The notes under the pieces: generated by a model
The model's input: the letters and a program-made list of their open reading frames with translations, nothing else
Told to the model about the DNA's origin: nothing
The model's database searches: none
Position numbers and translations under genes: made by a program
DNA from: Melioribacter sp.
GTDB lineage: Bacteria > Bacteroidota > Ignavibacteria > Ignavibacteriales > Melioribacteraceae
Assembly (NCBI GenBank): GCA_023250955.1
Contig: JAHEZQ010000028.1
Location: forward strand, 1-57,032
Length of the DNA: 57,032 nucleotides
Direction of reading: 5' to 3'
Part shown: piece by piece, positions 1 through 57,032 of the stretch
Position numbering within the stretch: the stretch's first letter is position 1
Layout of the letters: every line of letters begins with the position of its first letter

Positions 1-983
<983 letters not shown>

Positions 984-1022
984 AGAGTTTGTAATTTTTT
1001 TGAATCAACAAAGCTGAACTAT

Positions 1023-1039
1023 CTAAAGAATTTCTTTAG
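1023..1039 (-). other. rrn leader hairpin
   Basis: A perfect inverted repeat, CTAAAGAA-T-TTCTTTAG, lies in the 16S leader between boxA and the mature 5' end. As RNA it would form an 8-bp stem with a loop that must open by at least one pair. Leader stems near boxA are common in bacterial rrn operons; a processing or antitermination role is inference. Confidence 0.5.
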
Positions 1040-1049
1040 TCACTCACTC

Positions 1050-1060
1050 TGTCAAAGAAC
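1050..1060 (-). promoter_or_regulatory. rrn boxA-like antitermination site
   Basis: On the minus strand the sequence reads GTTCTTTGACA, closely matching bacterial rrn boxA (E. coli TGCTCTTTAACA) and lying about 67 nt upstream of the 16S 5' end. BoxA RNA is bound by NusB/NusE (S10) to make rRNA transcription resistant to termination. The TTGACA inside it should not be taken for a -35 box, because no -10 follows at normal spacing. Confidence 0.7.
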
Positions 1061-1078
1061 TTTATTTGTTGCGGATTT

Positions 1079-1109
1079 CAAAATTATACTTTATTTCTTC
1101 TTTTGTCAA
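1079..1109 (-). promoter_or_regulatory. rRNA operon promoter
   Basis: On the minus strand there is a perfect TTGACA (1104-1109), 17 bp, then TAATTTTG (1079-1086), which fits the Bacteroidetes/FCB -7 consensus TAnnTTTG. An overlapping TATAAT (1083-1088) has only a 15-bp spacer, so the TAnnTTTG reading fits better. Initiation would be around 1070-1074, giving a leader of about 90 nt containing boxA and a hairpin. The upstream DNA is very A/T-rich, as expected for an UP element. Confidence 0.7.
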
Positions 1110-1399
1110 GAGTTTTCAAAAAGAAAAATTAAAAAATTTATAAATAATTAACTGTTGCAACTTAAGAATGTCAAACTGAAATTTGATGTAAAACTATAAT
1201 AATATTTATAGTTATTTCTTTAGTAATTGATTTAGTCCAAAAAGAATTTCAAATGCATGGATTGAAAATATTAGGGAAAAATTTGTATATAGCACTCACA
1301 AATAATATTACTTATTAATATATTATTATTGTAATCAAATTCTTTATAATTAATGTTACTTTTATAAAGCAATCATTATCTTATTTTTTAGAGGTCATT
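1110..1399. other. AT-rich intergenic region between rrn and the DUF3098 gene
   Basis: No convincing gene is seen. The DNA is extremely A/T-rich. It contains one inverted repeat, AACTATAA (1192-1199) and TTATAGTT (1206-1213), with a 6-nt loop. The left part probably serves as upstream activating DNA for rrn, and the right part must hold the promoter for the plus-strand genes, but no clear -35/-10 pair can be picked out. Confidence 0.5.
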
Positions 1400-1681
1400 G
1401 TGGTAAAAGATAAAAGAAATATAAAAGAAGTTAAGAAATCAATATCATCACCATTCAAAGATTATTGGGATAAGAACAACTATATTCTAATTGCAATTGG
1501 CCTATTGGTCTTAACTTTAGGATATATATTTATGTCACAGGGAAATTGGGATAGCTTTTTTTCCCTCACCATTTCTCCGATTACTCTTTTAATAGCTTAT
1601 ATTATTATTATTCCATTAGCTATTTTATTGAAATCTTCTGTTTTTATTAAGAATAAGTCAAATGTTTCTAGCAAAAATTAA
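1400..1681 (+). CDS. DUF3098-like two-helix membrane protein
   Basis: A 93-residue protein with two hydrophobic helices at about residues 28-46 and 60-78, a charged N-terminus and a lysine-rich C-terminus. The first helix followed by a GYIFMSQG-type turn resembles the DUF3098 family of FCB bacteria, whose role is unknown. The start is GTG with a weak GAGG five nt upstream (1391-1394). Its last 20 nt overlap the start of the microcompartment vertex gene in another frame, so the two are probably translationally coupled. The family match is from memory of the pattern and is moderately sure. Confidence 0.65.
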   Translation: MVKDKRNIKEVKKSISSPFKDYWDKNNYILIAIGLLVLTLGYIFMSQGNWDSFFSLTISPITLLIAYIIIIPLAILLKSSVFIKNKSNVSSKN

Positions 1682-1940
1682 AGGCAATATTGTATCTACT
1701 CCCAAAAATAAATTTTTAATTGGGCATAAGTTATTAATAGTCCATCCTATTGATTATCATGGAAATTATATTGGTCAAAAAGAATTTATTGCTTTAGATC
1801 AAATTGACGCTGGAATCGGGGATTTTGTACTAGTTGTTCAAGAAGGTGACGCTATTGAACAAATACTGGGACATGCAAACGCTCCTGTAAATACAATGGT
1901 AATTGCTATTGTAGACGATATTGAACTCAACGAAAAATAA
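1662..1940 (+). CDS. Microcompartment vertex protein, EutN/CcmL (BMC-P) family
   Basis: The 92-residue length and sequence match the pentameric BMC-P fold that caps the vertices of carboxysomes and metabolosomes. The N-terminal strand MFLAKIKGNIVST, the strand KLLIVHPID followed by a variable loop, the DAGIGD motif (residues 49-54; family usually GAGVGD), then VLVVQEGDA and a final hydrophobic strand MVIAIVDDIE are all in the expected order. It overlaps the DUF3098-like gene by 20 nt and is followed by dprA. No BMC-H shell gene is in the window, so its partner shell proteins must be elsewhere. Candidate cargo enzymes are the class II aldolase (5700-6359) and the aldehyde dehydrogenase (16338-17930). 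Confidence 0.85.
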   Translation: MFLAKIKGNIVSTPKNKFLIGHKLLIVHPIDYHGNYIGQKEFIALDQIDAGIGDFVLVVQEGDAIEQILGHANAPVNTMVIAIVDDIELNEK

Positions 1941-1954
1941 TTTTAGACTATAAT

Positions 1955-3076
1955 TTGTCTCAAACTAACTTTGATGATTTAGTTTATCTTCGATTATTAC
2001 AAAGTATTGAAGGGATAGGTCCGCAAAAAATATTTTCTCTTCTTTCAAGGTTTCATTCTTTTGATAAAATTCTATACTCAGATTTTAATAGTTTAATGCA
2101 AGTTGAAGGTATTAGCAAAACTTTAGCAACAAAAATTAAACTATACTCCGATAATTATAATGAAATAAAATCTAACTTAATTTCTGATCTTGAGAAATTA
2201 AATTTAATGGGGGGACGATTAATTACTTATTGGGATAAAGATTATCCTGAACTTCTTAAAAAAATTTATTTTCCTCCATTAATTATATATACACTCGGTA
2301 ATTTTATAGAACAAGATAAATATTCTCTTGCAATTGTTGGTACAAGACAACCATCTCTTTATGGCAAAATTCAAACCGAAAAATTTTCGTCTGAACTTAG
2401 CGAGAAAAAAATAACCATCGTAAGCGGACTCGCACGAGGTGTTGACTCTATCGCCCATGAATCAGCTTTGAAAACAAATGGTAGAACTATTGCTGTAATT
2501 GGATCTGGTCTTGATGTAATTTATCCACCTGAAAACAAAAAACTTTTTTCACAGATTAAAGAAAATGGAGTAATCATTTCAGAGTTTGAATTAGGTACAA
2601 AACCCGATGCACAAAATTTTCCAAGAAGAAATAGAATTATCTCAGGAATATCATTAGGAACGCTTATAATTGAGACTAAAATTAACGGTGGTGCAATGCA
2701 AACAGCAGCATATGCGCTCGATCAGAATAGAGAAATATTTGCTGTTCCAGGTAATTTAAATATCCAACAAAGCGAGGGACCAAATGCATTAATTCAAAGA
2801 GGGGAAGCAAAACTAGTAACATGTGTCGAAGATATATTACTTGAACTTAATTTAAAATTGAAGCCTGAAGTTGGAATAAACATTCCGAGACCTAGTGTTG
2901 AACTAACATTATTCGAAGAGAAAGTTTTTAATGTTTTGTCAAATGAATCAAAACAAATCGATGAGATTGCTTCACTAACATCGATGGCAACATCTGATTG
3001 TTTGGTAAACTTATTAACATTGGAATTCAAAGGATTGGTAAAACAATTGCCAGGGAAAATGTTTATTCGTTACTGA
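1955..3076 (+). CDS. dprA: DNA processing protein DprA
   Basis: DprA binds incoming single-stranded DNA and loads RecA during natural transformation. The 373-residue protein has an N-terminal helix-hairpin-helix/SAM-like region (about 10-65), then the Rossmann-like core with VGTRQPS (128-134), SGLARGVDSIAHE (157-169), GSGLDVIYPPEN, FPRRNRIISG and GGAMQTAAYALDQNR, followed by a C-terminal winged-helix region (about 300-373). The start is TTG, chosen because it gives the normal N-terminus; no ATG fits nearby. It follows the EutN gene by 14 nt. Its 3' end overlaps the convergent rarA gene by 7 bp, so no terminator separates the two. Confidence 0.93.
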   Translation: MSQTNFDDLVYLRLLQSIEGIGPQKIFSLLSRFHSFDKILYSDFNSLMQVEGISKTLATKIKLYSDNYNEIKSNLISDLEKLNLMGGRLITYWDKDYPELLKKIYFPPLIIYTLGNFIEQDKYSLAIVGTRQPSLYGKIQTEKFSSELSEKKITIVSGLARGVDSIAHESALKTNGRTIAVIGSGLDVIYPPENKKLFSQIKENGVIISEFELGTKPDAQNFPRRNRIISGISLGTLIIETKINGGAMQTAAYALDQNREIFAVPGNLNIQQSEGPNALIQRGEAKLVTCVEDILLELNLKLKPEVGINIPRPSVELTLFEEKVFNVLSNESKQIDEIASLTSMATSDCLVNLLTLEFKGLVKQLPGKMFIRY

Positions 3077-4368
3077 TATTTCTTTTTCCCCTTCCACAAA
3101 TTCATTAATCTTTCTTTAATCGTTTTTTCATTTCCGTTTTCTGACGGCAAATAATATTGTTTGTCTTTCATTTCTACTGGTAAATAATTTTCCTGTAGAA
3201 AATTATTTTCGAATGAGTGCGGATATTTGTATTCCTTACCATAACCCAATTCTTTCATCAATTTTGTCGGAGCGTTTCTTAGATGAATGGGCACTTGATA
3301 TTGCGGTAAATTTTTTACGTCAGTAAGTGCGTTATCAATTGCAAAATACGATGCATTACTTTTTGGTGAAGAAGCAAGATAGGTTGCACATTGAGAAAGA
3401 ATTATTCTTCCTTCAGGCATTCCAATTTTATCTACAGCACTGAAAGTAGCTTCTGCAATAAGAAGAGCATTGGGGGAAGCATTACCAATATCCTCCGATG
3501 CAAGAACCACCATACGTCTTGCTATGAAAAGTGGATCTTCTCCGCCTTCCAGCATTCTTGCCATCCAATAGACTGCTGCATCAGGATCTGAACCACGTAA
3601 ACTTTTTATGAATGCAGAGATAATATTGTAATGTTCTTCACCGGCTTTATCATATAATATATTTTTCCGTTGGATTATATTCTCAATAACTTCTTTGCTG
3701 ATAACAATTTCTTCCCTCTCATATTCTTGAATACAAGATGCTTCTAGAATATTTAACAATATACGTGCGTCTCCGCCTGAAACATAAAAGAGAAAATCGC
3801 TATCAACTGAGTGGATATTAAGTTTATTAATAAATTCATCTTTAGTTAATGCCTGATTAAAAATATTCTGAAGGTTGTTTTTTGATAACTCTTCTAAAAC
3901 AAAGATTCGAACCCGCGATCTTAATGCTGGTATCACTTCAAACGACGGATTCTCTGTCGTTGCACCGATTAATATAATTTCACCATTCTCAACAGAAGAA
4001 AGCAATGCGTCCTGTTGAGCTTTGTTGAAACGATGAATTTCATCTATGAATAAAATTGTTTTTTTGAAATGTTCTAAATTCTTTTTTGCAAGCTCAATAA
4101 TCTGACGAATTTCTTTCACTCCTGAGGACACTGCATTTATTTGATGGAACTCCGATTGCGTTGATTCAGAAATAATCTTAGCAAGTGTTGTTTTACCTGT
4201 TCCGGGAGGTCCCCATAAAATAATTGAACTCATTGTATCTGATTCGATCATTGTGCGAAGTGGCTTTCCTAACCCAACTAATTTTTCTTGGCCTTGAAAA
4301 TCATCTAAAGTTTTGGGACGGCATCTTTCGGCAAGTGGTGTTTGCGGAATATTTATTTTGTTTTTCAA
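3070..4368 (-). CDS. rarA: Replication-associated recombination protein A (AAA+ ATPase RarA/MgsA)
   Basis: RarA is a clamp-loader-related AAA+ ATPase that acts at stalled replication forks. The 432 residues include Walker A GPPGTGKTT (53-61), Walker B FIDEIHRFNKAQQD (107-120), the sensor-1 region GATTENPSFEVIPALRSR, and the C-terminal MgsA tetramerisation domain with GGEDPLFIARRMV and SEDIGNA. Length and order are normal for the family. It is the last gene of a minus-strand run with the FtsB-like gene and ddl upstream, and it ends 7 bp inside dprA. Confidence 0.95.
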   Translation of the reverse strand: MKNKINIPQTPLAERCRPKTLDDFQGQEKLVGLGKPLRTMIESDTMSSIILWGPPGTGKTTLAKIISESTQSEFHQINAVSSGVKEIRQIIELAKKNLEHFKKTILFIDEIHRFNKAQQDALLSSVENGEIILIGATTENPSFEVIPALRSRVRIFVLEELSKNNLQNIFNQALTKDEFINKLNIHSVDSDFLFYVSGGDARILLNILEASCIQEYEREEIVISKEVIENIIQRKNILYDKAGEEHYNIISAFIKSLRGSDPDAAVYWMARMLEGGEDPLFIARRMVVLASEDIGNASPNALLIAEATFSAVDKIGMPEGRIILSQCATYLASSPKSNASYFAIDNALTDVKNLPQYQVPIHLRNAPTKLMKELGYGKEYKYPHSFENNFLQENYLPVEMKDKQYYLPSENGNEKTIKERLMNLWKGKKKYQ

Positions 4369-4371
4369 TTT

Positions 4372-4662
4372 TTATTTCTCTTCGATCTTAAAAACTTTTT
4401 CATTCTTTTTCATCATATGAAATTTTTCACGGGCCACTCTTTCAATTTTTGCTTTACTTGTTTTTAAGGAATCAATTTCTTTTTCAAGTGCTTTTACTTT
4501 TTCAGAAGTTTTCCTTAATTCTTGATCAAGATACTTCAACTCACTTTTGGTTTTTAAATACTTAATAATACCATTTTCATTAAAAAATAGAAAAACCAGG
4601 GAACTAAGCAAGATCAAAATGATGATGAGTTTTTTAAGCAGTTTATTCTTTAGCGATATCAT
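4372..4662 (-). CDS. FtsB/DivIC-type septum formation initiator
   Basis: A 96-residue single-pass membrane protein. It has a lysine-rich N-terminus, one transmembrane helix at about residues 8-27, then a heptad-rich coiled coil (about 35-75), and a short C-terminal segment, AREKFHMMKKNEKVF, typical of the DivIC/FtsB family. Such proteins join FtsL and FtsQ/DivIB in the divisome. It overlaps ddl by 4 bp (ATGA), and rarA starts 3 nt after its stop, so the three are co-transcribed. FtsB and DivIC cannot be told apart from sequence alone. Confidence 0.8.
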   Translation of the reverse strand: MISLKNKLLKKLIIILILLSSLVFLFFNENGIIKYLKTKSELKYLDQELRKTSEKVKALEKEIDSLKTSKAKIERVAREKFHMMKKNEKVFKIEEK

Positions 4663-5663
4663 TGAAGCGAATTCTTGATAATTCTATCAATCAATTGTTC
4701 GAATGTAATACCTGCTGCTTTTGCCATTTTGGGAACTAGAGATGTACTTGTCATTCCAGGTAAAGTATTTACTTCCAGACAATAAGTTTTAAAATCATTT
4801 GTCATTCTAAAATCAATCCGGGCATAGCTTTCACATCCCACAGAGTTAAATGCAAGAAGCGCTTGGTGTTGAAGATGTTCAGAAATTTTTTGTGGGATTT
4901 CAGCCGGAATAATATAATCTGTTCTACCACTTGTATATTTATTCTCATAATCATAAAAACCGCTCTTAGGTTTGATCTCTAAAACCGGTAGAGCTTGCTG
5001 ATCAATAATAGCAACGGTCAATTCATGTCCAGCAATATATTCTTCAACTAAAGCTTTGTCTGAAAACTCATGTGCTTTCCTTAATGCTTGATGAACTTCA
5101 ATATCACCTCGGCAGATTGTTAAACCTATTGTTGATCCTTCATCATTAGGTTTTATAACACAAGGATAACCAAAGAATTTTTTTATTTTAGAACGAATCA
5201 AATCCATATCATTTTCATTTTTATTAACAACAAACCATCTTGGCGTATTCACATCAAAATGCTTAAACATAATTTTGGTCATGCATTTATCCATCGCAAG
5301 AGCGCTAGCCAACACCTTTGAGCCGGTATATTTAATATCGCGAAATTCTAATAGTGATTGAATCCTTCCATCTTCTCCCCATTTACCGTGAAGTGCAAGA
5401 AACGCAATATCAATATCATCAAACATTGTTGAGTTTATCGCTTCAACAAAATTCCTATTGGATCTGTCCGTGTAATCTTTCTCATCAAAGAATTTTTCTA
5501 CATTCTTAGGTTGATTTAGACCGAATGCAGGATCTATAACTTTTACATTGTAACCAAGATCGTTCAATGCTTTTAATATTGATTTGCCTGTGTTTTTTGA
5601 AACTTCCCGTTCAGGTGAAGTTCCTCCAATAAGAAGTGCAACATTAATTTTTCCGTTTGACAT
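4659..5663 (-). CDS. ddl: D-alanine--D-alanine ligase
   Basis: An ATP-grasp enzyme that makes D-Ala-D-Ala for peptidoglycan precursors in the cytoplasm. The 334 residues show the N-terminal VALLIGGTSPEREVS, HGKWGEDGRIQ, GSKVLASALAMDK, the ATP-grasp strand PCVIKPNDEGSTIG, and the metal-binding end LEVNTLPGMTSTSL. Family length is about 300-370. Its stop overlaps the start of the FtsB-like gene by 4 bp, pairing cell-wall precursor synthesis with division. Confidence 0.95.
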   Translation of the reverse strand: MSNGKINVALLIGGTSPEREVSKNTGKSILKALNDLGYNVKVIDPAFGLNQPKNVEKFFDEKDYTDRSNRNFVEAINSTMFDDIDIAFLALHGKWGEDGRIQSLLEFRDIKYTGSKVLASALAMDKCMTKIMFKHFDVNTPRWFVVNKNENDMDLIRSKIKKFFGYPCVIKPNDEGSTIGLTICRGDIEVHQALRKAHEFSDKALVEEYIAGHELTVAIIDQQALPVLEIKPKSGFYDYENKYTSGRTDYIIPAEIPQKISEHLQHQALLAFNSVGCESYARIDFRMTNDFKTYCLEVNTLPGMTSTSLVPKMAKAAGITFEQLIDRIIKNSLQ

Positions 5664-5699
5664 TTTTTTTCTCTGAATTTTCGAACAAAAAGTAATTTC

Positions 5700-6359
5700 T
5701 TAAAGGAATTTCATTTTATCATCAACTTTAACTCCGTAAATTTCTTCGGAGATCATATAAAGTTTCTTAAGTTGATCAACAGATAGTTTGTTAGCGCCGC
5801 CAAGTATTTCCGCGACAGTCATAATTTTAGCAAAATGTTCAAGCTTCTCTACTTTGAAATAAGCGTCTTTAATTGATTTACCAAATGCCAGGACACCGTG
5901 ATTTTGCAATAACAATACCCAAACATACCCAACATAAGGTAAAATTGATTCTTCCACTTCTTCAGTTGAGATCGTTGAATATTTGCATAATGGAATTTTC
6001 CCAAGTGAAAGAATGGACTCTGGAAAAATAGGTTGACTTAAATCCTTATTTGAAATACAAAAGGCTGAAGCATGAATTGGGTGGCAGTGGACTACGGCGT
6101 TAACATCTTCTCTGTTTTGATATGCAAGCAGATGCATTTTTACTTCAGCTGAGACTAAACCATCTCCGCTTAATACATTCCCTTCATAATCAATTTCAAG
6201 AAGATCTTTTTCTTCTAGCTCACCTTTACATCTACCCGAAGGGGTGATCAATAATTTCTTGTCATCAATTCGTGCTGATAGATTTCCATCATATGCAGCA
6301 ACAAAACTATTAGCATAAACTTTATGACATGCTTGAATTAATTCTTTTCGTATAGGCAT
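5700..6359 (-). CDS. Class II aldolase (L-fuculose/rhamnulose-phosphate aldolase type)
   Basis: A zinc-dependent class II aldolase/adducin domain of 219 residues. By comparison with FucA, the catalytic glutamate is E72 (SAEVKMH) and the zinc histidines are H91 and H93 (HCHPIHA) and H154 (LQNHG). The substrate-phosphate region NLSAR and TPSG are present near residues 26-42. Such enzymes split L-fuculose-1-phosphate or L-rhamnulose-1-phosphate to DHAP and lactaldehyde, which would feed an acylating aldehyde dehydrogenase like the one at 16338-17930. Its 5' end overlaps the upstream oxidoreductase gene by 22 bp. The exact sugar substrate cannot be told; methylthioribulose-phosphate dehydratase is a less likely alternative. 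Confidence 0.8.
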   Translation of the reverse strand: MPIRKELIQACHKVYANSFVAAYDGNLSARIDDKKLLITPSGRCKGELEEKDLLEIDYEGNVLSGDGLVSAEVKMHLLAYQNREDVNAVVHCHPIHASAFCISNKDLSQPIFPESILSLGKIPLCKYSTISTEEVEESILPYVGYVWVLLLQNHGVLAFGKSIKDAYFKVEKLEHFAKIMTVAEILGGANKLSVDQLKKLYMISEEIYGVKVDDKMKFL

Positions 6360-7360
6360 TGTTTCTCTATTTTTTCTATAATTAACATATTTTTTAAACT
6401 GTCTTCACCAGTAATTAATGGCGGTTCATTTTTCAAAAATGTTTTTTGTACAGAGCGGATCATAAACAATAATTTATTTGTTCTCTTGCGGAACATTTTT
6501 TTCCCCTCACCCTGGAGATCTATAATTAATTTAGTTGCAAGATTTTTTTTGCCTAAAAAGTTTTCAATAGCAAGCGAACCATTGTAACCCAAGATTTCTA
6601 TCCTATTGTATGCTTTCTTTGTGTTATAAGAAATATTGAAATAACCGTACCCGTTTTTTTCAAATTTTACAATTGCTGATGCAAAATCTTCAACATCACT
6701 CTTATAAACGACATTATCCATATAAGCTTTAACATCAACTATATTTCCGCCAAAAAATTGTAGCAGATCTATCATCTGCCCGCCGAGATCGCGAAGTACA
6801 CCTCCGCCGCTTAATTCTTTCTTAAATCTAAAATTATCTCCGGGACAAACATCAATATTGTATGTTGCTGAGATAGAAACAATCTTGCCCAACATTTGGT
6901 TATTAATTAACTCTTTCGCTTTTTGAACAAGCGGGTGAAATCTGTGCAGATGATTTATCATTAAAATTACATTGTGTTCTTTACACACTTTTATCATTTC
7001 TTCAGTTTGAACTGAGCTCAAAGCAATCGGTCTTTCGCATAAAATATTCTTACCTGCTTTAGCTGCTTTTAATACTTGCAAATGATGATCTGAGTTTACA
7101 CTTGAGATATAAACTACATCTATATCACTAGCTAAAAAAGTATCGAAATCATCAAATGAGTTCCTTGCCCCAAATTTCATAGCTAGGTTCTTAGCTCTTT
7201 TCAAATCATGACTATAAATTGAAACAAGTTTACTTCTTTGGGCCAAAAGCAGTGCAGGTAAAAAAGAATTTTCAGCAAAATTACCACAGCCGGCCACTCC
7301 CCATTTAAGTTTACGTGGAATTGCAGAAGAAAATTTTAATCTTGTTGATGACTTTATCAT
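6338..7360 (-). CDS. Gfo/Idh/MocA family NAD(P)-dependent oxidoreductase
   Basis: 340 residues with the N-terminal Rossmann motif WGVAGCGNFAE (about 20-30), a SSVNSDHH strand and the family's EKP-like motif as ERPIAL. The C-terminal alpha/beta domain carries GGGVLRDLGGQMIDLLQFF, where the conserved GG-x-x-x-D-x-G-x-H pattern has Q-M in place of the usual histidine. Members oxidise or reduce sugars, inositols or UDP-sugars; the substrate here is unknown. It overlaps the aldolase start by 22 bp, suggesting both act on the same carbohydrate. The region before the Rossmann strand is longer than usual, so a later start is possible. Confidence 0.85.
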   Translation of the reverse strand: MIKSSTRLKFSSAIPRKLKWGVAGCGNFAENSFLPALLLAQRSKLVSIYSHDLKRAKNLAMKFGARNSFDDFDTFLASDIDVVYISSVNSDHHLQVLKAAKAGKNILCERPIALSSVQTEEMIKVCKEHNVILMINHLHRFHPLVQKAKELINNQMLGKIVSISATYNIDVCPGDNFRFKKELSGGGVLRDLGGQMIDLLQFFGGNIVDVKAYMDNVVYKSDVEDFASAIVKFEKNGYGYFNISYNTKKAYNRIEILGYNGSLAIENFLGKKNLATKLIIDLQGEGKKMFRKRTNKLLFMIRSVQKTFLKNEPPLITGEDSLKNMLIIEKIEKQCLYEKN

Positions 7361-7369
7361 TCTATTAGC

Positions 7370-8323
7370 TCAGATTTTTAATTTTTGCATCAGCATTTTA
7401 ATCGGTTTAGAATCCTGCATAATATAAAAATGAATTGCGGGCACGTTCTTATTTAATAATTCCTCAACTTGCTTTACAGTCCAGTTAACTCCAATTTCAA
7501 GAGTATGTTCCGGTTTTGATTTTTCAATTTCTTCTGCCAATTCTTGAGGAATATCTATATAAAAATTCTTTGGAAGAGTTCTAACATGAGATTTACTTGT
7601 TATTATTTTCAAACCGGGTAGAATAGGTACCGTAATATTTTCTTTACGGCATAGATCTATATACTCAAAATAATTTTTGTTACTGTAAAACATTTGTGTT
7701 ACAATGTATGAAGCACCAGCATCAACTTTTGCTTTTGTGTAACGGATGTCGGTTTTCAGGTTGGGTGATTCAAAATGTTTTTCCGGATATCCGCTTGTAC
7801 CGATACAAAAATTCATCGGCTGTGCATCTAACAAACCTTCTTCCAAATATCTTCCTTTATTAATTGAATTTATTTGGCTGATTAGATCAACTGCATATTC
7901 GTTTATACTTCTTCCGAACTTAACAGGTTTTTTATACTCGCTATCATCACCCCGGATTGCAAGAACATTATCAATCCCTAAATAATGAAGTTCAATTAAA
8001 AAGTCTTCAGTTTCCTCACGTGTAAATCCGGTACATAAAACATGGGGAACAGCATCAATATTATATTTATTTTGGATAAGTGCACAAATTCCTAACGTTC
8101 CAGGTCGTTTGCGTTTTATCTTCATCTGCATATTACCGGAAACAGTCTCTTCATAAATTACTTCTGCAGCATGGCTTGTTATATCAATAAAACGTGGATT
8201 ATACTTTGTGATATCTTCCAAGACAGTAAGAAGCTGTTTTATATTACCGCCACGTTTTGGCGGAATAATTTCAAAACTGATTAGAGTATTTCTCGCTTTA
8301 TTTAGATGTTCAATTACTTTCAT
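7370..8323 (-). CDS. metF: Methylenetetrahydrofolate reductase
   Basis: An FAD-dependent TIM barrel that reduces 5,10-methylene-THF to 5-methyl-THF for methionine synthesis. The 317 residues begin with SFEIIPPKRGG, whose glutamate is the family's catalytic E. They also contain FIDITSHAAE, NVLAIRGDD, FCIGTSGYPEKH, DAGASYIVTQMFY and the VPILPGLKII strand, all standard MetF landmarks. It is a short bacterial form without the eukaryotic regulatory domain. It lies 9 nt upstream of the oxidoreductase gene in the minus-strand run. Confidence 0.92.
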   Translation of the reverse strand: MKVIEHLNKARNTLISFEIIPPKRGGNIKQLLTVLEDITKYNPRFIDITSHAAEVIYEETVSGNMQMKIKRKRPGTLGICALIQNKYNIDAVPHVLCTGFTREETEDFLIELHYLGIDNVLAIRGDDSEYKKPVKFGRSINEYAVDLISQINSINKGRYLEEGLLDAQPMNFCIGTSGYPEKHFESPNLKTDIRYTKAKVDAGASYIVTQMFYSNKNYFEYIDLCRKENITVPILPGLKIITSKSHVRTLPKNFYIDIPQELAEEIEKSKPEHTLEIGVNWTVKQVEELLNKNVPAIHFYIMQDSKPIKMLMQKLKI

Positions 8324-8389
8324 AGATTTCTGTTTTGTCTCGGCGCAATTTAATATTTTCTAAACTTACTTAGTATTACAATTATTCAA

Positions 8390-10852
8390 TTACGGAATTA
8401 ACTTCAATATATTTATTGTTCCTTTCTTAAACTCATCCTCTCTTAATGGTACTGTTATATACTTCCCTTTTAACCACATATCACTCATGTCCTTGTAATG
8501 ATTACTCATAAAATGTCCGGATTCTCCCGTTGGAAGAATAAATTCCAAATGATCAGGATCTGCAAAATCAAAAATGTAACGCATCGAAGGACCAAGAATA
8601 TTTTCATATTGTTCGGAACGATGCGGCTTAGTCAGATCACGGCTGCTTTCAAATAATTCAGGGAATGAATATTCTGTGTTGAAGATTGTAGTTCCATCGC
8701 CACCAATGTTGAACGGACCGATGTTAATTATTTTATCCAGCAATCCCGATTTATCATGAAACATATGTTTGAAAGTAACTTTATGAATTTCGCCCCATTG
8801 CCAATTTGCAACATCATTCCCATAATTCTTTTCTAGATCAGTTAGTGCATCAACTAAACTTTTTCTGATTATATCATCACGAGTTTCTTTTTCCGGTGTA
8901 CGGATATCATCGAAAAATAATGAATTGTTTTCTTCTAATAATTTGGGAATAATTCTATAAGGAACATTCGCAACAAAAATATATTCTTTAAGCAGATCTA
9001 CTCCCATTTCATCTTCAAAAATATTTTTTATGAGATATTGGAAAAACCGCGAGTAGATTGTTGGGACTTGACTACCCGGGTTCATTTCATAATTCCAGTT
9101 ATGGAAAAGTTCTAAGGCAAGTTTGAGATTTTTTTCCGTAACCTTAACACTGCCAAATGCTGAGGTTATATATCGTGTTAGTTTTCTTGCATACGGTGAA
9201 GTAAAATCAAGCTGGTATTTTTTATAATCTTCTTTAGAATGCATCGGTTTAGAATTAAGCAGCTCTGTAATCCTTTCTATTCGTGATGACGGCTCCCAGA
9301 TATTTGAAATATGATATTTAAAGTTCATCAGAGTTTTATTATTTGCCGATGCAATATAATTTTGCGGTGGATTAAATAGTTTCGGCATTTCTTCATAAGG
9401 GACAAATCCTTTCCAATCGTTTACATCTGATGTGCCATCGTTAATTAAGGTTGTACTGTTTGTATTTCGAATTGGCAACCGTGCGGCGCAGATATACCCG
9501 ATATTTCCTTTATCATCTCCATAAACAAAATTTTGACCTGGCACTGTGAAATATCTAGCAGCATTTTTAAAATCATCCCAGTTCTTTGCTTTGTTAATTG
9601 AGATTGCTGCAAACATTTCATCGCTTGGTTCCAATCCAGTCCATCTCATGCTGAGTTGAGCAGTTTTAATTCCTGTGTTTGGATACATTTGTTGAAATGG
9701 ATGAATGTCTGTAATTATTGGTCCGCGATGTGTACGTTTTATTTCGTAAACAACATTAGAAGTATCTTTAACATGAATTGTATCTTTTTCAATTGATAGT
9801 TGATGCCAAGATTTATTGAAAAAATAATTTTTCCCCAATGAATCTATTTTCTCAACATAAAAATCCGCATCATCAGCCATAACATTAGTTAACGCCCAAG
9901 AAATATTTTGATTTTTCCCGATTACAATTGCAGGTAAACCGGGAATAGTAAATCCTTCAGCGTTCCAATCATTACTTCTGATCATTGCAAAATACCAACG
10001 TCCCGGCGCTGTGTAAGCAAGATGAGGATCGTTAGCAATTATTGGTTTACCAGAAGCTGACATTTTCCCGTTAACAACCCAATTGTTAGAACCGATATGT
10101 GTTCCAACAAAGCCGGTAAAATTTCTGAACTGCTGATCAACTTTTATTATGTCTGAAGAAATTGAAGCTACTCCGCTTAAACCAGATGGAATAATTGTTG
10201 GAGAGTTTTCCGGAAAGTCAGGTAATAACTCTTTTGCTTTTTCCGATCCGAACTTTTGTACTAATTGAGAAAATGTTATATCCGACCACCAGCTTATATT
10301 CAATTCCCAGCCCATTAGTTTTGCAATTACCAAACTATGTTCCGGTTTCCACAAATAAGGATCATAACCTAACAGATCAAACTCAATCGGATAATTTCCT
10401 TTGGCAGTTTTTATATATGCATTCACTCCTTTAGAATAAGCTACTAAGATTTTTTTAGAAAGCGGATTTAGTTTTTCATAGTTCGCTTGTACACTTTTGT
10501 AGATGCCAACTGTTCTAAACATTTGATCTAACGGGATAGTTTTAGCACCAAAAACTTCACTTAGGCGTCCTTCGCCGGCTCTTCTTGCAACATCCATTTG
10601 AAATAATCTTTCCTGGGCATGTACAAAACCCAATGCAAATGCAGCGTCTTCATCATTTTCTGCTTTTATTAACGGAATAGCAAAATTATCTCTAAGAATT
10701 TCTACTTGATTAACCAATCCTTCAGTTTTTATTTCCCCTTTATATTCCGGTAGAGATTTCCTAAGTAAAAGATATGATACGATAGAAAAAACAATTATGA
10801 GAACTATAAGAGTTGCAACGCCACCGATTAATATTTTTTTCCATTTATTCAT
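8390..10852 (-). CDS. Penicillin acylase family protein (Ntn-hydrolase)
   Basis: An 820-residue peptidase S45 protein. An N-terminal hydrophobic segment (about 7-30) serves as signal or anchor, so the enzyme should be periplasmic. The alpha-chain part has EILRDNFAIPLI and ALGFVHAQERLFQMD (about 51-88). The autocleavage site is G254/S255, followed by NNWVV, with S255 the new N-terminal nucleophile. The beta chain has the typical IANDPHL and WALTNVMADDADFY. Family members cleave amides such as beta-lactam side chains or acyl-homoserine lactones; the substrate is not predictable. It heads the minus-strand run and is divergent from rmuC across a 115-bp gap. Confidence 0.9.
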   Translation of the reverse strand: MNKWKKILIGGVATLIVLIIVFSIVSYLLLRKSLPEYKGEIKTEGLVNQVEILRDNFAIPLIKAENDEDAAFALGFVHAQERLFQMDVARRAGEGRLSEVFGAKTIPLDQMFRTVGIYKSVQANYEKLNPLSKKILVAYSKGVNAYIKTAKGNYPIEFDLLGYDPYLWKPEHSLVIAKLMGWELNISWWSDITFSQLVQKFGSEKAKELLPDFPENSPTIIPSGLSGVASISSDIIKVDQQFRNFTGFVGTHIGSNNWVVNGKMSASGKPIIANDPHLAYTAPGRWYFAMIRSNDWNAEGFTIPGLPAIVIGKNQNISWALTNVMADDADFYVEKIDSLGKNYFFNKSWHQLSIEKDTIHVKDTSNVVYEIKRTHRGPIITDIHPFQQMYPNTGIKTAQLSMRWTGLEPSDEMFAAISINKAKNWDDFKNAARYFTVPGQNFVYGDDKGNIGYICAARLPIRNTNSTTLINDGTSDVNDWKGFVPYEEMPKLFNPPQNYIASANNKTLMNFKYHISNIWEPSSRIERITELLNSKPMHSKEDYKKYQLDFTSPYARKLTRYITSAFGSVKVTEKNLKLALELFHNWNYEMNPGSQVPTIYSRFFQYLIKNIFEDEMGVDLLKEYIFVANVPYRIIPKLLEENNSLFFDDIRTPEKETRDDIIRKSLVDALTDLEKNYGNDVANWQWGEIHKVTFKHMFHDKSGLLDKIINIGPFNIGGDGTTIFNTEYSFPELFESSRDLTKPHRSEQYENILGPSMRYIFDFADPDHLEFILPTGESGHFMSNHYKDMSDMWLKGKYITVPLREDEFKKGTINILKLIP

Positions 10853-10967
10853 TTTTGATATATCCTAGAAAGACTTCCTAAAATTATGAAATAATTGATT
10901 TGCTGAATAACAAAATATTTGATAAATAAGAAGCACAATTCTAACACTCCTAACTTGATGGTGTAAT

Positions 10968-12197
10968 ATGAATGAAATTTTGATAATTCTCTCGCTAATA
11001 ATCTTAACCGCTCTTATTGTTTTGTTCTTTTTTATTAATAAGAAATTGTCAGCAGGCGATAATTCCGTTTTGATAAACGAATTTGAAAAATTAGACCGTT
11101 CATTCCGGGACGAGATTTCTCGTAACCGAAAAGAAACATCCGATAATGCTAAATCCGACCGCTTAGAGTTGAGCAATGCTATAAAATTATTCGGAGAACA
11201 GCTTAACAACCAATTGACACAACTGATTCAAACAAATGAAATTAAATTCGATAAACTCCAAGAAAAAGTTGGAACACAGCTAAAAGAAATACAAGACAAA
11301 AACGAGAAAAAATTAGAAGAGATGCGGCAAACAGTAGATGAAAAACTTCACGAAACATTAGAAAAACGTTTAGGAGAATCTTTTAAGCTTGTTAGTGACA
11401 GGCTTGAGCAAGTTTATAAAGGTCTAGGTGATATGCAGGAATTAGCGCGTGGTGTCGGTGATCTAAAAAATGTTTTGACAAATGTGAAGACCCGCGGCGG
11501 ATGGGGTGAGATTCAACTTGAAAATCTTATTGATCAAATATTAACCCAAGAACAATATGAAAAAAATGTCTCTACAAAGAAAGGAAGTAATGATAAAGTT
11601 GAAATTGCTATTAAACTCCCGGGGCGTGATTTATCTAAGAGCGAATTAGTTTGGCTGCCGATTGATGCTAAATTCCCGATCGAAGATTATCAGCGGTTAA
11701 TTGATGCACAAGATTTGGCAAATATCTCTGCAATTAATGAAGCGAACAAAGCAATTGAAACCCGCATTAAAGGAGAAGCAAAAAAGATTGCTGAAAAATA
11801 TCTCGATCCGCCTCACACAACAGATTTTGCAATAATGTTTTTACCTGTTGAAGGATTATATGCAGAAGTTTTACGCAGACCCGGCTTAGCAGAAACTTTA
11901 CAGAGAGAATATAGAGTTGTTGTTTCGGGGCCTACAACCTTAGCCGCATTATTAAATAGTTTACAAATGGGATTCCGAACTTTGGCAATTGAAAAAAGAT
12001 CAAGTGAAGTTTGGAAGATTTTGAACAGCGTAAAAAATGAATTCGGAAAATTCGGTGACCTTTTAGACAAAACTCAAAAGAAATTACAAGAAGCAAGTAA
12101 TACGATTGATGACGCATCAAAAGCCACAAGAAAAATTGAAAAACAATTGAATAAAGTTGAAGAACTGCCGGAAGCTGACGAAACAAAATTAATCTAA
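10968..12197 (+). CDS. rmuC: DNA recombination protein RmuC family
   Basis: 409 residues: an N-terminal transmembrane helix (about 3-24), a long charged coiled coil (about 25-150), and the RmuC restriction-like fold with VGDLKNVLTNVKTRGGWGE, LPIDAKFPIEDY, TDFAIMFLPVEGLYAEVLR and GPTTLAALLNSLQMGF. A second coiled-coil end follows (about 345-400). RmuC limits rearrangements at inverted repeats; its exact activity is unsettled. The next gene, a methyltransferase, starts 6 nt after the stop, so they form an operon. Confidence 0.92.
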   Translation: MNEILIILSLIILTALIVLFFFINKKLSAGDNSVLINEFEKLDRSFRDEISRNRKETSDNAKSDRLELSNAIKLFGEQLNNQLTQLIQTNEIKFDKLQEKVGTQLKEIQDKNEKKLEEMRQTVDEKLHETLEKRLGESFKLVSDRLEQVYKGLGDMQELARGVGDLKNVLTNVKTRGGWGEIQLENLIDQILTQEQYEKNVSTKKGSNDKVEIAIKLPGRDLSKSELVWLPIDAKFPIEDYQRLIDAQDLANISAINEANKAIETRIKGEAKKIAEKYLDPPHTTDFAIMFLPVEGLYAEVLRRPGLAETLQREYRVVVSGPTTLAALLNSLQMGFRTLAIEKRSSEVWKILNSVKNEFGKFGDLLDKTQKKLQEASNTIDDASKATRKIEKQLNKVEELPEADETKLI

Positions 12198-12203
12198 CTT
12201 TTT

Positions 12204-12881
12204 ATGAAAGATTATTACTCAGATAAACTTTCCGCAGTGAGATTACAACGAGTTTATGAAATAGCTCCCACCAGAGTAAAACAATATTTCGAAGCAGAAG
12301 TAAATCATGTTTTACAAAAAATTAATAATCAAGATTTAGTTTTAGAACTCGGTTGCGGCTACGGCCGTATCCTTCCGCCGCTTGCTAAAAAAGCAAAATT
12401 TGTTTTCGGTGTTGATACTTCCTTTTCAAGTTTATTACTTGGAAAAGAAATGTACTGTAAAATTTCTAATTGTTTTTTTGCGCAAGTGAATGCTGCTCAA
12501 CTTTCCTTTCCAAATAATATTTTTGATGTTGTTATTTGTATCCAAAACGGAATTTCTGCTTTTCATGTTAATCAAAAAAAATTAATACTTGAAAGTTTAC
12601 GTATAACTAAACCTAACGGAATTGTTCTGTTCTCAAGCTATTCAGAAAAATTTTGGAATGACCGTTTGGAATGGTTTCAATTACAATCCGATGCCGGATT
12701 ACTTGGTGAAATAGATTATGAAAAAACTAACAACGGAAATATTGTTTGTAAAGATGGATTTACCGCAACAACAGTTGGAATTGATCAGTTCAAAACATTG
12801 ACTTCCGGCATTGATAACGTAACTGTTAACATTGAGGAAGTTGCTGATTCAAGTATATTCTGTGAAATAATTCATCATTAA
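12204..12881 (+). CDS. Class I SAM-dependent methyltransferase
   Basis: 225 residues with the SAM-binding motif I VLELGCGYGRILPP (about 48-61), an acidic residue at the end of strand 2 (FGVDTSF), and motif IV as FDVVICIQNGISAFH. The methyltransferase_11/25 fold is clear; the substrate is unknown. It is coupled to rmuC by a 6-nt gap. Confidence 0.8.
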   Translation: MKDYYSDKLSAVRLQRVYEIAPTRVKQYFEAEVNHVLQKINNQDLVLELGCGYGRILPPLAKKAKFVFGVDTSFSSLLLGKEMYCKISNCFFAQVNAAQLSFPNNIFDVVICIQNGISAFHVNQKKLILESLRITKPNGIVLFSSYSEKFWNDRLEWFQLQSDAGLLGEIDYEKTNNGNIVCKDGFTATTVGIDQFKTLTSGIDNVTVNIEEVADSSIFCEIIHH

Positions 12882-12965
12882 AGAAATTGTATGTCTAATT
12901 CTCGCATTCACCGATAATTTTCCGCCATTCGCCGATTTCCTATCTAACAAATTGTAACAACCATT

Positions 12966-12973
12966 TATCTTTG
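12966..12973 (+). promoter_or_regulatory. FCB-type -7 element upstream of the LiaF/LytSR genes
   Basis: TATCTTTG matches TAnnTTTG exactly and lies about 40 nt before the first LiaF-like start, leaving a short leader with a strong GGAGGA. No good -35 is seen at 17 bp, so this would be a weak or activator-dependent promoter. Function is inferred from the motif only. Confidence 0.45.
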
Positions 12974-13014
12974 CCGTCAGAATAAGTAGAAATAAAAAAT
13001 TATTGGAGGATAAA

Positions 13015-13695
13015 ATGGAAACACCAAAACTTCACGGACGGGTAATAATCGGAATCCTGATGATTATTCTCGGCGCATTATTCGTCATGCGTAATTATGA
13101 AATATTGGATTTTCCTTACGAATATTTTACATGGGAATATTTTTTCATTTTGATTGGAGTACTTTTTCTCTTTCTTTCCAGAAATAAAGCAGCGGGTTTT
13201 GTTTTTATTGCAATCGGTTTATTTAATCTTGTCCCTGAACTCTGGCCGTTGCTATTAGTTTTGATCGGCCTTTATATAATTTACGGAAGGACAAGACACA
13301 ATAAACAAAAAGATGAATCTGCTGAAACTGAACAATCAAAAAGCAGTACTGATTATGTTGAAAGTGTCAGCATTTTTGGCGGCGGATCAAAAATAATTAA
13401 CTCAGATAATTTTAAAGGCGGAAGTATAGTTTCCATCTTCGGCGGTTCCGAAATCAATCTGACTAATTCCAAACTTGCAGAGGGTGAAAACAATATTGAA
13501 ATAACCGCAGTGTTCGGTGGAACTACATTAACTGTCCCATCAGATTGGAATGTAGTAATTGATGTACTTCCTATCTTCGGAGGATTCAGCGATAAAAGAA
13601 TGAAAGACCCCAACAAAAAAATTCAAGAAGGAAGAACACTATTGTTGAAGGGAGTCGTTCTTTTTGGCGGTGGCGAAATCAAAACAATTTTTTAA
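13015..13695 (+). CDS. LiaF-like membrane protein (first copy)
   Basis: 226 residues. The N-terminal half has hydrophobic helices (LiaF transmembrane/DUF5668-like), and the C-terminal half is the LiaF-like beta-helix domain with repeated IFGG/VFGG turns. In Firmicutes, LiaF restrains the LiaS kinase and responds to cell-wall antibiotics. The ATG at 13015 is chosen over an in-frame TTG at 13003 because GGAGGA (13005-13010) lies just in front of it. A paralogue follows, then a LytS-type kinase and a LytTR regulator, so the pair probably modulates that system. Confidence 0.8.
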   Translation: METPKLHGRVIIGILMIILGALFVMRNYEILDFPYEYFTWEYFFILIGVLFLFLSRNKAAGFVFIAIGLFNLVPELWPLLLVLIGLYIIYGRTRHNKQKDESAETEQSKSSTDYVESVSIFGGGSKIINSDNFKGGSIVSIFGGSEINLTNSKLAEGENNIEITAVFGGTTLTVPSDWNVVIDVLPIFGGFSDKRMKDPNKKIQEGRTLLLKGVVLFGGGEIKTIF

Positions 13696-13705
13696 GGAGC
13701 TTACA

Positions 13706-14431
13706 ATGCAAACTTCCAATAGAAGAATATGGCTTGGTGTAGTATTAATTATTTTGGGGAGTCTATTTTTTCTGGATAATTTCAATTTCTTCTGGTTCGA
13801 TATTCGCCACGCTGTTTTTTCATGGCATTCGATCTTCCTTATTATCGGTATTATAATTCTAATTAATCACAAAAATAGTTTAGCGGGATACATCTTTTTA
13901 ATAATCGGTTTGTTTGGAACAATTAGACATTATGTTCCATTCTTTTTCGATTTTGATTTTGGTGACCTTTGGCCGATTCTGTTATTGGTTATAGGTCTTT
14001 GGCTGATATTAAAAAAAAGAGAACCGTTACACTTGCACAACATTCAATTCAATGTTGAATCAGCACAATCTCAATGGAACGTAAACACTCAAGATATTAT
14101 AGATGAAACTTGTGTATTTACTTCATGTAATAAAGTTATCCATTCGGAAAATTTTAAGGGCGGAAGAGTTACAACAATTTTCGGCGGTGCAAAATTAGAT
14201 TTAACAAAAGTAAAAATGGCACCCGGAGAAAATACTTTAGAGATTACAACAATTTTTGGGGGATGTAATCTGCGCGTTCCTCAAGGTTGGAAAATATTAC
14301 TAAATGTTACTTCTATATTTGGCGGATTTGATGATAAACGTTTTGCTCCTTTTGATCAGTCACAAAGTTCGGAAGGTATTTTAGTAATAAAGGGTGTTGC
14401 AATTTTCGGCGGCGGAGAACTTCTTTACTAA
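13706..14431 (+). CDS. LiaF-like membrane protein (second copy)
   Basis: A 241-residue paralogue of the preceding protein with the same plan: hydrophobic N-terminal helices (about 7-105), a linker, then a C-terminal domain with TTIFGG, TSIFGG and AIFGGGE turns. The start at 13706 follows AAGGAG (13694-13699), which overlaps the stop of the first copy; an in-frame upstream ATG at 13664 lies inside the first copy and is less likely. The linker carries CVFTSC, two cysteines the first copy lacks at this point. Tandem duplication is clear from the shared motifs. Confidence 0.8.
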   Translation: MQTSNRRIWLGVVLIILGSLFFLDNFNFFWFDIRHAVFSWHSIFLIIGIIILINHKNSLAGYIFLIIGLFGTIRHYVPFFFDFDFGDLWPILLLVIGLWLILKKREPLHLHNIQFNVESAQSQWNVNTQDIIDETCVFTSCNKVIHSENFKGGRVTTIFGGAKLDLTKVKMAPGENTLEITTIFGGCNLRVPQGWKILLNVTSIFGGFDDKRFAPFDQSQSSEGILVIKGVAIFGGGELLY

Positions 14432-14450
14432 ATTAATTGATGAGCATAGA

Positions 14451-15497
14451 ATGATAAATCCATTTATTAACAATAAGAAAGTCCTTGCTACATATTTTGT
14501 TGTTTGGTTTTTCATTTTTCTGGTTCAAGTAAGTGTATTAAACTTCTTTTTGAATATTCCAATTCTAACTGCTTTGCTTGATAGTGCTGTCTTTAATCTT
14601 ATCTATCAATTATTCGGAATTAGTCTTTGGTACACAGTTAGTTTCAACTCGCTCGAAAATTATAATGCGGTTAAGATCTTTCTAAATCATATTGCTGCAG
14701 CTGTTATTACGTCCGGTTTATGGATTCTAACCGGTTATTATATTATGAATAACATTATTGCCGGAAAAAATGTTTATGCAGAATTTCTGCTTAAATCTTT
14801 AGTATGGAGATTTTTAATTGGAATACTATATTACACAGTAATAATTGCCGTTGATTATGTTATTATCTACTACAATAATTTCCAGGAGAAACTATTAAGA
14901 GAAGTTGAACTAAATGCTCTTGTAAAAGAAGCGGAATTAAAAACGCTGAAGTACCAAATCAATCCTCATTTCATTTTCAATAGTTTGAATTCGATAAGCT
15001 CACTTACATTATCAAATCCTGCACAAGCTCAGGAAATGACAATTAAACTTTCAGCGTTTCTAAGAAGTACACTTTCAAAAAATGAAAAACAAAAAAATAA
15101 ATTGGGCGAGGAAATAAATAACGCAAAACTGTATCTTGATATTGAGAAGGTTCGTTTTGCAGATAAATTTGAATTTGTTGAAGAAATTAAACAAGAATGT
15201 AAAGAGTTAGAAGTTCCCAGTATGATACTTCAACCTCTTTTCGAAAATGCAATCAAACATGGTGTTTATGAAAGTCTTGAAAAAGTAATTATAAAACTTT
15301 CTTGCGGAATGGAAAGCGGTTATTTTAAAATAACGGTTGATAATAATTTTGATCCCGAATCCGTTCCAAGAAAAGGTGAGGGCATTGGAATAAAAAATAT
15401 TAAGAATAGATTAAAATTAATTTACAACCAGGATAATCTTGTTAAGGTGGAAAAATTAAATAACTTATTCAGAGTTAATTTATATATACCGGTTTGA
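14451..15497 (+). CDS. LytS-type sensor histidine kinase
   Basis: 348 residues: an N-terminal membrane region with about four helices (residues 10-142), a short coiled coil, the His_kinase motif YQINPHFIFNSLN with the phospho-accepting histidine near residue 173, and a HATPase domain with ILQPLFENAIKHG and GEGIGIKNIKNR. It lacks any obvious extracellular sensor domain, so input may come through the LiaF-like proteins. ATG 14451 is chosen because an upstream in-frame ATG at 14394 lies inside the LiaF gene. The regulator gene starts 4 nt after its stop. Confidence 0.9.
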   Translation: MINPFINNKKVLATYFVVWFFIFLVQVSVLNFFLNIPILTALLDSAVFNLIYQLFGISLWYTVSFNSLENYNAVKIFLNHIAAAVITSGLWILTGYYIMNNIIAGKNVYAEFLLKSLVWRFLIGILYYTVIIAVDYVIIYYNNFQEKLLREVELNALVKEAELKTLKYQINPHFIFNSLNSISSLTLSNPAQAQEMTIKLSAFLRSTLSKNEKQKNKLGEEINNAKLYLDIEKVRFADKFEFVEEIKQECKELEVPSMILQPLFENAIKHGVYESLEKVIIKLSCGMESGYFKITVDNNFDPESVPRKGEGIGIKNIKNRLKLIYNQDNLVKVEKLNNLFRVNLYIPV

Positions 15498-15501
15498 GTC
15501 T

Positions 15502-16260
15502 ATGAATACAAATAAAAGAATCAAAGTAATTATCATTGATGATGAAAAACTTGCCAGAGAAATAATTAGCAGCTACTTAAAAAAATTTGATAATGTTGAA
15601 CTGGTGACTGAATGTTCAGATGGTTTTGAAGGAATAAAACAAATAAATGAATTAAAACCGGATTTAATTTTTCTTGATATTCAAATGCCCAAGCTAACCG
15701 GTTTTGAAATGCTAGAGATATTGGAAGAACCACCAGTTATTATTTTCACTACTGCTTTCGATCAATACGCACTTAAAGCTTTTGAAGTGAACGCTACTGA
15801 TTACCTTCTCAAACCTTTTTCAGAAGTTCGATTTGCCGAAGCTTTGAACAAAGCAATTAAACTGATAACAAATATTCCGCCGATACAACAAGAATTAAAC
15901 GGTCTTGTTAAATCAGTGGAAAAACGGAATGAGTTTTTAGACAGGGTAATTATTAAGAGCGGACAAAAAATACAGATCATACCAATTGAAGCAGTTCATT
16001 ATATTGAAGCGCAGGATGATTACACCATGCTTTATACAGAAAAAGGAAATTTTCTTAAACAGAAAACAATGAAATACTTTGAAGAGAATCTTGATCCCAA
16101 AAATTTCCCTCGTATTCACCGTTCGTATATTGTAAAACTATCTTTGATAAAACAAATTGAACTGTTGGAAAAAGAATCGTACCAGGTTTTGCTTAATGAT
16201 GGGAAAAAATTACCTGTTAGTAAAAGCGGTTACCAAAATTTAAAAGAATTCTTTAAGTAG
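15502..16260 (+). CDS. LytTR-family response regulator
   Basis: 252 residues: a CheY-like receiver with acidic pocket IIDDE (about 11-15), phospho-acceptor D59 in FLDIQMP, the ATDYLLKPF lysine motif, and a C-terminal LytTR DNA-binding domain (about 145-250) with YIEAQDDYT and FPRIHRSYIV. It is the output partner of the LytS kinase just upstream. LytTR proteins bind pairs of short direct repeats in promoters; no such site was identified with confidence here. Confidence 0.93.
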   Translation: MNTNKRIKVIIIDDEKLAREIISSYLKKFDNVELVTECSDGFEGIKQINELKPDLIFLDIQMPKLTGFEMLEILEEPPVIIFTTAFDQYALKAFEVNATDYLLKPFSEVRFAEALNKAIKLITNIPPIQQELNGLVKSVEKRNEFLDRVIIKSGQKIQIIPIEAVHYIEAQDDYTMLYTEKGNFLKQKTMKYFEENLDPKNFPRIHRSYIVKLSLIKQIELLEKESYQVLLNDGKKLPVSKSGYQNLKEFFK

Positions 16261-16282
16261 TCACATCAACAAAATTGTATAA

Positions 16283-16313
16283 TTGAAGTTTGTCCCCCCT
16301 CTCTTTATATTTA
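16283..16313 (+). promoter_or_regulatory. Promoter of the aldehyde dehydrogenase gene
   Basis: TTGAAG (16283-16288), exactly 17 bp, then TATATTTA (16306-16313), one base off TAnnTTTG. Initiation would be near 16319, about 20 nt before the ATG. The geometry is the same as the rrn promoter in this window. Confidence 0.5.
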
Positions 16314-16337
16314 GTTTGCAAAAAGAACAGGCGTTAA

Positions 16338-17930
16338 ATGAACTTCGATAAAGATCTTCAATCAATTCAGGAAGCGCGTACATTAGCCGCTAAAGCAAAA
16401 GAAGCACAACTCGAATTCAAACATTATAATCAAGAACAAGTTGATAAAATAGTAAAAGCAATGGCTGATGCAGGTTTTAAGGAATCTGAACGCCTAGCTC
16501 AATTAGCTCACGAAGAAACTGGGTTCGGGAATGTCGCGGATAAAACGATTAAGAATCAGTTCGGAACGAAAGACGTTTGGGAATCAATTAAAGATTTAAA
16601 GACTGTTGGCGTAATTGATGTTCAAAAGAATGGAAAAATTTTAAAGATCGCAGAACCGATGGGAGTTGTTGCGGCATTAGTACCTTCTACTAATCCTACA
16701 TCCACAGCAATGTTTAAAGCAATTATTTCTTTAAAGTGCAGAAACGGAATTGTTGTCTCTCCCCACCCAAAAGCATTAAGATGTACAAGTGAAGCTTTAC
16801 GAGTTGTTTCTGATGCTGCAGAAAAAGCCGGAGCGCCTAAAGGATTAATCCAATGTTTAAGTACTCCTACTCTTGAAGGTACAGACGCATTAATGAAAGA
16901 CAAAAACATTGCTGTAATTCTTGCAACCGGAGGAATGCCGATGGTGCGCGCTGCTTATAGTGCCGGCACCCCAGCTTACGGTGTTGGCAGCGGAAATGTT
17001 CCTGCATTCATTGAAAGGACTGCTAATTATCAAAAGGCAGTTGCAGATATAGTTTACGGAACTACTTTTGATAACGGCACACTTTGTTCATCCGAACAGG
17101 CTATGATTGTTGACAGATCTTTGAGAGAAAAAGTAATTGATGAAGCAAAAAGAATTGGTTGTTATTTTGTAAATGCAGATGAAAAGAAAAAATTAGAAAA
17201 TAAAGTTGCTCGCGGTGCAAAATTGAATGCGGATATTGTTGGCAAACCGGCTCCATGGATCGCTAACTACGCCGGATTTAGTGTTCCTGATAATACAACT
17301 GTTCTTATCGCAGAATGTGATAAAGTAGGAAAAGATGAACCGCTATCAATAGAAAAACTTTCTCCTATGCTTGCATTTTATACTGTTGATGGCTGGCTGG
17401 AAGGTTGTCATCGCTGTATAGAATTGTTAGAGTTCGGAGGGATCGGTCATACAATGGCGATTCATTCCAACAATAAAGAAATTATAATGAAATTTGCTTT
17501 AGAGAAACCAGCATTTAGAATTGTAGTTAACACACCTGCATCAGTAGGGGCCGTAGGTTATACAACCGGACTAATGCCTTCAATGACTTTAGGTCCGGGA
17601 ACTTGGGGCGGTTCTATTATATCAGAGAACGTAACAGCTAAACATTTAATGAATGTTAAAACTCTCGCTTTTGAAACCAGGCCTGTTAATCCGGGTAATT
17701 GTGTAACTTCTTTTGATCTTCCTGCCGATATGAATACAAAAAGTTCTTATCAAGAAGGAAATTTTACAAAACAGATTGAAGAAAGACTACGCGCTAGAGC
17801 AGGCAATCCTTCAACTAATCCTTTAGGAAATGTTAGCAGAAAATCAGTTAGCGAGAAGCATAGCGCTATACTGGGAAGCGGGATTAGTGAGGATGAAATT
17901 CAAAAAATTATTAGAGAGTTTAATAAATAA
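16338..17930 (+). CDS. CoA-acylating aldehyde dehydrogenase, possible microcompartment cargo
   Basis: 530 residues of the PduP/EutE-type acylating aldehyde dehydrogenase family, which converts an aldehyde plus CoA and NAD+ to acyl-CoA. Visible landmarks are the cofactor loop VPSTNPT (115-121), GGMPMVRAAYSAGTPA (198-213), GVGSGNVPAF and the catalytic Cys250 in NGTLCSSEQ. After the catalytic domain there is a Ser/Asn/Gly-rich linker, then a short predicted amphipathic helix, ISEDEIQKIIREFNK, at the extreme C-terminus. Such tails act as encapsulation peptides in several microcompartment types. The gene is monocistronic with its own promoter. Propionaldehyde from lactaldehyde-derived propanediol would be a fitting substrate, but this is inference. 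Confidence 0.9.
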   Translation: MNFDKDLQSIQEARTLAAKAKEAQLEFKHYNQEQVDKIVKAMADAGFKESERLAQLAHEETGFGNVADKTIKNQFGTKDVWESIKDLKTVGVIDVQKNGKILKIAEPMGVVAALVPSTNPTSTAMFKAIISLKCRNGIVVSPHPKALRCTSEALRVVSDAAEKAGAPKGLIQCLSTPTLEGTDALMKDKNIAVILATGGMPMVRAAYSAGTPAYGVGSGNVPAFIERTANYQKAVADIVYGTTFDNGTLCSSEQAMIVDRSLREKVIDEAKRIGCYFVNADEKKKLENKVARGAKLNADIVGKPAPWIANYAGFSVPDNTTVLIAECDKVGKDEPLSIEKLSPMLAFYTVDGWLEGCHRCIELLEFGGIGHTMAIHSNNKEIIMKFALEKPAFRIVVNTPASVGAVGYTTGLMPSMTLGPGTWGGSIISENVTAKHLMNVKTLAFETRPVNPGNCVTSFDLPADMNTKSSYQEGNFTKQIEERLRARAGNPSTNPLGNVSRKSVSEKHSAILGSGISEDEIQKIIREFNK

Positions 17931-18029
17931 TATCTGAATCAGTACAGAATTACTATTACACTATAAATTGTTTTACATCAACGAACAGTATTAAAAAATT
18001 ATTGTACTGCAAATTTAGATTTGTTTAAT

Positions 18030-18773
18030 CTAAGAATATCGGTCGAGCTTAAACTTCTCTCCCAGATACAATTTTCTTACATCTGTATCCTCAGCAAGAT
18101 CTGTTGCTGTACCTTCCTTAAATATTTCTCCATTAATTAAAATATAAGCGCGATCAACAATGCTCAAAGTCTCATGAACATTATGATCGGTGATAAGAAT
18201 ACCAATCCCTTTATGTTTTAGGTTGGCAACTATATTCATAATATCTTCTACAGCAATCGGATCAACACCCGCAAACGGTTCATCAAGAAGAATAAATTTC
18301 GGATTTGTTGCAAGGGCTCGTGCTATTTCACATCTTCTTCTTTCTCCGCCGCTCAGTTGAAATCCTAAATTTTTCCTGACATTAATAATTCCTAATTCTT
18401 CTAAAAGTTTTTCCTGTCGTTCTTTTCTTTCTTCTTGAGTAAGCTGCATCATTTGAAGGACAGCCATAATATTATCTTCAACACTTAATTTTCTAAAAAT
18501 GGAAGCCTCTTGCGGCAGATAACCAATTCCCATTTTTGCACGCTTGTACATCGGCTCATCGGTTATTTCTTTGTTATCAAGAAACACTTTTCCTTCATTA
18601 GGTTTTATCATCCCAACTATCATATAAAAGGTTGTAGTCTTTCCTGCACCGTTGGGTCCAAGCAATCCAACAACTTCTCCCTGCTCAACTCCAACAGACA
18701 CATGATTTACAACTGCTCTTTTTTTGTAAACCTTCTTAAGATTTTCACTTCTTAGTACTAAGTTTTCCTGCAT
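18030..18773 (-). CDS. lptB: LPS export ABC transporter ATP-binding protein LptB
   Basis: 247 residues, the normal LptB length. Walker [11 protein letters not shown] (39-48), Q-loop [14 protein letters not shown], signature LSGGERRR, Walker [14 protein letters not shown] and the switch histidine in ITDHNVHET are all present. It powers extraction of LPS from the inner membrane with LptF/G, which are not in the window. The start overlaps the end of the OstA-like gene by 29 bp. It is the last gene of the LPS block. Confidence 0.95.
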
Positions 18774-20166
18774 AATATTGTATATCCTTCATTAAGTATT
18801 TAAGAATATCTTTTCTCTTAAAGAGAAGATTTTCTTTTGTAGGTTTATCCGAATATATTCTAAAAGTTGGAATTGTGAAATCTTTTTCTTTACCAATAAT
18901 TAAATTTTCGGGATGATACTCGCTCACCGGTTTTCCGTATAATCGAACATCTGCAACAGTTTTATCTTTGAAATAAATTTTCGCTTGCTCAGAACTTGAT
19001 TTGAGCAAACCGTTTGGTTCGCCGTCTTCATACATATAATAAATGCTTAATACATTTCCATAAACTTCTGTTCGGTTCAGTCCTTTATCATCAAAAAACA
19101 TTTTTATTCTTTTCCCTGAGAGCTGATCGAAACGGTAAATGGAATCTTTATTTGAAGTAATTATAGATGCATTAGCATTGATATCCATCTGATCTAAACG
19201 ATTATCCTTCAAATATATTTTTATAGAATCTCCAACAAGTTGAGCTTCCTCGTTCCAGATTACCGGTGGATTAACATCAGATTCACGTTTGAAGGTTTGT
19301 ATTTGATCATTCTTCTGATAAAATTTTGTTTCTCCGTTAATTGAAGCAAAATTTTTACGCACAATTTTTACCGAGTCAGTTGCAATCATTTTTTTTAAAC
19401 TATCGTCAAAAGATTCCAACATTTTTGCGGAAATAATTAAAGTATCAAGAGCTCCGTTTGAAAGAGTATCAATGCGGACTAAAAATGGTTTATCCGTTAT
19501 CTTCGAATAATTTTTCTCTCCATAATCTTCAAGTTTGTTTCCAAAAATAGCTAACCGGTTGGATGGATCATAAATTCTAATATTATTAAACGCGAAGGTA
19601 GTTTTTGTGTTTCGATAATGAATAAGACTATCAGCAAAAATTGTAGATGATGTATCGCTAACCTGTACATTACCAACAGCAACAGCTTTATCGTCATCAT
19701 CAAAGTAAGTAAGCTTGTTAGTTGATAAATTGGAAAGTGAATCATGCAGTTTTACATCTTCATAAAAATAAGATCGCTTTTCATCGAAATAGTAGTAACC
19801 ATTTTTCGAATTAAGATTAACATGGCCGTCTGTTAAAAATATTCCAACATTAGAAAATGCAATTTTAGTATCGCCATAATAATATCCTCGTGAAGTTTTT
19901 ATTATTATGCTGTCCTGCACAACAACTACTCTACCGATAAGCTCCGCCTCATTACGAGCAAGATATTGAATTGCTTTATCACAAGTGATCCTAACAGCAC
20001 CTTGTGTCATTACAACATTGCCATGTACCTCGCGAATGCTTTCACCATTAATTGTCTTTCCTAAAAGACTGTCACCAACTACCTGAATTCTATTATCTTC
20101 AGTTTGAGCAAATAGATTAGCTTCAATAGAAATTAGCGATATGAGAATTAGTAGAAACTGTTTCAT
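18745..20166 (-). CDS. OstA/LptA-like periplasmic LPS transport protein
   Basis: 473 residues with an N-terminal signal peptide (about 1-20, ending near FAQ). The rest is rich in short beta strands of the OstA_2/LptA jellyroll type, such as [18 protein letters not shown] and [12 protein letters not shown]. It is far longer than the ~185-residue proteobacterial LptA, with the repeat apparently continued, as is usual in FCB bacteria. It would form the periplasmic bridge for LPS. The start lies directly at the lptC stop (1-bp overlap) and the end overlaps lptB by 29 bp. Confidence 0.8.
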
Positions 20167-20708
20167 TATTTTTTCTTGCTTGAAAGCGAGGAAGAATAAG
20201 TTACATTATAAATTACATAGTTATTCAAATGCTGGTCGGATTCAAACCCAAAACCTTGTATAACCTCTTTGGGTGATGTAATTGTAACAAACTTATCGGT
20301 AAGAATTCTCTGATCATTTTGCCGCCACATCAGTTCGCTTGTTTTTAGAACAGTACCGCTGTCATTTTTAGCAACTACACTGTCAAATGCGAACATATTT
20401 TTTGTAACATCGTCTACTTTACCTCTAAGAGAAGTAAGCCAAGAAGTATTTTTTTGATCTTTATCGTAAAAATTAATTTGAACTCCGTCGAGCAAAGTTA
20501 TTTTCTGCATTTCATACATTTTTAAATGGTCGGTAAATAAAACTGCTTTTATTTTGCCCTCATCAGTAAACATCACTTTAGATTTCCAACTCTCATTAGA
20601 AGGGATTTCTCCTTGAACATTTGTTTTATCAATGCTTGGTTGAATTTTATCTTCAGAACAAGAAATTGCTAGAATGAAAAAAAATATTGTGATGAATTTT
20701 TTTTTCAT
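20166..20708 (-). CDS. lptC: LPS export protein LptC-like (lipoprotein)
   Basis: 180 residues with a lipoprotein-like signal (hydrophobic 6-16, cysteine in AISCSE) and a beta-rich domain with VMFTDEGKIKAVLFTDHLKMYE and LLDGVQINFYDKD, typical of LptC. It would pass LPS from LptB2FG to the OstA-like bridge encoded next. It overlaps the kdsD stop by 4 bp. Proteobacterial LptC has a transmembrane anchor; here a lipid anchor is more likely. Confidence 0.75.
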   Translation of the reverse strand: MKKKFITIFFFILAISCSEDKIQPSIDKTNVQGEIPSNESWKSKVMFTDEGKIKAVLFTDHLKMYEMQKITLLDGVQINFYDKDQKNTSWLTSLRGKVDDVTKNMFAFDSVVAKNDSGTVLKTSELMWRQNDQRILTDKFVTITSPKEVIQGFGFESDQHLNNYVIYNVTYSSSLSSKKK

Positions 20709-21682
20709 CTTGATTGCAAGCCTAACTTAACCAGATCGTGAAGATGAACAATTCCTTCCGGTTTGTTCAATTTATCAACAACAATTATTGAAGTGATATT
20801 AAAATTTTCCATTTGTTGAAGTGCAAATGATGCAAGAAAATCTTTATTGATCGTTTTGGGGTTTTTAGTCATAATATCTTTTGCGGTCAAACTTTTTATG
20901 TCTAAAGTCCTTTCCAGAAGTCGCCTTAAATCACCATCTGTAATTATTCCTGTTAAAAAACCTTCGTTGTTAACAACACATGTTGCACCAAGCCGTTTGG
21001 AAGTTATCATTAAGATTGCATCTTTTATGGATTCTTTCTCACTCACAACAGGAATATCTTTTCCTGATATCATAATTTCTTCGATCTTAAGAGAAAGTCG
21101 TTTACCTAAACTTCCGCCCGGATGAAGCATCGCAAAATCTTCAATAGTAAATCCCCGCTTTTCTAATAGAGCAATGGCAAGCGCATCTCCCAAAACTAAA
21201 GCCACAGTAGTTGATGTAGTTGGTGCAAGATCATGTGGACATGCTTCTTCTTTAACTCCGGCATTTAAAACTATATCACATTCTCTGGCAAGTTTGGAGT
21301 CTGCTTCACCAAGTATGCCTATTATTGTAACATCAATTCGTTTAAACATCGGAACGAGTTGAAGTAATTCTTCTGTGTGCCCGCTTTTTGAAATTAAAAT
21401 TACAATATCGTTCTTTCGGACCATACCAAGATCACCGTGAAGAGCATCTGTTGGATGCATAAAAATTGCGGCAGTTCCTGTTGAGTTTAATGTTGCAACT
21501 ATTTTGCGTGCGATTATACCGGATTTCCCCATTCCGGTGAAAACAACTCTTCCGTGAGAATTAAAAATCAGTTCTACAGCTTGTGCAAAATTTTTATCAA
21601 TGTTATCAATCAAGCTGAGAATTGCATCCCCTTCTATTCGGATTACAGCTTTCCCTTTTGCAATTATTTGTTCGCTCGTCAC
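20705..21682 (-). CDS. kdsD: Arabinose-5-phosphate isomerase KdsD
   Basis: 325 residues: an N-terminal SIS domain (FTGMGKSGIIARKIVATLNS, GDLGMVRKNDIVILISKSGHTEE, TTSTTVALVLGDALA) and two C-terminal CBS motifs (about 205-325). It converts ribulose-5-phosphate to arabinose-5-phosphate, the sugar substrate of KdsA. Length and domain order match the family. It sits between the kdsC-like gene and lptC, consistent with Kdo synthesis. Confidence 0.94.
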   Translation of the reverse strand: MTSEQIIAKGKAVIRIEGDAILSLIDNIDKNFAQAVELIFNSHGRVVFTGMGKSGIIARKIVATLNSTGTAAIFMHPTDALHGDLGMVRKNDIVILISKSGHTEELLQLVPMFKRIDVTIIGILGEADSKLARECDIVLNAGVKEEACPHDLAPTTSTTVALVLGDALAIALLEKRGFTIEDFAMLHPGGSLGKRLSLKIEEIMISGKDIPVVSEKESIKDAILMITSKRLGATCVVNNEGFLTGIITDGDLRRLLERTLDIKSLTAKDIMTKNPKTINKDFLASFALQQMENFNITSIIVVDKLNKPEGIVHLHDLVKLGLQSR

Positions 21683-21756
21683 AACTTCCTCTATTATTTA
21701 AATAATTCTAAAAATGATTTTTTTTGCTCACCTTTAATTTTACAGATTAGTTTATT

Positions 21757-22242
21757 TCAATTCGTTACTGTTTCGTTTGACTTCTTAATTAAACTTAGAA
21801 TTTCATTTAATATAGTTTCCGGATTTTTAGCTTTTATAACAAAATTTACAATCCGCTTTACCTCTCTCCTTCCGTTCATTGGGGTAGAAGTTAATCTGCA
21901 TTTTTTCAGTAAAGGAATATCTAAAAGATCATCCCCCATATAAAATACATTTTTGTAATCAATCGAATTTGAAATTAAAAAATTATCTGTAGATGTAACT
22001 TTATCCAACGATGAAGATACCACATTACAATTTTCAATTAATTTTAGTTTGTTTATCAGATCATCTTCTTCTCTGGCAGTTATAATCCCAAATTTCAATC
22101 CGTACCTATCAAACTCTTTAACTTTTGCAGAGAGTAAATTAAATAATTTATCGGGAGTTATATTGTCATTTAGAAGAACACCTTCAAGATCAAAAAGAAA
22201 GATTTTGATCTCTTTAATCTTAGTTAATATTTCATTTTTCAT
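21757..22242 (-). CDS. KdsC-like HAD protein (Kdo-8-phosphate phosphatase candidate, divergent)
   Basis: 161 residues in the KdsC position, overlapping kdsA by 11 bp. HAD motif I is FLFDLEGVLLND: the nucleophile D18 is present, but the +2 acid/base residue, normally Asp, is E20. Motif II threonine is in GIITARE (T55), and motif IV is GDDLLD (D104, D105). The segment after motif I that in KdsC reads like FNVRDGLGIK is altered to KVKEFDRYGLK. Context argues for Kdo-8-P phosphatase, but the substitution could lower or remove activity. Confidence 0.7.
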   Translation of the reverse strand: MKNEILTKIKEIKIFLFDLEGVLLNDNITPDKLFNLLSAKVKEFDRYGLKFGIITAREEDDLINKLKLIENCNVVSSSLDKVTSTDNFLISNSIDYKNVFYMGDDLLDIPLLKKCRLTSTPMNGRREVKRIVNFVIKAKNPETILNEILSLIKKSNETVTN

Positions 22243-23047
22243 TCTTAACTAATTCATCAATCTTTTTGATAAGTGTTAATAATTTTCGTAACTGTTCAAG
22301 CGGGAATTGACTTGCGGCGTCACTAAGTGCTTTAGAAGGATCGGGATGAACTTCAAGGAACAATCCATCAACTCCAACAGCAACGGCAGCTTTTGCTAAC
22401 GCAGGAATAAATTTTGATTCACCTCCTGAAACATTAGTATTACTTGGAAGCTGTACTGCGTGCGTTGCATCCATTATCACAGGGTAACCAAGATCTTTCA
22501 TAATTATCAACGAGCGCATATCAACTACAAGATTATGATAACCAAAAGTTGAGCCGCGTTCAGTAAGAAGAATTTTTTTATTCTTAGCTGATTCGATCTT
22601 TTCAATAACATGCTTCATATCTTGAGGTGCTAGGAACTGACCCTTTTTTACATTAATTACTTTTTTGGTTCTCGCTGCAGCAATTAATAAATCTGTCTGC
22701 CTGCAAAGGAATGCCGGTATTTGCAGCACATCTGCTACATGAGCAACAGATTCAATTTCTTGTTCGGAGTGAATATCGGTAAGAATAGGAACTGAAAATT
22801 CTTTTTTAACTCTTTCTAAAATTTTTAATGCCCTATCAAAATGAATTCCTGAAAATGATTTGATGCTTGTTCGATTTGCTTTTTTATAACTCGATTTGAA
22901 TATAAACGGAATATTCAAATCACTTGTAATCTTCTTTATTTCTTCCGCTGTTGTTAAAGTAATTTTTTCGTTTTCAATTACACATGGGCCAGCAATTAAA
23001 ACTAATGGGGAATTATCACCAATTTTGATTTTGTTAACATTTACCAT
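22232..23047 (-). CDS. kdsA: 3-deoxy-8-phosphooctulonate synthase
   Basis: KdsA joins phosphoenolpyruvate and arabinose-5-phosphate to Kdo-8-phosphate. The 271 residues are normal length and include LIAGPCVIE, FKSSYKKANRTS, DIHS, LQIPAFLCRQTDLL, NVKKGQFLAPQDM, ERGSTFGYHNLVVDMR, DATHAVQLP and FLEVHPDP. The Asn/Cys status for metal dependence was not resolved. It lies between ruvB and the kdsC-like gene in the LPS block. Confidence 0.96.
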   Translation of the reverse strand: MVNVNKIKIGDNSPLVLIAGPCVIENEKITLTTAEEIKKITSDLNIPFIFKSSYKKANRTSIKSFSGIHFDRALKILERVKKEFSVPILTDIHSEQEIESVAHVADVLQIPAFLCRQTDLLIAAARTKKVINVKKGQFLAPQDMKHVIEKIESAKNKKILLTERGSTFGYHNLVVDMRSLIIMKDLGYPVIMDATHAVQLPSNTNVSGGESKFIPALAKAAVAVGVDGLFLEVHPDPSKALSDAASQFPLEQLRKLLTLIKKIDELVKNEK

Positions 23048-23063
23048 AATTAAACCGATTTAT

Positions 23064-24095
23064 TTATTCAAAAAGATTTTCTTGCTCTTTTTGTATGCCA
23101 CGTTTCTTATTGAATCTTATATATGCGAGATCAGTTGCTTCTCTGCCGCGAGGTGTGCGCTTAATAAATCCTTGCTGAATTAAAAACGGTTCATAAACTT
23201 CCTCAATTGTTCCAGGATCTTCATTTACTGCAACCGAAACAGTATTCAAACCAACTGGACCGCCGTTAAATTTTTCAATTATAGTCAGAATTATTTCCTT
23301 ATCCATTTCGTCCAGACCGTAGTCATCTACTTCTAACGCATTCAATGCTTTCTTAGTAATTGAAAGATCAATTACCTTTTTGTTATCAACATCCGCAAAG
23401 TCACGTGTACGACGCAAAAGACGGTTTGCAATTCTAGGAGTTCCCCGCGATCGTTTTGCTAATTCATCTGCAGCATCATTATCAATTTTGATTTTAAGAA
23501 TTTCAGCTGAACGATGGATGATTTTACCGATCAAATCTCCTTCATAATAATCGAGGCGGGATTTAATTCCAAAACGGTCTCTAAGCGGAGCTGTTAACAA
23601 TCCGGCTCGTGTTGTTGCACCTATTAAAGTGTAATGAGGAAGTTTAATTTGAACTGTTCTTGCATTTGGACCGCTGTCAATCATTATATCAAGTTTATAA
23701 TCTTCCATTGCCGAGTAAAGATATTCTTCAACAACAGGACTAAGTCTGTGGATCTCATCAATAAATAAAACAGATTTTTCTTCAAGATTAGTAAGAATGC
23801 CGGCAAGGTCGCCCGGCTTTTCAAGAACCGGCCCTGATGAAACCTTTATTTTGGTACCAAGTTCATTTGCAATGATATGTGCAAGCGTGGTTTTTCCTAA
23901 TCCAGGTGGACCGGTAAGTAGAACATGATCAAGACCTTCACCGCGTATTTTTGCAGCTCCAATAAAAACTTTTAAATTATCTGTAATTTTAGATTGGCCT
24001 GTAAATTCATTGAAGGATTTTGGTCGAAGTGTTTGTTCTATTTTTTTCTCATCTTCATTAATAACTGGATTTAAGTTCTCGGATTTTCGCTTCAC
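23064..24095 (-). CDS. ruvB: Holliday junction branch migration helicase RuvB
   Basis: 343 residues: an AAA+ core with [12 protein letters not shown], Walker [11 protein letters not shown] (about residue 61), Walker [12 protein letters not shown], the arginine-finger region [18 protein letters not shown], and the C-terminal winged helix with RTPRGREAT. RuvB drives branch migration with RuvA. The neighbours are LPS and membrane genes, so its place at the head of the kds genes is organisational rather than functional. Confidence 0.97.
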
Positions 24096-24106
24096 TCAAT
24101 TCTCCC

Positions 24107-25210
24107 TTAAATCTCAACCGCAACAATTTTCCTTCTGCGATAATTCTTCAATCGTTCAAACAAAGATACAAACCAAAACATGAAAACAATTAATAATAAT
24201 GCTGCAAGAATCGAAAGCGGTATGTTTAGAGTTTTAGGATAAAACATTCCAAAACCAGGAATCCATGCACTTCCATATAATATTACAACATGCACAGCAT
24301 AAACAAGGAGTGTATTTTTCCCCATTTTAGAAATTAAATCAGGAATCTGTTTAATCCGCAATGATATAAATGACATAAAGCTGTTTAGCATTAAAATAAT
24401 TCCTAATCTATAAAAAATAAGTGCAGTGTTATCCGTCCAAAAAGTTTTTTCATAGTAAAGTGAATCTTCGACTGCGTGAATTAAATAACATACAATCAAA
24501 GAAATAACACCAAAGAAAAATAATTTATAACTAAACTGTTTTGTAGAAAACGAAAGAGGATTTCTTGCAAGATAACTTCCCAGCATAGCTCCGCTAATTA
24601 CATATCCAGTCCATGGAAATAACGGAAAGTAAGAACCGGTTCCTTGATATAGATAAGCTGCAAATGGAATAGGTAAAAAATTTGCCCAATTTATTTTTTC
24701 AGCTATTAGAAATGCAAAGAAAAAGAATGCAGCACCAATAGAAAAAACTAAATAATCACTTCGTTTATATTTTTCAGCCATATAGCTTAAGCAGAGAATA
24801 AATAAAATTCCGAATGCAATTAGATGTAAAGCATCAACTGTAAAGAATGTTAACCACTGGCCATGATTTACTTCACTAAAATCAAACATACGGGGAGTTG
24901 GAAACCGCAGAAGATAACCGATTACAAGTAAGATCATAAAACGATGGATACCTTTATTAACGCGCGGGTTTTCAAAAAAAGGAACAGATTGAGATCGCAG
25001 TAAATATGTAAATGTAACACCCGAAACAAACATGAATATTGGAGCTGTAAAACCGCGGATAGTAAACCAAATATCATAGGTAGAAGAATCGAATGTTCTA
25101 TATTGATCGCCAAGAAACGTATCAATAGTGTGTCCCTGTATCATCATAATAACTGCAAACGCACGCATTAGATCCAAAAAAATTATTCTTTGTTTAGAAC
25201 CTGAAGACAT
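24107..25210 (-). CDS. Multi-pass membrane acyltransferase (DUF1624/YeiB-like)
   Basis: 367 residues with about ten hydrophobic helices. The N-terminus reads RIIFLDLMRAFAVIMMIQGH, which fits the heparan-alpha-glucosaminide N-acetyltransferase-like/DUF1624 group, where an R/D-x-x-R-x-x-A start and a membrane histidine (H27) are typical. It probably transfers an acyl group to an envelope sugar. The substrate is unknown. It lies 11 nt upstream of ruvB in the same run. Confidence 0.7.
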   Translation of the reverse strand: MSSGSKQRIIFLDLMRAFAVIMMIQGHTIDTFLGDQYRTFDSSTYDIWFTIRGFTAPIFMFVSGVTFTYLLRSQSVPFFENPRVNKGIHRFMILLVIGYLLRFPTPRMFDFSEVNHGQWLTFFTVDALHLIAFGILFILCLSYMAEKYKRSDYLVFSIGAAFFFFAFLIAEKINWANFLPIPFAAYLYQGTGSYFPLFPWTGYVISGAMLGSYLARNPLSFSTKQFSYKLFFFGVISLIVCYLIHAVEDSLYYEKTFWTDNTALIFYRLGIILMLNSFMSFISLRIKQIPDLISKMGKNTLLVYAVHVVILYGSAWIPGFGMFYPKTLNIPLSILAALLLIVFMFWFVSLFERLKNYRRRKIVAVEI

Positions 25211-25227
25211 TAAAACTTCCTAATGAA

Positions 25228-25635
25228 TTAATTCCGTGGGTGTTTAGCCGCCCACTCTCTTAAATATTTAATTATATCTTGAGTTGAAGTTCCGGGTGTG
25301 AATAATTCACCAACTCCTAACTCTTTAAGTTTCTTCAAATCTTCTGCGGGAATTATTCCGCCACCGAAAAGAAGAATATCATTCGCTTGTTTCTCTTTCA
25401 TCAAATTTAAAATCTTTGGGAATAAAGTCATGTGAGCACCGGAAAGAATACTTATTCCAATAGCATCAACATCTTCTTGAATAGCAGCTTCAACGATCAT
25501 TTCCGGGGTCTGGCGTAATCCAGTATAAATCACTTCCATACCCGCATCGCGTAATGCTGCCGCAACAACTTTGGCTCCTCTATCATGTCCATCTAATCCC
25601 GCTTTAGCAACTAAAACTCTGATTTTACTATCCAT
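25228..25635 (-). CDS. Stand-alone cobalamin-binding domain, methylmalonyl-CoA mutase C-terminal type
   Basis: 135 residues forming a single B12-binding Rossmann domain. The cofactor-ligand motif DGHDRGAKV (DxHxxG) is at about residues 16-24, followed by ISILSGAHM and FGGGIIP, matching the C-terminal domain of methylmalonyl-CoA mutase. The large catalytic subunit is not nearby, so it must pair with a mutase encoded elsewhere. ATG 25635 is chosen over the adjacent TTG; GGGAG lies 7 nt before it. Confidence 0.88.
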
Positions 25636-25726
25636 CAATATTCTCCCGCTTCAATTCCAATTGTAAATGATTCACATTCTAAAAATAACATTGATCTTTC
25701 GAAAAGACAATCAATCAATTCTTGGT

Positions 25727-26497
25727 TTACTTTGTTTTTCCTGATGTTTTCGAATGCTTATCATAAAATCGTCTTGCTAATTCAAGATCTTTTTGTGTAT
25801 CTACAGATAGACTGTCATAATCGGTAACAACAATTTTCATTTTGAAGCCGTGTTCTAAAAATCTTAACTGCTCTAATTTTTCTATTTGTTCAAGATCTGT
25901 TGGTTTGAGCTGAGTAAATTTTAATAATGCTTCCCGCCGGTAAACATATAATCCAATGTGCTTATAAATTTCCGCTGTTTGTATTCTTGCAAGATTGGTT
26001 TTCGCCTCTCGTACAAAAGGAATTGGAGACCGTGAGAAGTATAATGCCATGTTATTATAATCGAAAACTACTTTAACAACTGAAGCTGATTTCATGTCTT
26101 CAACATTAGAAATCCTTCTTGCAAGAGTTGCTACATTAACTTTTCTATCAAACAACAAAGGTTCAATTGCTTCATCAATCATTTTACCTTTTATGAACGG
26201 TTCATCACCTTGAATGTTAACGATTATAGAAGCTTCCGGAATTTTTTCTGTTACGATTGCAATTCGGTCTGATCCGCTAGTGCAGTTTTTGGGAGTCATG
26301 TAAACTTCTGCACCAAATTCTTTTACAACTTGAAAAACTTTTTCATCATCAACTGCAATAATAACTTTATCCAGTAATTTAGATTTTCTAGCGTTGTTAT
26401 AAGTATGCTGGATCATCGGTTTGCCACCGATATCAGCGAGTGGTTTTCCCATTAATCGTGATGATGCAAATCGAGCAGGTATAATTCCTATTATCAT
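25727..26497 (-). CDS. kdsB: CMP-Kdo synthetase (3-deoxy-manno-octulosonate cytidylyltransferase)
   Basis: 256 residues with the nucleotide-binding N-terminus IIGIIPARFASSRLMGKPL, GGKPMIQHTY, NCTSGSDRIA, the metal-site NIQGDEPF, and YFSRSPIPF and HIGLYVYRRE. It activates Kdo with CTP for transfer to lipid A. It starts 11 nt after gatC ends. It is separated from the other kds genes by the B12, acyltransferase and ruvB genes. Confidence 0.96.
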   Translation of the reverse strand: MIIGIIPARFASSRLMGKPLADIGGKPMIQHTYNNARKSKLLDKVIIAVDDEKVFQVVKEFGAEVYMTPKNCTSGSDRIAIVTEKIPEASIIVNIQGDEPFIKGKMIDEAIEPLLFDRKVNVATLARRISNVEDMKSASVVKVVFDYNNMALYFSRSPIPFVREAKTNLARIQTAEIYKHIGLYVYRREALLKFTQLKPTDLEQIEKLEQLRFLEHGFKMKIVVTDYDSLSVDTQKDLELARRFYDKHSKTSGKTK

Positions 26498-26508
26498 TAA
26501 TTTTGCTG

Positions 26509-26799
26509 TTATTGGTTAATAACTTTCGGTACTTTGAAAAACTCTTCAGTTTTATCAGATGCATTCTTTAGTGCATCTTCAGTAGAAATAGATTTTTTCA
26601 GCTCATCATTACGGAATACATTTATATTTTCTATCGGATGTGAAAACGGTTCTATATTTTCTGTATTCAGCTCATTCAATTTATCTATATAACTTAAAAT
26701 TTCATTAAGCTGATGAGTAAAACTTTCCAGTTCTTCCTCCTTAAACTTTAATCGAGCTAACTCTGCTATATATTCAACGTCTTTTTTTGTAACAGACAT
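26509..26799 (-). CDS. gatC: Asp-tRNA(Asn)/Glu-tRNA(Gln) amidotransferase subunit C
   Basis: 96 residues, normal for GatC: VEYIAELARLKFKEEELE at the N-terminus, FTHQLNEILSYIDKLNELNT, and FSHPIENINVFRNDE. GatC stabilises the GatAB amidotransferase. GatA and GatB are not adjacent, which is usual in bacteria outside Firmicutes. Confidence 0.93.
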   Translation of the reverse strand: MSVTKKDVEYIAELARLKFKEEELESFTHQLNEILSYIDKLNELNTENIEPFSHPIENINVFRNDELKKSISTEDALKNASDKTEEFFKVPKVINQ

Positions 26800-26821
26800 A
26801 AAAAATATTCCTTAAAAAAAA

Positions 26822-28081
26822 TTAATAAAAATTTAAACTGCTAAATGTCGTAAAAATGGTAGATTGTTCGCCAGTAAATTGATTGCCGACAATTTTTATT
26901 TGTAATGTATGAGTACCGCTGCCTCTCTTTGGACTTTTATAAGAAAGATCATAAAAACTATTTGCTATTTTAATTAAAGATTGCTCAATATCTGTGAACT
27001 GTTTTATGATTTCATTTTCTTGACCAATACTAAAACTTCCGCCCGTTCCAATTGCATTTAAAATATCCGGCTGAATTTCATTTCCTAATCCGATTGTATA
27101 AACAAGTTTATTAAAAACAGCTCTCATAGCTCTCGCTAACGACGATGATCCTTGCGTATCATTTCCATCTGAGATTATCACCATGCTTCCCTTAAGTACT
27201 TTAGTAAGCGATACCTCATCGCTCCATAGTACAGTACCGTTTTCAACTGCTCCATAGAAATCTGTACTTTTAACTCCTGGAGTAAATTTATTATCAATCG
27301 TGTTATTAAGCGTTGAAATGTTGTTTGTAAAATCCTGTAATTGATAAACTCTGTCTGAGAACTGATAAACAGCAATTACTTGATTTGGTCTTATTCCGTT
27401 AACAATAGCTTTCGCAGAAATCCTGATCTTATCAATATCAGCCTGAACACTTGTGCTATTATCAAGCATTAAAACTGTTCGTAATTGATTTGAAACCGTA
27501 GGATGATTAACTATGCTAAGCTCGGATTCCTGTTGCGATAAAGGAAGTACATCTTCATAAACTTCAAAGTTTGAAAGATTTAATGCATTAACTCCAGTTC
27601 CATTAAGATCAACAACTTGAAAAGATGCATTTATATTATGCGGGGTACTCGTTTCAATTTTATTTAATAATAAAGCATAACCATTTCCCAATGTTGATGA
27701 CGAAAGTAATGTAGTAAAATTCCATACCGGTCCTGGACTACTTGACCCGTCATTTAATTTTGCAACGATTCTCCAAAAATATTGTACGTTGTATTTTAAT
27801 AGAGGTACTGTATAAAATTTATTGGCAGTGGTTGAATATTTTGTTAATGGTGGATTCGTCTCTCCAATGTAAACTTCATACCCGGTAGCATTGTCACATT
27901 TCCATTTTAACGTAACAAATAAAAATTGATCTAAAGAACCATCATCAGGTGTAGGAGTATTGGGAACAGAATTATAAACAATACTGGGTGTTGTCGGCAG
28001 AGGATTTTTATCAAAAGAACAACTTGATATTGCTATCGTCAACAAAAAGATAATAAATAGCTTTGTTGTGGTTTTCCTCAT
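26822..28081 (-). CDS. Lipoprotein with fibronectin-like and von Willebrand A domains
   Basis: 419 residues. A lipoprotein signal ends in AISSC (Cys about residue 21). A fibronectin type III-like domain spans about 40-127 (YNVQYFWRIVAKLNDGSS). A VWA domain spans about 195-375 with MIDAS sequence LDNSTS and IISDGNDTQGSS. It would sit on the outer or inner membrane as a binding or adhesion protein. ATG 28081 is preferred to the adjacent TTG. It lies just downstream of the Bat/M48 block but is not a Bat protein by sequence. Confidence 0.75.
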   Translation of the reverse strand: MRKTTTKLFIIFLLTIAISSCSFDKNPLPTTPSIVYNSVPNTPTPDDGSLDQFLFVTLKWKCDNATGYEVYIGETNPPLTKYSTTANKFYTVPLLKYNVQYFWRIVAKLNDGSSSPGPVWNFTTLLSSSTLGNGYALLLNKIETSTPHNINASFQVVDLNGTGVNALNLSNFEVYEDVLPLSQQESELSIVNHPTVSNQLRTVLMLDNSTSVQADIDKIRISAKAIVNGIRPNQVIAVYQFSDRVYQLQDFTNNISTLNNTIDNKFTPGVKSTDFYGAVENGTVLWSDEVSLTKVLKGSMVIISDGNDTQGSSSLARAMRAVFNKLVYTIGLGNEIQPDILNAIGTGGSFSIGQENEIIKQFTDIEQSLIKIANSFYDLSYKSPKRGSGTHTLQIKIVGNQFTGEQSTIFTTFSSLNFY

Positions 28082-28164
28082 CAATTATGCTTTGTTTTTT
28101 AATATTCTAACCTAATTATAAAAATTATTTAACTGATGTGGAAGTGAAGAATGTTTCTTTACTA

Positions 28165-29262
28165 TTAATTTAGTATGTCTAAATTATTCGTACGATTCTT
28201 AATAGACGGATGACTATAGAAAAACCACTCGACTAAAGGATGAGGCTCGCGGTCGCCAAGATTTTGATCTGTAAGTTTTTCAAGTGTTTGAATAAACGAT
28301 TCTTTCTTATTCGTTGATATTACTGCATAGTTATCTGCTTCATATTCAAATTTTCTAGAAATAAAATTTGTAATTGGTGTTTGAACTACTCCGACAAGAG
28401 CACCCCACAAAAAAAGAAGTGGAAGAGAAGCAATCTGTGTGATCTCAGAAAAACCAAACCAGCTTAATGAAATTTTATGTAGGTGTGCGATTAAAAAAAA
28501 TGTTAGAAAGCTAAAAACGGTTCCTATAAAAATATTTTTTACAATATGTTTTCTTTTGTAATGTCCAAGTTCATGTGCAATCACAGTTTCGATTTCATCT
28601 TCAGTGTAATTATCTAACAGAGTATCTCCAAGAAGAATCCGTTTTGTTTTACCTAATCCAGTAAAAGCAGCGTTTGCCTTTTTTGTATTCTTGCTCATGT
28701 TGAACTTGTAAACATTTTGAACATTCAATCCGGCATCTTTACTTAGATTCACTATTCTTTCTTTCAATGATTCATTTTCTATTGGAGTGATTTTATAAAA
28801 AATGGGGAGAATAATAATCGGTACAATTTGGGCAAGTAGAACCGAAATAATGAACATCAAAGCACCGAAAGGAAGCCACCAGTTTATTCCAAAACTTTTT
28901 ATTGTGTAGTAGAAAAGGAAAAGAAGCGGAATACCGATAACTGCTCCAACAAGACTTCCTTTTAATCCTTCAAGAATCCATTTCCAAAAAGTTTGATTCG
29001 AAAGATTGTATTTGTGCTCAAGATAATAACCTGTATAAAAATTAAACGGTGCGAAAAGAATCAGAGAAATTAAACTTAGGACTAAAACAAAAATTAGAAG
29101 CGACAGATAATCACTTGAAATAAAATTCCTAACATAAATTTCCAACTGTATGCTGAAATTAAAATTGATAAAGAAAAGAAGTAGAACGAATGAGAGAACT
29201 GCTTCAGTAATTCCGATAATAAGTTTTGTGTTGGAGTATTTTTTAGCCTGAGTATTATTCAA
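28165..29262 (-). CDS. M48 family membrane metallopeptidase (Ste24/CAAX prenyl protease 1-like)
   Basis: 365 residues with several transmembrane helices in the N-terminal half and the zinc motif VIAHELGHYKRKH (HExxH), then a downstream acidic ligand region EYEADNYAV. It is likely an inner-membrane protease for misfolded membrane proteins. It begins 3 nt after the BatE-like gene ends, so it is part of the Bat transcript. Confidence 0.9.
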   Translation of the reverse strand: MNNTQAKKYSNTKLIIGITEAVLSFVLLLFFINFNFSIQLEIYVRNFISSDYLSLLIFVLVLSLISLILFAPFNFYTGYYLEHKYNLSNQTFWKWILEGLKGSLVGAVIGIPLLFLFYYTIKSFGINWWLPFGALMFIISVLLAQIVPIIILPIFYKITPIENESLKERIVNLSKDAGLNVQNVYKFNMSKNTKKANAAFTGLGKTKRILLGDTLLDNYTEDEIETVIAHELGHYKRKHIVKNIFIGTVFSFLTFFLIAHLHKISLSWFGFSEITQIASLPLLFLWGALVGVVQTPITNFISRKFEYEADNYAVISTNKKESFIQTLEKLTDQNLGDREPHPLVEWFFYSHPSIKNRTNNLDILN

Positions 29263-29265
29263 AAT

Positions 29266-30015
29266 TTACATTTGCCCCATTACACTATTTTGAATCCAGC
29301 CGATCTTCCCATCAACCAAACGTATCTTTACCCAATCATTTACATGATCTTCTATACTAAATTTTATTCCCTCGTGAATTACAAAAGCATCACTTCCCTT
29401 TACATCCGGTGATACTTTTACAGAATAAGTTTGCTGTAATAATATTCCGTAATTTGTTGCAGCTTCTCTGTTAACCCTTGCAAATAAAAGAACAATAACA
29501 ACAATTAATATTGCAAGTGAAATTGAACTGCTAAAAAAGGTAATTTTCTGAAATCTTGAATTGCGAGAAAAGTAATAAACAGCAAAACTGATCAACAATA
29601 TCCAGAAAATTAATATTACAATTAACGACCATGCTGATGCGCTAAAAGATGTAATTAATCCTTCCCACCATGCAATGATAAACAACTTCGGCAGTTCAGT
29701 AATTTTATCAAACGTGCGTGCGTGCGCAATTCTTAAATTGTATGAAAGATCTTCATCATTCGGTTCAAGCTTCAATCCTTTTTCATAACTGTAAATTGCA
29801 TAACCCAATTTTCCGTTTTTGAAATATGCATTGCCAAGATTATAATAAACCACACCGCTTTCAAAACCTTGACCGAGAATTTTTTGGTATGTCTGAATTG
29901 CCTGCTCAAATTGTCCTTCCTGATAGAATTTATTTCCACTCTTCATTAATTCATCAGGAGATTGAGCAAATAGATTTACGGAAACCAAAAGTAGAATCAA
30001 TATTTTTTTCATCAT
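29266..30015 (-). CDS. batE: BatE-like TPR/SH3 protein
   Basis: 249 residues: a signal peptide (about 1-17, ending LFA), two to three TPR units (about 20-95, GNAYFKNGKLGYAIYSYEKGL), two hydrophobic helices (about 125-175), and an SH3b-like C-terminus (KVSPDVKGSDAFVIHEGIKF and IGWIQNSVMG). This is the BatE layout of Bacteroidetes aerotolerance operons. It overlaps batD by 4 bp. Confidence 0.82.
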   Translation of the reverse strand: MMKKILILLLVSVNLFAQSPDELMKSGNKFYQEGQFEQAIQTYQKILGQGFESGVVYYNLGNAYFKNGKLGYAIYSYEKGLKLEPNDEDLSYNLRIAHARTFDKITELPKLFIIAWWEGLITSFSASAWSLIVILIFWILLISFAVYYFSRNSRFQKITFFSSSISLAILIVVIVLLFARVNREAATNYGILLQQTYSVKVSPDVKGSDAFVIHEGIKFSIEDHVNDWVKIRLVDGKIGWIQNSVMGQM

Positions 30016-31847
30016 CTTCTTCTCTCCAAAGATGAGTCAACATCTACAATTACCTTTACAGCTTCATTGTATAGACTTGCTGCTTCGGCGGATAATTCAC
30101 CTTGCGGTGCAAAGCGTGCGTATTCACATTTTCCAGCAATACGTTTTAATTGAGTGATTAAATCTTCTGCAACATTTTTCCGTAAAAGTTTTTCAACAGC
30201 ACCTTCAAGTGTAAATTCTGATTTTTGAATCCCAAGTTTATCTTCTAAATATCCGAATAAAGCTAAAGATAATTCAGCATAGAAATTAGTTATGTCGTTT
30301 CTATCCAGCGCTTCTTTTGAAAGTTTCAACCTTTTGCGTGCTGCTTTCTCTGCCTTTTGATAACGCATCAACTGAACATTACCTGAAAGTTTATCTTGCC
30401 TTCTCTTAACTACAACAGCACCGACTAAACTAAAGAACGGAACTATCAGTGAAACCCAAAACCAAGGTTTGATTAGAGAAATTTCTTGTTTCGGTTCAAG
30501 ATTAAAATTAGATGTTTTGATGAAACGAATATCTTCGCTTAATAATTTTACATCGCTCTGGGAAAATCCTTGTGATGCTGTTTCACTTCCTGCAACTCCT
30601 TGCCTTACATTTATTTTAAATGGCTGCGATTTTAATGTTACATATCTTCGCGAAGAAGGATTAAAATAAGTAAACTCCATAGGAGGAATCTCTTTTTCAC
30701 CAGCAGTTCTCGGTACAATTAAATAGTCGATAATTTTTTGTCCGGAAATAATTGATCCGCGGTTAATGTTCTCTACATTTTTAGGTTCATACTTTTCAAA
30801 ACCTGAGGGCAATATTGGATCAGGCACTTTGATTAACTTAATATTTCCATTACCACCAACTGTTAATCTTAGAGTGAGGCTTTCATTTGTTACAACATCT
30901 TTTTTGTCTACTTCCGCCTTAAAACTTAGATCACCTACAGAACCGGTAAAAGAAGCCGACGGATTTTGCGGCAGCGGATCAACTTCAACTTTGATTGTGT
31001 TGGAACGTGTTTTAATTTCTACAGTTTCAGATCTGCCGAAAAATGAATCGTTAAAAAATTCATCGAAGACATCGTTCCCGGTTTTTTTCTTTTTTACGAT
31101 TACAGGAACATTCAACTCAAATGGACTAACCGAAAGTGTTCCTGTCTTTGAAGGGAAAAGTGCAACCTGTTTTATTTTAGCAACGCGGTAACGTTCGCCC
31201 TTGTACATTCCAATTTCAAAATTAATATTTTGTAAAGGACCAACTTCCTCAGCCCAAAATCCTTCGTAAGATGGAAGTTTTGTTATTTGCGGCGAAGAAA
31301 TATTTAGTTTTGTATAAAGTTTATACGTAACCGTAATCTGCTCGCCAAGAAGTGCGCGAGTTTTATTCGCTTCAGCTACAATAAAAACATTTTTCGCTAA
31401 TTCTTCTTGCGAGTACCCGCCTGTACTTTCTTTCTGCTGCTGCGGTGTTCCCTTTTCAACTTTTAATTTTAATGGTTGAGTATGAAATGTCTTTCCGCCG
31501 TAATCTATTGAAGCAGATTGAATTACAAATTCTCCTATGTTGCTTGGTTGTACAATGTAAGAAAAAGTAATTGAGCCGGAAACTTTTCCGTTTATGATCT
31601 GCATATTGCTCGATTGATTCGGTCCGCTAAGAATCCTAAATCCGGTTAATGCAGGAGGACGAAAATTACTAATCCCATTTACATCTCCACCTTCAAAAGT
31701 AAAGTAGATTTGAAATCGATCGTATTGACCGACAGTTGATTTGTCTACGGTTGCATTAAACTGCTGAGCATTTATTGTTTGAACAAAAATGCTAAAAATG
31801 AAAAGTAGAACTGTCAAAAAATATTTTTTTGAATTTTGATTTAACAT
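30012..31847 (-). CDS. batD: BatD-like membrane protein
   Basis: 611 residues: a signal peptide (about 1-28), repeated beta domains of the BatD family (FNATVDKSTVGQYDRFQIYFTF at the start; ASFTGSVGDLSFKAEVDKKD further on), one transmembrane helix near 470-490 (PWFWVSLIVPFFSLVGAVV), and a cytoplasmic helical tail. BatD is large and oxygen-tolerance linked (PF13584). It lies between batC and batE. Confidence 0.88.
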   Translation of the reverse strand: MLNQNSKKYFLTVLLFIFSIFVQTINAQQFNATVDKSTVGQYDRFQIYFTFEGGDVNGISNFRPPALTGFRILSGPNQSSNMQIINGKVSGSITFSYIVQPSNIGEFVIQSASIDYGGKTFHTQPLKLKVEKGTPQQQKESTGGYSQEELAKNVFIVAEANKTRALLGEQITVTYKLYTKLNISSPQITKLPSYEGFWAEEVGPLQNINFEIGMYKGERYRVAKIKQVALFPSKTGTLSVSPFELNVPVIVKKKKTGNDVFDEFFNDSFFGRSETVEIKTRSNTIKVEVDPLPQNPSASFTGSVGDLSFKAEVDKKDVVTNESLTLRLTVGGNGNIKLIKVPDPILPSGFEKYEPKNVENINRGSIISGQKIIDYLIVPRTAGEKEIPPMEFTYFNPSSRRYVTLKSQPFKINVRQGVAGSETASQGFSQSDVKLLSEDIRFIKTSNFNLEPKQEISLIKPWFWVSLIVPFFSLVGAVVVKRRQDKLSGNVQLMRYQKAEKAARKRLKLSKEALDRNDITNFYAELSLALFGYLEDKLGIQKSEFTLEGAVEKLLRKNVAEDLITQLKRIAGKCEYARFAPQGELSAEAASLYNEAVKVIVDVDSSLERRR

Positions 31848-31862
31848 CTTTATTCTCGTTAC

Positions 31863-31885
31863 TATATACTCTATACTTTATACTG
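31863..31885. repeat. Short tandem repeat, period 7 (TATACTN x3)
   Basis: TATACT occurs at 31865-31870, 31872-31877 and 31879-31884 in the 44-nt gap between batC and batD. It is probably a simple AT microsatellite. It might set local translation spacing, but nothing supports a function. Confidence 0.6.
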
Positions 31886-31891
31886 TTTTAT

Positions 31892-32584
31892 CTACCAATC
31901 TTTTTCAGTATTAACCGGTTTCCCTTTTACCTTGCGAAGTTTTTTCTGCAGATCACTTTCATTATTCTTCAAAACTTCTAAAATTCTTTGTGCATCTTCT
32001 TTAGAAATTTGATTCTTCGGCTGCTGTTGTTGCTGTTGATTCTGCTGCTTATCCTTATTCTGATCTTTTTTATCTTGATCGTTCTGCTGATCTTGTTTTT
32101 GCTGTTGATCTTTATTTTTATCCTGATTCTTATCGTTTTTATTTTTCTGCTGCTGTTGATTTTGCTTTAGCATATTTAAAGCATAAGATAGATTATATTT
32201 TGTATCAAGATCATTCGGATTTTTTTTGAGTGAGTTTGCATAAGCACCAACACTCTCCTGATATTTCTGTTGTTTCATCAAGGCATTGCCAATGTTATGA
32301 TAAACTTTGGCTTGGTTTATTTTATCTTCTGTAAACTGTAAAGAATTTTTATAGGACTGAAGTGCTTCATCATAGCGGCCTTGCTTGTAATAAGCATCTC
32401 CAAGATTAAAATGTCCTTGAAACAATTCGGGATCTTTTTCCAAACCTTTTTTGAATTTCACTTCTGCATCAGAATATTTTTTGCCGGAGTAAAGGTCAAC
32501 TCCGTCATTGTTTAAACTTCTTTTGCTTTGTGCAAAAGTGATTGCTGATAAAAGAAAAATTATATATATGGTTTTTTTGATCAT
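31892..32584 (-). CDS. batC: BatC-like TPR protein with a Gln/Lys/Asp/Asn-rich tail
   Basis: 230 residues: a signal peptide (about 1-18), three TPR units (about 20-140, GDAYYKQGRYDEALQSYKNS), then about 50 residues made almost only of Q, K, D and N (about 142-195), and a short charged helix at the end. TPR proteins with such tails are typical of BatC. It overlaps batB by 4 bp and is separated from batD by 44 nt. Confidence 0.85.
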   Translation of the reverse strand: MIKKTIYIIFLLSAITFAQSKRSLNNDGVDLYSGKKYSDAEVKFKKGLEKDPELFQGHFNLGDAYYKQGRYDEALQSYKNSLQFTEDKINQAKVYHNIGNALMKQQKYQESVGAYANSLKKNPNDLDTKYNLSYALNMLKQNQQQQKNKNDKNQDKNKDQQQKQDQQNDQDKKDQNKDKQQNQQQQQQPKNQISKEDAQRILEVLKNNESDLQKKLRKVKGKPVNTEKDW

Positions 32585-33624
32585 TGTTTAACCTCAACAA
32601 TCTTTTCAAACTTAGCAAGCCATTTTGATTTATTGGATGAGATAAAAAATTCACCAATTAAAAGCATAATTGCCGGAATCAAGAAATAGTAAAATCTGTC
32701 TTCGTATTCAGTAATTTTTTTTGTGCCGTATTCCGATTGCTGAATTTTTGCAAGGTCATTATAAATAGCCTCTAACTCATCTTCTGTGTTAGTGCCTCTA
32801 TAATATTTCCCTTTTGTCTTTTCCGAAATAGTTTTCAAAATTGTTTCGTCGAGTTTTGTAAGTACAATATTTCCTTGATTATCTTTTTTATATCCGCGCT
32901 GAACACCTGAATCATCATAAACCGGAATAGGAACTCCTGCCGACGAACCAAATCCTATAGTATAGATACTAACATCTTTAGAATTTGCTTCATCAAGAGC
33001 TGCATCAATATTCCCTTCATGATCTTCACCATCCGTAATTACAACAATTGCCTTTTTTGTGTCGTCATCATAACGGAAAGATTTCAAAGCTAGATCTAAT
33101 GCAGGACCAATTGCAGTACCGGGCTGAGGAACTGAATTAAAATCTACTGCGTTCAAAAACAAATTAGCTGCTGCATAATCGGAAGTTAATGGAAATTGCA
33201 CGTAAGCTTGTCCTGCAAAAAAAACTAATCCGATTTTATCACCCTGAAGTTTTTGAATTAACTTTGCGATCTCAAATTTTGCTTTTTCCAATCTGCTTGG
33301 TTTAATATCTTCAGCACCCATACTTCTTGAAACATCTAATATAATATAGACTTCAATACCGATTTGTTTTACTTCTTCTATCTTTGTTCCTATTTGTGGA
33401 TTTGCAAGTGCAACTATAATTAACACAACTGCAAAAAGAGTAAGTACAAATTTTAACCATGATTTTAATTTACTTCTCAACGGAAATAAAACTTCTTTCA
33501 GTTTTGTTCCTGCAAATTTTTCAAGAATATTATTTTGTTTTTTGAAAGTAAACCAAAACATTACAGCAAGGATTGGAACAAGCCAGAACAAATAAAGATA
33601 TTCACTATTTGCAAATCGTATCAC
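32581..33624 (-). CDS. batB: BatB-like VWA membrane protein
   Basis: 347 residues: N-terminal transmembrane helices (about 8-25 and 55-72), a VWA domain with MIDAS motif ILDVSRSMGAEDIKPSR (DxSxS) and VITDGEDHEG, and a C-terminal helix (about 310-328). The MIDAS motif is the variant DVSRS as seen in BatB. It overlaps both batA and batC by 4 bp. Confidence 0.9.
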   Translation of the reverse strand: MIRFANSEYLYLFWLVPILAVMFWFTFKKQNNILEKFAGTKLKEVLFPLRSKLKSWLKFVLTLFAVVLIIVALANPQIGTKIEEVKQIGIEVYIILDVSRSMGAEDIKPSRLEKAKFEIAKLIQKLQGDKIGLVFFAGQAYVQFPLTSDYAAANLFLNAVDFNSVPQPGTAIGPALDLALKSFRYDDDTKKAIVVITDGEDHEGNIDAALDEANSKDVSIYTIGFGSSAGVPIPVYDDSGVQRGYKKDNQGNIVLTKLDETILKTISEKTKGKYYRGTNTEDELEAIYNDLAKIQQSEYGTKKITEYEDRFYYFLIPAIMLLIGEFFISSNKSKWLAKFEKIVEVKQ

Positions 33625-34616
33625 GGTAATCTTCTCAAATATGTTCTTGATAAACCAACATCAGCTAATAATAAAAATAGACCAACAAAAGCCCAACTAT
33701 AGAATAATTCTTTTGCGTTTCTGTAAGATGTAACTTCAGCCCGTGTTTTTTCTAAACGGTCTATCTCTTCATAGATCTGAACTAATTTTCTATTATCCGT
33801 CGCACGAAAATATTTTCCTCCAGTAATGCTGGAAATCTGATTCAAAATATTTTCATCTATTTCAACAGGCACCATTTGATACCTAATTCCGAATGGGGTT
33901 TGAAATGGATAAGGGGCATCTGTAGTGGAGCCGACACCAACGGTATAAATTCTTATCCCAAATTTTTGAGCTATTTGCGCAGCTGTAAGCGGATCAATTT
34001 CTCCACGGTTGTTCACACCATCAGTTAATAGAATCATTACTTTACTTTTTGATTTACTGTCTTTCAATCTATTTACACCATTTGCAATTGCATTTCCAAT
34101 TGCTGTTCCGTCTTCTATCATTCCTGTGTGGATCTCTTTCAGCAAATTTCTCAGAACACTGTAATCAATTGTAAGGGGGCATTGTGTAAAACTTTCTCCG
34201 GAAAAAATCACAAGTCCAATTTTATCATTAGTTCTTCCGGCAATAAAATCATCAATAACTTTTTTTGCAGCTTCAACACGGTTAGGTTTGAAATCCTCCG
34301 CCAGCATACTGCCAGAAATATCAAGAAGCATTGCAATATCAATTCCTTCGGTATAGATATTTTCTCCGCTGGAAAAACTTTGAGGGCGTGCTGCTGCTAT
34401 AATGAAAAAAGCGATTGAAAGTATTCTTAACCACGCTGGAATGTTTGCCAGTTTCTCTTTTAATGTTTTAGGTGCACGGCTAAATATTTGTAATGATGAA
34501 AAATTAAAATCCGGTGTAACTTTATTCTGTTTTTTCCAATACCAGTAAATAATTGCCGGTATTAAAAGTAAAAACCATAATACTATAGGATATGCAAATG
34601 TTATATCACTAAACAT
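33621..34616 (-). CDS. batA: BatA-like VWA membrane protein
   Basis: 331 residues with the same plan as BatB: N-terminal hydrophobic helices, a VWA domain with MLLDISGSMLAEDFKPNR and LLTDGVNNRGEI, and a C-terminal helix (AFVGLFLLLADVGL). The MIDAS is the canonical DISGS. It overlaps the upstream gene by 8 bp. Confidence 0.9.
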   Translation of the reverse strand: MFSDITFAYPIVLWFLLLIPAIIYWYWKKQNKVTPDFNFSSLQIFSRAPKTLKEKLANIPAWLRILSIAFFIIAAARPQSFSSGENIYTEGIDIAMLLDISGSMLAEDFKPNRVEAAKKVIDDFIAGRTNDKIGLVIFSGESFTQCPLTIDYSVLRNLLKEIHTGMIEDGTAIGNAIANGVNRLKDSKSKSKVMILLTDGVNNRGEIDPLTAAQIAQKFGIRIYTVGVGSTTDAPYPFQTPFGIRYQMVPVEIDENILNQISSITGGKYFRATDNRKLVQIYEEIDRLEKTRAEVTSYRNAKELFYSWAFVGLFLLLADVGLSRTYLRRLP

Positions 34617-35556
34617 TTTTATCCTCGCTCACATTTTGCGGTGGTGCCGGAATCGTTTGATTAACAATTTCGTAAGCCTGATTCATCATCGTATCATTTA
34701 CTTGCGGTATCGGTTCAAATTTTGCAAACTTAACAAGATCGGCATTACTGAAGAAATTATCCGATGTTTGAACTATCTTTTTCCCTTCTTCCATATAACT
34801 TAACACGGCTAGAATTTCTGCAGAGGTCATTTCCAATGCGCGAAAATTAAATCTCGCTTCAAAATATTGGCGGACAATTTCAGTTACTTCACTATGGAAT
34901 TGTTTTATAAATCCATTCTGCCAAAGTTTTTTCTCTTCAAGTTCATGTAAATGTGCTAATGCTATTTCATAGGGAGGAATTTTTATTTCGGGTAAAATAT
35001 TTTCTTTAAGTACTTTCTTCTTTTTATAACGCTTATATAAATAGTACAGAAGAACGGCTAATAAAAGTATCAATACAGCTATAACTGAAATCAACAACCA
35101 ATTCGGCGGAAGTTTCAAAGGATCTTTTACATCTCTGATATCTTCTTGTGCATTAACCGGTAATGTGCGGATTGTGATTGTTACAGGATTAGTCTTAATC
35201 AATTTTTTTGAAATTGTTCTGCCGGTTATATATTCCAAAGTAATGGCAGGTATAGTAACTTTAGCGGAATCGTATTTCGAAAAGATAAAATTATATCTTT
35301 CAATAACTTGAGTGTTAACTTCGTTTCTTTCAGATGGCAGAGTTTGAATATATTCGAGAACCTTTATGCTGTCTTTTACTGACGGCATATTAACCGAAAT
35401 CACTTTATCATGTTTAACTTCAATTTTATACTTAATGTAGTCGCCGACTTTGTAGGTTGTTGTATCTGTGGTTGCACTAACGGAAATATTTTGTGCTTTC
35501 AGAATAGTGAGAGAAAAAAATAGAATGATAATAACAAACCTTAAATTTCTTACCAT
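34609..35556 (-). CDS. Membrane protein of the Bat operon with BatD-like/DUF4381-like features
   Basis: 315 residues: a signal peptide (about 1-21), an N-terminal beta domain resembling BatD modules (VSATTDTTTYKVGDYIKYKI), one transmembrane helix near 153-174, and a cytoplasmic helical region with ARFNFRALEMTSAE. Genes of this kind sit between DUF58 and batA in many FCB genomes. It overlaps both flanking genes by 7-8 bp. The family name is uncertain. Confidence 0.7.
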   Translation of the reverse strand: MVRNLRFVIIILFFSLTILKAQNISVSATTDTTTYKVGDYIKYKIEVKHDKVISVNMPSVKDSIKVLEYIQTLPSERNEVNTQVIERYNFIFSKYDSAKVTIPAITLEYITGRTISKKLIKTNPVTITIRTLPVNAQEDIRDVKDPLKLPPNWLLISVIAVLILLLAVLLYYLYKRYKKKKVLKENILPEIKIPPYEIALAHLHELEEKKLWQNGFIKQFHSEVTEIVRQYFEARFNFRALEMTSAEILAVLSYMEEGKKIVQTSDNFFSNADLVKFAKFEPIPQVNDTMMNQAYEIVNQTIPAPPQNVSEDKNV

Positions 35557-36425
35557 CTTTTTTCTCTCAGCTTAAAGAAATCAACAAGAGGTTTTACATA
35601 TGAGCCGGATGTTTCAATATCAATTGAATCTAATCTGCTTGAAACAAAAAGTTGTCTGCGGAATTCAGACCAATGCTTATTTTCATCAATGACTGATTGT
35701 CGAATAATTTTATCACCCGTATCAATAAAACGGATCTCTCCGGTTTCTGCATCGCGGAATTTTATTAATCCCGCATCAAACATAGATTTTTCCCGCTGAT
35801 CACGTAGTACAATACCAATCAAATCATGTTTTTTACCGACAATGCGTAATATTTTTTCGTAACCGCCATCAATAAAATCCGAGATTAAAAACACAATCGC
35901 TTTCTTTTTAATTGTATGATTAAAATATTCAAGTGCTTGACGAAGATTCGTTTGATTTCCTTCCGGTTCGAACGAAAGTACTTCTCTAATTATTCTAAGT
36001 GCGTGACTCTTTCCTTTTCTTGGAGGAACAAATTTTTCGATTCGATCTGTAAATAATATTAATCCAACTTTATCATTATTCTTCAAAGCGGAAAAAGCAA
36101 GAACAGCGCTTAGTTCTGCAGCTACTTGCTGCTTTGTTTTTTCAACAGAGCCAAACATTAACGATCCGCTCATATCAACAAGCAGCATAACTGTTAGTTC
36201 TCGTTCTTCTTCAAATATTTTTATATAAGGATGACCAAACCGTGCGGTAACGTTCCAATCAATGCTTCGGATATCGTCACCAAAATTATATTCGCGCACC
36301 TCGGAGAATTCCATTCCTCTTCCTTTAAATACAGAATGGTATTCACCGGAAAAAACTTCATTCACAATTCCGCGTGTACGAATCTCAATTTGTTTTACTT
36401 GTTTAAGTAATTCTTTAGTTAACAT
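35550..36425 (-). CDS. DUF58 domain protein (VWA-like)
   Basis: 291 residues. The DUF58 signature GRGMEFSEVREYNFGDDIRSID is at about 34-56 in pieces, followed by VTARFGHPYIKIFEEE, a MIDAS-like LLVDMSGSLMFG and LISDFIDGGYE. DUF58 proteins partner with MoxR ATPases. It is the second gene of the operon and is separated from moxR by 78 nt that hold an inverted repeat. Confidence 0.9.
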   Translation of the reverse strand: MLTKELLKQVKQIEIRTRGIVNEVFSGEYHSVFKGRGMEFSEVREYNFGDDIRSIDWNVTARFGHPYIKIFEEERELTVMLLVDMSGSLMFGSVEKTKQQVAAELSAVLAFSALKNNDKVGLILFTDRIEKFVPPRKGKSHALRIIREVLSFEPEGNQTNLRQALEYFNHTIKKKAIVFLISDFIDGGYEKILRIVGKKHDLIGIVLRDQREKSMFDAGLIKFRDAETGEIRFIDTGDKIIRQSVIDENKHWSEFRRQLFVSSRLDSIDIETSGSYVKPLVDFFKLREKRW

Positions 36426-36439
36426 AAGTTCTCAGCTTT

Positions 36440-36496
36440 CAGCGGTCGGCTGTCAGCAAAAACTTTGAAAAGCAGAATGCTGATAGCTGACTGCTG
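36440..36496. repeat. Imperfect inverted repeat between moxR and the DUF58 gene
   Basis: The 19-nt arms (36440-36458 and 36478-36496) are separated by 19 nt. Three positions differ, and all three would be G-U wobble pairs in plus-strand RNA but A-C mismatches in minus-strand RNA, although the operon is transcribed from the minus strand. The motif is built of short CAGC/TCAGC units. It could be a remnant of a dispersed repeat. Confidence 0.65.
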
Positions 36497-36503
36497 AGTG
36501 CTA

Positions 36504-37487
36504 TCAGGGTACTTCAATTTTATTTAATATTTTCGAAATAATTGTTTCGGAAGTAATATCTTCAGCTTCAGCTTCGTATGTAACTGCTATTCGATGACGT
36601 AATACATCAGAGCAAATCGAGCGGACATCTTCAGGAATTACATATCCTCTTCTTCTAATAAAAGCTATCGCTCGAGCACCTAATGCAAGATTAATTGATG
36701 CTCTTGGCGATCCGCCGTAACTAATTAGATCGGTCAATTCATTCAAACCAAAATCTTTCGGTGAACGAGTTGCAAAAACAATATCTAAAATATACTTCTC
36801 GATTTTTTCATCGACATAGATTTCCTGAACGAGTTTACGAGCTTTAATAATATCTGCCGGATTAATTACAGCATTTATAGTTGGATTATCAGAAGTAGTA
36901 TTTAACTTCATAATCTTTTGCTCTTCTTCACGTGAAGGATAAGTTATCTTCACCTTCAACATAAAACGATCAACTTGAGCTTCCGGTAAAGGATAAGTTC
37001 CCTCTTGTTCAATTGGGTTTTGTGTTGCAAGAACAAGAAACGGATCATCTAATTTAAAAGTTGATTCACCAATTGTAACTTGTCTTTCTTGCATCGCTTC
37101 GAGTAGCGCACTTTGAACTTTTGCAGGAGCGCGATTAATTTCGTCAGCAAGAATAAAGTTTGCAAAGATTGGTCCTTTCTTAATAGCAAAGTTTCCATCT
37201 TTCTGATTATAGATCAATGTACCGATTAGATCAGCAGGAAGAAGATCCGGTGTAAACTGTATTCTTTGGAATTTTGCTTTCATTGATGCGGCAAGCGACT
37301 TGATTGCAAGTGTTTTAGCTAAACCGGGTACACCTTCAAGTAAAACATGCCCATTGGAAAGAAGCCCAACTACAAGGCGTTCAAGCATTGATTTTTGTCC
37401 AACGATTGTTTTACTGATTTCGTTGAAAAGTACATCAATAAACTCGCTTTCCTTTCTTATTTTTTCATTAAGTGCTGTAATATCCAA
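36504..37487 (-). CDS. moxR: MoxR-family AAA+ ATPase
   Basis: 327 residues: Walker A GVPGLAKT (about 55-62), Walker B ILADEINRAPAKVQ, sensor 1 LATQNPIEQEGTYPLPEAQVD in two parts, and a C-terminal lid with SYGGSPRASI. MoxR proteins act as chaperones that insert cofactors or remodel VWA-protein complexes. It is the first gene of the Bat operon, about 105 nt below a candidate -7 element. Confidence 0.95.
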   Translation of the reverse strand: MDITALNEKIRKESEFIDVLFNEISKTIVGQKSMLERLVVGLLSNGHVLLEGVPGLAKTLAIKSLAASMKAKFQRIQFTPDLLPADLIGTLIYNQKDGNFAIKKGPIFANFILADEINRAPAKVQSALLEAMQERQVTIGESTFKLDDPFLVLATQNPIEQEGTYPLPEAQVDRFMLKVKITYPSREEEQKIMKLNTTSDNPTINAVINPADIIKARKLVQEIYVDEKIEKYILDIVFATRSPKDFGLNELTDLISYGGSPRASINLALGARAIAFIRRRGYVIPEDVRSICSDVLRHRIAVTYEAEAEDITSETIISKILNKIEVP

Positions 37488-37877
37488 TTTGAACCCTCAC
37501 TGTTTTAATATTTCCAATGATTTTCTACAAAACTGATGAAGCTTAAGTTTCTTCTTTCTTAATAATTTTTTTGATACGAAAAGTTTTTTTGCGGCAACAA
37601 ATATATGAAAATATGAACTCGAATGATTATTCAAATTTTATAAGGGAAATCAAATGTTAAAAAATCTTAAAAATGAATTACCAACCTTAAATAATTTTAT
37701 ATCAACATGAATAATGGCGATATTATCGTCCAAAATATAACATTCGTTGGATTTTACATAAAAATTGTACGTTACTGAGAACCTTGATTTTATTAAACCG
37801 TATTCAAGCTCACTAGGTCTAAATGATGACGATGATTTCAAAAAAGTTTTTCATATCTAAAAATAAACGGAGGTAAA
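37488..37877. other. 390-bp intergenic region between moxR and the Spy-like gene
   Basis: No gene is convincing; a 63-codon minus-strand frame at 37650-37841 has no recognisable features. The region must contain the divergent promoters for the Bat operon (-7 candidate at 37598-37605) and for the efflux operon. A short palindrome, CGATATTATCG, lies at about 37708-37718. No -35/-10 pair for the plus-strand genes could be assigned. Confidence 0.5.
37598..37605 (-). promoter_or_regulatory. Candidate -7 element for the Bat operon
   Basis: TATATTTG on the minus strand fits TAnnTTTG. It would give a leader of about 100 nt before moxR. No good -35 is seen at the 17-bp position, so confidence is low. 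Confidence 0.35.
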
Positions 37878-38237
37878 ATGTCAAAGTTAATTTTAACCAT
37901 AATATTATTTGTATTTGTTAGTACTATGGCAAGCGCACAGATGAGAATGAGTCCAACCGATAGGGCAAAGCAATTAGGAGAAACATTAAAACTGAACAAC
38001 GATCAAATAAAAAAGGTCGAAAATATTTTAACTAAACAACAAGATCAATTTTCAAAAATGATGAATGGCGGAGATTTCCGTAATGAAGAAACAAGGAATA
38101 AAATGATGAAGATGAGAGAAGAATCCGAAAAAGAAATAATGAAAATCTTAAACACAAAACAAAAGGTTGAATACAAAAAGTTTATTGAAGAACAAAAGAA
38201 GAGAATGGAAGAAAGAAGACAAAACAGAAATAATTAA
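37878..38237 (+). CDS. Small periplasmic Spy/CpxP-like protein
   Basis: 119 residues: signal peptide (about 1-20, ending ASA), then a charged, all-helical, Met-rich domain (DRAKQLGETLKLNNDQ, MMKMREESEKEIMKIL) of the Spy/CpxP/LTXXQ kind. GGAGG lies 7 nt before the ATG. It is first in an operon with an efflux pump, so it may sense or buffer envelope stress or metal. The family call is by pattern. Confidence 0.65.
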   Translation: MSKLILTIILFVFVSTMASAQMRMSPTDRAKQLGETLKLNNDQIKKVENILTKQQDQFSKMMNGGDFRNEETRNKMMKMREESEKEIMKILNTKQKVEYKKFIEEQKKRMEERRQNRNN

Positions 38238-38275
38238 AGAAAAACAAATTCAAACATTATTATTAGAGAACAATC

Positions 38276-39610
38276 ATGAAAAAAAAGGTAATTATAATTT
38301 CCTCAGTTGTAATAGGTTTGTTAATTGTTGCTTACTTTTTATTTTTTCGAGGAGATTCAAAGGAAACAAAATTTTCGTATGTACAAATTTCAAGGGGTGA
38401 TTTAAATGTTATTATCAGCAGTTCAGGAACGATCCAAGCTATCAAAACCGTCGACGTTGGAACTCAAGTCTCAGGAAAAATAGATAGACTTCTTGTTGAT
38501 TTTAATAGTCAAGTAAGAAAGGGACAACTATTAGCTGTTATTGATACAGTAGTTTTAGCAGCTTCGTTAAGGGACGCTCAGTCTAGTCTTGATAGAGCTA
38601 AAGCGCAATATGACCAGGCAGTTGCTGTTCACGAGAGAAACAAGCAGCTCTTCGAAAAGAAATTTATGAACGAAGTGGATTTTATTGCATCTAAGACAAA
38701 CGTTCAAGTTTTGCTTGCAACTCAAAAATCAGCAGTGACCGCACTAGATAGAGCAAAATTAAATTTGAACTACGCCTATATCTATTCTCCAATCTCGGGA
38801 ACCATAATCAACCGAAGTGTTGAACAAGGACAGACCGTTGCAGCAAGTTTATCCGCACCTACAATATTCACAATTGCCGAAGATCTCTCATTGATGCGTA
38901 TATTAACCAATGTAGATGAAAGCGATATTGGCCAAATAAAAGTGGGGCAAAAGGTTCAATTCACTGTTCAAGCTCAACAAGGTAAAAAATTTGATGGTGA
39001 AGTTACTCAGATCAGGCTAAATCCCAATGTTGTATCAAACGTTGTTAATTATGTAGTTGTTGTCCAGGCTGATAATAAAGAAAGACTTTTGTTACCCGGA
39101 ATGACAGCTACAGTAGATTTTTATGTTGACTACAGAGAAAAAGTTCTTCTAGTTCCTAATGTCGCTTTACGATTTCAGCCGACAGAAGAGATGACTGCTG
39201 AATATGCAAAGAATAGAGAAAAAGAAATAGCAAATTTGCCGGATAGTGTTAAGAAGAGAATGCAGCAATTTGGCGGAGGTCAATTCAATCAAGGAGCTAC
39301 GAGCAATGGTGGCGGTCAATTCATGGGAATGGGCGGAGGCGGAAATAATAGCGGCCGCAGAAGAAATGCAAGCAGGGTATGGTATTACGATGAAAATAAT
39401 AAATTGCAAATGAGCATGGTCTTTGCCGGCTTAACAGACGGGAAAAATACAGAGATTGTTAGAGGAAGAAATTTGAAAGAAGGAATGAAAGTAATATCCG
39501 GAATAATTGAAAACCAAACTTCGACTACAACAACGTCAACAAATCCTTTTAACCCAACTCAACAAGGTGGAAATCGTGGGCCTGGTGGCGGGTTTGTTAG
39601 AGGATTTTAG
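38276..39610 (+). CDS. Efflux RND/ABC periplasmic adaptor (HlyD/MacA family)
   Basis: 444 residues: an N-terminal anchor helix (about 4-23), a barrel-sandwich with VDVGTQVSGKIDRLLVDFNS, a helical hairpin (about 90-155), a beta barrel (TVQAQQGKKFDGEVTQI), and a long Gly/Asn-rich segment (about 335-365) before the final domain. The Gly/Asn/Arg-rich tail (NRGPGGGFVRGF) is unusual for MacA. It lies 38 nt after the Spy-like gene and connects the MacB-like transporter to the TolC-like channel. Confidence 0.9.
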   Translation: MKKKVIIISSVVIGLLIVAYFLFFRGDSKETKFSYVQISRGDLNVIISSSGTIQAIKTVDVGTQVSGKIDRLLVDFNSQVRKGQLLAVIDTVVLAASLRDAQSSLDRAKAQYDQAVAVHERNKQLFEKKFMNEVDFIASKTNVQVLLATQKSAVTALDRAKLNLNYAYIYSPISGTIINRSVEQGQTVAASLSAPTIFTIAEDLSLMRILTNVDESDIGQIKVGQKVQFTVQAQQGKKFDGEVTQIRLNPNVVSNVVNYVVVVQADNKERLLLPGMTATVDFYVDYREKVLLVPNVALRFQPTEEMTAEYAKNREKEIANLPDSVKKRMQQFGGGQFNQGATSNGGGQFMGMGGGGNNSGRRRNASRVWYYDENNKLQMSMVFAGLTDGKNTEIVRGRNLKEGMKVISGIIENQTSTTTTSTNPFNPTQQGGNRGPGGGFVRGF

Positions 39611-39624
39611 CAGGAGATAAAATA

Positions 39625-40377
39625 TTGGAAACCACTTTAATTAAAACTGTAGATCTAACTAAGACATATAATGTTGGCGAAATTGATGTGCATGCATTAA
39701 AATCGGTGAGCATCACTATAAACAAAGGTGAGTTTGTAGCTATCATGGGTGCATCCGGCTCCGGTAAATCAACACTGATGAATTTATTGGGATGTCTTGA
39801 TATGCCAACCTCGGGAGATTATTTCCTCGATGGTATTAACACAAGTAAACTACCGCAGAATGAATACGCAAATATTCGAAATCAGAAAATCGGTTTTGTG
39901 TTTCAGGGATTTAATTTACTTCCGCGAACAACTGCTCTTGAGAACGTTGAACTTCCTTTGATGTATGACCGGCTAGAAAAAGTAAAAAATCATCAGAAGC
40001 AGGCTACAGAAGCATTAATAAGAGTTGGTCTTGGAGATAGAATGCATCATATACCAAGTCAATTATCCGGTGGACAGCAGCAAAGAGTAGCACTTGCAAG
40101 AGCATTAGTAAATGAACCATCATTGATTTTAGCAGATGAACCAACCGGTAATTTGGACAGCGTAACATCTGTTGAAGTTTTTAATCTCTTTCAAAAATTA
40201 AATGATGAGGGAATTACAATTGTAATGGTTACTCATGAAAGAGATTTTGCGGCTTTCGCAAAAAGAATTATTGAAATGCGTGATGGAAGAGTAATTAGAG
40301 ATGCAAAAATTAAGGACCGATTAAACGCTGAAGAAGAATTGAAAAAAGTAATTGCTGAAGCCGAAATAGCAGAATAG
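39625..40377 (+). CDS. ABC transporter ATP-binding protein (MacB/LolD type)
   Basis: 250 residues: Walker A GASGSGKST (about 42-50), Q-loop FQGFNLLPR, signature LSGGQQQR, Walker B LILADEPTGNLDS and H-loop TH. It starts with TTG (39625), 14 nt after the adaptor stop, with AGGAG (39611-39615) just upstream. It powers the MacB-like permease encoded next, where ATPase and permease are separate proteins. Confidence 0.93.
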   Translation: METTLIKTVDLTKTYNVGEIDVHALKSVSITINKGEFVAIMGASGSGKSTLMNLLGCLDMPTSGDYFLDGINTSKLPQNEYANIRNQKIGFVFQGFNLLPRTTALENVELPLMYDRLEKVKNHQKQATEALIRVGLGDRMHHIPSQLSGGQQQRVALARALVNEPSLILADEPTGNLDSVTSVEVFNLFQKLNDEGITIVMVTHERDFAAFAKRIIEMRDGRVIRDAKIKDRLNAEEELKKVIAEAEIAE

Positions 40378-40390
40378 AAGGAATAATAAA

Positions 40391-41611
40391 ATGAAAGCAA
40401 AAATTATATTAAAAGTCGCAACCAGAAGCATTATGAAATCGCGGATGAGAAGTTTATTAACCGCCCTGGGAATTATCATAGGTGTTGCCGCGGTTGTAGT
40501 AATGGTTGCAATTGGAGACGGTGCACAGCAAAAGGTTGAAGATCAAATCGCAATGCTGGGTTCTAACTTAATAATTATAACACCTGGTGCTTCAAATAGT
40601 GGTGGTGTTAATAGAGGAATGGGAACTTTCAATAGATTTACTTGGGAAGATGTTGATAAAATAAAAAACGAAGCAACTTTAATTAAGGGTGTTACTCCTA
40701 TTGTTCAATCAGGCGGACAAGTTATTGGCGGAGTTGGAAATTGGTTTACAAGAATTCAAGGTGTCTCTCCCGATTATCTCGAAATTCGTTCGTGGCCTTT
40801 GTCTAGTGGTGAATTCTTTACTGAAAGAGACGTGATGGCAAGAGCTAAAGTCTGCGTACTCGGTTCAGATATTGTTAAAAATTTATTTCCTAACGATGAT
40901 CCGGTAGGACAGCAGATTAGAATCCGTAATACTCCGTTTAGAGTTATCGGCGTTCTAAAATCTAAAGGACAAAGTTCAGTCGGAACTAGTAATGATGATA
41001 TTATTTTAGCTCCTTCAAGAACCGTGGGAGACCGCCTCTCCGGTGATCATATGCGAATTGGTTCTATACAAGTAAGTGCAATTTCTAACGATAAAATTCC
41101 TGCTGTAATTGCTGAATTGAAAAGTATAATGAGAGAAGCACATAAACTAACTCAAGGCGAAGAAGACGATTTTACAATTCAGGATCAGTCGGATCTATCT
41201 GAAACTGCAACCGCAACATCACGCATACTAACAATTCTTTTAGCATCCGTAGCGGGTGTATCTCTTGTCGTTGGCGGAATCGGAATTATGAATATTATGC
41301 TTGTATCAGTTACAGAAAGAACTAGAGAAATTGGAATTAGATTATCAATAGGAGCTAGAGCTTCCGATATTCTAGTTCAGTTTTTAACCGAAGCTATTGT
41401 ATTAAGTTTATCGGGAGGAGTGATTGGCGTCTTGCTCTCATTTTTAATTGCGTATCTATTGAATAACTATACAAGTCAATCGGCATATATTAGACCGCAG
41501 ATAATAATGATTGCATTCGGATTTGCTGGAGCAATAGGAATATTTTTTGGATATTATCCGGCAAGAAAAGCTTCGGCATTAAATCCTATTGATGCTTTAA
41601 GGTATGAATGA
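40391..41611 (+). CDS. ABC transporter permease (MacB/FtsX type)
   Basis: 406 residues: an N-terminal transmembrane helix (about 20-42), a MacB periplasmic core domain (about 45-250), and a three-helix FtsX domain (about 280-400) with LVVGGIGIMNIMLVSVTERTRE, the family hallmark. It acts as a mechanotransmission pump for antibiotics, peptides or other substrates. Confidence 0.93.
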   Translation: MKAKIILKVATRSIMKSRMRSLLTALGIIIGVAAVVVMVAIGDGAQQKVEDQIAMLGSNLIIITPGASNSGGVNRGMGTFNRFTWEDVDKIKNEATLIKGVTPIVQSGGQVIGGVGNWFTRIQGVSPDYLEIRSWPLSSGEFFTERDVMARAKVCVLGSDIVKNLFPNDDPVGQQIRIRNTPFRVIGVLKSKGQSSVGTSNDDIILAPSRTVGDRLSGDHMRIGSIQVSAISNDKIPAVIAELKSIMREAHKLTQGEEDDFTIQDQSDLSETATATSRILTILLASVAGVSLVVGGIGIMNIMLVSVTERTREIGIRLSIGARASDILVQFLTEAIVLSLSGGVIGVLLSFLIAYLLNNYTSQSAYIRPQIIMIAFGFAGAIGIFFGYYPARKASALNPIDALRYE

Positions 41612-41683
41612 TTTTTTTAATTAAAATAAATTAGTGATCAGAAATTTGATCAATACAAGTTCACAAAAAATTGGGATGAGCTG

Positions 41684-43015
41684 ATGAAATTTGTAAAAAT
41701 ATTTTTCTTACTAAGTTTTACTTTTGTATTTGTAGCAGGCGTTTATGGCCAAGAAAAAATAACTTTAAGCAGTGCCATTACGACCGCCCTAAATCAAAAT
41801 ACATCAGTTATAAAAAGTACAAATAGTTTAGAAACTTCCGTTGCTTCTCTTAAGAATGCTTATGGGAGTTTATTACCGACGGTTAATTTCAGCAGCGGAT
41901 GGAACTGGCAAAGAACGAGCAGTTCAGGAAGTACTGTACTAGATTTTTTCGGCAATCCTCAGACTTTAGGAGCTTCGGAAACTGATTCCAGAAGTTACAG
42001 TATGTCTTTAGGCGGAAGTGTAACTCTTTTTGACGGGCTTGCTAATATCTCTACAATTAATCAGAGGAAGAACGATCTTCAAGCAGCTAAATATGATTTG
42101 GAAAAACTTCGGGCAGATGTAATTCTTCAAACAGTTAACCTCTTCATTTCCATAATAAATAATGAAAAGATCTTGAAATTTCAGACCGAGGATGTAAAGT
42201 ATAATGAAGATCTACTGACTAAAGTAAAGGAAATGTATGATCTCAGAATGAAAGCAAATGTAGATTTGTATTCACAGGAATATCAAACGTCAAATTCAAG
42301 ATTAGCTTATCTTCAAGCAAAAAGTAATTATGAAAAATCAAAAATCACTTTCCTAAATTATTTATCTAAAGATATTTTAAAAGATTATACGTTCGAAATG
42401 GACTCTTCATATTTACCTGGATCAATAAAAAATATTGATAACATTGATGCACTTATACAAACTGCTTTAGATAATAGAAATGACTATCAGAGTTCTAAAT
42501 TAAAATTGGAAAGTTCTGAATACCAGCTAACTATTGCCAGAGGTGGCTTGCTTCCAAGTTTAAGTGGAAATTATAATTTTTCTACCAGTGCTACTCAGCC
42601 TACTGATTTATTTAATAGAAGGGTTTATAGTTTTGGTTTATCACTTAGTTTTCCAATTTTTTCCAGATGGAGTACAGAACTTGCAATGCAGACTGCTTCG
42701 GTATTAAATAAAAATAGTAATGAAGACTTAAATGCTTTGGAAAGACAAATTAAAAGCGATTTGAAAAATGCTGTTCTGGATTTACAAACTGCAAAACTAC
42801 AATTAGAAGCTACAAGAGCAGGATTAAAATCCGCAAAAGAAACTTGGGAAATCAAACGCGATTCTTACACACTCGGTTCTGCAACTTTTATTGACCAACA
42901 GCAATCCTACCGAGATTATATTCAAGCAACTAATAATAATATAGCCAGCGAATCAAATTATCTTTACAGGCAATTTGGATTGCTAAGCGCTTTGGGATTG
43001 CTTAAAAGCGAGTAA
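41684..43015 (+). CDS. TolC-family outer-membrane efflux protein
   Basis: 443 residues: a signal peptide (about 1-22), two TolC-type repeats with ALNQNTSVIKS and ALDNRNDYQSSKLKLE, and long helices. It completes a tripartite pump with the three preceding genes. A strong terminator follows within 30 nt, closing the operon. Confidence 0.9.
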   Translation: MKFVKIFFLLSFTFVFVAGVYGQEKITLSSAITTALNQNTSVIKSTNSLETSVASLKNAYGSLLPTVNFSSGWNWQRTSSSGSTVLDFFGNPQTLGASETDSRSYSMSLGGSVTLFDGLANISTINQRKNDLQAAKYDLEKLRADVILQTVNLFISIINNEKILKFQTEDVKYNEDLLTKVKEMYDLRMKANVDLYSQEYQTSNSRLAYLQAKSNYEKSKITFLNYLSKDILKDYTFEMDSSYLPGSIKNIDNIDALIQTALDNRNDYQSSKLKLESSEYQLTIARGGLLPSLSGNYNFSTSATQPTDLFNRRVYSFGLSLSFPIFSRWSTELAMQTASVLNKNSNEDLNALERQIKSDLKNAVLDLQTAKLQLEATRAGLKSAKETWEIKRDSYTLGSATFIDQQQSYRDYIQATNNNIASESNYLYRQFGLLSALGLLKSE

Positions 43016-43041
43016 TATAAATTTTTATAGTAGTTAACTTA

Positions 43042-43067
43042 AAATGCTGAAGTCTTCTTCAGCATTT
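43042..43067. terminator. Terminator between the TolC-like and RlmI-like genes
   Basis: An 11-bp perfect stem AAATGCTGAAG / CTTCAGCATTT with a TCTT loop is followed on the plus strand by TTATTTT. On the minus strand an A/T-rich tail also follows, so it may serve both convergent genes. Confidence 0.85.
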
Positions 43068-44243
43068 TTATTTTGTGGGAATCCTTACCGCTGCGAATTT
43101 CAAATAAACCGTCTCTTCCATTGCCGGTAATGACGGATGATCTAAAGAAGAATTATTAAAATAGAAGAGCTGTATTTTCTTTCCAGCTTTAATAGCCGCT
43201 GTATTGATTGCATCCAAAAACATTTCTTCTTTAAGATGATGAGAACATGAAGAAGTAAAAAGCAATCCGTCATCCTTCAATAGATTTATAGCAAGACGAT
43301 TCAATTTTTCGTAACCCTTGATTGCGGTTGCTAATGTTTTTTTGTTCTTGGCAAACGCTGGTGGATCTAAGTTGATAACATCAAATGTTTTCTTATCCGA
43401 ATTACATTTCTCCAAGTAATCAAAAACATCGGATAGAATAAATTCTGTTTTGCAATCGAAACCGTTAAGTGAAAAGTTTTCTTGTGTATTTTTTATTTCT
43501 TCAGAAGATGAATCAACAAATACAATTTCTTTTGCTTTGTTATAAGCAGCATGCAAACCAAATCCGCCGGAATTACAGAAACAATCAAGCACTGATTTGT
43601 TTTTGCAGAATTTCCCAAAGAATTCGCGGTTATCACATTGATCGAAATAAAAACCGGTTTTGTGTCCGGTTGCAAAATTGATCTTGTATTTCACTTTCCC
43701 ATCAGAAATAATCTCTTCGTTCATCTCACCAAGATAAATTTTATTCTCTTCCGGCAATCCCTCCAGCTTACGGAAGTATTCCTCTCCTTTTGCAAATATA
43801 TCTTTAGCAGAAAAATCTTCACGTAATATTCTTGTTATTAATTCTATATTCTTTTCCATTCCGGCAGAATAAACTTGAAGTACAAAAGTATCATTGTACT
43901 TATCAATTATAAGTCCCGGTAAAAAATCACTTTCACTAAAAACCATACGGAATGATTTACGTTCAGGATAAATTCTATTTCTGAATTCAAATGCTGCATT
44001 TAATCTAACACGGAATACTTTTTCAAGATCAACTAATTCTTCATTAGAAATAATGCGTACGGCAATTAAAGAATTGCCGTTATAAAATCCGCTTCCAATA
44101 AAATTATTCTTTGAATCAAACACCTGAACAAGTTCACCGTTGGAAATTCCCCCTTCAACTTTGGCTATTTCATTGCTGAAGACCCAGAGATGCCCTTGTT
44201 TTATTCTACGTTCTTCATTTTTCCTTAATACTACTTTTACCAT
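43068..44243 (-). CDS. Class I rRNA methyltransferase, RlmI-like (PUA + SAM)
   Basis: 391 residues: an N-terminal PUA-like domain (KVVLRKNEERRIKQGHLWVFSNEI in two parts), an RlmI-like middle domain with LPGLIIDKYND, and a SAM-binding domain with VLDCFCNSGGFGLHA and VINLDPPAFAKNK. E. coli RlmI methylates 23S rRNA C1962. The start is set at 44243, where the PUA domain begins; an upstream in-frame ATG at 44342 would add 33 residues that cross a palindrome. Confidence 0.88.
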   Translation of the reverse strand: MVKVVLRKNEERRIKQGHLWVFSNEIAKVEGGISNGELVQVFDSKNNFIGSGFYNGNSLIAVRIISNEELVDLEKVFRVRLNAAFEFRNRIYPERKSFRMVFSESDFLPGLIIDKYNDTFVLQVYSAGMEKNIELITRILREDFSAKDIFAKGEEYFRKLEGLPEENKIYLGEMNEEIISDGKVKYKINFATGHKTGFYFDQCDNREFFGKFCKNKSVLDCFCNSGGFGLHAAYNKAKEIVFVDSSSEEIKNTQENFSLNGFDCKTEFILSDVFDYLEKCNSDKKTFDVINLDPPAFAKNKKTLATAIKGYEKLNRLAINLLKDDGLLFTSSCSHHLKEEMFLDAINTAAIKAGKKIQLFYFNNSSLDHPSLPAMEETVYLKFAAVRIPTK

Positions 44244-44275
44244 TTTTTTCTCAATTATTAGGTTAAATATACGCT

Positions 44276-44303
44276 GTAAAGACGAAGTATGCTTCGTCTC
44301 AAC
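44276..44303. repeat. GTARAGACG palindrome, copy 1
   Basis: GTAAAGACGAAG (44276-44287), then TATG, then CTTCGTCTCAAC (44292-44303). The inner GACGAAG/CTTCGTC is perfect and the outer part has two mismatches. It lies in the divergent gap between the RlmI-like gene and the OB-fold lipoprotein gene, just upstream of a TAnnTTTG site. Confidence 0.8.
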
Positions 44304-44317
44304 GAATATTATTTTAT

Positions 44318-44325
44318 TATATTTG
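44318..44325 (+). promoter_or_regulatory. -7 element upstream of the OB-fold lipoprotein gene
   Basis: TATATTTG matches TAnnTTTG and sits 33 nt before the ATG. The palindrome occupies the -35 zone, where no TTGACA-like match exists. Confidence 0.45.
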
Positions 44326-44357
44326 TGCCACAAAATTTTCAAATAAAGGAAAACATA

Positions 44358-45068
44358 ATGAGATCGAAATTATTAATGGTATTATTATCAGTTATTTTCA
44401 TTGTTACTGCATGTAATAAACAAGAAGAACCGAAACAAACTGAGGTTACTAAGAATTCAAATGTTCATCAAATTATTGTAGAAGAAGCAATTCAAGTAAG
44501 CGGATATACATATATCAGAGCTAATGAAAGCGGCAAAGAATATTGGATGGCTGTAACTACCATGGATGTTAAAAAAGGCGAAACTCTTTACTACGAAGGT
44601 TCAATGGAAATGAAAGATTTTGAAAGTAAAGAACTGAAAAGAAAATTTGATTCAATCTTTTTTGCAGATAATGTTAGTAAAATTCCTCCTGTGAATGCCG
44701 GAAACAATATTAAAGCATCTCCACAAAAACCTTCTATTGAAAAAGAGAATATTTCTATTGCACCGGTAGCTGGTGGAATAACAGTCGCACAACTTTTTTC
44801 AAACCCAAATTCTTATGCCGGTAAAATAGTTAAGATAAAAGGTAAAGTTGTAAAGACTAACTTCGGTATAATGAAAACTAATTGGATTCATATTCAGGAT
44901 GGAACAAGTACCGGTTCAGATTTCGATTTAACTGTTACCACAAATGATAATGTAAACGTGGGTGATATTGTTACGTTCGAAGGAAGTATAGTTTTGAATA
45001 AAGATTTCGGATACGGTTATTCATACAAAGTGCTTTTGGAGAATGCAAAAGCAAATAAAAGTTTATAA
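44358..45068 (+). CDS. OB-fold-like lipoprotein
   Basis: 236 residues: a lipoprotein signal ending FIVTAC (Cys near 19), a middle domain (about 40-110), a Pro/Lys linker, and a C-terminal OB-fold-like domain (about 130-230) with AGKIVKIKGKVVKTNFG and DIVTFEGSIVLNKDFGYGY. The start at 44358 follows AAAGGA; an upstream ATG at 44289 lies inside the palindrome. Function is unknown; such domains can bind nucleic acid or oligosaccharide. Confidence 0.7.
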   Translation: MRSKLLMVLLSVIFIVTACNKQEEPKQTEVTKNSNVHQIIVEEAIQVSGYTYIRANESGKEYWMAVTTMDVKKGETLYYEGSMEMKDFESKELKRKFDSIFFADNVSKIPPVNAGNNIKASPQKPSIEKENISIAPVAGGITVAQLFSNPNSYAGKIVKIKGKVVKTNFGIMKTNWIHIQDGTSTGSDFDLTVTTNDNVNVGDIVTFEGSIVLNKDFGYGYSYKVLLENAKANKSL

Positions 45069-45085
45069 GTCCTAACAAATTCTTC

Positions 45086-45117
45086 AAGTGCAATTTTCTT
45101 AGTAGAATTTTGCGCTT
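45086..45117 (+). terminator. Probable terminator of the OB-fold lipoprotein gene
   Basis: An 8-bp stem AAGTGCAA (45086-45093) / TTGCGCTT (45110-45117) with one G-U pair and a 16-nt loop, followed by TTTAATTTT. It lies about 20 nt after the stop codon. Confidence 0.5.
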
Positions 45118-45168
45118 TTTAATTTTAAAGGGTGATGATGAAATTAAATATTTTAAGAAAGGATTAAC

Positions 45169-45621
45169 TTGAGTAAAAATAAATCAACTTGGGAAAAAGG
45201 AAAAGGTAAGCTTGGATCTCTTACCCCGCTTATTGGAAAGTGGAAAGCTGAAACTGAATCACCAATGGGACATTTGATTTGTACTCGCTCTTTTGAATCA
45301 ATTCTTGGCGGCAAATATGTTCAGTTAAATGCTTCCTGGAAATTCGCAAAATATTCTTATGAAGAGGTCGCACTTTACGGCGTGGATAAGGATAAGAAGT
45401 TATCATTCTGGTCATTTACTAATGATGGGAAACAATCGCAAGGAAAATTATCCAAGGCTGAGGACGTGCATCCTGAAGCAATTTGTTTTGAAGCACAAAT
45501 GCCTGCAGGTCTTGCAAGAATGATTTATTGGCCCGATGATGATGAAGGATTTTATTGGGCGGTTGAATCAAAAACAAAAAAGGGTTGGAATAGATTTACA
45601 AAACATCATTACACAAAATAA
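45169..45621 (+). CDS. Lipocalin-like/DUF1579-type small protein
   Basis: 150 residues, no signal peptide. The start of the fold, LTPLIGKWKAETESPMG, and the order of beta strands suggest a small beta-barrel of the DUF1579/THAP4-like heme-binding sort. It starts with TTG; GAAAGGA lies just upstream. Function is not clear. Confidence 0.6.
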   Translation: MSKNKSTWEKGKGKLGSLTPLIGKWKAETESPMGHLICTRSFESILGGKYVQLNASWKFAKYSYEEVALYGVDKDKKLSFWSFTNDGKQSQGKLSKAEDVHPEAICFEAQMPAGLARMIYWPDDDEGFYWAVESKTKKGWNRFTKHHYTK

Positions 45622-45623
45622 AA

Positions 45624-46646
45624 ATGAAAAAACAATTCGTTCATATAAATAAAATATTGTTCCTTATTACAATTTTTATCTCTATTGTTTCATGCAAGGA
45701 TAAATCAGCAACAACCGAACCTGATGTTAATTATGAAAGCGTATTTCTCTATTCGCCGATGGATGTTGACAAGATTCAATGGCTTGATCCGCTTGGTTGG
45801 ATGAACCCCGTTGGGCATACATTTCCCACCGACCATGTCTATTTTAATTTCAATATGAGAACACCTACATGGGAGACAAGAACAAATTACATTTTACCTA
45901 TTTATGCACCTGCTTCAGGAAAAATTGATTGGTACTTAATGGATAATGGACGAAATGATGACTCCAAAGTAATGATAAAAGTTAATTCTACATTTTCGTA
46001 CTACTTAGATCATATCATTCTTGATTCTGCGTTCGTACTCGGTTCCATTGTTACTGCCGGAGAAAAAATTGGAACGACTGCACGAAGCGGAAGTGTTGAT
46101 CTTGGTGTAATAAACGAAAAAATAACGCTGGCAGGATTCGTCAATCCGGCACGTTACCCCGGATCAATACATTGCGATTCGCCTTATAAATATTTTCAAG
46201 AACCATTAAAAAGCAAACTCTATTCAATGGTAAAACGAAACGCTCCGGATAAGGATGGTAAAATTGATTATGATGTTCGAGGACGATTAATTGGAAATTG
46301 GTTTCATGAAAGTGTAAGAATTGAAGACAGCATGGGACCGTTAGCATGGCCCAAAGAAATTGCTTTTGCACCAGATCTGTACGAACCTTCACAAATGATT
46401 CTTTCTTTTGGAGGATATGTTGGAATAGTGGGTAAGTTCAAACCATCAATCAGCGATCCTAATCCTTCACAAGTTTCTGTTAGCAGTGGTAAAGTAATTT
46501 ACCATGTAAATTACTTAGAATTTGGATATGCAGGATTGTTGGCGGTTCAACTTATAGATGATATTAGAATGAAAGTAGAATTCTTTCCGAATAAGACAGG
46601 AGACACTGCGGAATTTGACGGCAACGCTTTTATTTATACCAGATAA
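45624..46646 (+). CDS. Lipoprotein with degenerate M23 (LytM)-like domain
   Basis: 340 residues: a lipoprotein signal ending SIVSC (Cys near 24). The region with GHTFPTDHVYFNF, YAPASGKIDWY, YYLDHI and GEKIGTTARSGSVDLGV follows the order of M23 peptidases, but the canonical HxGxD is HTFPTD and the HxH is only DHI, so the zinc site may be changed. The C-terminal third is unrecognised. It starts 2 nt after the previous stop. Confidence 0.55.
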   Translation: MKKQFVHINKILFLITIFISIVSCKDKSATTEPDVNYESVFLYSPMDVDKIQWLDPLGWMNPVGHTFPTDHVYFNFNMRTPTWETRTNYILPIYAPASGKIDWYLMDNGRNDDSKVMIKVNSTFSYYLDHIILDSAFVLGSIVTAGEKIGTTARSGSVDLGVINEKITLAGFVNPARYPGSIHCDSPYKYFQEPLKSKLYSMVKRNAPDKDGKIDYDVRGRLIGNWFHESVRIEDSMGPLAWPKEIAFAPDLYEPSQMILSFGGYVGIVGKFKPSISDPNPSQVSVSSGKVIYHVNYLEFGYAGLLAVQLIDDIRMKVEFFPNKTGDTAEFDGNAFIYTR

Positions 46647-46731
46647 AACTTTGATTTGGGAGTAATTATTATCTCTTTAAATAATTTATAAATAATTCTA
46701 AGTTGCATTCAGAAGTTGGGAAAATTTTACA

Positions 46732-47154
46732 ATGATTTTTTCAAAACTATATTTTCAATCTCTGAATAAACTACACACAATAATTTTTCCTGTATTGTGT
46801 TTGATTTTTTTCATTTGCTGTAGCGATCCATTTTCCCTTCCCACTCCTCCTTTACAATACCCTAATGTACTTCATGGACAAGTTTATAACCTCAGTCATC
46901 CGGGACCGATACCGGTTGATTGGATACCACCGCCATATGAAGCGGTTAGCACTGTGATTGCACATGACATTCAACAGGGAATTAGTTTGGAAGTTAAGTC
47001 TGATGGCCGCGGTCAATTTCTAATAATGGCTCCTCCGGGAAATTATTATCTCCGAGTAAAAGAATCTTACTTATCATCTGAAACCGGTCCTTATCAATTA
47101 AAGGAAGGAGAAACGATTGAAGTGAAAGCATACTTTGATAACGGAATGAGATAA
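46732..47154 (+). CDS. Small lipoprotein with a transthyretin-like/carboxypeptidase-regulatory-like domain
   Basis: 140 residues: a signal with cysteines near 28-29 (FFICCSDP), then a beta domain with LHGQVYNLSHPG and DGRGQFLIMAPPGNYYLRVKE, the typical strand pattern of carboxypeptidase regulatory-like domains. It ends 3 nt before the next gene, so the two are co-transcribed. Its role is unknown. Confidence 0.5.
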   Translation: MIFSKLYFQSLNKLHTIIFPVLCLIFFICCSDPFSLPTPPLQYPNVLHGQVYNLSHPGPIPVDWIPPPYEAVSTVIAHDIQQGISLEVKSDGRGQFLIMAPPGNYYLRVKESYLSSETGPYQLKEGETIEVKAYFDNGMR

Positions 47155-47157
47155 ACA

Positions 47158-48282
47158 ATGAAGATTAAAAAAATATTAACTTCTATCAGATGGTTCACTT
47201 TATTCCTAATCGTTTTTATTTCTATAAACTCTTGCCAAAAAGAATCTTCTGATACTTTGACCGGACCAGCAATTGAAGGCAGCATTGTTCACCTTGATAA
47301 ACTTGAACAAGGAAAAGTTTACAAGCTAAATGATTATCCTTTATTCGTTATGAGTTATAGAGGTGATTACGGATTCAGCAGATTTTTGAAAACTGGAATT
47401 AGAGAAATTGTTGGCGAAAAAATAAATAATCCGGATTGGGGCTGCACTTGTTTTACGGGAATGGTTAACAATAAAATTTTCGGAAGAAATTTCGATTACT
47501 ATCATCACATTGCACTAGCACTTTATACTCATCCGCGGAATGCCTTTGCATCGTTGTCCATTGTTGATCTTTATTATCTGGGATTTAATGAAAGCAGTTC
47601 TGCAAATCAAATTGAAAATTCCAATTCAGTTTCAAACGCACCCTTTTGGCCAATGGACGGAATAAATGAAAAAGGTGTTGCCATCGGACAGATGGCGCTT
47701 CCTTATGCTGATCCGCCTTATGATCCCAGCAAAAGAAGTCTAAACTGTTTGGAAATTATCCGGCTGGTTCTTGATTATGCTTCTAATACAGATGAGGCAG
47801 TATCGCTTATTCAACAATATAATTATAACGTCAATGGTGGTCCGCCCGTTCATTTTATGATTGCGGATAAAAGCGGCAAGTCGGCGATAATTGAATTTAT
47901 TAATAAAGAAATGAAAGTGATTTATAATAATGAACCATATCATGTCTCTACAAATTTTATAATTACCGGTTCGTTAGCACCTCAAACCACAGACTGTTGG
48001 CGTTACAACAAAGCTTACAGTGATCTCAAAAATGCCGGCGGTTCTATTGATGAAACTGCTGCAATGAATATTCTTCAATCAGTTTCGCAGAGCATAACAA
48101 TGTGGTCTGCCGTATATAATTTGAACACACCTTCACTTAATATTTCCACAGGAAAAGATTATAGTAAAGATTATAAATTACTTTTCAGTAATACTCTTTA
48201 TTCTTCTATTGTAGAGACGACCTGGCAGGTCGTCTCTACTTTTAAACCTATTTACAAAGTTAGGGTTATAAAAATATTTTAG
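47158..48282 (+). CDS. Linear amide C-N hydrolase (C45/C59 Ntn-hydrolase) lipoprotein
   Basis: 374 residues: a lipoprotein signal ending INSC (Cys26). The probable nucleophile is Cys96 in WGCTCF, followed by GRNFDYY (Arg110), matching the choloylglycine hydrolase/acyltransferase family. PVHFMIADKSGKSAIIE is also typical. The nucleophile would be exposed only after cleavage. The 3' end contains a GTARAGACG palindrome (48211-48239), so the last ~26 residues (after about residue 350) are probably not native. Confidence 0.75.
   Translation: MKIKKILTSIRWFTLFLIVFISINSCQKESSDTLTGPAIEGSIVHLDKLEQGKVYKLNDYPLFVMSYRGDYGFSRFLKTGIREIVGEKINNPDWGCTCFTGMVNNKIFGRNFDYYHHIALALYTHPRNAFASLSIVDLYYLGFNESSSANQIENSNSVSNAPFWPMDGINEKGVAIGQMALPYADPPYDPSKRSLNCLEIIRLVLDYASNTDEAVSLIQQYNYNVNGGPPVHFMIADKSGKSAIIEFINKEMKVIYNNEPYHVSTNFIITGSLAPQTTDCWRYNKAYSDLKNAGGSIDETAAMNILQSVSQSITMWSAVYNLNTPSLNISTGKDYSKDYKLLFSNTLYSSIVETTWQVVSTFKPIYKVRVIKIF
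48211..48239. repeat. GTARAGACG palindrome, copy 2, inside the hydrolase coding region
   Basis: Perfect 13-nt arms GTAGAGACGACCT (48211-48223) and AGGTCGTCTCTAC (48227-48239) with a 3-nt spacer. It is read in frame and encodes VETTWQVVST. It is the most perfect of the three copies. Confidence 0.9.
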
Positions 48283-48651
48283 ATGAAAAGAAGAATCATT
48301 CCATATAAACCACATCTCAAAGAACTTGCACGTAAGCTTAGAAAAGAAAGTACACTAACGGAAGTAATGTTGTGGTATGAATTGAAGGGAAGAAAGCTTC
48401 GCGGTTATGATTTCGATAGACAAAAACCGATTGATGATTATATTGTTGATTTCTACTGTAAAGATTTACAATTGGCAATTGAGATTGATGGCGAGAGTCA
48501 TATTAGTAAAGAAGAATATGATAAAGCCAGACAACTTCGCTTGGAAAGTTTGGGCGTGAGATTTTTACGTTTTGATTCTATGGCAGTGAGATATAATCTT
48601 GAAAAGGTTATTAAAGAAATAGAAAAGTGGATTGACGAAAATTCTGTGTGA
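48283..48651 (+). CDS. DUF559 / Vsr-like PD-(D/E)XK endonuclease
   Basis: 122 residues with the PD-(D/E)XK pattern: D56 in YIVDFYC, E67-x-D69 in LAIEIDGESH (H73), and an N-terminal ARKLRKESTLTEVMLWYELKGR. This is the DUF559 family, related to Vsr mismatch endonucleases and restriction-like nucleases. It begins at the very base after the hydrolase stop (TAG-ATG), with no clear ribosome binding site. It is flanked by palindromes on both sides (48211-48239 and 48671-48760). No methylase is adjacent. Confidence 0.85.
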   Translation: MKRRIIPYKPHLKELARKLRKESTLTEVMLWYELKGRKLRGYDFDRQKPIDDYIVDFYCKDLQLAIEIDGESHISKEEYDKARQLRLESLGVRFLRFDSMAVRYNLEKVIKEIEKWIDENSV

Positions 48652-48670
48652 GTTTTTTCATTTGTTTATG

Positions 48671-48760
48671 ACCCACCCCTTTAAGTTCCCCTCCAAGGAG
48701 GGGAAAATATTTTAAGTAAATTAAAAAGTCCCCTCTTGGGAGGGGACAACAGGGGTGGGT
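48671..48760. repeat. Compound inverted-repeat element (three stems)
   Basis: An outer stem ACCCACCCCT (48671-48680) / AGGGGTGGGT (48751-48760) encloses two hairpins: TCCCCTCC-AA-GGAGGGGA (48687-48704) and GTCCCCTC-TTGG-GAGGGGAC (48728-48747). A three-way-junction fold is predicted for DNA or RNA. The G/C-rich arms stand out sharply from the AT-rich surroundings. It directly follows the DUF559 gene. Confidence 0.9.
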
Positions 48761-48766
48761 TGCCTA

Positions 48767-48795
48767 TTTACATAGTTGAGGATTTGTGGTAAGTT
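48767..48795 (+). repeat. 29-bp direct repeat, copy A (promoter-like, before the M28 gene)
   Basis: 29 of this repeat's bases match copy B (51009-51037) except at 3 positions. It contains TTTACA, 17 bp, TAAGTT, and lies 25 nt before the M28 start, so it may be the promoter. Confidence 0.7.
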
Positions 48796-48819
48796 AAAGA
48801 AGCAATACTGAGGGGTATT

Positions 48820-50979
48820 ATGAAAAATTTAACAAAAATTATTTTTTTAGTTTCTATTCTTTTTAATTCATCATACATACAGTCCCAGAGTGATTCTCTT
48901 ATTGCAGCGATTTCTCCAGATTCTTTAATATTAACCATTAAAGAATTGACCGGAGCTGTACCAATTACACTCAATGGAAAAGTTAAAATAATTCAAACTA
49001 GAGCTATACTCACAACAGGAAACCGTCAAGCATCTGAATATTTCTCACAACGTATGAAACAAATAGGATTAAATGTTGAACATTCGTATTTCCAGGGTAC
49101 ATACTATAATGTTCAATTAAATTTTACCGGTATTAATGTAACTCCAGTTACAAATTTTCCCTTGTGGCTTTGTTCGGACTGGGGTGAAATTTTTAGCATG
49201 AAGAATTCAGGTGCTGAATGGGAATCTCGTTTAAACTCTGCGACACCACAAACTGACAGACTCGATTGGATTAATCCTCAAAATCAAAACACAATTATTG
49301 CAGTTGGTAAAACTGGAAATTTAACTTTGACAACTGATGCAGGAGAATCATGGACAAAAAAACCAACGGGAATTGCATCAATATTACATTTCTTCTCTTC
49401 ATCTTCAGGTACTTCAGTTGCAGTTGGAGAAAAAGGAACTGTATGGCGTAGTACCGATTTTGGTACAAGTTGGACTAAAATAATTGTGGACACCAATACA
49501 ACTTTTTCTCAAGGAACTTTCCTCAATAACGGTCACGTATTAGTTGTCGGTTATGATAAAACCCTACCATCACAAGGAAGAATTTTCGAAAGTAAGGATG
49601 CTGGTGTAACATGGTTTGTTGTTCAAAATACTTTCAGTTCACAACTCAAGACTGTTTATTCTTCTGATTCTCTACATGTATGGTGCGCATCTTCAAACGG
49701 AGAAGTTTATTATTCTAATTCTGCTGGAGTTATTTGGAATAAAAGTTTATTTGAGATTGGATCATCAGCTAATAAAATTTTCTTTAGTGATAATTCAAAC
49801 GGATGGATAATTACATCGGGGAAAAAATTCTTTAACTCAACCGATGGTGGAAGTACATGGAATTTTTTGTCCTCTATTGATGCACCTATCACAATAAATG
49901 ATTTTCTTTTTTACGACTCCAAAAATGGTTTATTAATTGGAAAGGATATCTCTAAAAAACAAACATCAGACGGTGGAATACAATGGCTTGACAGAACAAT
50001 ACCTTTCCATTACAATGTTATTGCTACAATAAATGGCACTCAAAGACCCGAACATTATATTCTATTTACTGCTCATACTGATTGCAATCTTACAACACCC
50101 GCAGATAGATGGCTTCTCGCACCTGGTGCAGATGACGACGGTAGTGGAATTGCTGTATTGTTAGAACTAGCTCGAATATTTAAAAAATATCCAGTCCCTA
50201 TCACTTTGAAGTTTGCTAGTGTTCCCGATGAAGAACTTGGTAGTGGTGGAGCCAATAATCTCGGAACAACATTACTCAGTAAACCATATACTTGTCGTCT
50301 TGTAATAGACTTTGATATGGTAGGTTATGATTATCGCTATCCAAGATCAGTAGCTATGACTTACTATGGCGGAACAGTTGCAGACAATTTGTTCACGCAA
50401 TATGTAAATAATATTTCTGCTACGAATATTCCACTTACTCCGGTTGGCTGGAAAAATGCCACACCTGCCAATGCTGCAGGATTTTATAATAAAAAGATTC
50501 CAATATTAGGGTTGATGGAGGGCGCAGGCTATATGTCCTTAATACAACCAAATTATCACAAAACAAGTGATTTGTGGTCAACAATAAATCCCGAATATAT
50601 TTCTAACATAACGCGTTCTACAGCTGCTTTTATTCATGATATTGCAACTGATTTATTTGTTGGTATTTCTGAAGATGATAATTCAGTTTCTATTCCTTCA
50701 TCCTTCATTTTAGATCTTCCATATCCAAATCCTTTTAACTCAACTACAATCCTCCGTTTTGGTTTACCAAATCCTGCTAAAGCTTCTATTATTATTTACA
50801 ATCTTTTAGGACAGCAAATTACTCGGGTTGCACAAGGATATTACGAGAAAGGATACCATACAGTTTCCTGGGATGCATCCAATGTAAGCAGCGGGATATA
50901 TCTTGCAAGGTTAACAGTCTTAGATAATTTTTCTAACATAAAATTTTCAAAAACTAGCAAGCTTCTTTTACTGAAATAA
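48820..50979 (+). CDS. Secreted M28 aminopeptidase with inserted propeller and T9SS sorting tail
   Basis: 719 residues: a signal peptide (about 1-22). N-terminal M28 helices (33-90) are followed by a run of YCF48/BNR-like repeats (about 115-390) with motifs such as TTDAGESWTK, STDFGTSWTK, SKDAGVTWF and STDGGSTWN. The M28 catalytic domain then resumes: H419 (FTAHTD), D438 (PGADDDGSG), E471 (PDEELGSG), D499 and a His in PNYHKTSDLW. A Por-type C-terminal sorting domain ends the protein (YPNPFNSTTILRF, LLGQQI, SSGIYLARL). It should be secreted by the T9SS. Confidence 0.9.
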   Translation: MKNLTKIIFLVSILFNSSYIQSQSDSLIAAISPDSLILTIKELTGAVPITLNGKVKIIQTRAILTTGNRQASEYFSQRMKQIGLNVEHSYFQGTYYNVQLNFTGINVTPVTNFPLWLCSDWGEIFSMKNSGAEWESRLNSATPQTDRLDWINPQNQNTIIAVGKTGNLTLTTDAGESWTKKPTGIASILHFFSSSSGTSVAVGEKGTVWRSTDFGTSWTKIIVDTNTTFSQGTFLNNGHVLVVGYDKTLPSQGRIFESKDAGVTWFVVQNTFSSQLKTVYSSDSLHVWCASSNGEVYYSNSAGVIWNKSLFEIGSSANKIFFSDNSNGWIITSGKKFFNSTDGGSTWNFLSSIDAPITINDFLFYDSKNGLLIGKDISKKQTSDGGIQWLDRTIPFHYNVIATINGTQRPEHYILFTAHTDCNLTTPADRWLLAPGADDDGSGIAVLLELARIFKKYPVPITLKFASVPDEELGSGGANNLGTTLLSKPYTCRLVIDFDMVGYDYRYPRSVAMTYYGGTVADNLFTQYVNNISATNIPLTPVGWKNATPANAAGFYNKKIPILGLMEGAGYMSLIQPNYHKTSDLWSTINPEYISNITRSTAAFIHDIATDLFVGISEDDNSVSIPSSFILDLPYPNPFNSTTILRFGLPNPAKASIIIYNLLGQQITRVAQGYYEKGYHTVSWDASNVSSGIYLARLTVLDNFSNIKFSKTSKLLLLK

Positions 50980-50984
50980 TTTAT

Positions 50985-51014
50985 TGTAAAGACGCCCCAT
51001 GTTGCGTCTTTACA
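50985..51014. repeat. GTARAGACG palindrome, copy 3
   Basis: Perfect 11-nt arms TGTAAAGACGC (50985-50995) and GCGTCTTTACA (51004-51014) with an 8-nt loop. It starts 5 nt after the M28 stop, and its right arm supplies the TTTACA of the following promoter-like repeat. It might also end M28 transcription, although no T-run follows. Confidence 0.85.
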
Positions 51015-51039
51015 TAGTTTGGGTTTTGTGGTAAGTTTG
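51009..51039 (+). promoter_or_regulatory. Promoter of ettA (29-bp direct repeat, copy B)
   Basis: TTTACA (51009-51014), 17 bp, TAAGTTTG (51032-51039, exact TAnnTTTG). Initiation would be near 51045, 25 nt before the ATG. It is the near-twin of the repeat before the M28 gene. Confidence 0.65.
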
Positions 51040-51070
51040 CACCTCCTACAACAAACAATGTTTTAATATA

Positions 51071-52756
51071 ATGGCTGTTAACGAACCAAATAAAATCATT
51101 TATTCAATGATCGGCGTAAGCAAGTTTTACGATACAAAAGCGATCATAAAAAATATCTACCTTTCATATTTCTACGGAGCTAAGATCGGTGTGCTTGGAC
51201 TTAACGGTTCCGGTAAAAGTACTCTTCTAAAAATCCTCGGCGGAGTTGATAAAGATTTCAACGGAGAAATCGCACTTTCACCCGGATTCACAATCGGTTT
51301 GCTGGAACAAGAACCAAAACTTGACGATACAAAAACCGTAAAGGAAATTGTTCAAGAAGGCGTTCAAGAAATTGTAGATGTTCTGCGCGAATATGATGAG
51401 ATCAATGCAAAGTTTGCAGAGCCGATGAGCGACGACGAGATGAATGATCTTCTCGAACGCCAAGGCAAAGTTCAAGAAAAACTCGATCACCTTGAAGCAT
51501 GGGATCTCGATTCCAAACTTGATCTTGCAATGGACGTACTCAACTGTCCCCCGCCCGATACGATTGTAAAAGTTTTATCCGGTGGCGAGCGCAGAAGAGT
51601 TGCGTTGTGTCGTTTACTTCTAAGAAGACCGGATATTCTTCTTTTAGATGAACCGACTAATCATCTTGATGCTGAAACAGTTTTGTGGCTGGAAGCAGAA
51701 CTGAACCGTTATGCCGGAACAGTGATTGCAGTTACTCACGACAGATATTTTTTGGATAATGTTGCCGGATGGATTCTTGAACTTGATAAAGGCGAAGGTA
51801 TTCCGTGGAAAGGAAATTATTCATCTTGGCTTGAGCAGAAACAACAGAGATTGCTTCAAGAGGAAAAGAAAGAAACAGAACGGCAAAAAACTTTAGCACG
51901 GGAATTTGAATGGATTAAAATGTCGCCCCGTGCCCGCCAGGCAAAATCCAAAGCAAGAATTTCTTCCTACGAAGAAATGTTAAAAGAAGAAAGTGATAAG
52001 CGGCAGAAAGATTTGGAGATTTACATTCCGCCCGGACCAAGATTAGGAAACGTGGTGATCGAAGCGGAAAATGTTTCTAAAGGTTACGGTGAAAAAGTTC
52101 TGTTCGAGAATTTGAATTTCAAACTTCCGCCCGGTGGAATTGTTGGTGTTATCGGTCCGAACGGTGCAGGCAAAACAACTTTGTTCAGAATGATCGTTGG
52201 ACAGGAGAAACCGGACAGCGGTTCGTTCAAAATTGGTGATACTGTTAAACTTGCTTACGTAGATCAAAGCAGAGACATACTCGATCCGGAAAAATCAGTT
52301 TGGCAAATGATAAGCGGCGGTGATGATATAATTCAGCTTGGAAGCAGAGAACAAAACTCACGTGCTTATGTCGGGCAATTTAATTTTACCGGCGCTGATC
52401 AGCAGAAAAGAGTTGGAATGCTTTCAGGGGGTGAAAGAAACAGAGTTCATCTTGCAATTGCATTGAAACAAACTGCAAATGTTTTACTTCTTGATGAACC
52501 GACAAATGATCTAGATGTAAACACAATGCGTGCGTTGGAAGAAGGTTTGTTAAACTTTGCCGGATGTGCAGTAATAATCAGTCATGATAGATGGTTCTTA
52601 GATAGAATCTGTACTCACATTTTATCTTTCGAAGGCGATAGCAAAGTTGTTTGGTTCGAAGGAAACTTTTCGGATTATCAAGAGAACCGAAGAGAACGTC
52701 TTGGTAAAGAGGCTGATGTGCCTCATAGAGTGAGGTATAAAAAACTTACAAGGTAA
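51071..52756 (+). CDS. ettA: Energy-dependent translational throttle protein EttA (ABC-F)
   Basis: 561 residues: two ABC domains with Walker A GLNGSGKST (43-51) and GPNGAGKTT (about 356-364), signatures LSGGERRR and LSGGERNR, Walker B LLLDEPTNHLD and LLLDEPTNDLD, and the linker with KMSPRARQAKSKARI. EttA binds the ribosomal E site and throttles initiation at low ATP. Codon usage seems a little more GC-rich than that of its neighbours, as expected for a highly expressed gene. Confidence 0.95.
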   Translation: MAVNEPNKIIYSMIGVSKFYDTKAIIKNIYLSYFYGAKIGVLGLNGSGKSTLLKILGGVDKDFNGEIALSPGFTIGLLEQEPKLDDTKTVKEIVQEGVQEIVDVLREYDEINAKFAEPMSDDEMNDLLERQGKVQEKLDHLEAWDLDSKLDLAMDVLNCPPPDTIVKVLSGGERRRVALCRLLLRRPDILLLDEPTNHLDAETVLWLEAELNRYAGTVIAVTHDRYFLDNVAGWILELDKGEGIPWKGNYSSWLEQKQQRLLQEEKKETERQKTLAREFEWIKMSPRARQAKSKARISSYEEMLKEESDKRQKDLEIYIPPGPRLGNVVIEAENVSKGYGEKVLFENLNFKLPPGGIVGVIGPNGAGKTTLFRMIVGQEKPDSGSFKIGDTVKLAYVDQSRDILDPEKSVWQMISGGDDIIQLGSREQNSRAYVGQFNFTGADQQKRVGMLSGGERNRVHLAIALKQTANVLLLDEPTNDLDVNTMRALEEGLLNFAGCAVIISHDRWFLDRICTHILSFEGDSKVVWFEGNFSDYQENRRERLGKEADVPHRVRYKKLTR

Positions 52757-52791
52757 TTTCGAGTTCTACAAATCATAAATTGGTGATCATA

Positions 52792-54096
52792 ATGAAAAAA
52801 ATTTTCATTTCATTCTCAATTTCATTTCTGTTTTGTCTTATAATTAACGCCCAATCCGAAAAAGAAATTACTTACATCAAAGCTGGAAAATTATTTGATG
52901 GAAAATCCGATCAATTATTGAGCAATGTAATTATCGGAATTAGAGGACAAAAAATTTTCTCCGTAAATCAAAACCAAGAATTAGAACCCAATGCTAAAGT
53001 AATTGATTTAAGCAATTCAACAGTATTACCGGGTTTGATTGATTCACATACGCATATTGTTTTACACAGCGGAAACTACGACAACCAGATAATCAAAGAA
53101 ACACCAGAGTACCGTGCCCTTTACGGCGCTGCAAATGCTAAGCTAACTCTTGAAGCCGGAATTACAACCATTAGAGATGTAGGTAATGAAGGTGCAGGTT
53201 TTGCAGATATTGCATTAAGAGATGCCATTAATAACGGAATCGTTCCAGGTCCAAGAATTCTAACTTGTATTCAGCCGGTAAGTAGCACAGGTTCTTATAA
53301 TCTTGTGGGATTTTCACCTTATATCACACTTCCAAATTTATCATATGTAGCAGATGGTCCTGAAAAAATACGAGAGAAAGTTAGATTGCTTGTCAAAGAA
53401 GGTGCTGATCTTATAAAAGTTTACATGGAATCGTATGAAAAGAAACAATTAAGAAAAGATTTATTAACAGGCGCAATGAATTATACTTTAGAAGAACTAA
53501 AAGCTCTTGTTGATGAATCACATCGTGCCGGATTAAAAGTTGCCGCTCACACTTATTCCGATGAAGCAGCAAAGATGGCAATCGAAGCGGGTGTAAATTC
53601 AATCGAGCATGGATTATACATTAGCGAAGAAACTTTTAATCTAATGGCTAAAAAGAATATTTATTATGTTCCAACGCTTCTTGTTTATGAGATGTGGAGA
53701 GACGGAAAAATTTTTGGCGGAATCTCAGATGAAGATAAAATTAAACTAGCGAATACATGTGAAGAACATATCAAAACTTTTAAACGTGCATTAAAAACCT
53801 CCGTTAAGATTTGTTTCGGAACAGATACTTTTGAACTGCCTGGGACCAATGCTCAAGAAATCGAATTAATGGTAAAGTATGGAATGAATCCTGTGCATGC
53901 TTTAATATCAGCAACTTCTTTATCAGCAGAATTACTTGGAATTGCAGAACAAACAGGTAATATCGAAGTAAACAAAATTGCCGATATTATTGCTGTAGAA
54001 GGAAATCCCATTGATAATCCTTCTGATATTACAAATGTTAGATTTGTTATGAAAGATGGAAGAATATTTTTGAATAAAGCACAATCCGCTCGATAA
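52792..54096 (+). CDS. Secreted amidohydrolase (imidazolonepropionase/prolidase-like)
   Basis: 434 residues: signal peptide (about 1-19), metal-dependent hydrolase landmarks GLIDSHTHIVLHSG (HxH), VKEGADLIKVYMESY (probable carboxylysine region), KVAAHTYSDEA, IEHGLYIS, and FGTDTFELPG. It lies 35 nt after ettA. ATG 52792 is chosen over an upstream TTG at 52780. Substrate unknown, possibly proline dipeptides or hydantoins. Confidence 0.85.
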   Translation: MKKIFISFSISFLFCLIINAQSEKEITYIKAGKLFDGKSDQLLSNVIIGIRGQKIFSVNQNQELEPNAKVIDLSNSTVLPGLIDSHTHIVLHSGNYDNQIIKETPEYRALYGAANAKLTLEAGITTIRDVGNEGAGFADIALRDAINNGIVPGPRILTCIQPVSSTGSYNLVGFSPYITLPNLSYVADGPEKIREKVRLLVKEGADLIKVYMESYEKKQLRKDLLTGAMNYTLEELKALVDESHRAGLKVAAHTYSDEAAKMAIEAGVNSIEHGLYISEETFNLMAKKNIYYVPTLLVYEMWRDGKIFGGISDEDKIKLANTCEEHIKTFKRALKTSVKICFGTDTFELPGTNAQEIELMVKYGMNPVHALISATSLSAELLGIAEQTGNIEVNKIADIIAVEGNPIDNPSDITNVRFVMKDGRIFLNKAQSAR

Positions 54097-54110
54097 TTTT
54101 TATTGCGGAC

Positions 54111-54118
54111 TAATTTTG
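54111..54118 (+). promoter_or_regulatory. -7 element upstream of the small YgaP-like gene
   Basis: TAATTTTG matches TAnnTTTG, the same sequence as the rrn promoter, 46 nt before the ATG. No -35 match is seen at 17 bp. Confidence 0.35.
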
Positions 54119-54164
54119 AAAAAGTTAAGTTCCTTTTGCATTCACAAACTAAAGGAGTAAATGC

Positions 54165-54362
54165 ATGAAAGCATCAACTGCTATGCGTGTTTGGTTTTTA
54201 CTTTTCGCAGTAATTATTTTTGTGGGAATTTATCTAACCGGCTTCACAGTTGTTCATTGGTTTTTATATTTACCGGTTGCAGGGATGGTATTTGCAGCAA
54301 TAACAGGAATTTGCCCAAGCCAAATCGCCATAAATAAAATATTTGGTTCTAAAGGGAAATAA
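54165..54362 (+). CDS. Small YgaP/DUF2892-type membrane protein
   Basis: 65 residues, two transmembrane helices (about 7-26 and 30-48) and a C-terminal GICPSQIAINKIFG like the YgaP_TM/DUF2892 family. AAGGAG lies 8 nt before the ATG. A short hairpin follows. Function is unknown. Confidence 0.7.
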   Translation: MKASTAMRVWFLLFAVIIFVGIYLTGFTVVHWFLYLPVAGMVFAAITGICPSQIAINKIFGSKGK

Positions 54363-54382
54363 AAAATAAATAATTTTCTTTG

Positions 54383-54405
54383 GTGCCTAAGTTTTTCTTA
54401 GGCAC
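54383..54405. terminator. Bidirectional hairpin between convergent genes
   Basis: GTGCCTAAG-TTTTT-CTTAGGCAC, a perfect 9-bp stem. The minus-strand side is followed by a weak A/T tail and the plus side by TAAAG, so it is a weak intrinsic terminator at best. Confidence 0.55.
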
Positions 54406-54429
54406 TAAAGTATTCAGGCAAATTAATAC

Positions 54430-54816
54430 TCATACACTTTCCAACACTTTCTGCAATTTAGATGAAACTTCAGTAGCAATTCCTTCAAGAGCCGGATTTT
54501 TTACAGCTTGCATAGATTCCATAGGATTTACAAAACTTACTTGAACTTTCCCGTTTTCTTTTTCTTGAACTACAACGTTACATGGCAGTAATACTCCGAG
54601 TGTTTCTTCAGCTTGAAGTGCTTTATATGCAAACGGCGGATTGCATGCACCGAGTATTTTGTATTTTCTAAAATCAACATCAAGTTTTTTCTTCAGAGTT
54701 TCTTTTACATCAATCTCAGTTAGAATACCAAAACCTTCTTTCTTTAATTCCTCGGTTACTTTTGAAATTGCTTCATCAAAAGAATACTGAACCATTTTTG
54801 AATTATGATATGACAT
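54430..54816 (-). CDS. DUF302 domain protein
   Basis: 128 residues matching DUF302: the N-terminal SFDEAISKVTEELKKEGFGILTEID in pieces, ILGACNPPFAYKALQAE, GVLLPCNVVVQE and a C-terminal SFVNPMESMQAV. The invariant cysteine and proline positions are present. DUF302 proteins are small dimers of unknown role, often near sulfur or redox genes. Confidence 0.88.
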   Translation of the reverse strand: MSYHNSKMVQYSFDEAISKVTEELKKEGFGILTEIDVKETLKKKLDVDFRKYKILGACNPPFAYKALQAEETLGVLLPCNVVVQEKENGKVQVSFVNPMESMQAVKNPALEGIATEVSSKLQKVLESV

Positions 54817-54865
54817 ATTTCTTCCTTTCTTTATTTAATAAGATGATGAAAATCGAAAAACGATT

Positions 54866-56359
54866 CTACATGAAGAAAATTCTGGCAAGAATTGTAACGG
54901 CAATTATTCCTATGATATTTAAAATAAATCCGGCTTTGACCATATCCCAGACTTGTAAACGTTGACTTCCGAAAACAATTGCATTCGGCGGAGTTCCAAC
55001 AGGCAACATAAATGCAAGTGAAACGGAAAATGTTACGGGAATCATTAATGCAAGCGGATTCATACCAATTTCTTTTGATAACGCTGCAATCAAAGGAAGT
55101 ATAATTGTTGTCTGTGCGGAATTGGAAGTTAGTTCACTTGAAAATACAACAATTGTACAGATTATTAATATTAGAGAAGTATAAGGAACATCTTTAAGTC
55201 CGATGAATCCTTGCCCGATCAATTTAGAAAGTCCGCTCTGAACAAATCCTTCTGCAAGAGCAAATCCTCCGCCGAATAAAAGTACAATATCCCACGGAAT
55301 TTTTGGAATATCATGATGATCCAACACAAATTTATATTTGTGTTCTGATGATCTGCATGGGATTAAAAATAAAATTAAAGCCATTGTAATAGCAACCGTG
55401 CTGTCATCAATAAAAGATGCTGAAGCAAACAAATTAGACCAGCCTGGAATTTTTATGGAACCGAGATCTATATCACTTCTAAAAACCCAGAGAAAAGATG
55501 TTAACGCAAAAACAACCAGCACTGATTTTTCTTCTTTAGTCATCTTACCGAGTTTTATTTTTTCTTCTTTCACTAAAGTTTTATTCAGCACAAGATTTTT
55601 ATCTGACTTAAAAATTATTTTAGTGAGAACAATCCATGCAATTATCATCATAACCACTGCAAGCGGAACACCGAAAACCATCCACTCACCAAATTTTATC
55701 ATAGGATTATTGGGAAAGTTGATCTTGTACATTCTAAGAAAAATTAAATTTGGCGGAGTTCCAATCAGTGTAGCAATTCCACCAATAGTGCTGGCGTATG
55801 CAATTGCAATCATTAACGCTTTTGAAAAATTAGAACTTCGTTCTTCACCAAATTCTTTTTCAACTTTATAGATTATCGAAAGTCCGATCGGTAAAATCAT
55901 TAAACATGTTGCAGTGTTCGATATCCACATTGAAATGAATCCGGCAGCTGCCATAAATCCTAAAATAATTTTTGAAGGACTGCTTCCGAAAAAAAGAATT
56001 ACACTCAATGCTATACGCTTGTGCAAATTCCATTTTTCCATGGCAATAGCAATTATAAATCCGCCAACAAATAAAATTATAGTTGAATTCATGTATTGAG
56101 GTGCGGAATCGGAAGCTGAAAGAATTCCAAGCGTAGGAAAAAATATTAGAGGTACTAAAGAAGTTGCAGCAAGCGGAACCGCTTCGAAGATCCACCATGT
56201 TGCCATTAACGATGCAACCGCGGCAACTAATTTTGCTTTATAGAATTCTGCGCCGAAATCAACAAAGAGCCAAACAATTAAGAAAAGAATAATGCCCAGA
56301 AAAAAGCCAATGCTCTGTACATAAAAAGGATGAAGCTTTATTCTTTTGGTTAAACTCAT
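54866..56359 (-). CDS. DASS-family (SLC13) anion:Na+ symporter
   Basis: 497 residues with about 11-12 transmembrane helices, the family motifs WISNTATCLMILPIG and SNSAQTTIILPLIAAL, and VGTPPNAIVFG near the C-terminus. It would take up dicarboxylates or sulfate with sodium. It overlaps the BshB1-like gene by 4 bp (56356-56359). Confidence 0.88.
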   Translation of the reverse strand: MSLTKRIKLHPFYVQSIGFFLGIILFLIVWLFVDFGAEFYKAKLVAAVASLMATWWIFEAVPLAATSLVPLIFFPTLGILSASDSAPQYMNSTIILFVGGFIIAIAMEKWNLHKRIALSVILFFGSSPSKIILGFMAAAGFISMWISNTATCLMILPIGLSIIYKVEKEFGEERSSNFSKALMIAIAYASTIGGIATLIGTPPNLIFLRMYKINFPNNPMIKFGEWMVFGVPLAVVMMIIAWIVLTKIIFKSDKNLVLNKTLVKEEKIKLGKMTKEEKSVLVVFALTSFLWVFRSDIDLGSIKIPGWSNLFASASFIDDSTVAITMALILFLIPCRSSEHKYKFVLDHHDIPKIPWDIVLLFGGGFALAEGFVQSGLSKLIGQGFIGLKDVPYTSLILIICTIVVFSSELTSNSAQTTIILPLIAALSKEIGMNPLALMIPVTFSVSLAFMLPVGTPPNAIVFGSQRLQVWDMVKAGFILNIIGIIAVTILARIFFM

Positions 56360-57032
56360 TTTTTCTCTGCAGATTTTAGCAAACCGATAAGATCAAACTC
56401 CAAATCTTCTTCACAGTAAAAAGCTTCGCCGTATTCTTTGCCGATCTTAAAACCATAACTGACTGCACGTGCTTCTAGATATTTCAGAAAGATCGGCTGA
56501 CTTATAAAAGTTTCCGGTTCTTTGCTTTCCGGATTATGAAATTGCGTATCGTATGCTTTTACAGCCTTCATTTTTGTTTCGAAGTAACTGGTAATGTCCA
56601 CAATAAATGCCGGTTTGAATTCGTATGTCTGCATATAATAAAAAAGTTTTTGAGGACGGAAAGGCATTTGAATTCTTTCATTGTCTTCGGTATTTATTTT
56701 AGCCAATCCAGAAAAGAACATTGCTTCCTTTACTAATTGAGATGTACCGATATGATCGGGATGTCTGTCGTTAAAGTACGGGGCAAAAATAATTTTAGGT
56801 TGATATTTGCGGATTCGTGAAATAATCTTTTTTAAATATTCATCATTGAATTTCAGACTTCCATCTTTTAACTCGAGATTTTCCCTTACAGTTATTCTTA
56901 ATATTTCCCCTGCGTTTTGTGTTTCTTTTTTTCTTGTTTCGGCCGAGCCTCGTGTACCTAATTCACCTTTGCTTAAATCTATTATACCGACCTTCATCCC
57001 AGCTGATGTTAATTTTGCAATCGTTCCGCCCA
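56356..57032 (-). CDS. bshB1: Bacillithiol biosynthesis deacetylase BshB1-like, N-terminus cut by the window edge
   Basis: The frame is open to the right edge. Before the first internal Met it reads GGTIAKLTSAGMKVGIIDLS, continuing KGELGTRGSAETRKKE, so the gene begins beyond base 57032 and the AHPDD zinc motif is outside. The second zinc motif is in FNDRHPDHIGTSQLV. LmbE/PIG-L fold; BshB1 deacetylates N-acetylglucosaminyl-malate on the way to bacillithiol. The GELGTRG signature favours BshB1 over MshB. Confidence 0.85.
   Translation of the reverse strand, partial: GGTIAKLTSAGMKVGIIDLSKGELGTRGSAETRKKETQNAGEILRITVRENLELKDGSLKFNDEYLKKIISRIRKYQPKIIFAPYFNDRHPDHIGTSQLVKEAMFFSGLAKINTEDNERIQMPFRPQKLFYYMQTYEFKPAFIVDITSYFETKMKAVKAYDTQFHNPESKEPETFISQPIFLKYLEARAVSYGFKIGKEYGEAFYCEEDLEFDLIGLLKSAEKK

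Follow-up and report, generated by a model that had tools for sequence, protein, structure and literature searches.

A DUF559 nuclease gene and its matched palindromic modules: a candidate small mobile element widespread in bacteria

Introduction

The DUF559 nuclease gene described here and the GC-rich, three-stem palindromic element behind it belong together. With a probability of about 0.6, we regard this locus as a worn representative of a small, widespread mobile element, composed of a homing-endonuclease-like DUF559 nuclease and its cognate palindromic modules. The locus lies in the window, a stretch of 57,032 nucleotides of Melioribacter DNA that belongs to a genome of 3.26 Mb (G000). 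DUF559 genes are associated with palindromic hairpins, the hairpin arms match the subfamily of the nuclease, the gene is present in frame in conserved genes, and solo modules occur away from the gene; the element is present in many phyla, represented mostly by metagenome-assembled genomes. DUF559 is still listed in Pfam as a family of unknown function, and searches with PADLOC and PHROGs returned weak matches. We found no report of a link between DUF559 and palindromes in the literature searched, which left most subscription papers and preprints outside its reach.

The DUF559 locus in the window

The genes and sequence elements of the locus are as follows, in positions of the window.

47158-48282: CBAH-family gene, 5′ of the DUF559 open reading frame; its final codons cross the GTAG palindrome
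48211..48239, no strand assigned: GTAG palindrome, perfect, 29 nt, with 14-nt arms and 1 nt between them; probably unrelated to the element
48247..48261, + strand: left member of a pair of 15-nt direct repeats (CCTATTTACAAAGTT), a possible target-site duplication
48262..48267, + strand: AGGGTT, possibly a worn remnant of the arm of the missing 5′ module; a weak candidate, found by eye only
48283..48651, + strand: DUF559 open reading frame, 122 aa, PD-(D/E)XK-like and Vsr/homing-endonuclease-like (Pfam PF04480, E 1.1e-31)
48670..48705, + strand: 3′ module, as read from the sequence, with arm GACCCACCCCT (48670-48680) and hairpin TTCCCCTCC-AA-GGAGGGGAA (48686-48705)
48728..48761, + strand: second, outward-facing module of the 5′ type, as read from the sequence, with hairpin GTCCCCTC-TTGG-GAGGGGAC (48728-48747) and arm AGGGGTGGGTT (48751-48761)
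48763..48777, + strand: right copy of the 15-nt direct repeat (CCTATTTACATAGTT), 14/15 identical to the left copy
48820-50979: peptidase M28 gene, 3′ of the DUF559 open reading frame

The three-stem element occupies 92 nt behind the DUF559 stop codon (48670-48761), its outer arms GACCCACCCCT and AGGGGTGGGTT enclosing two hairpins. As single-stranded DNA, positions 48668-48765 fold with -28.4 kcal/mol (z -5.3), and none of 200 shuffled sequences folds as well; in the minimum-energy fold the two hairpins pair together to form one long hairpin, not three stems. The order of arm and then hairpin in the 3′ module is that of the downstream module of three other copies (L054, L180 and L205), and the order of hairpin and then arm in the second module is that of their upstream module, with the partner arm at 48670. 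On this comparison, the window copy appears to retain an intact-looking nuclease gene and the 3′ module, followed by an additional 5′ module that faces outward, its own 5′ module being missing. The reading of AGGGTT as a remnant of the latter comes from a comparison by eye with AGGGGTGTGTCA...AAAATATTT upstream of L054.

The unit is bracketed by the direct repeat at 48247-48261 and 48763-48777, which is matched in 4/5000 shuffles and at 1/1460 positions of the same spacing. As a putative target-site duplication the repeat is imperfect and has moderate support. It was missed in the earlier note on this DNA.

What that note had described from the sequence alone stands. There is a 122-residue nuclease without a neighbouring methylase (no methylase matched among five neighbouring proteins in a Pfam scan, in which two of the five had no Pfam match at E 0.001); its ATG abuts the previous stop codon, TAG (48280-48282), and is preceded by no Shine-Dalgarno-like stretch, as judged by eye; and both the G/C-rich three-stem element and the perfect palindrome upstream of the gene are real. 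Two interpretations placed on these features are not supported. The missing ribosome site had been taken as a sign that the gene was spliced in, but L054, the other copy in the genome, also starts without an obvious one. The upstream palindrome, which we name after the GTAG tag of REP repeats, had been taken as the second bracket of the nuclease. Its motif (GTAGAGACG/CGTCTCTAC) occurs within 400 nt of 1/208 DUF559 loci, namely the window's own (some flanks being shorter than 400 nt), and at that spacing, with up to two mismatches, it is single-copy in the 3.26-Mb genome. We therefore reject it as a partner of DUF559; it is probably a chance neighbour of the element.

Co-occurrence of DUF559 genes and hairpins

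Three sets of loci were examined. The discovery set comprises the window locus and, from relatives within its order, the 60 best-ranked DUF559 places, among which is the second copy in G000; lower-ranked, mostly partial matches are excluded, and one weak opposite-strand DUF559 match at L053 was left out. The phylum set comprises 27 loci and 40 high-ranked places among the matches listed. The third set represents the window's own subfamily, W, by the best 80 of at least 542 matches, mostly from metagenome-assembled genomes in which binning errors are possible. The latter two sets may overlap the discovery set in species or loci. Hairpin criteria were fixed on the discovery set and reused for the others, and a filter for pyrimidine arms was added later.

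In the discovery set, 30/61 loci have a GC-rich hairpin in the 250 nt upstream of DUF559, 32/61 have one in the 250 nt downstream and 17/61 have both, compared with 39/2537 control windows taken from these loci. On either side, such a hairpin is present at 48/64 phylum-set and 65/71 W-set loci. Hairpins with a pyrimidine arm were counted at the 60/61, 64/67 and 71/80 loci that remained once those with one flank shorter than 250 nt had been dropped. They occur within 250 nt at 43/60 discovery, 45/64 phylum and 62/71 W-set loci, against 21/2769, 8/549 and 33/2145 control windows (0.8-1.5%); a locus has two 250-nt flanks and a control is a single 250-nt window, so that the chance level is at most doubled.

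Hairpins and DUF559 genes are also associated at the level of whole genomes. The pattern CCCCTYYN{0,12}RRAGGGG has 18 matches in G000, compared with one for the reversed pattern; G000 has two DUF559 matches, which 3/18 hairpins adjoin. In a comparison of 57 genomes, the count of DUF559 matches, in which fragments are also counted, correlates with the count of hairpins (Spearman rho 0.62, p 3.5e-7, a figure that ignores kinship) and not with that of the reversed pattern (rho -0.01). The median net hairpin count is 8 in the 41 genomes with DUF559 and 1 in the 16 without, five of which still reach counts of 5 to 17. In this phylum, 221/395 genomes sampled have DUF559 matches.

The earlier note had likened the nuclease and its palindromes to a RAYT/REP pair. 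The co-occurrence beyond chance that it had suggested testing is borne out by these counts, and the empty sites that it had suggested looking for exist in relatives for other copies, in metH and leuS (see below). The likeness is supported by layout, co-occurrence, subfamily matching, mobility boundaries and these empty sites; the part of it that rested on the GTAG palindrome as a bracket is not. The note would have held two things against the pairing, namely DUF559 copies without repeats, and repeats as common away from the gene. Some copies do lack a pyrimidine-arm hairpin within 250 nt (17/60, 19/64 and 9/71 in the three sets), although most have one; in G000, 15/18 hairpins have no DUF559 gene nearby, although per base they are strongly concentrated beside it. 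Such solo copies are also predicted by the RAYT analogy.

Hairpin arms differ between nuclease subfamilies

In a tree, DUF559 proteins fall into subfamilies that differ in arm sequence. The arm motifs were derived from the very loci for which they are counted here.

Subfamily W (the window's): arm ACACCCCT, 8/14 loci
Subfamily B: arm ACCACCCC, 6/7 loci
Subfamily C: arm CCTCACCC, 6/7 loci
Subfamily D: arm GAACCC[CA]TC, 6/7 loci
Subfamily E: arm ACTCA[ACT]CCC, 9/14 loci

Among further W loci (the best 80 of at least 542), ACACCCCT is found at 21/80, compared with 16/1100 control windows, and the arms of the other subfamilies at 1-3/80 each. The arm form ACMCACCCC, which covers the ACCCACCCC of the window, occurs within 300 nt of 50/80 of these best-ranked W loci, compared with 10/484 control windows. 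According to their record titles, the W-set loci come from Bacteroidota, Planctomycetota, Neomarinimicrobiota, Nitrospirae, Acidobacteria, Chloroflexi, Thermotogae and others, and are mostly metagenome-assembled. Support for the arm motifs drops from the discovery set to the phylum set, with the own arm motif at 3/18 W, 3/11 B and 0/6 E loci among the matches listed; the C motif accompanies 9/11 of the listed phylum-set copies that are nearest to the hsdR type. Across different genomes, protein identity shows a modest correlation with flank similarity (rho 0.20, or 0.26 without the metH and hsdR copies; 0/2000 permutations as high).

Solo elements do not always match the nucleases present. G000 contains at least seven of the GACC[A/T]CCCC type, and neither of its two DUF559 genes belongs to that subfamily. 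Elements whose two arms are exactly ACCACCCC/GGGGTGGT were found in 1/57 genomes; this result is not informative, since in G000 the solo elements of this type carry a mismatch, A/A or T/T, at the position concerned.

A complete copy of the element appears to have a terminal module at each end, made of a hairpin with pyrimidine and purine arms and an additional short arm, with subfamilies having their own versions of the module.

Boundaries of the mobile unit

Copy pairs indicate where the unit ends. L180 and L205, which lie in one genome (G130), are 85.5% alike over 490 nt and different beyond. Their homology begins shortly 5′ of the upstream hairpin (GTCCCCTCTCCAGAGGGGAC ... AGGGGTGTGTGA) and stops just 3′ of the downstream hairpin (ACACACCCCT ... 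GAGAGGGGAC). L234 and L235, on two contigs of one assembly, behave in the same way; in both pairs homology is lost 65-105 nt outside the domain, around the hairpins. In L275 and L286, too, homology ends close to the domain in both directions, although they share no upstream hairpin. These are three of eight pairs examined closely, with 45 of 97 pairs listed; the remaining five have further context in common on one side or both, as expected of inherited copies. Gene and modules thus appear to insert together between genes, clearly so in a few pairs.

L054 has the same plan as L180. From L180, L205 and L054, the complete unit of the W subfamily is therefore taken to be hairpin, arm, gene, inverted arm and hairpin; written out, it would read hairpin-AGGGGTGTGT ... 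gene ... ACACACCCCT-hairpin, with the two arms as inverted copies of each other. DUF559 is the sole gene between the modules in the complete units L054, L180 and L205. Inverted arms on both sides, a feature of IS elements and MITEs with terminal inverted repeats, are present in L054, L180/L205 and L234/L235, and incomplete in the window.

Flanks were also compared with each other. Direct repeats with a score of at least 20 flank 15/60, 29/63 and 26/70 loci, the longest measuring 263 nt, and inverted repeats of that score flank 12/60, 18/63 and 30/70 loci; shuffled flanks gave none of either kind. Since the orientation of the flanks varies between loci, a single mechanism may be insufficient for all of them.

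In-frame insertion into conserved genes

DUF559 also occurs inside other genes. At 39/208 loci it lies in an open frame of at least 230 codons, and 24 of the 29 long frames scanned, out of these 39, contain a domain of another protein (E 1e-8). An intein domain was found in none of the 29 at the same threshold. The hosts include methionine synthase (metH), leucyl-tRNA synthetase (leuS), methylmalonyl-CoA mutase and UvrD-like helicases, as well as type I and other restriction-modification proteins; in GATase_5 amidotransferase and QueG, DUF559 is joined at an end of the sequence retrieved. Within leuS, the insert sits where the editing domain begins in L150, L153 and L171, and behind that domain in L207.

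In one genus of the phylum, the metH site is filled in 2/15 species (G359 and G406) and empty in 13/15, of which 12 were read as sequence and one (G201) was judged by match coordinates. For leuS, G108 has the insert and its congener G387 an empty site, with 495 and 24 unaligned nt, respectively. For the window copy no empty site was found among 57 genomes, in which its CBAH neighbour has no close relative. By eye, the metH and leuS sites have no exact target-site duplication, and some linker also differs. The metH gene of G003 contains a palindrome-like stretch without a nuclease, and hairpins also occur inside translated host proteins. Trees of metH hosts and of their inserts fit repeated homing as well as an insertion of long standing; the metH copies could descend from a single ancient insertion that has since been lost many times.

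Fold and conserved residues of the nuclease

An AlphaFold2 model of the window protein has a mean pLDDT of 91.4. Its best solved match by VIA-align is a putative endonuclease (3hrl; Z 16.1), and the second best is the homing endonuclease I-Bth0305I (3r3p; VIA Z 12.4, rmsd 2.2 over 94 residues, Foldseek E 2.4e-4). Vsr follows at Z 9.4 (1vsr/1cw0). Because a mitoribosomal protein (Z 9.8) ranks between I-Bth0305I and Vsr, the lower ranks do not discriminate. Eight residues are invariant in an alignment of 58 sequences (E27, R46, Q47, D56, E67, D69, H73 and D80), and a catalytic role would be predicted for E27, D56, E67, D69, H73 and D80. Of these, E27, D56, H73 and D80 are candidate counterparts of the Glu, Asp, His and Asp active-site residues of EDxHD homing endonucleases.

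Proposed mechanism and alternative explanations

We propose that the nuclease would recognise, and then cut or nick, its own module, which would be extruded into a hairpin or a cruciform, or else a target that resembles it. Repair of the break could then copy the gene and its modules into the cut site, so that module and gene would spread together. Solo modules may arise through loss of the gene between repeats, or through movement in trans.

A tie to cognate palindromes would account both for the DUF559 family and for one kind of GC-rich repeat found in the AT-rich genomes of bacteria. If so tied, nuclease and repeat would offer a simple system for studying their co-evolution, and would reveal a route by which a selfish gene can persist inside essential genes without splicing. 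As the modules are matched to subfamilies, direct tests of binding and cutting should be easy.

Four other explanations were weighed. The one that survives best, though we consider it unlikely, is that DUF559 acts in DNA repair, as a Vsr-like endonuclease for a cytosine methylase encoded at a distance, and that the palindromes are incidental. The Vsr fold would suit such a role (VIA Z 9.4), as would VsrA, a DUF559 protein of Caulobacter that, in the accessible part of its description, accounts for an SOS response upon deletion of a cytosine methylase to which it is not linked (PMC12907096); this response fits an active DNA nuclease. Repair leaves unexplained the two-sided hairpins, the subfamily-specific arms, the multiple matches in one genome (as many as 10, counting fragments), the end of homology around the hairpins, and the in-frame insertions in metH and leuS. 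Repair activity and mobility of the element are not mutually exclusive.

Only a slim chance is given to a recombinase that acts in trans and moves the modules as a miniature transposon, with DUF559 as cargo kept for defence or addiction. This would have to be reconciled with arms that vary with the DUF559 subfamily, and with units (L054, L180 and L205) in which DUF559 is the sole gene between the modules, even though the direct-repeat flanks of up to 263 nt resemble products of homologous or site-specific recombination and several in-frame hosts are restriction-modification proteins.

It is improbable that the palindromes are REP or TIR repeats moved by a RAYT-like Y1 (HUH) transposase, with DUF559 as a passenger or neighbour. 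The layout resembles that of a REPtron, Y1_Tnp genes are present in 52/57 relatives, and GGGGTGAG of one DUF559 subfamily fits the GGGGWSAS motif of TIRs which, in the accessible text, flank some Y1 transposases (PMC3733652). However, a pyrimidine-arm hairpin occurs at 2/30 of the Y1 loci listed (four with shortened flanks), against 43/60 DUF559 loci of the same genomes, which disfavours Y1/RAYT as the mover of DUF559 modules; several Y1 loci have hairpins of another kind, such as CCACGAGCTTTAGCTCGTGG.

Least probable of all is a role of the hairpins in terminating transcription or stabilising mRNA, by which they would accumulate next to small accessory genes and have no functional tie to the nuclease. 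Their GC-rich stems and the position of several solo copies in G000 just behind stop codons might suggest such a role, but GC-rich hairpins are about as frequent upstream as downstream (30 and 32 of 61), hairpins lie within translated host proteins, arms are matched to the nuclease subfamily, and the pyrimidine-arm type is found at 2/30 of the Y1 loci listed in the same genomes.

Comparison with known systems

The mobile element that we favour, a DUF559 nuclease with cognate modules, has partial counterparts among known palindromic elements. Rickettsia palindromic elements are short palindromic repeats that lie in frame in protein genes and are not known to have a nuclease gene of their own; in-frame palindromes are common to them and to DUF559 units, which differ in having such a gene. 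Yeast mitochondrial GC clusters and fungal double-hairpin elements are mobile palindromes of AT-rich genomes, some of them near homing-nuclease open reading frames; they differ from DUF559 units in being organellar and in being linked to other nuclease families.

Vsr, the very-short-patch repair endonuclease, has a fold in common with DUF559, and Caulobacter VsrA carries the same Pfam domain. In contrast to Vsr, the window gene has no methylase among the five neighbours scanned, and the accessible part of the VsrA paper mentions neither palindromic modules nor mobility (PMC12907096).

Among biochemically studied proteins, the nearest fold to the DUF559 model is that of the EDxHD homing endonuclease I-Bth0305I. 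Like homing endonuclease genes, the DUF559 gene is found in conserved genes, and repeatedly at one metH site. DUF559 is a single domain, whereas I-Bth0305I, in the text accessible, has extra DNA-binding regions (PMC3943268); and in contrast to EDxHD homing endonucleases, DUF559 units end in palindromic modules, and many copies lie outside genes. Unlike intein-borne homing endonucleases, the window DUF559 is a stand-alone open reading frame, and the 29 frames scanned contain no intein domain. As free-standing homing genes are known, according to the same partly accessible source (PMC3943268), DUF559 without an intein is still compatible with a homing gene of that kind.

RAYT/REP systems (REPtrons and REPINs) and TIRYT/TIRtrons, as far as described in the accessible text, share with DUF559 units a small enzyme gene flanked by palindromic repeats that are matched to the enzyme; dispersed solo repeats, and some repeats within genes, are further common to RAYT/REP and DUF559 units (PMC3733652). 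DUF559 loci have the flanking repeats of a REPtron, on both sides at 17/61 and in the window on the 3′ side only, and its solo copies, as with the 15/18 hairpins of G000 away from DUF559. In contrast to RAYT/REP, the enzyme is a restriction-endonuclease-like nuclease and not a Y1 HUH transposase; the modules read without the GTAG tag that REPs carry in that account (PMC3733652), and have pyrimidine/purine arms instead; and the DUF559 gene itself lies in frame within essential genes.

In its way of working, the DUF559 unit would resemble either a free-standing homing gene or a REPtron, with an enzyme other than that of REPtrons and a context other than the splicing context of homing genes. Tentatively, and with slightly less than even confidence, we suggest that it may represent a new class of autonomous selfish element, in which a single-domain Vsr/EDxHD-like nuclease would recognise its own subfamily-specific palindromic modules and spread with them, without transposase, intron or intein, and would be tolerated in frame as an extra domain in essential genes: a nuclease counterpart of RAYT/REP in many bacterial phyla.

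Solo elements in the genome of the window

At least seven palindromic hairpin modules of the window's own genome (G000) lie away from any DUF559 gene and carry GACC[A/T]CCCC arms on both sides. All seven among the G000 loci have a mismatch at the same stem position, which is A/A in four and T/T in three. Judged by sequence, the two forms are one directed element, read on either strand. A further solo element has arms of the type of the window's own DUF559 subfamily, and its contig (C35) contains none of the DUF559 matches of G000.

Solo elements of G000
GACC[A/T]CCCC arms: L130, L132, L135, L139, L141, L142, L143
Window's subfamily type: L140, G000:C35:80554, arms ACACACCCCC / GAGGGGTGTGTGG

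Palindromes in coding sequence and decaying copies

The GTAG palindrome at 48211-48239 lies inside a coding frame, since the last codons of the upstream CBAH gene (VETTWQVVST) traverse it in frame. In the metH gene of another genome (G003, L100), the linker contains a palindrome-like stretch that encodes DGEGLGEAVLPFGEYKGGA and is not accompanied by a nuclease; on its sequence, this stretch is a possible footprint of a lost insert. Some DUF559 copies, including L053 (G047:C1:1323077) and L219 (Pontibacter mangrovi), have in-frame stops, and decaying copies therefore exist.

CRISPR-Cas operons and Y1 transposases

CRISPR-Cas operons host at least five of the 14 subfamily E DUF559 genes, as judged from the neighbouring genes scanned at five loci chosen by eye.

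Subfamily E DUF559 loci within CRISPR-Cas operons
L051 (genome G055)
L064 (genome G015)
L070 (genome G030)
L045 (genome G027)
L048 (genome G012)

In three of these five the DUF559 gene occupies the cas1/cas2 interval, and the cas6/cas1 and cas7/cas4 intervals are further positions; the cas1 gene of L051 is of type II (NCBIfam). This placement may reflect either repeated insertion into such operons or recruitment to adaptation.

Hairpins such as CCACGAGCTTTAGCTCGTGG adjoin several of the Y1 (RAYT-type) transposase loci L293-L322 of the same set of genomes, and are perhaps those transposases' own REPs.
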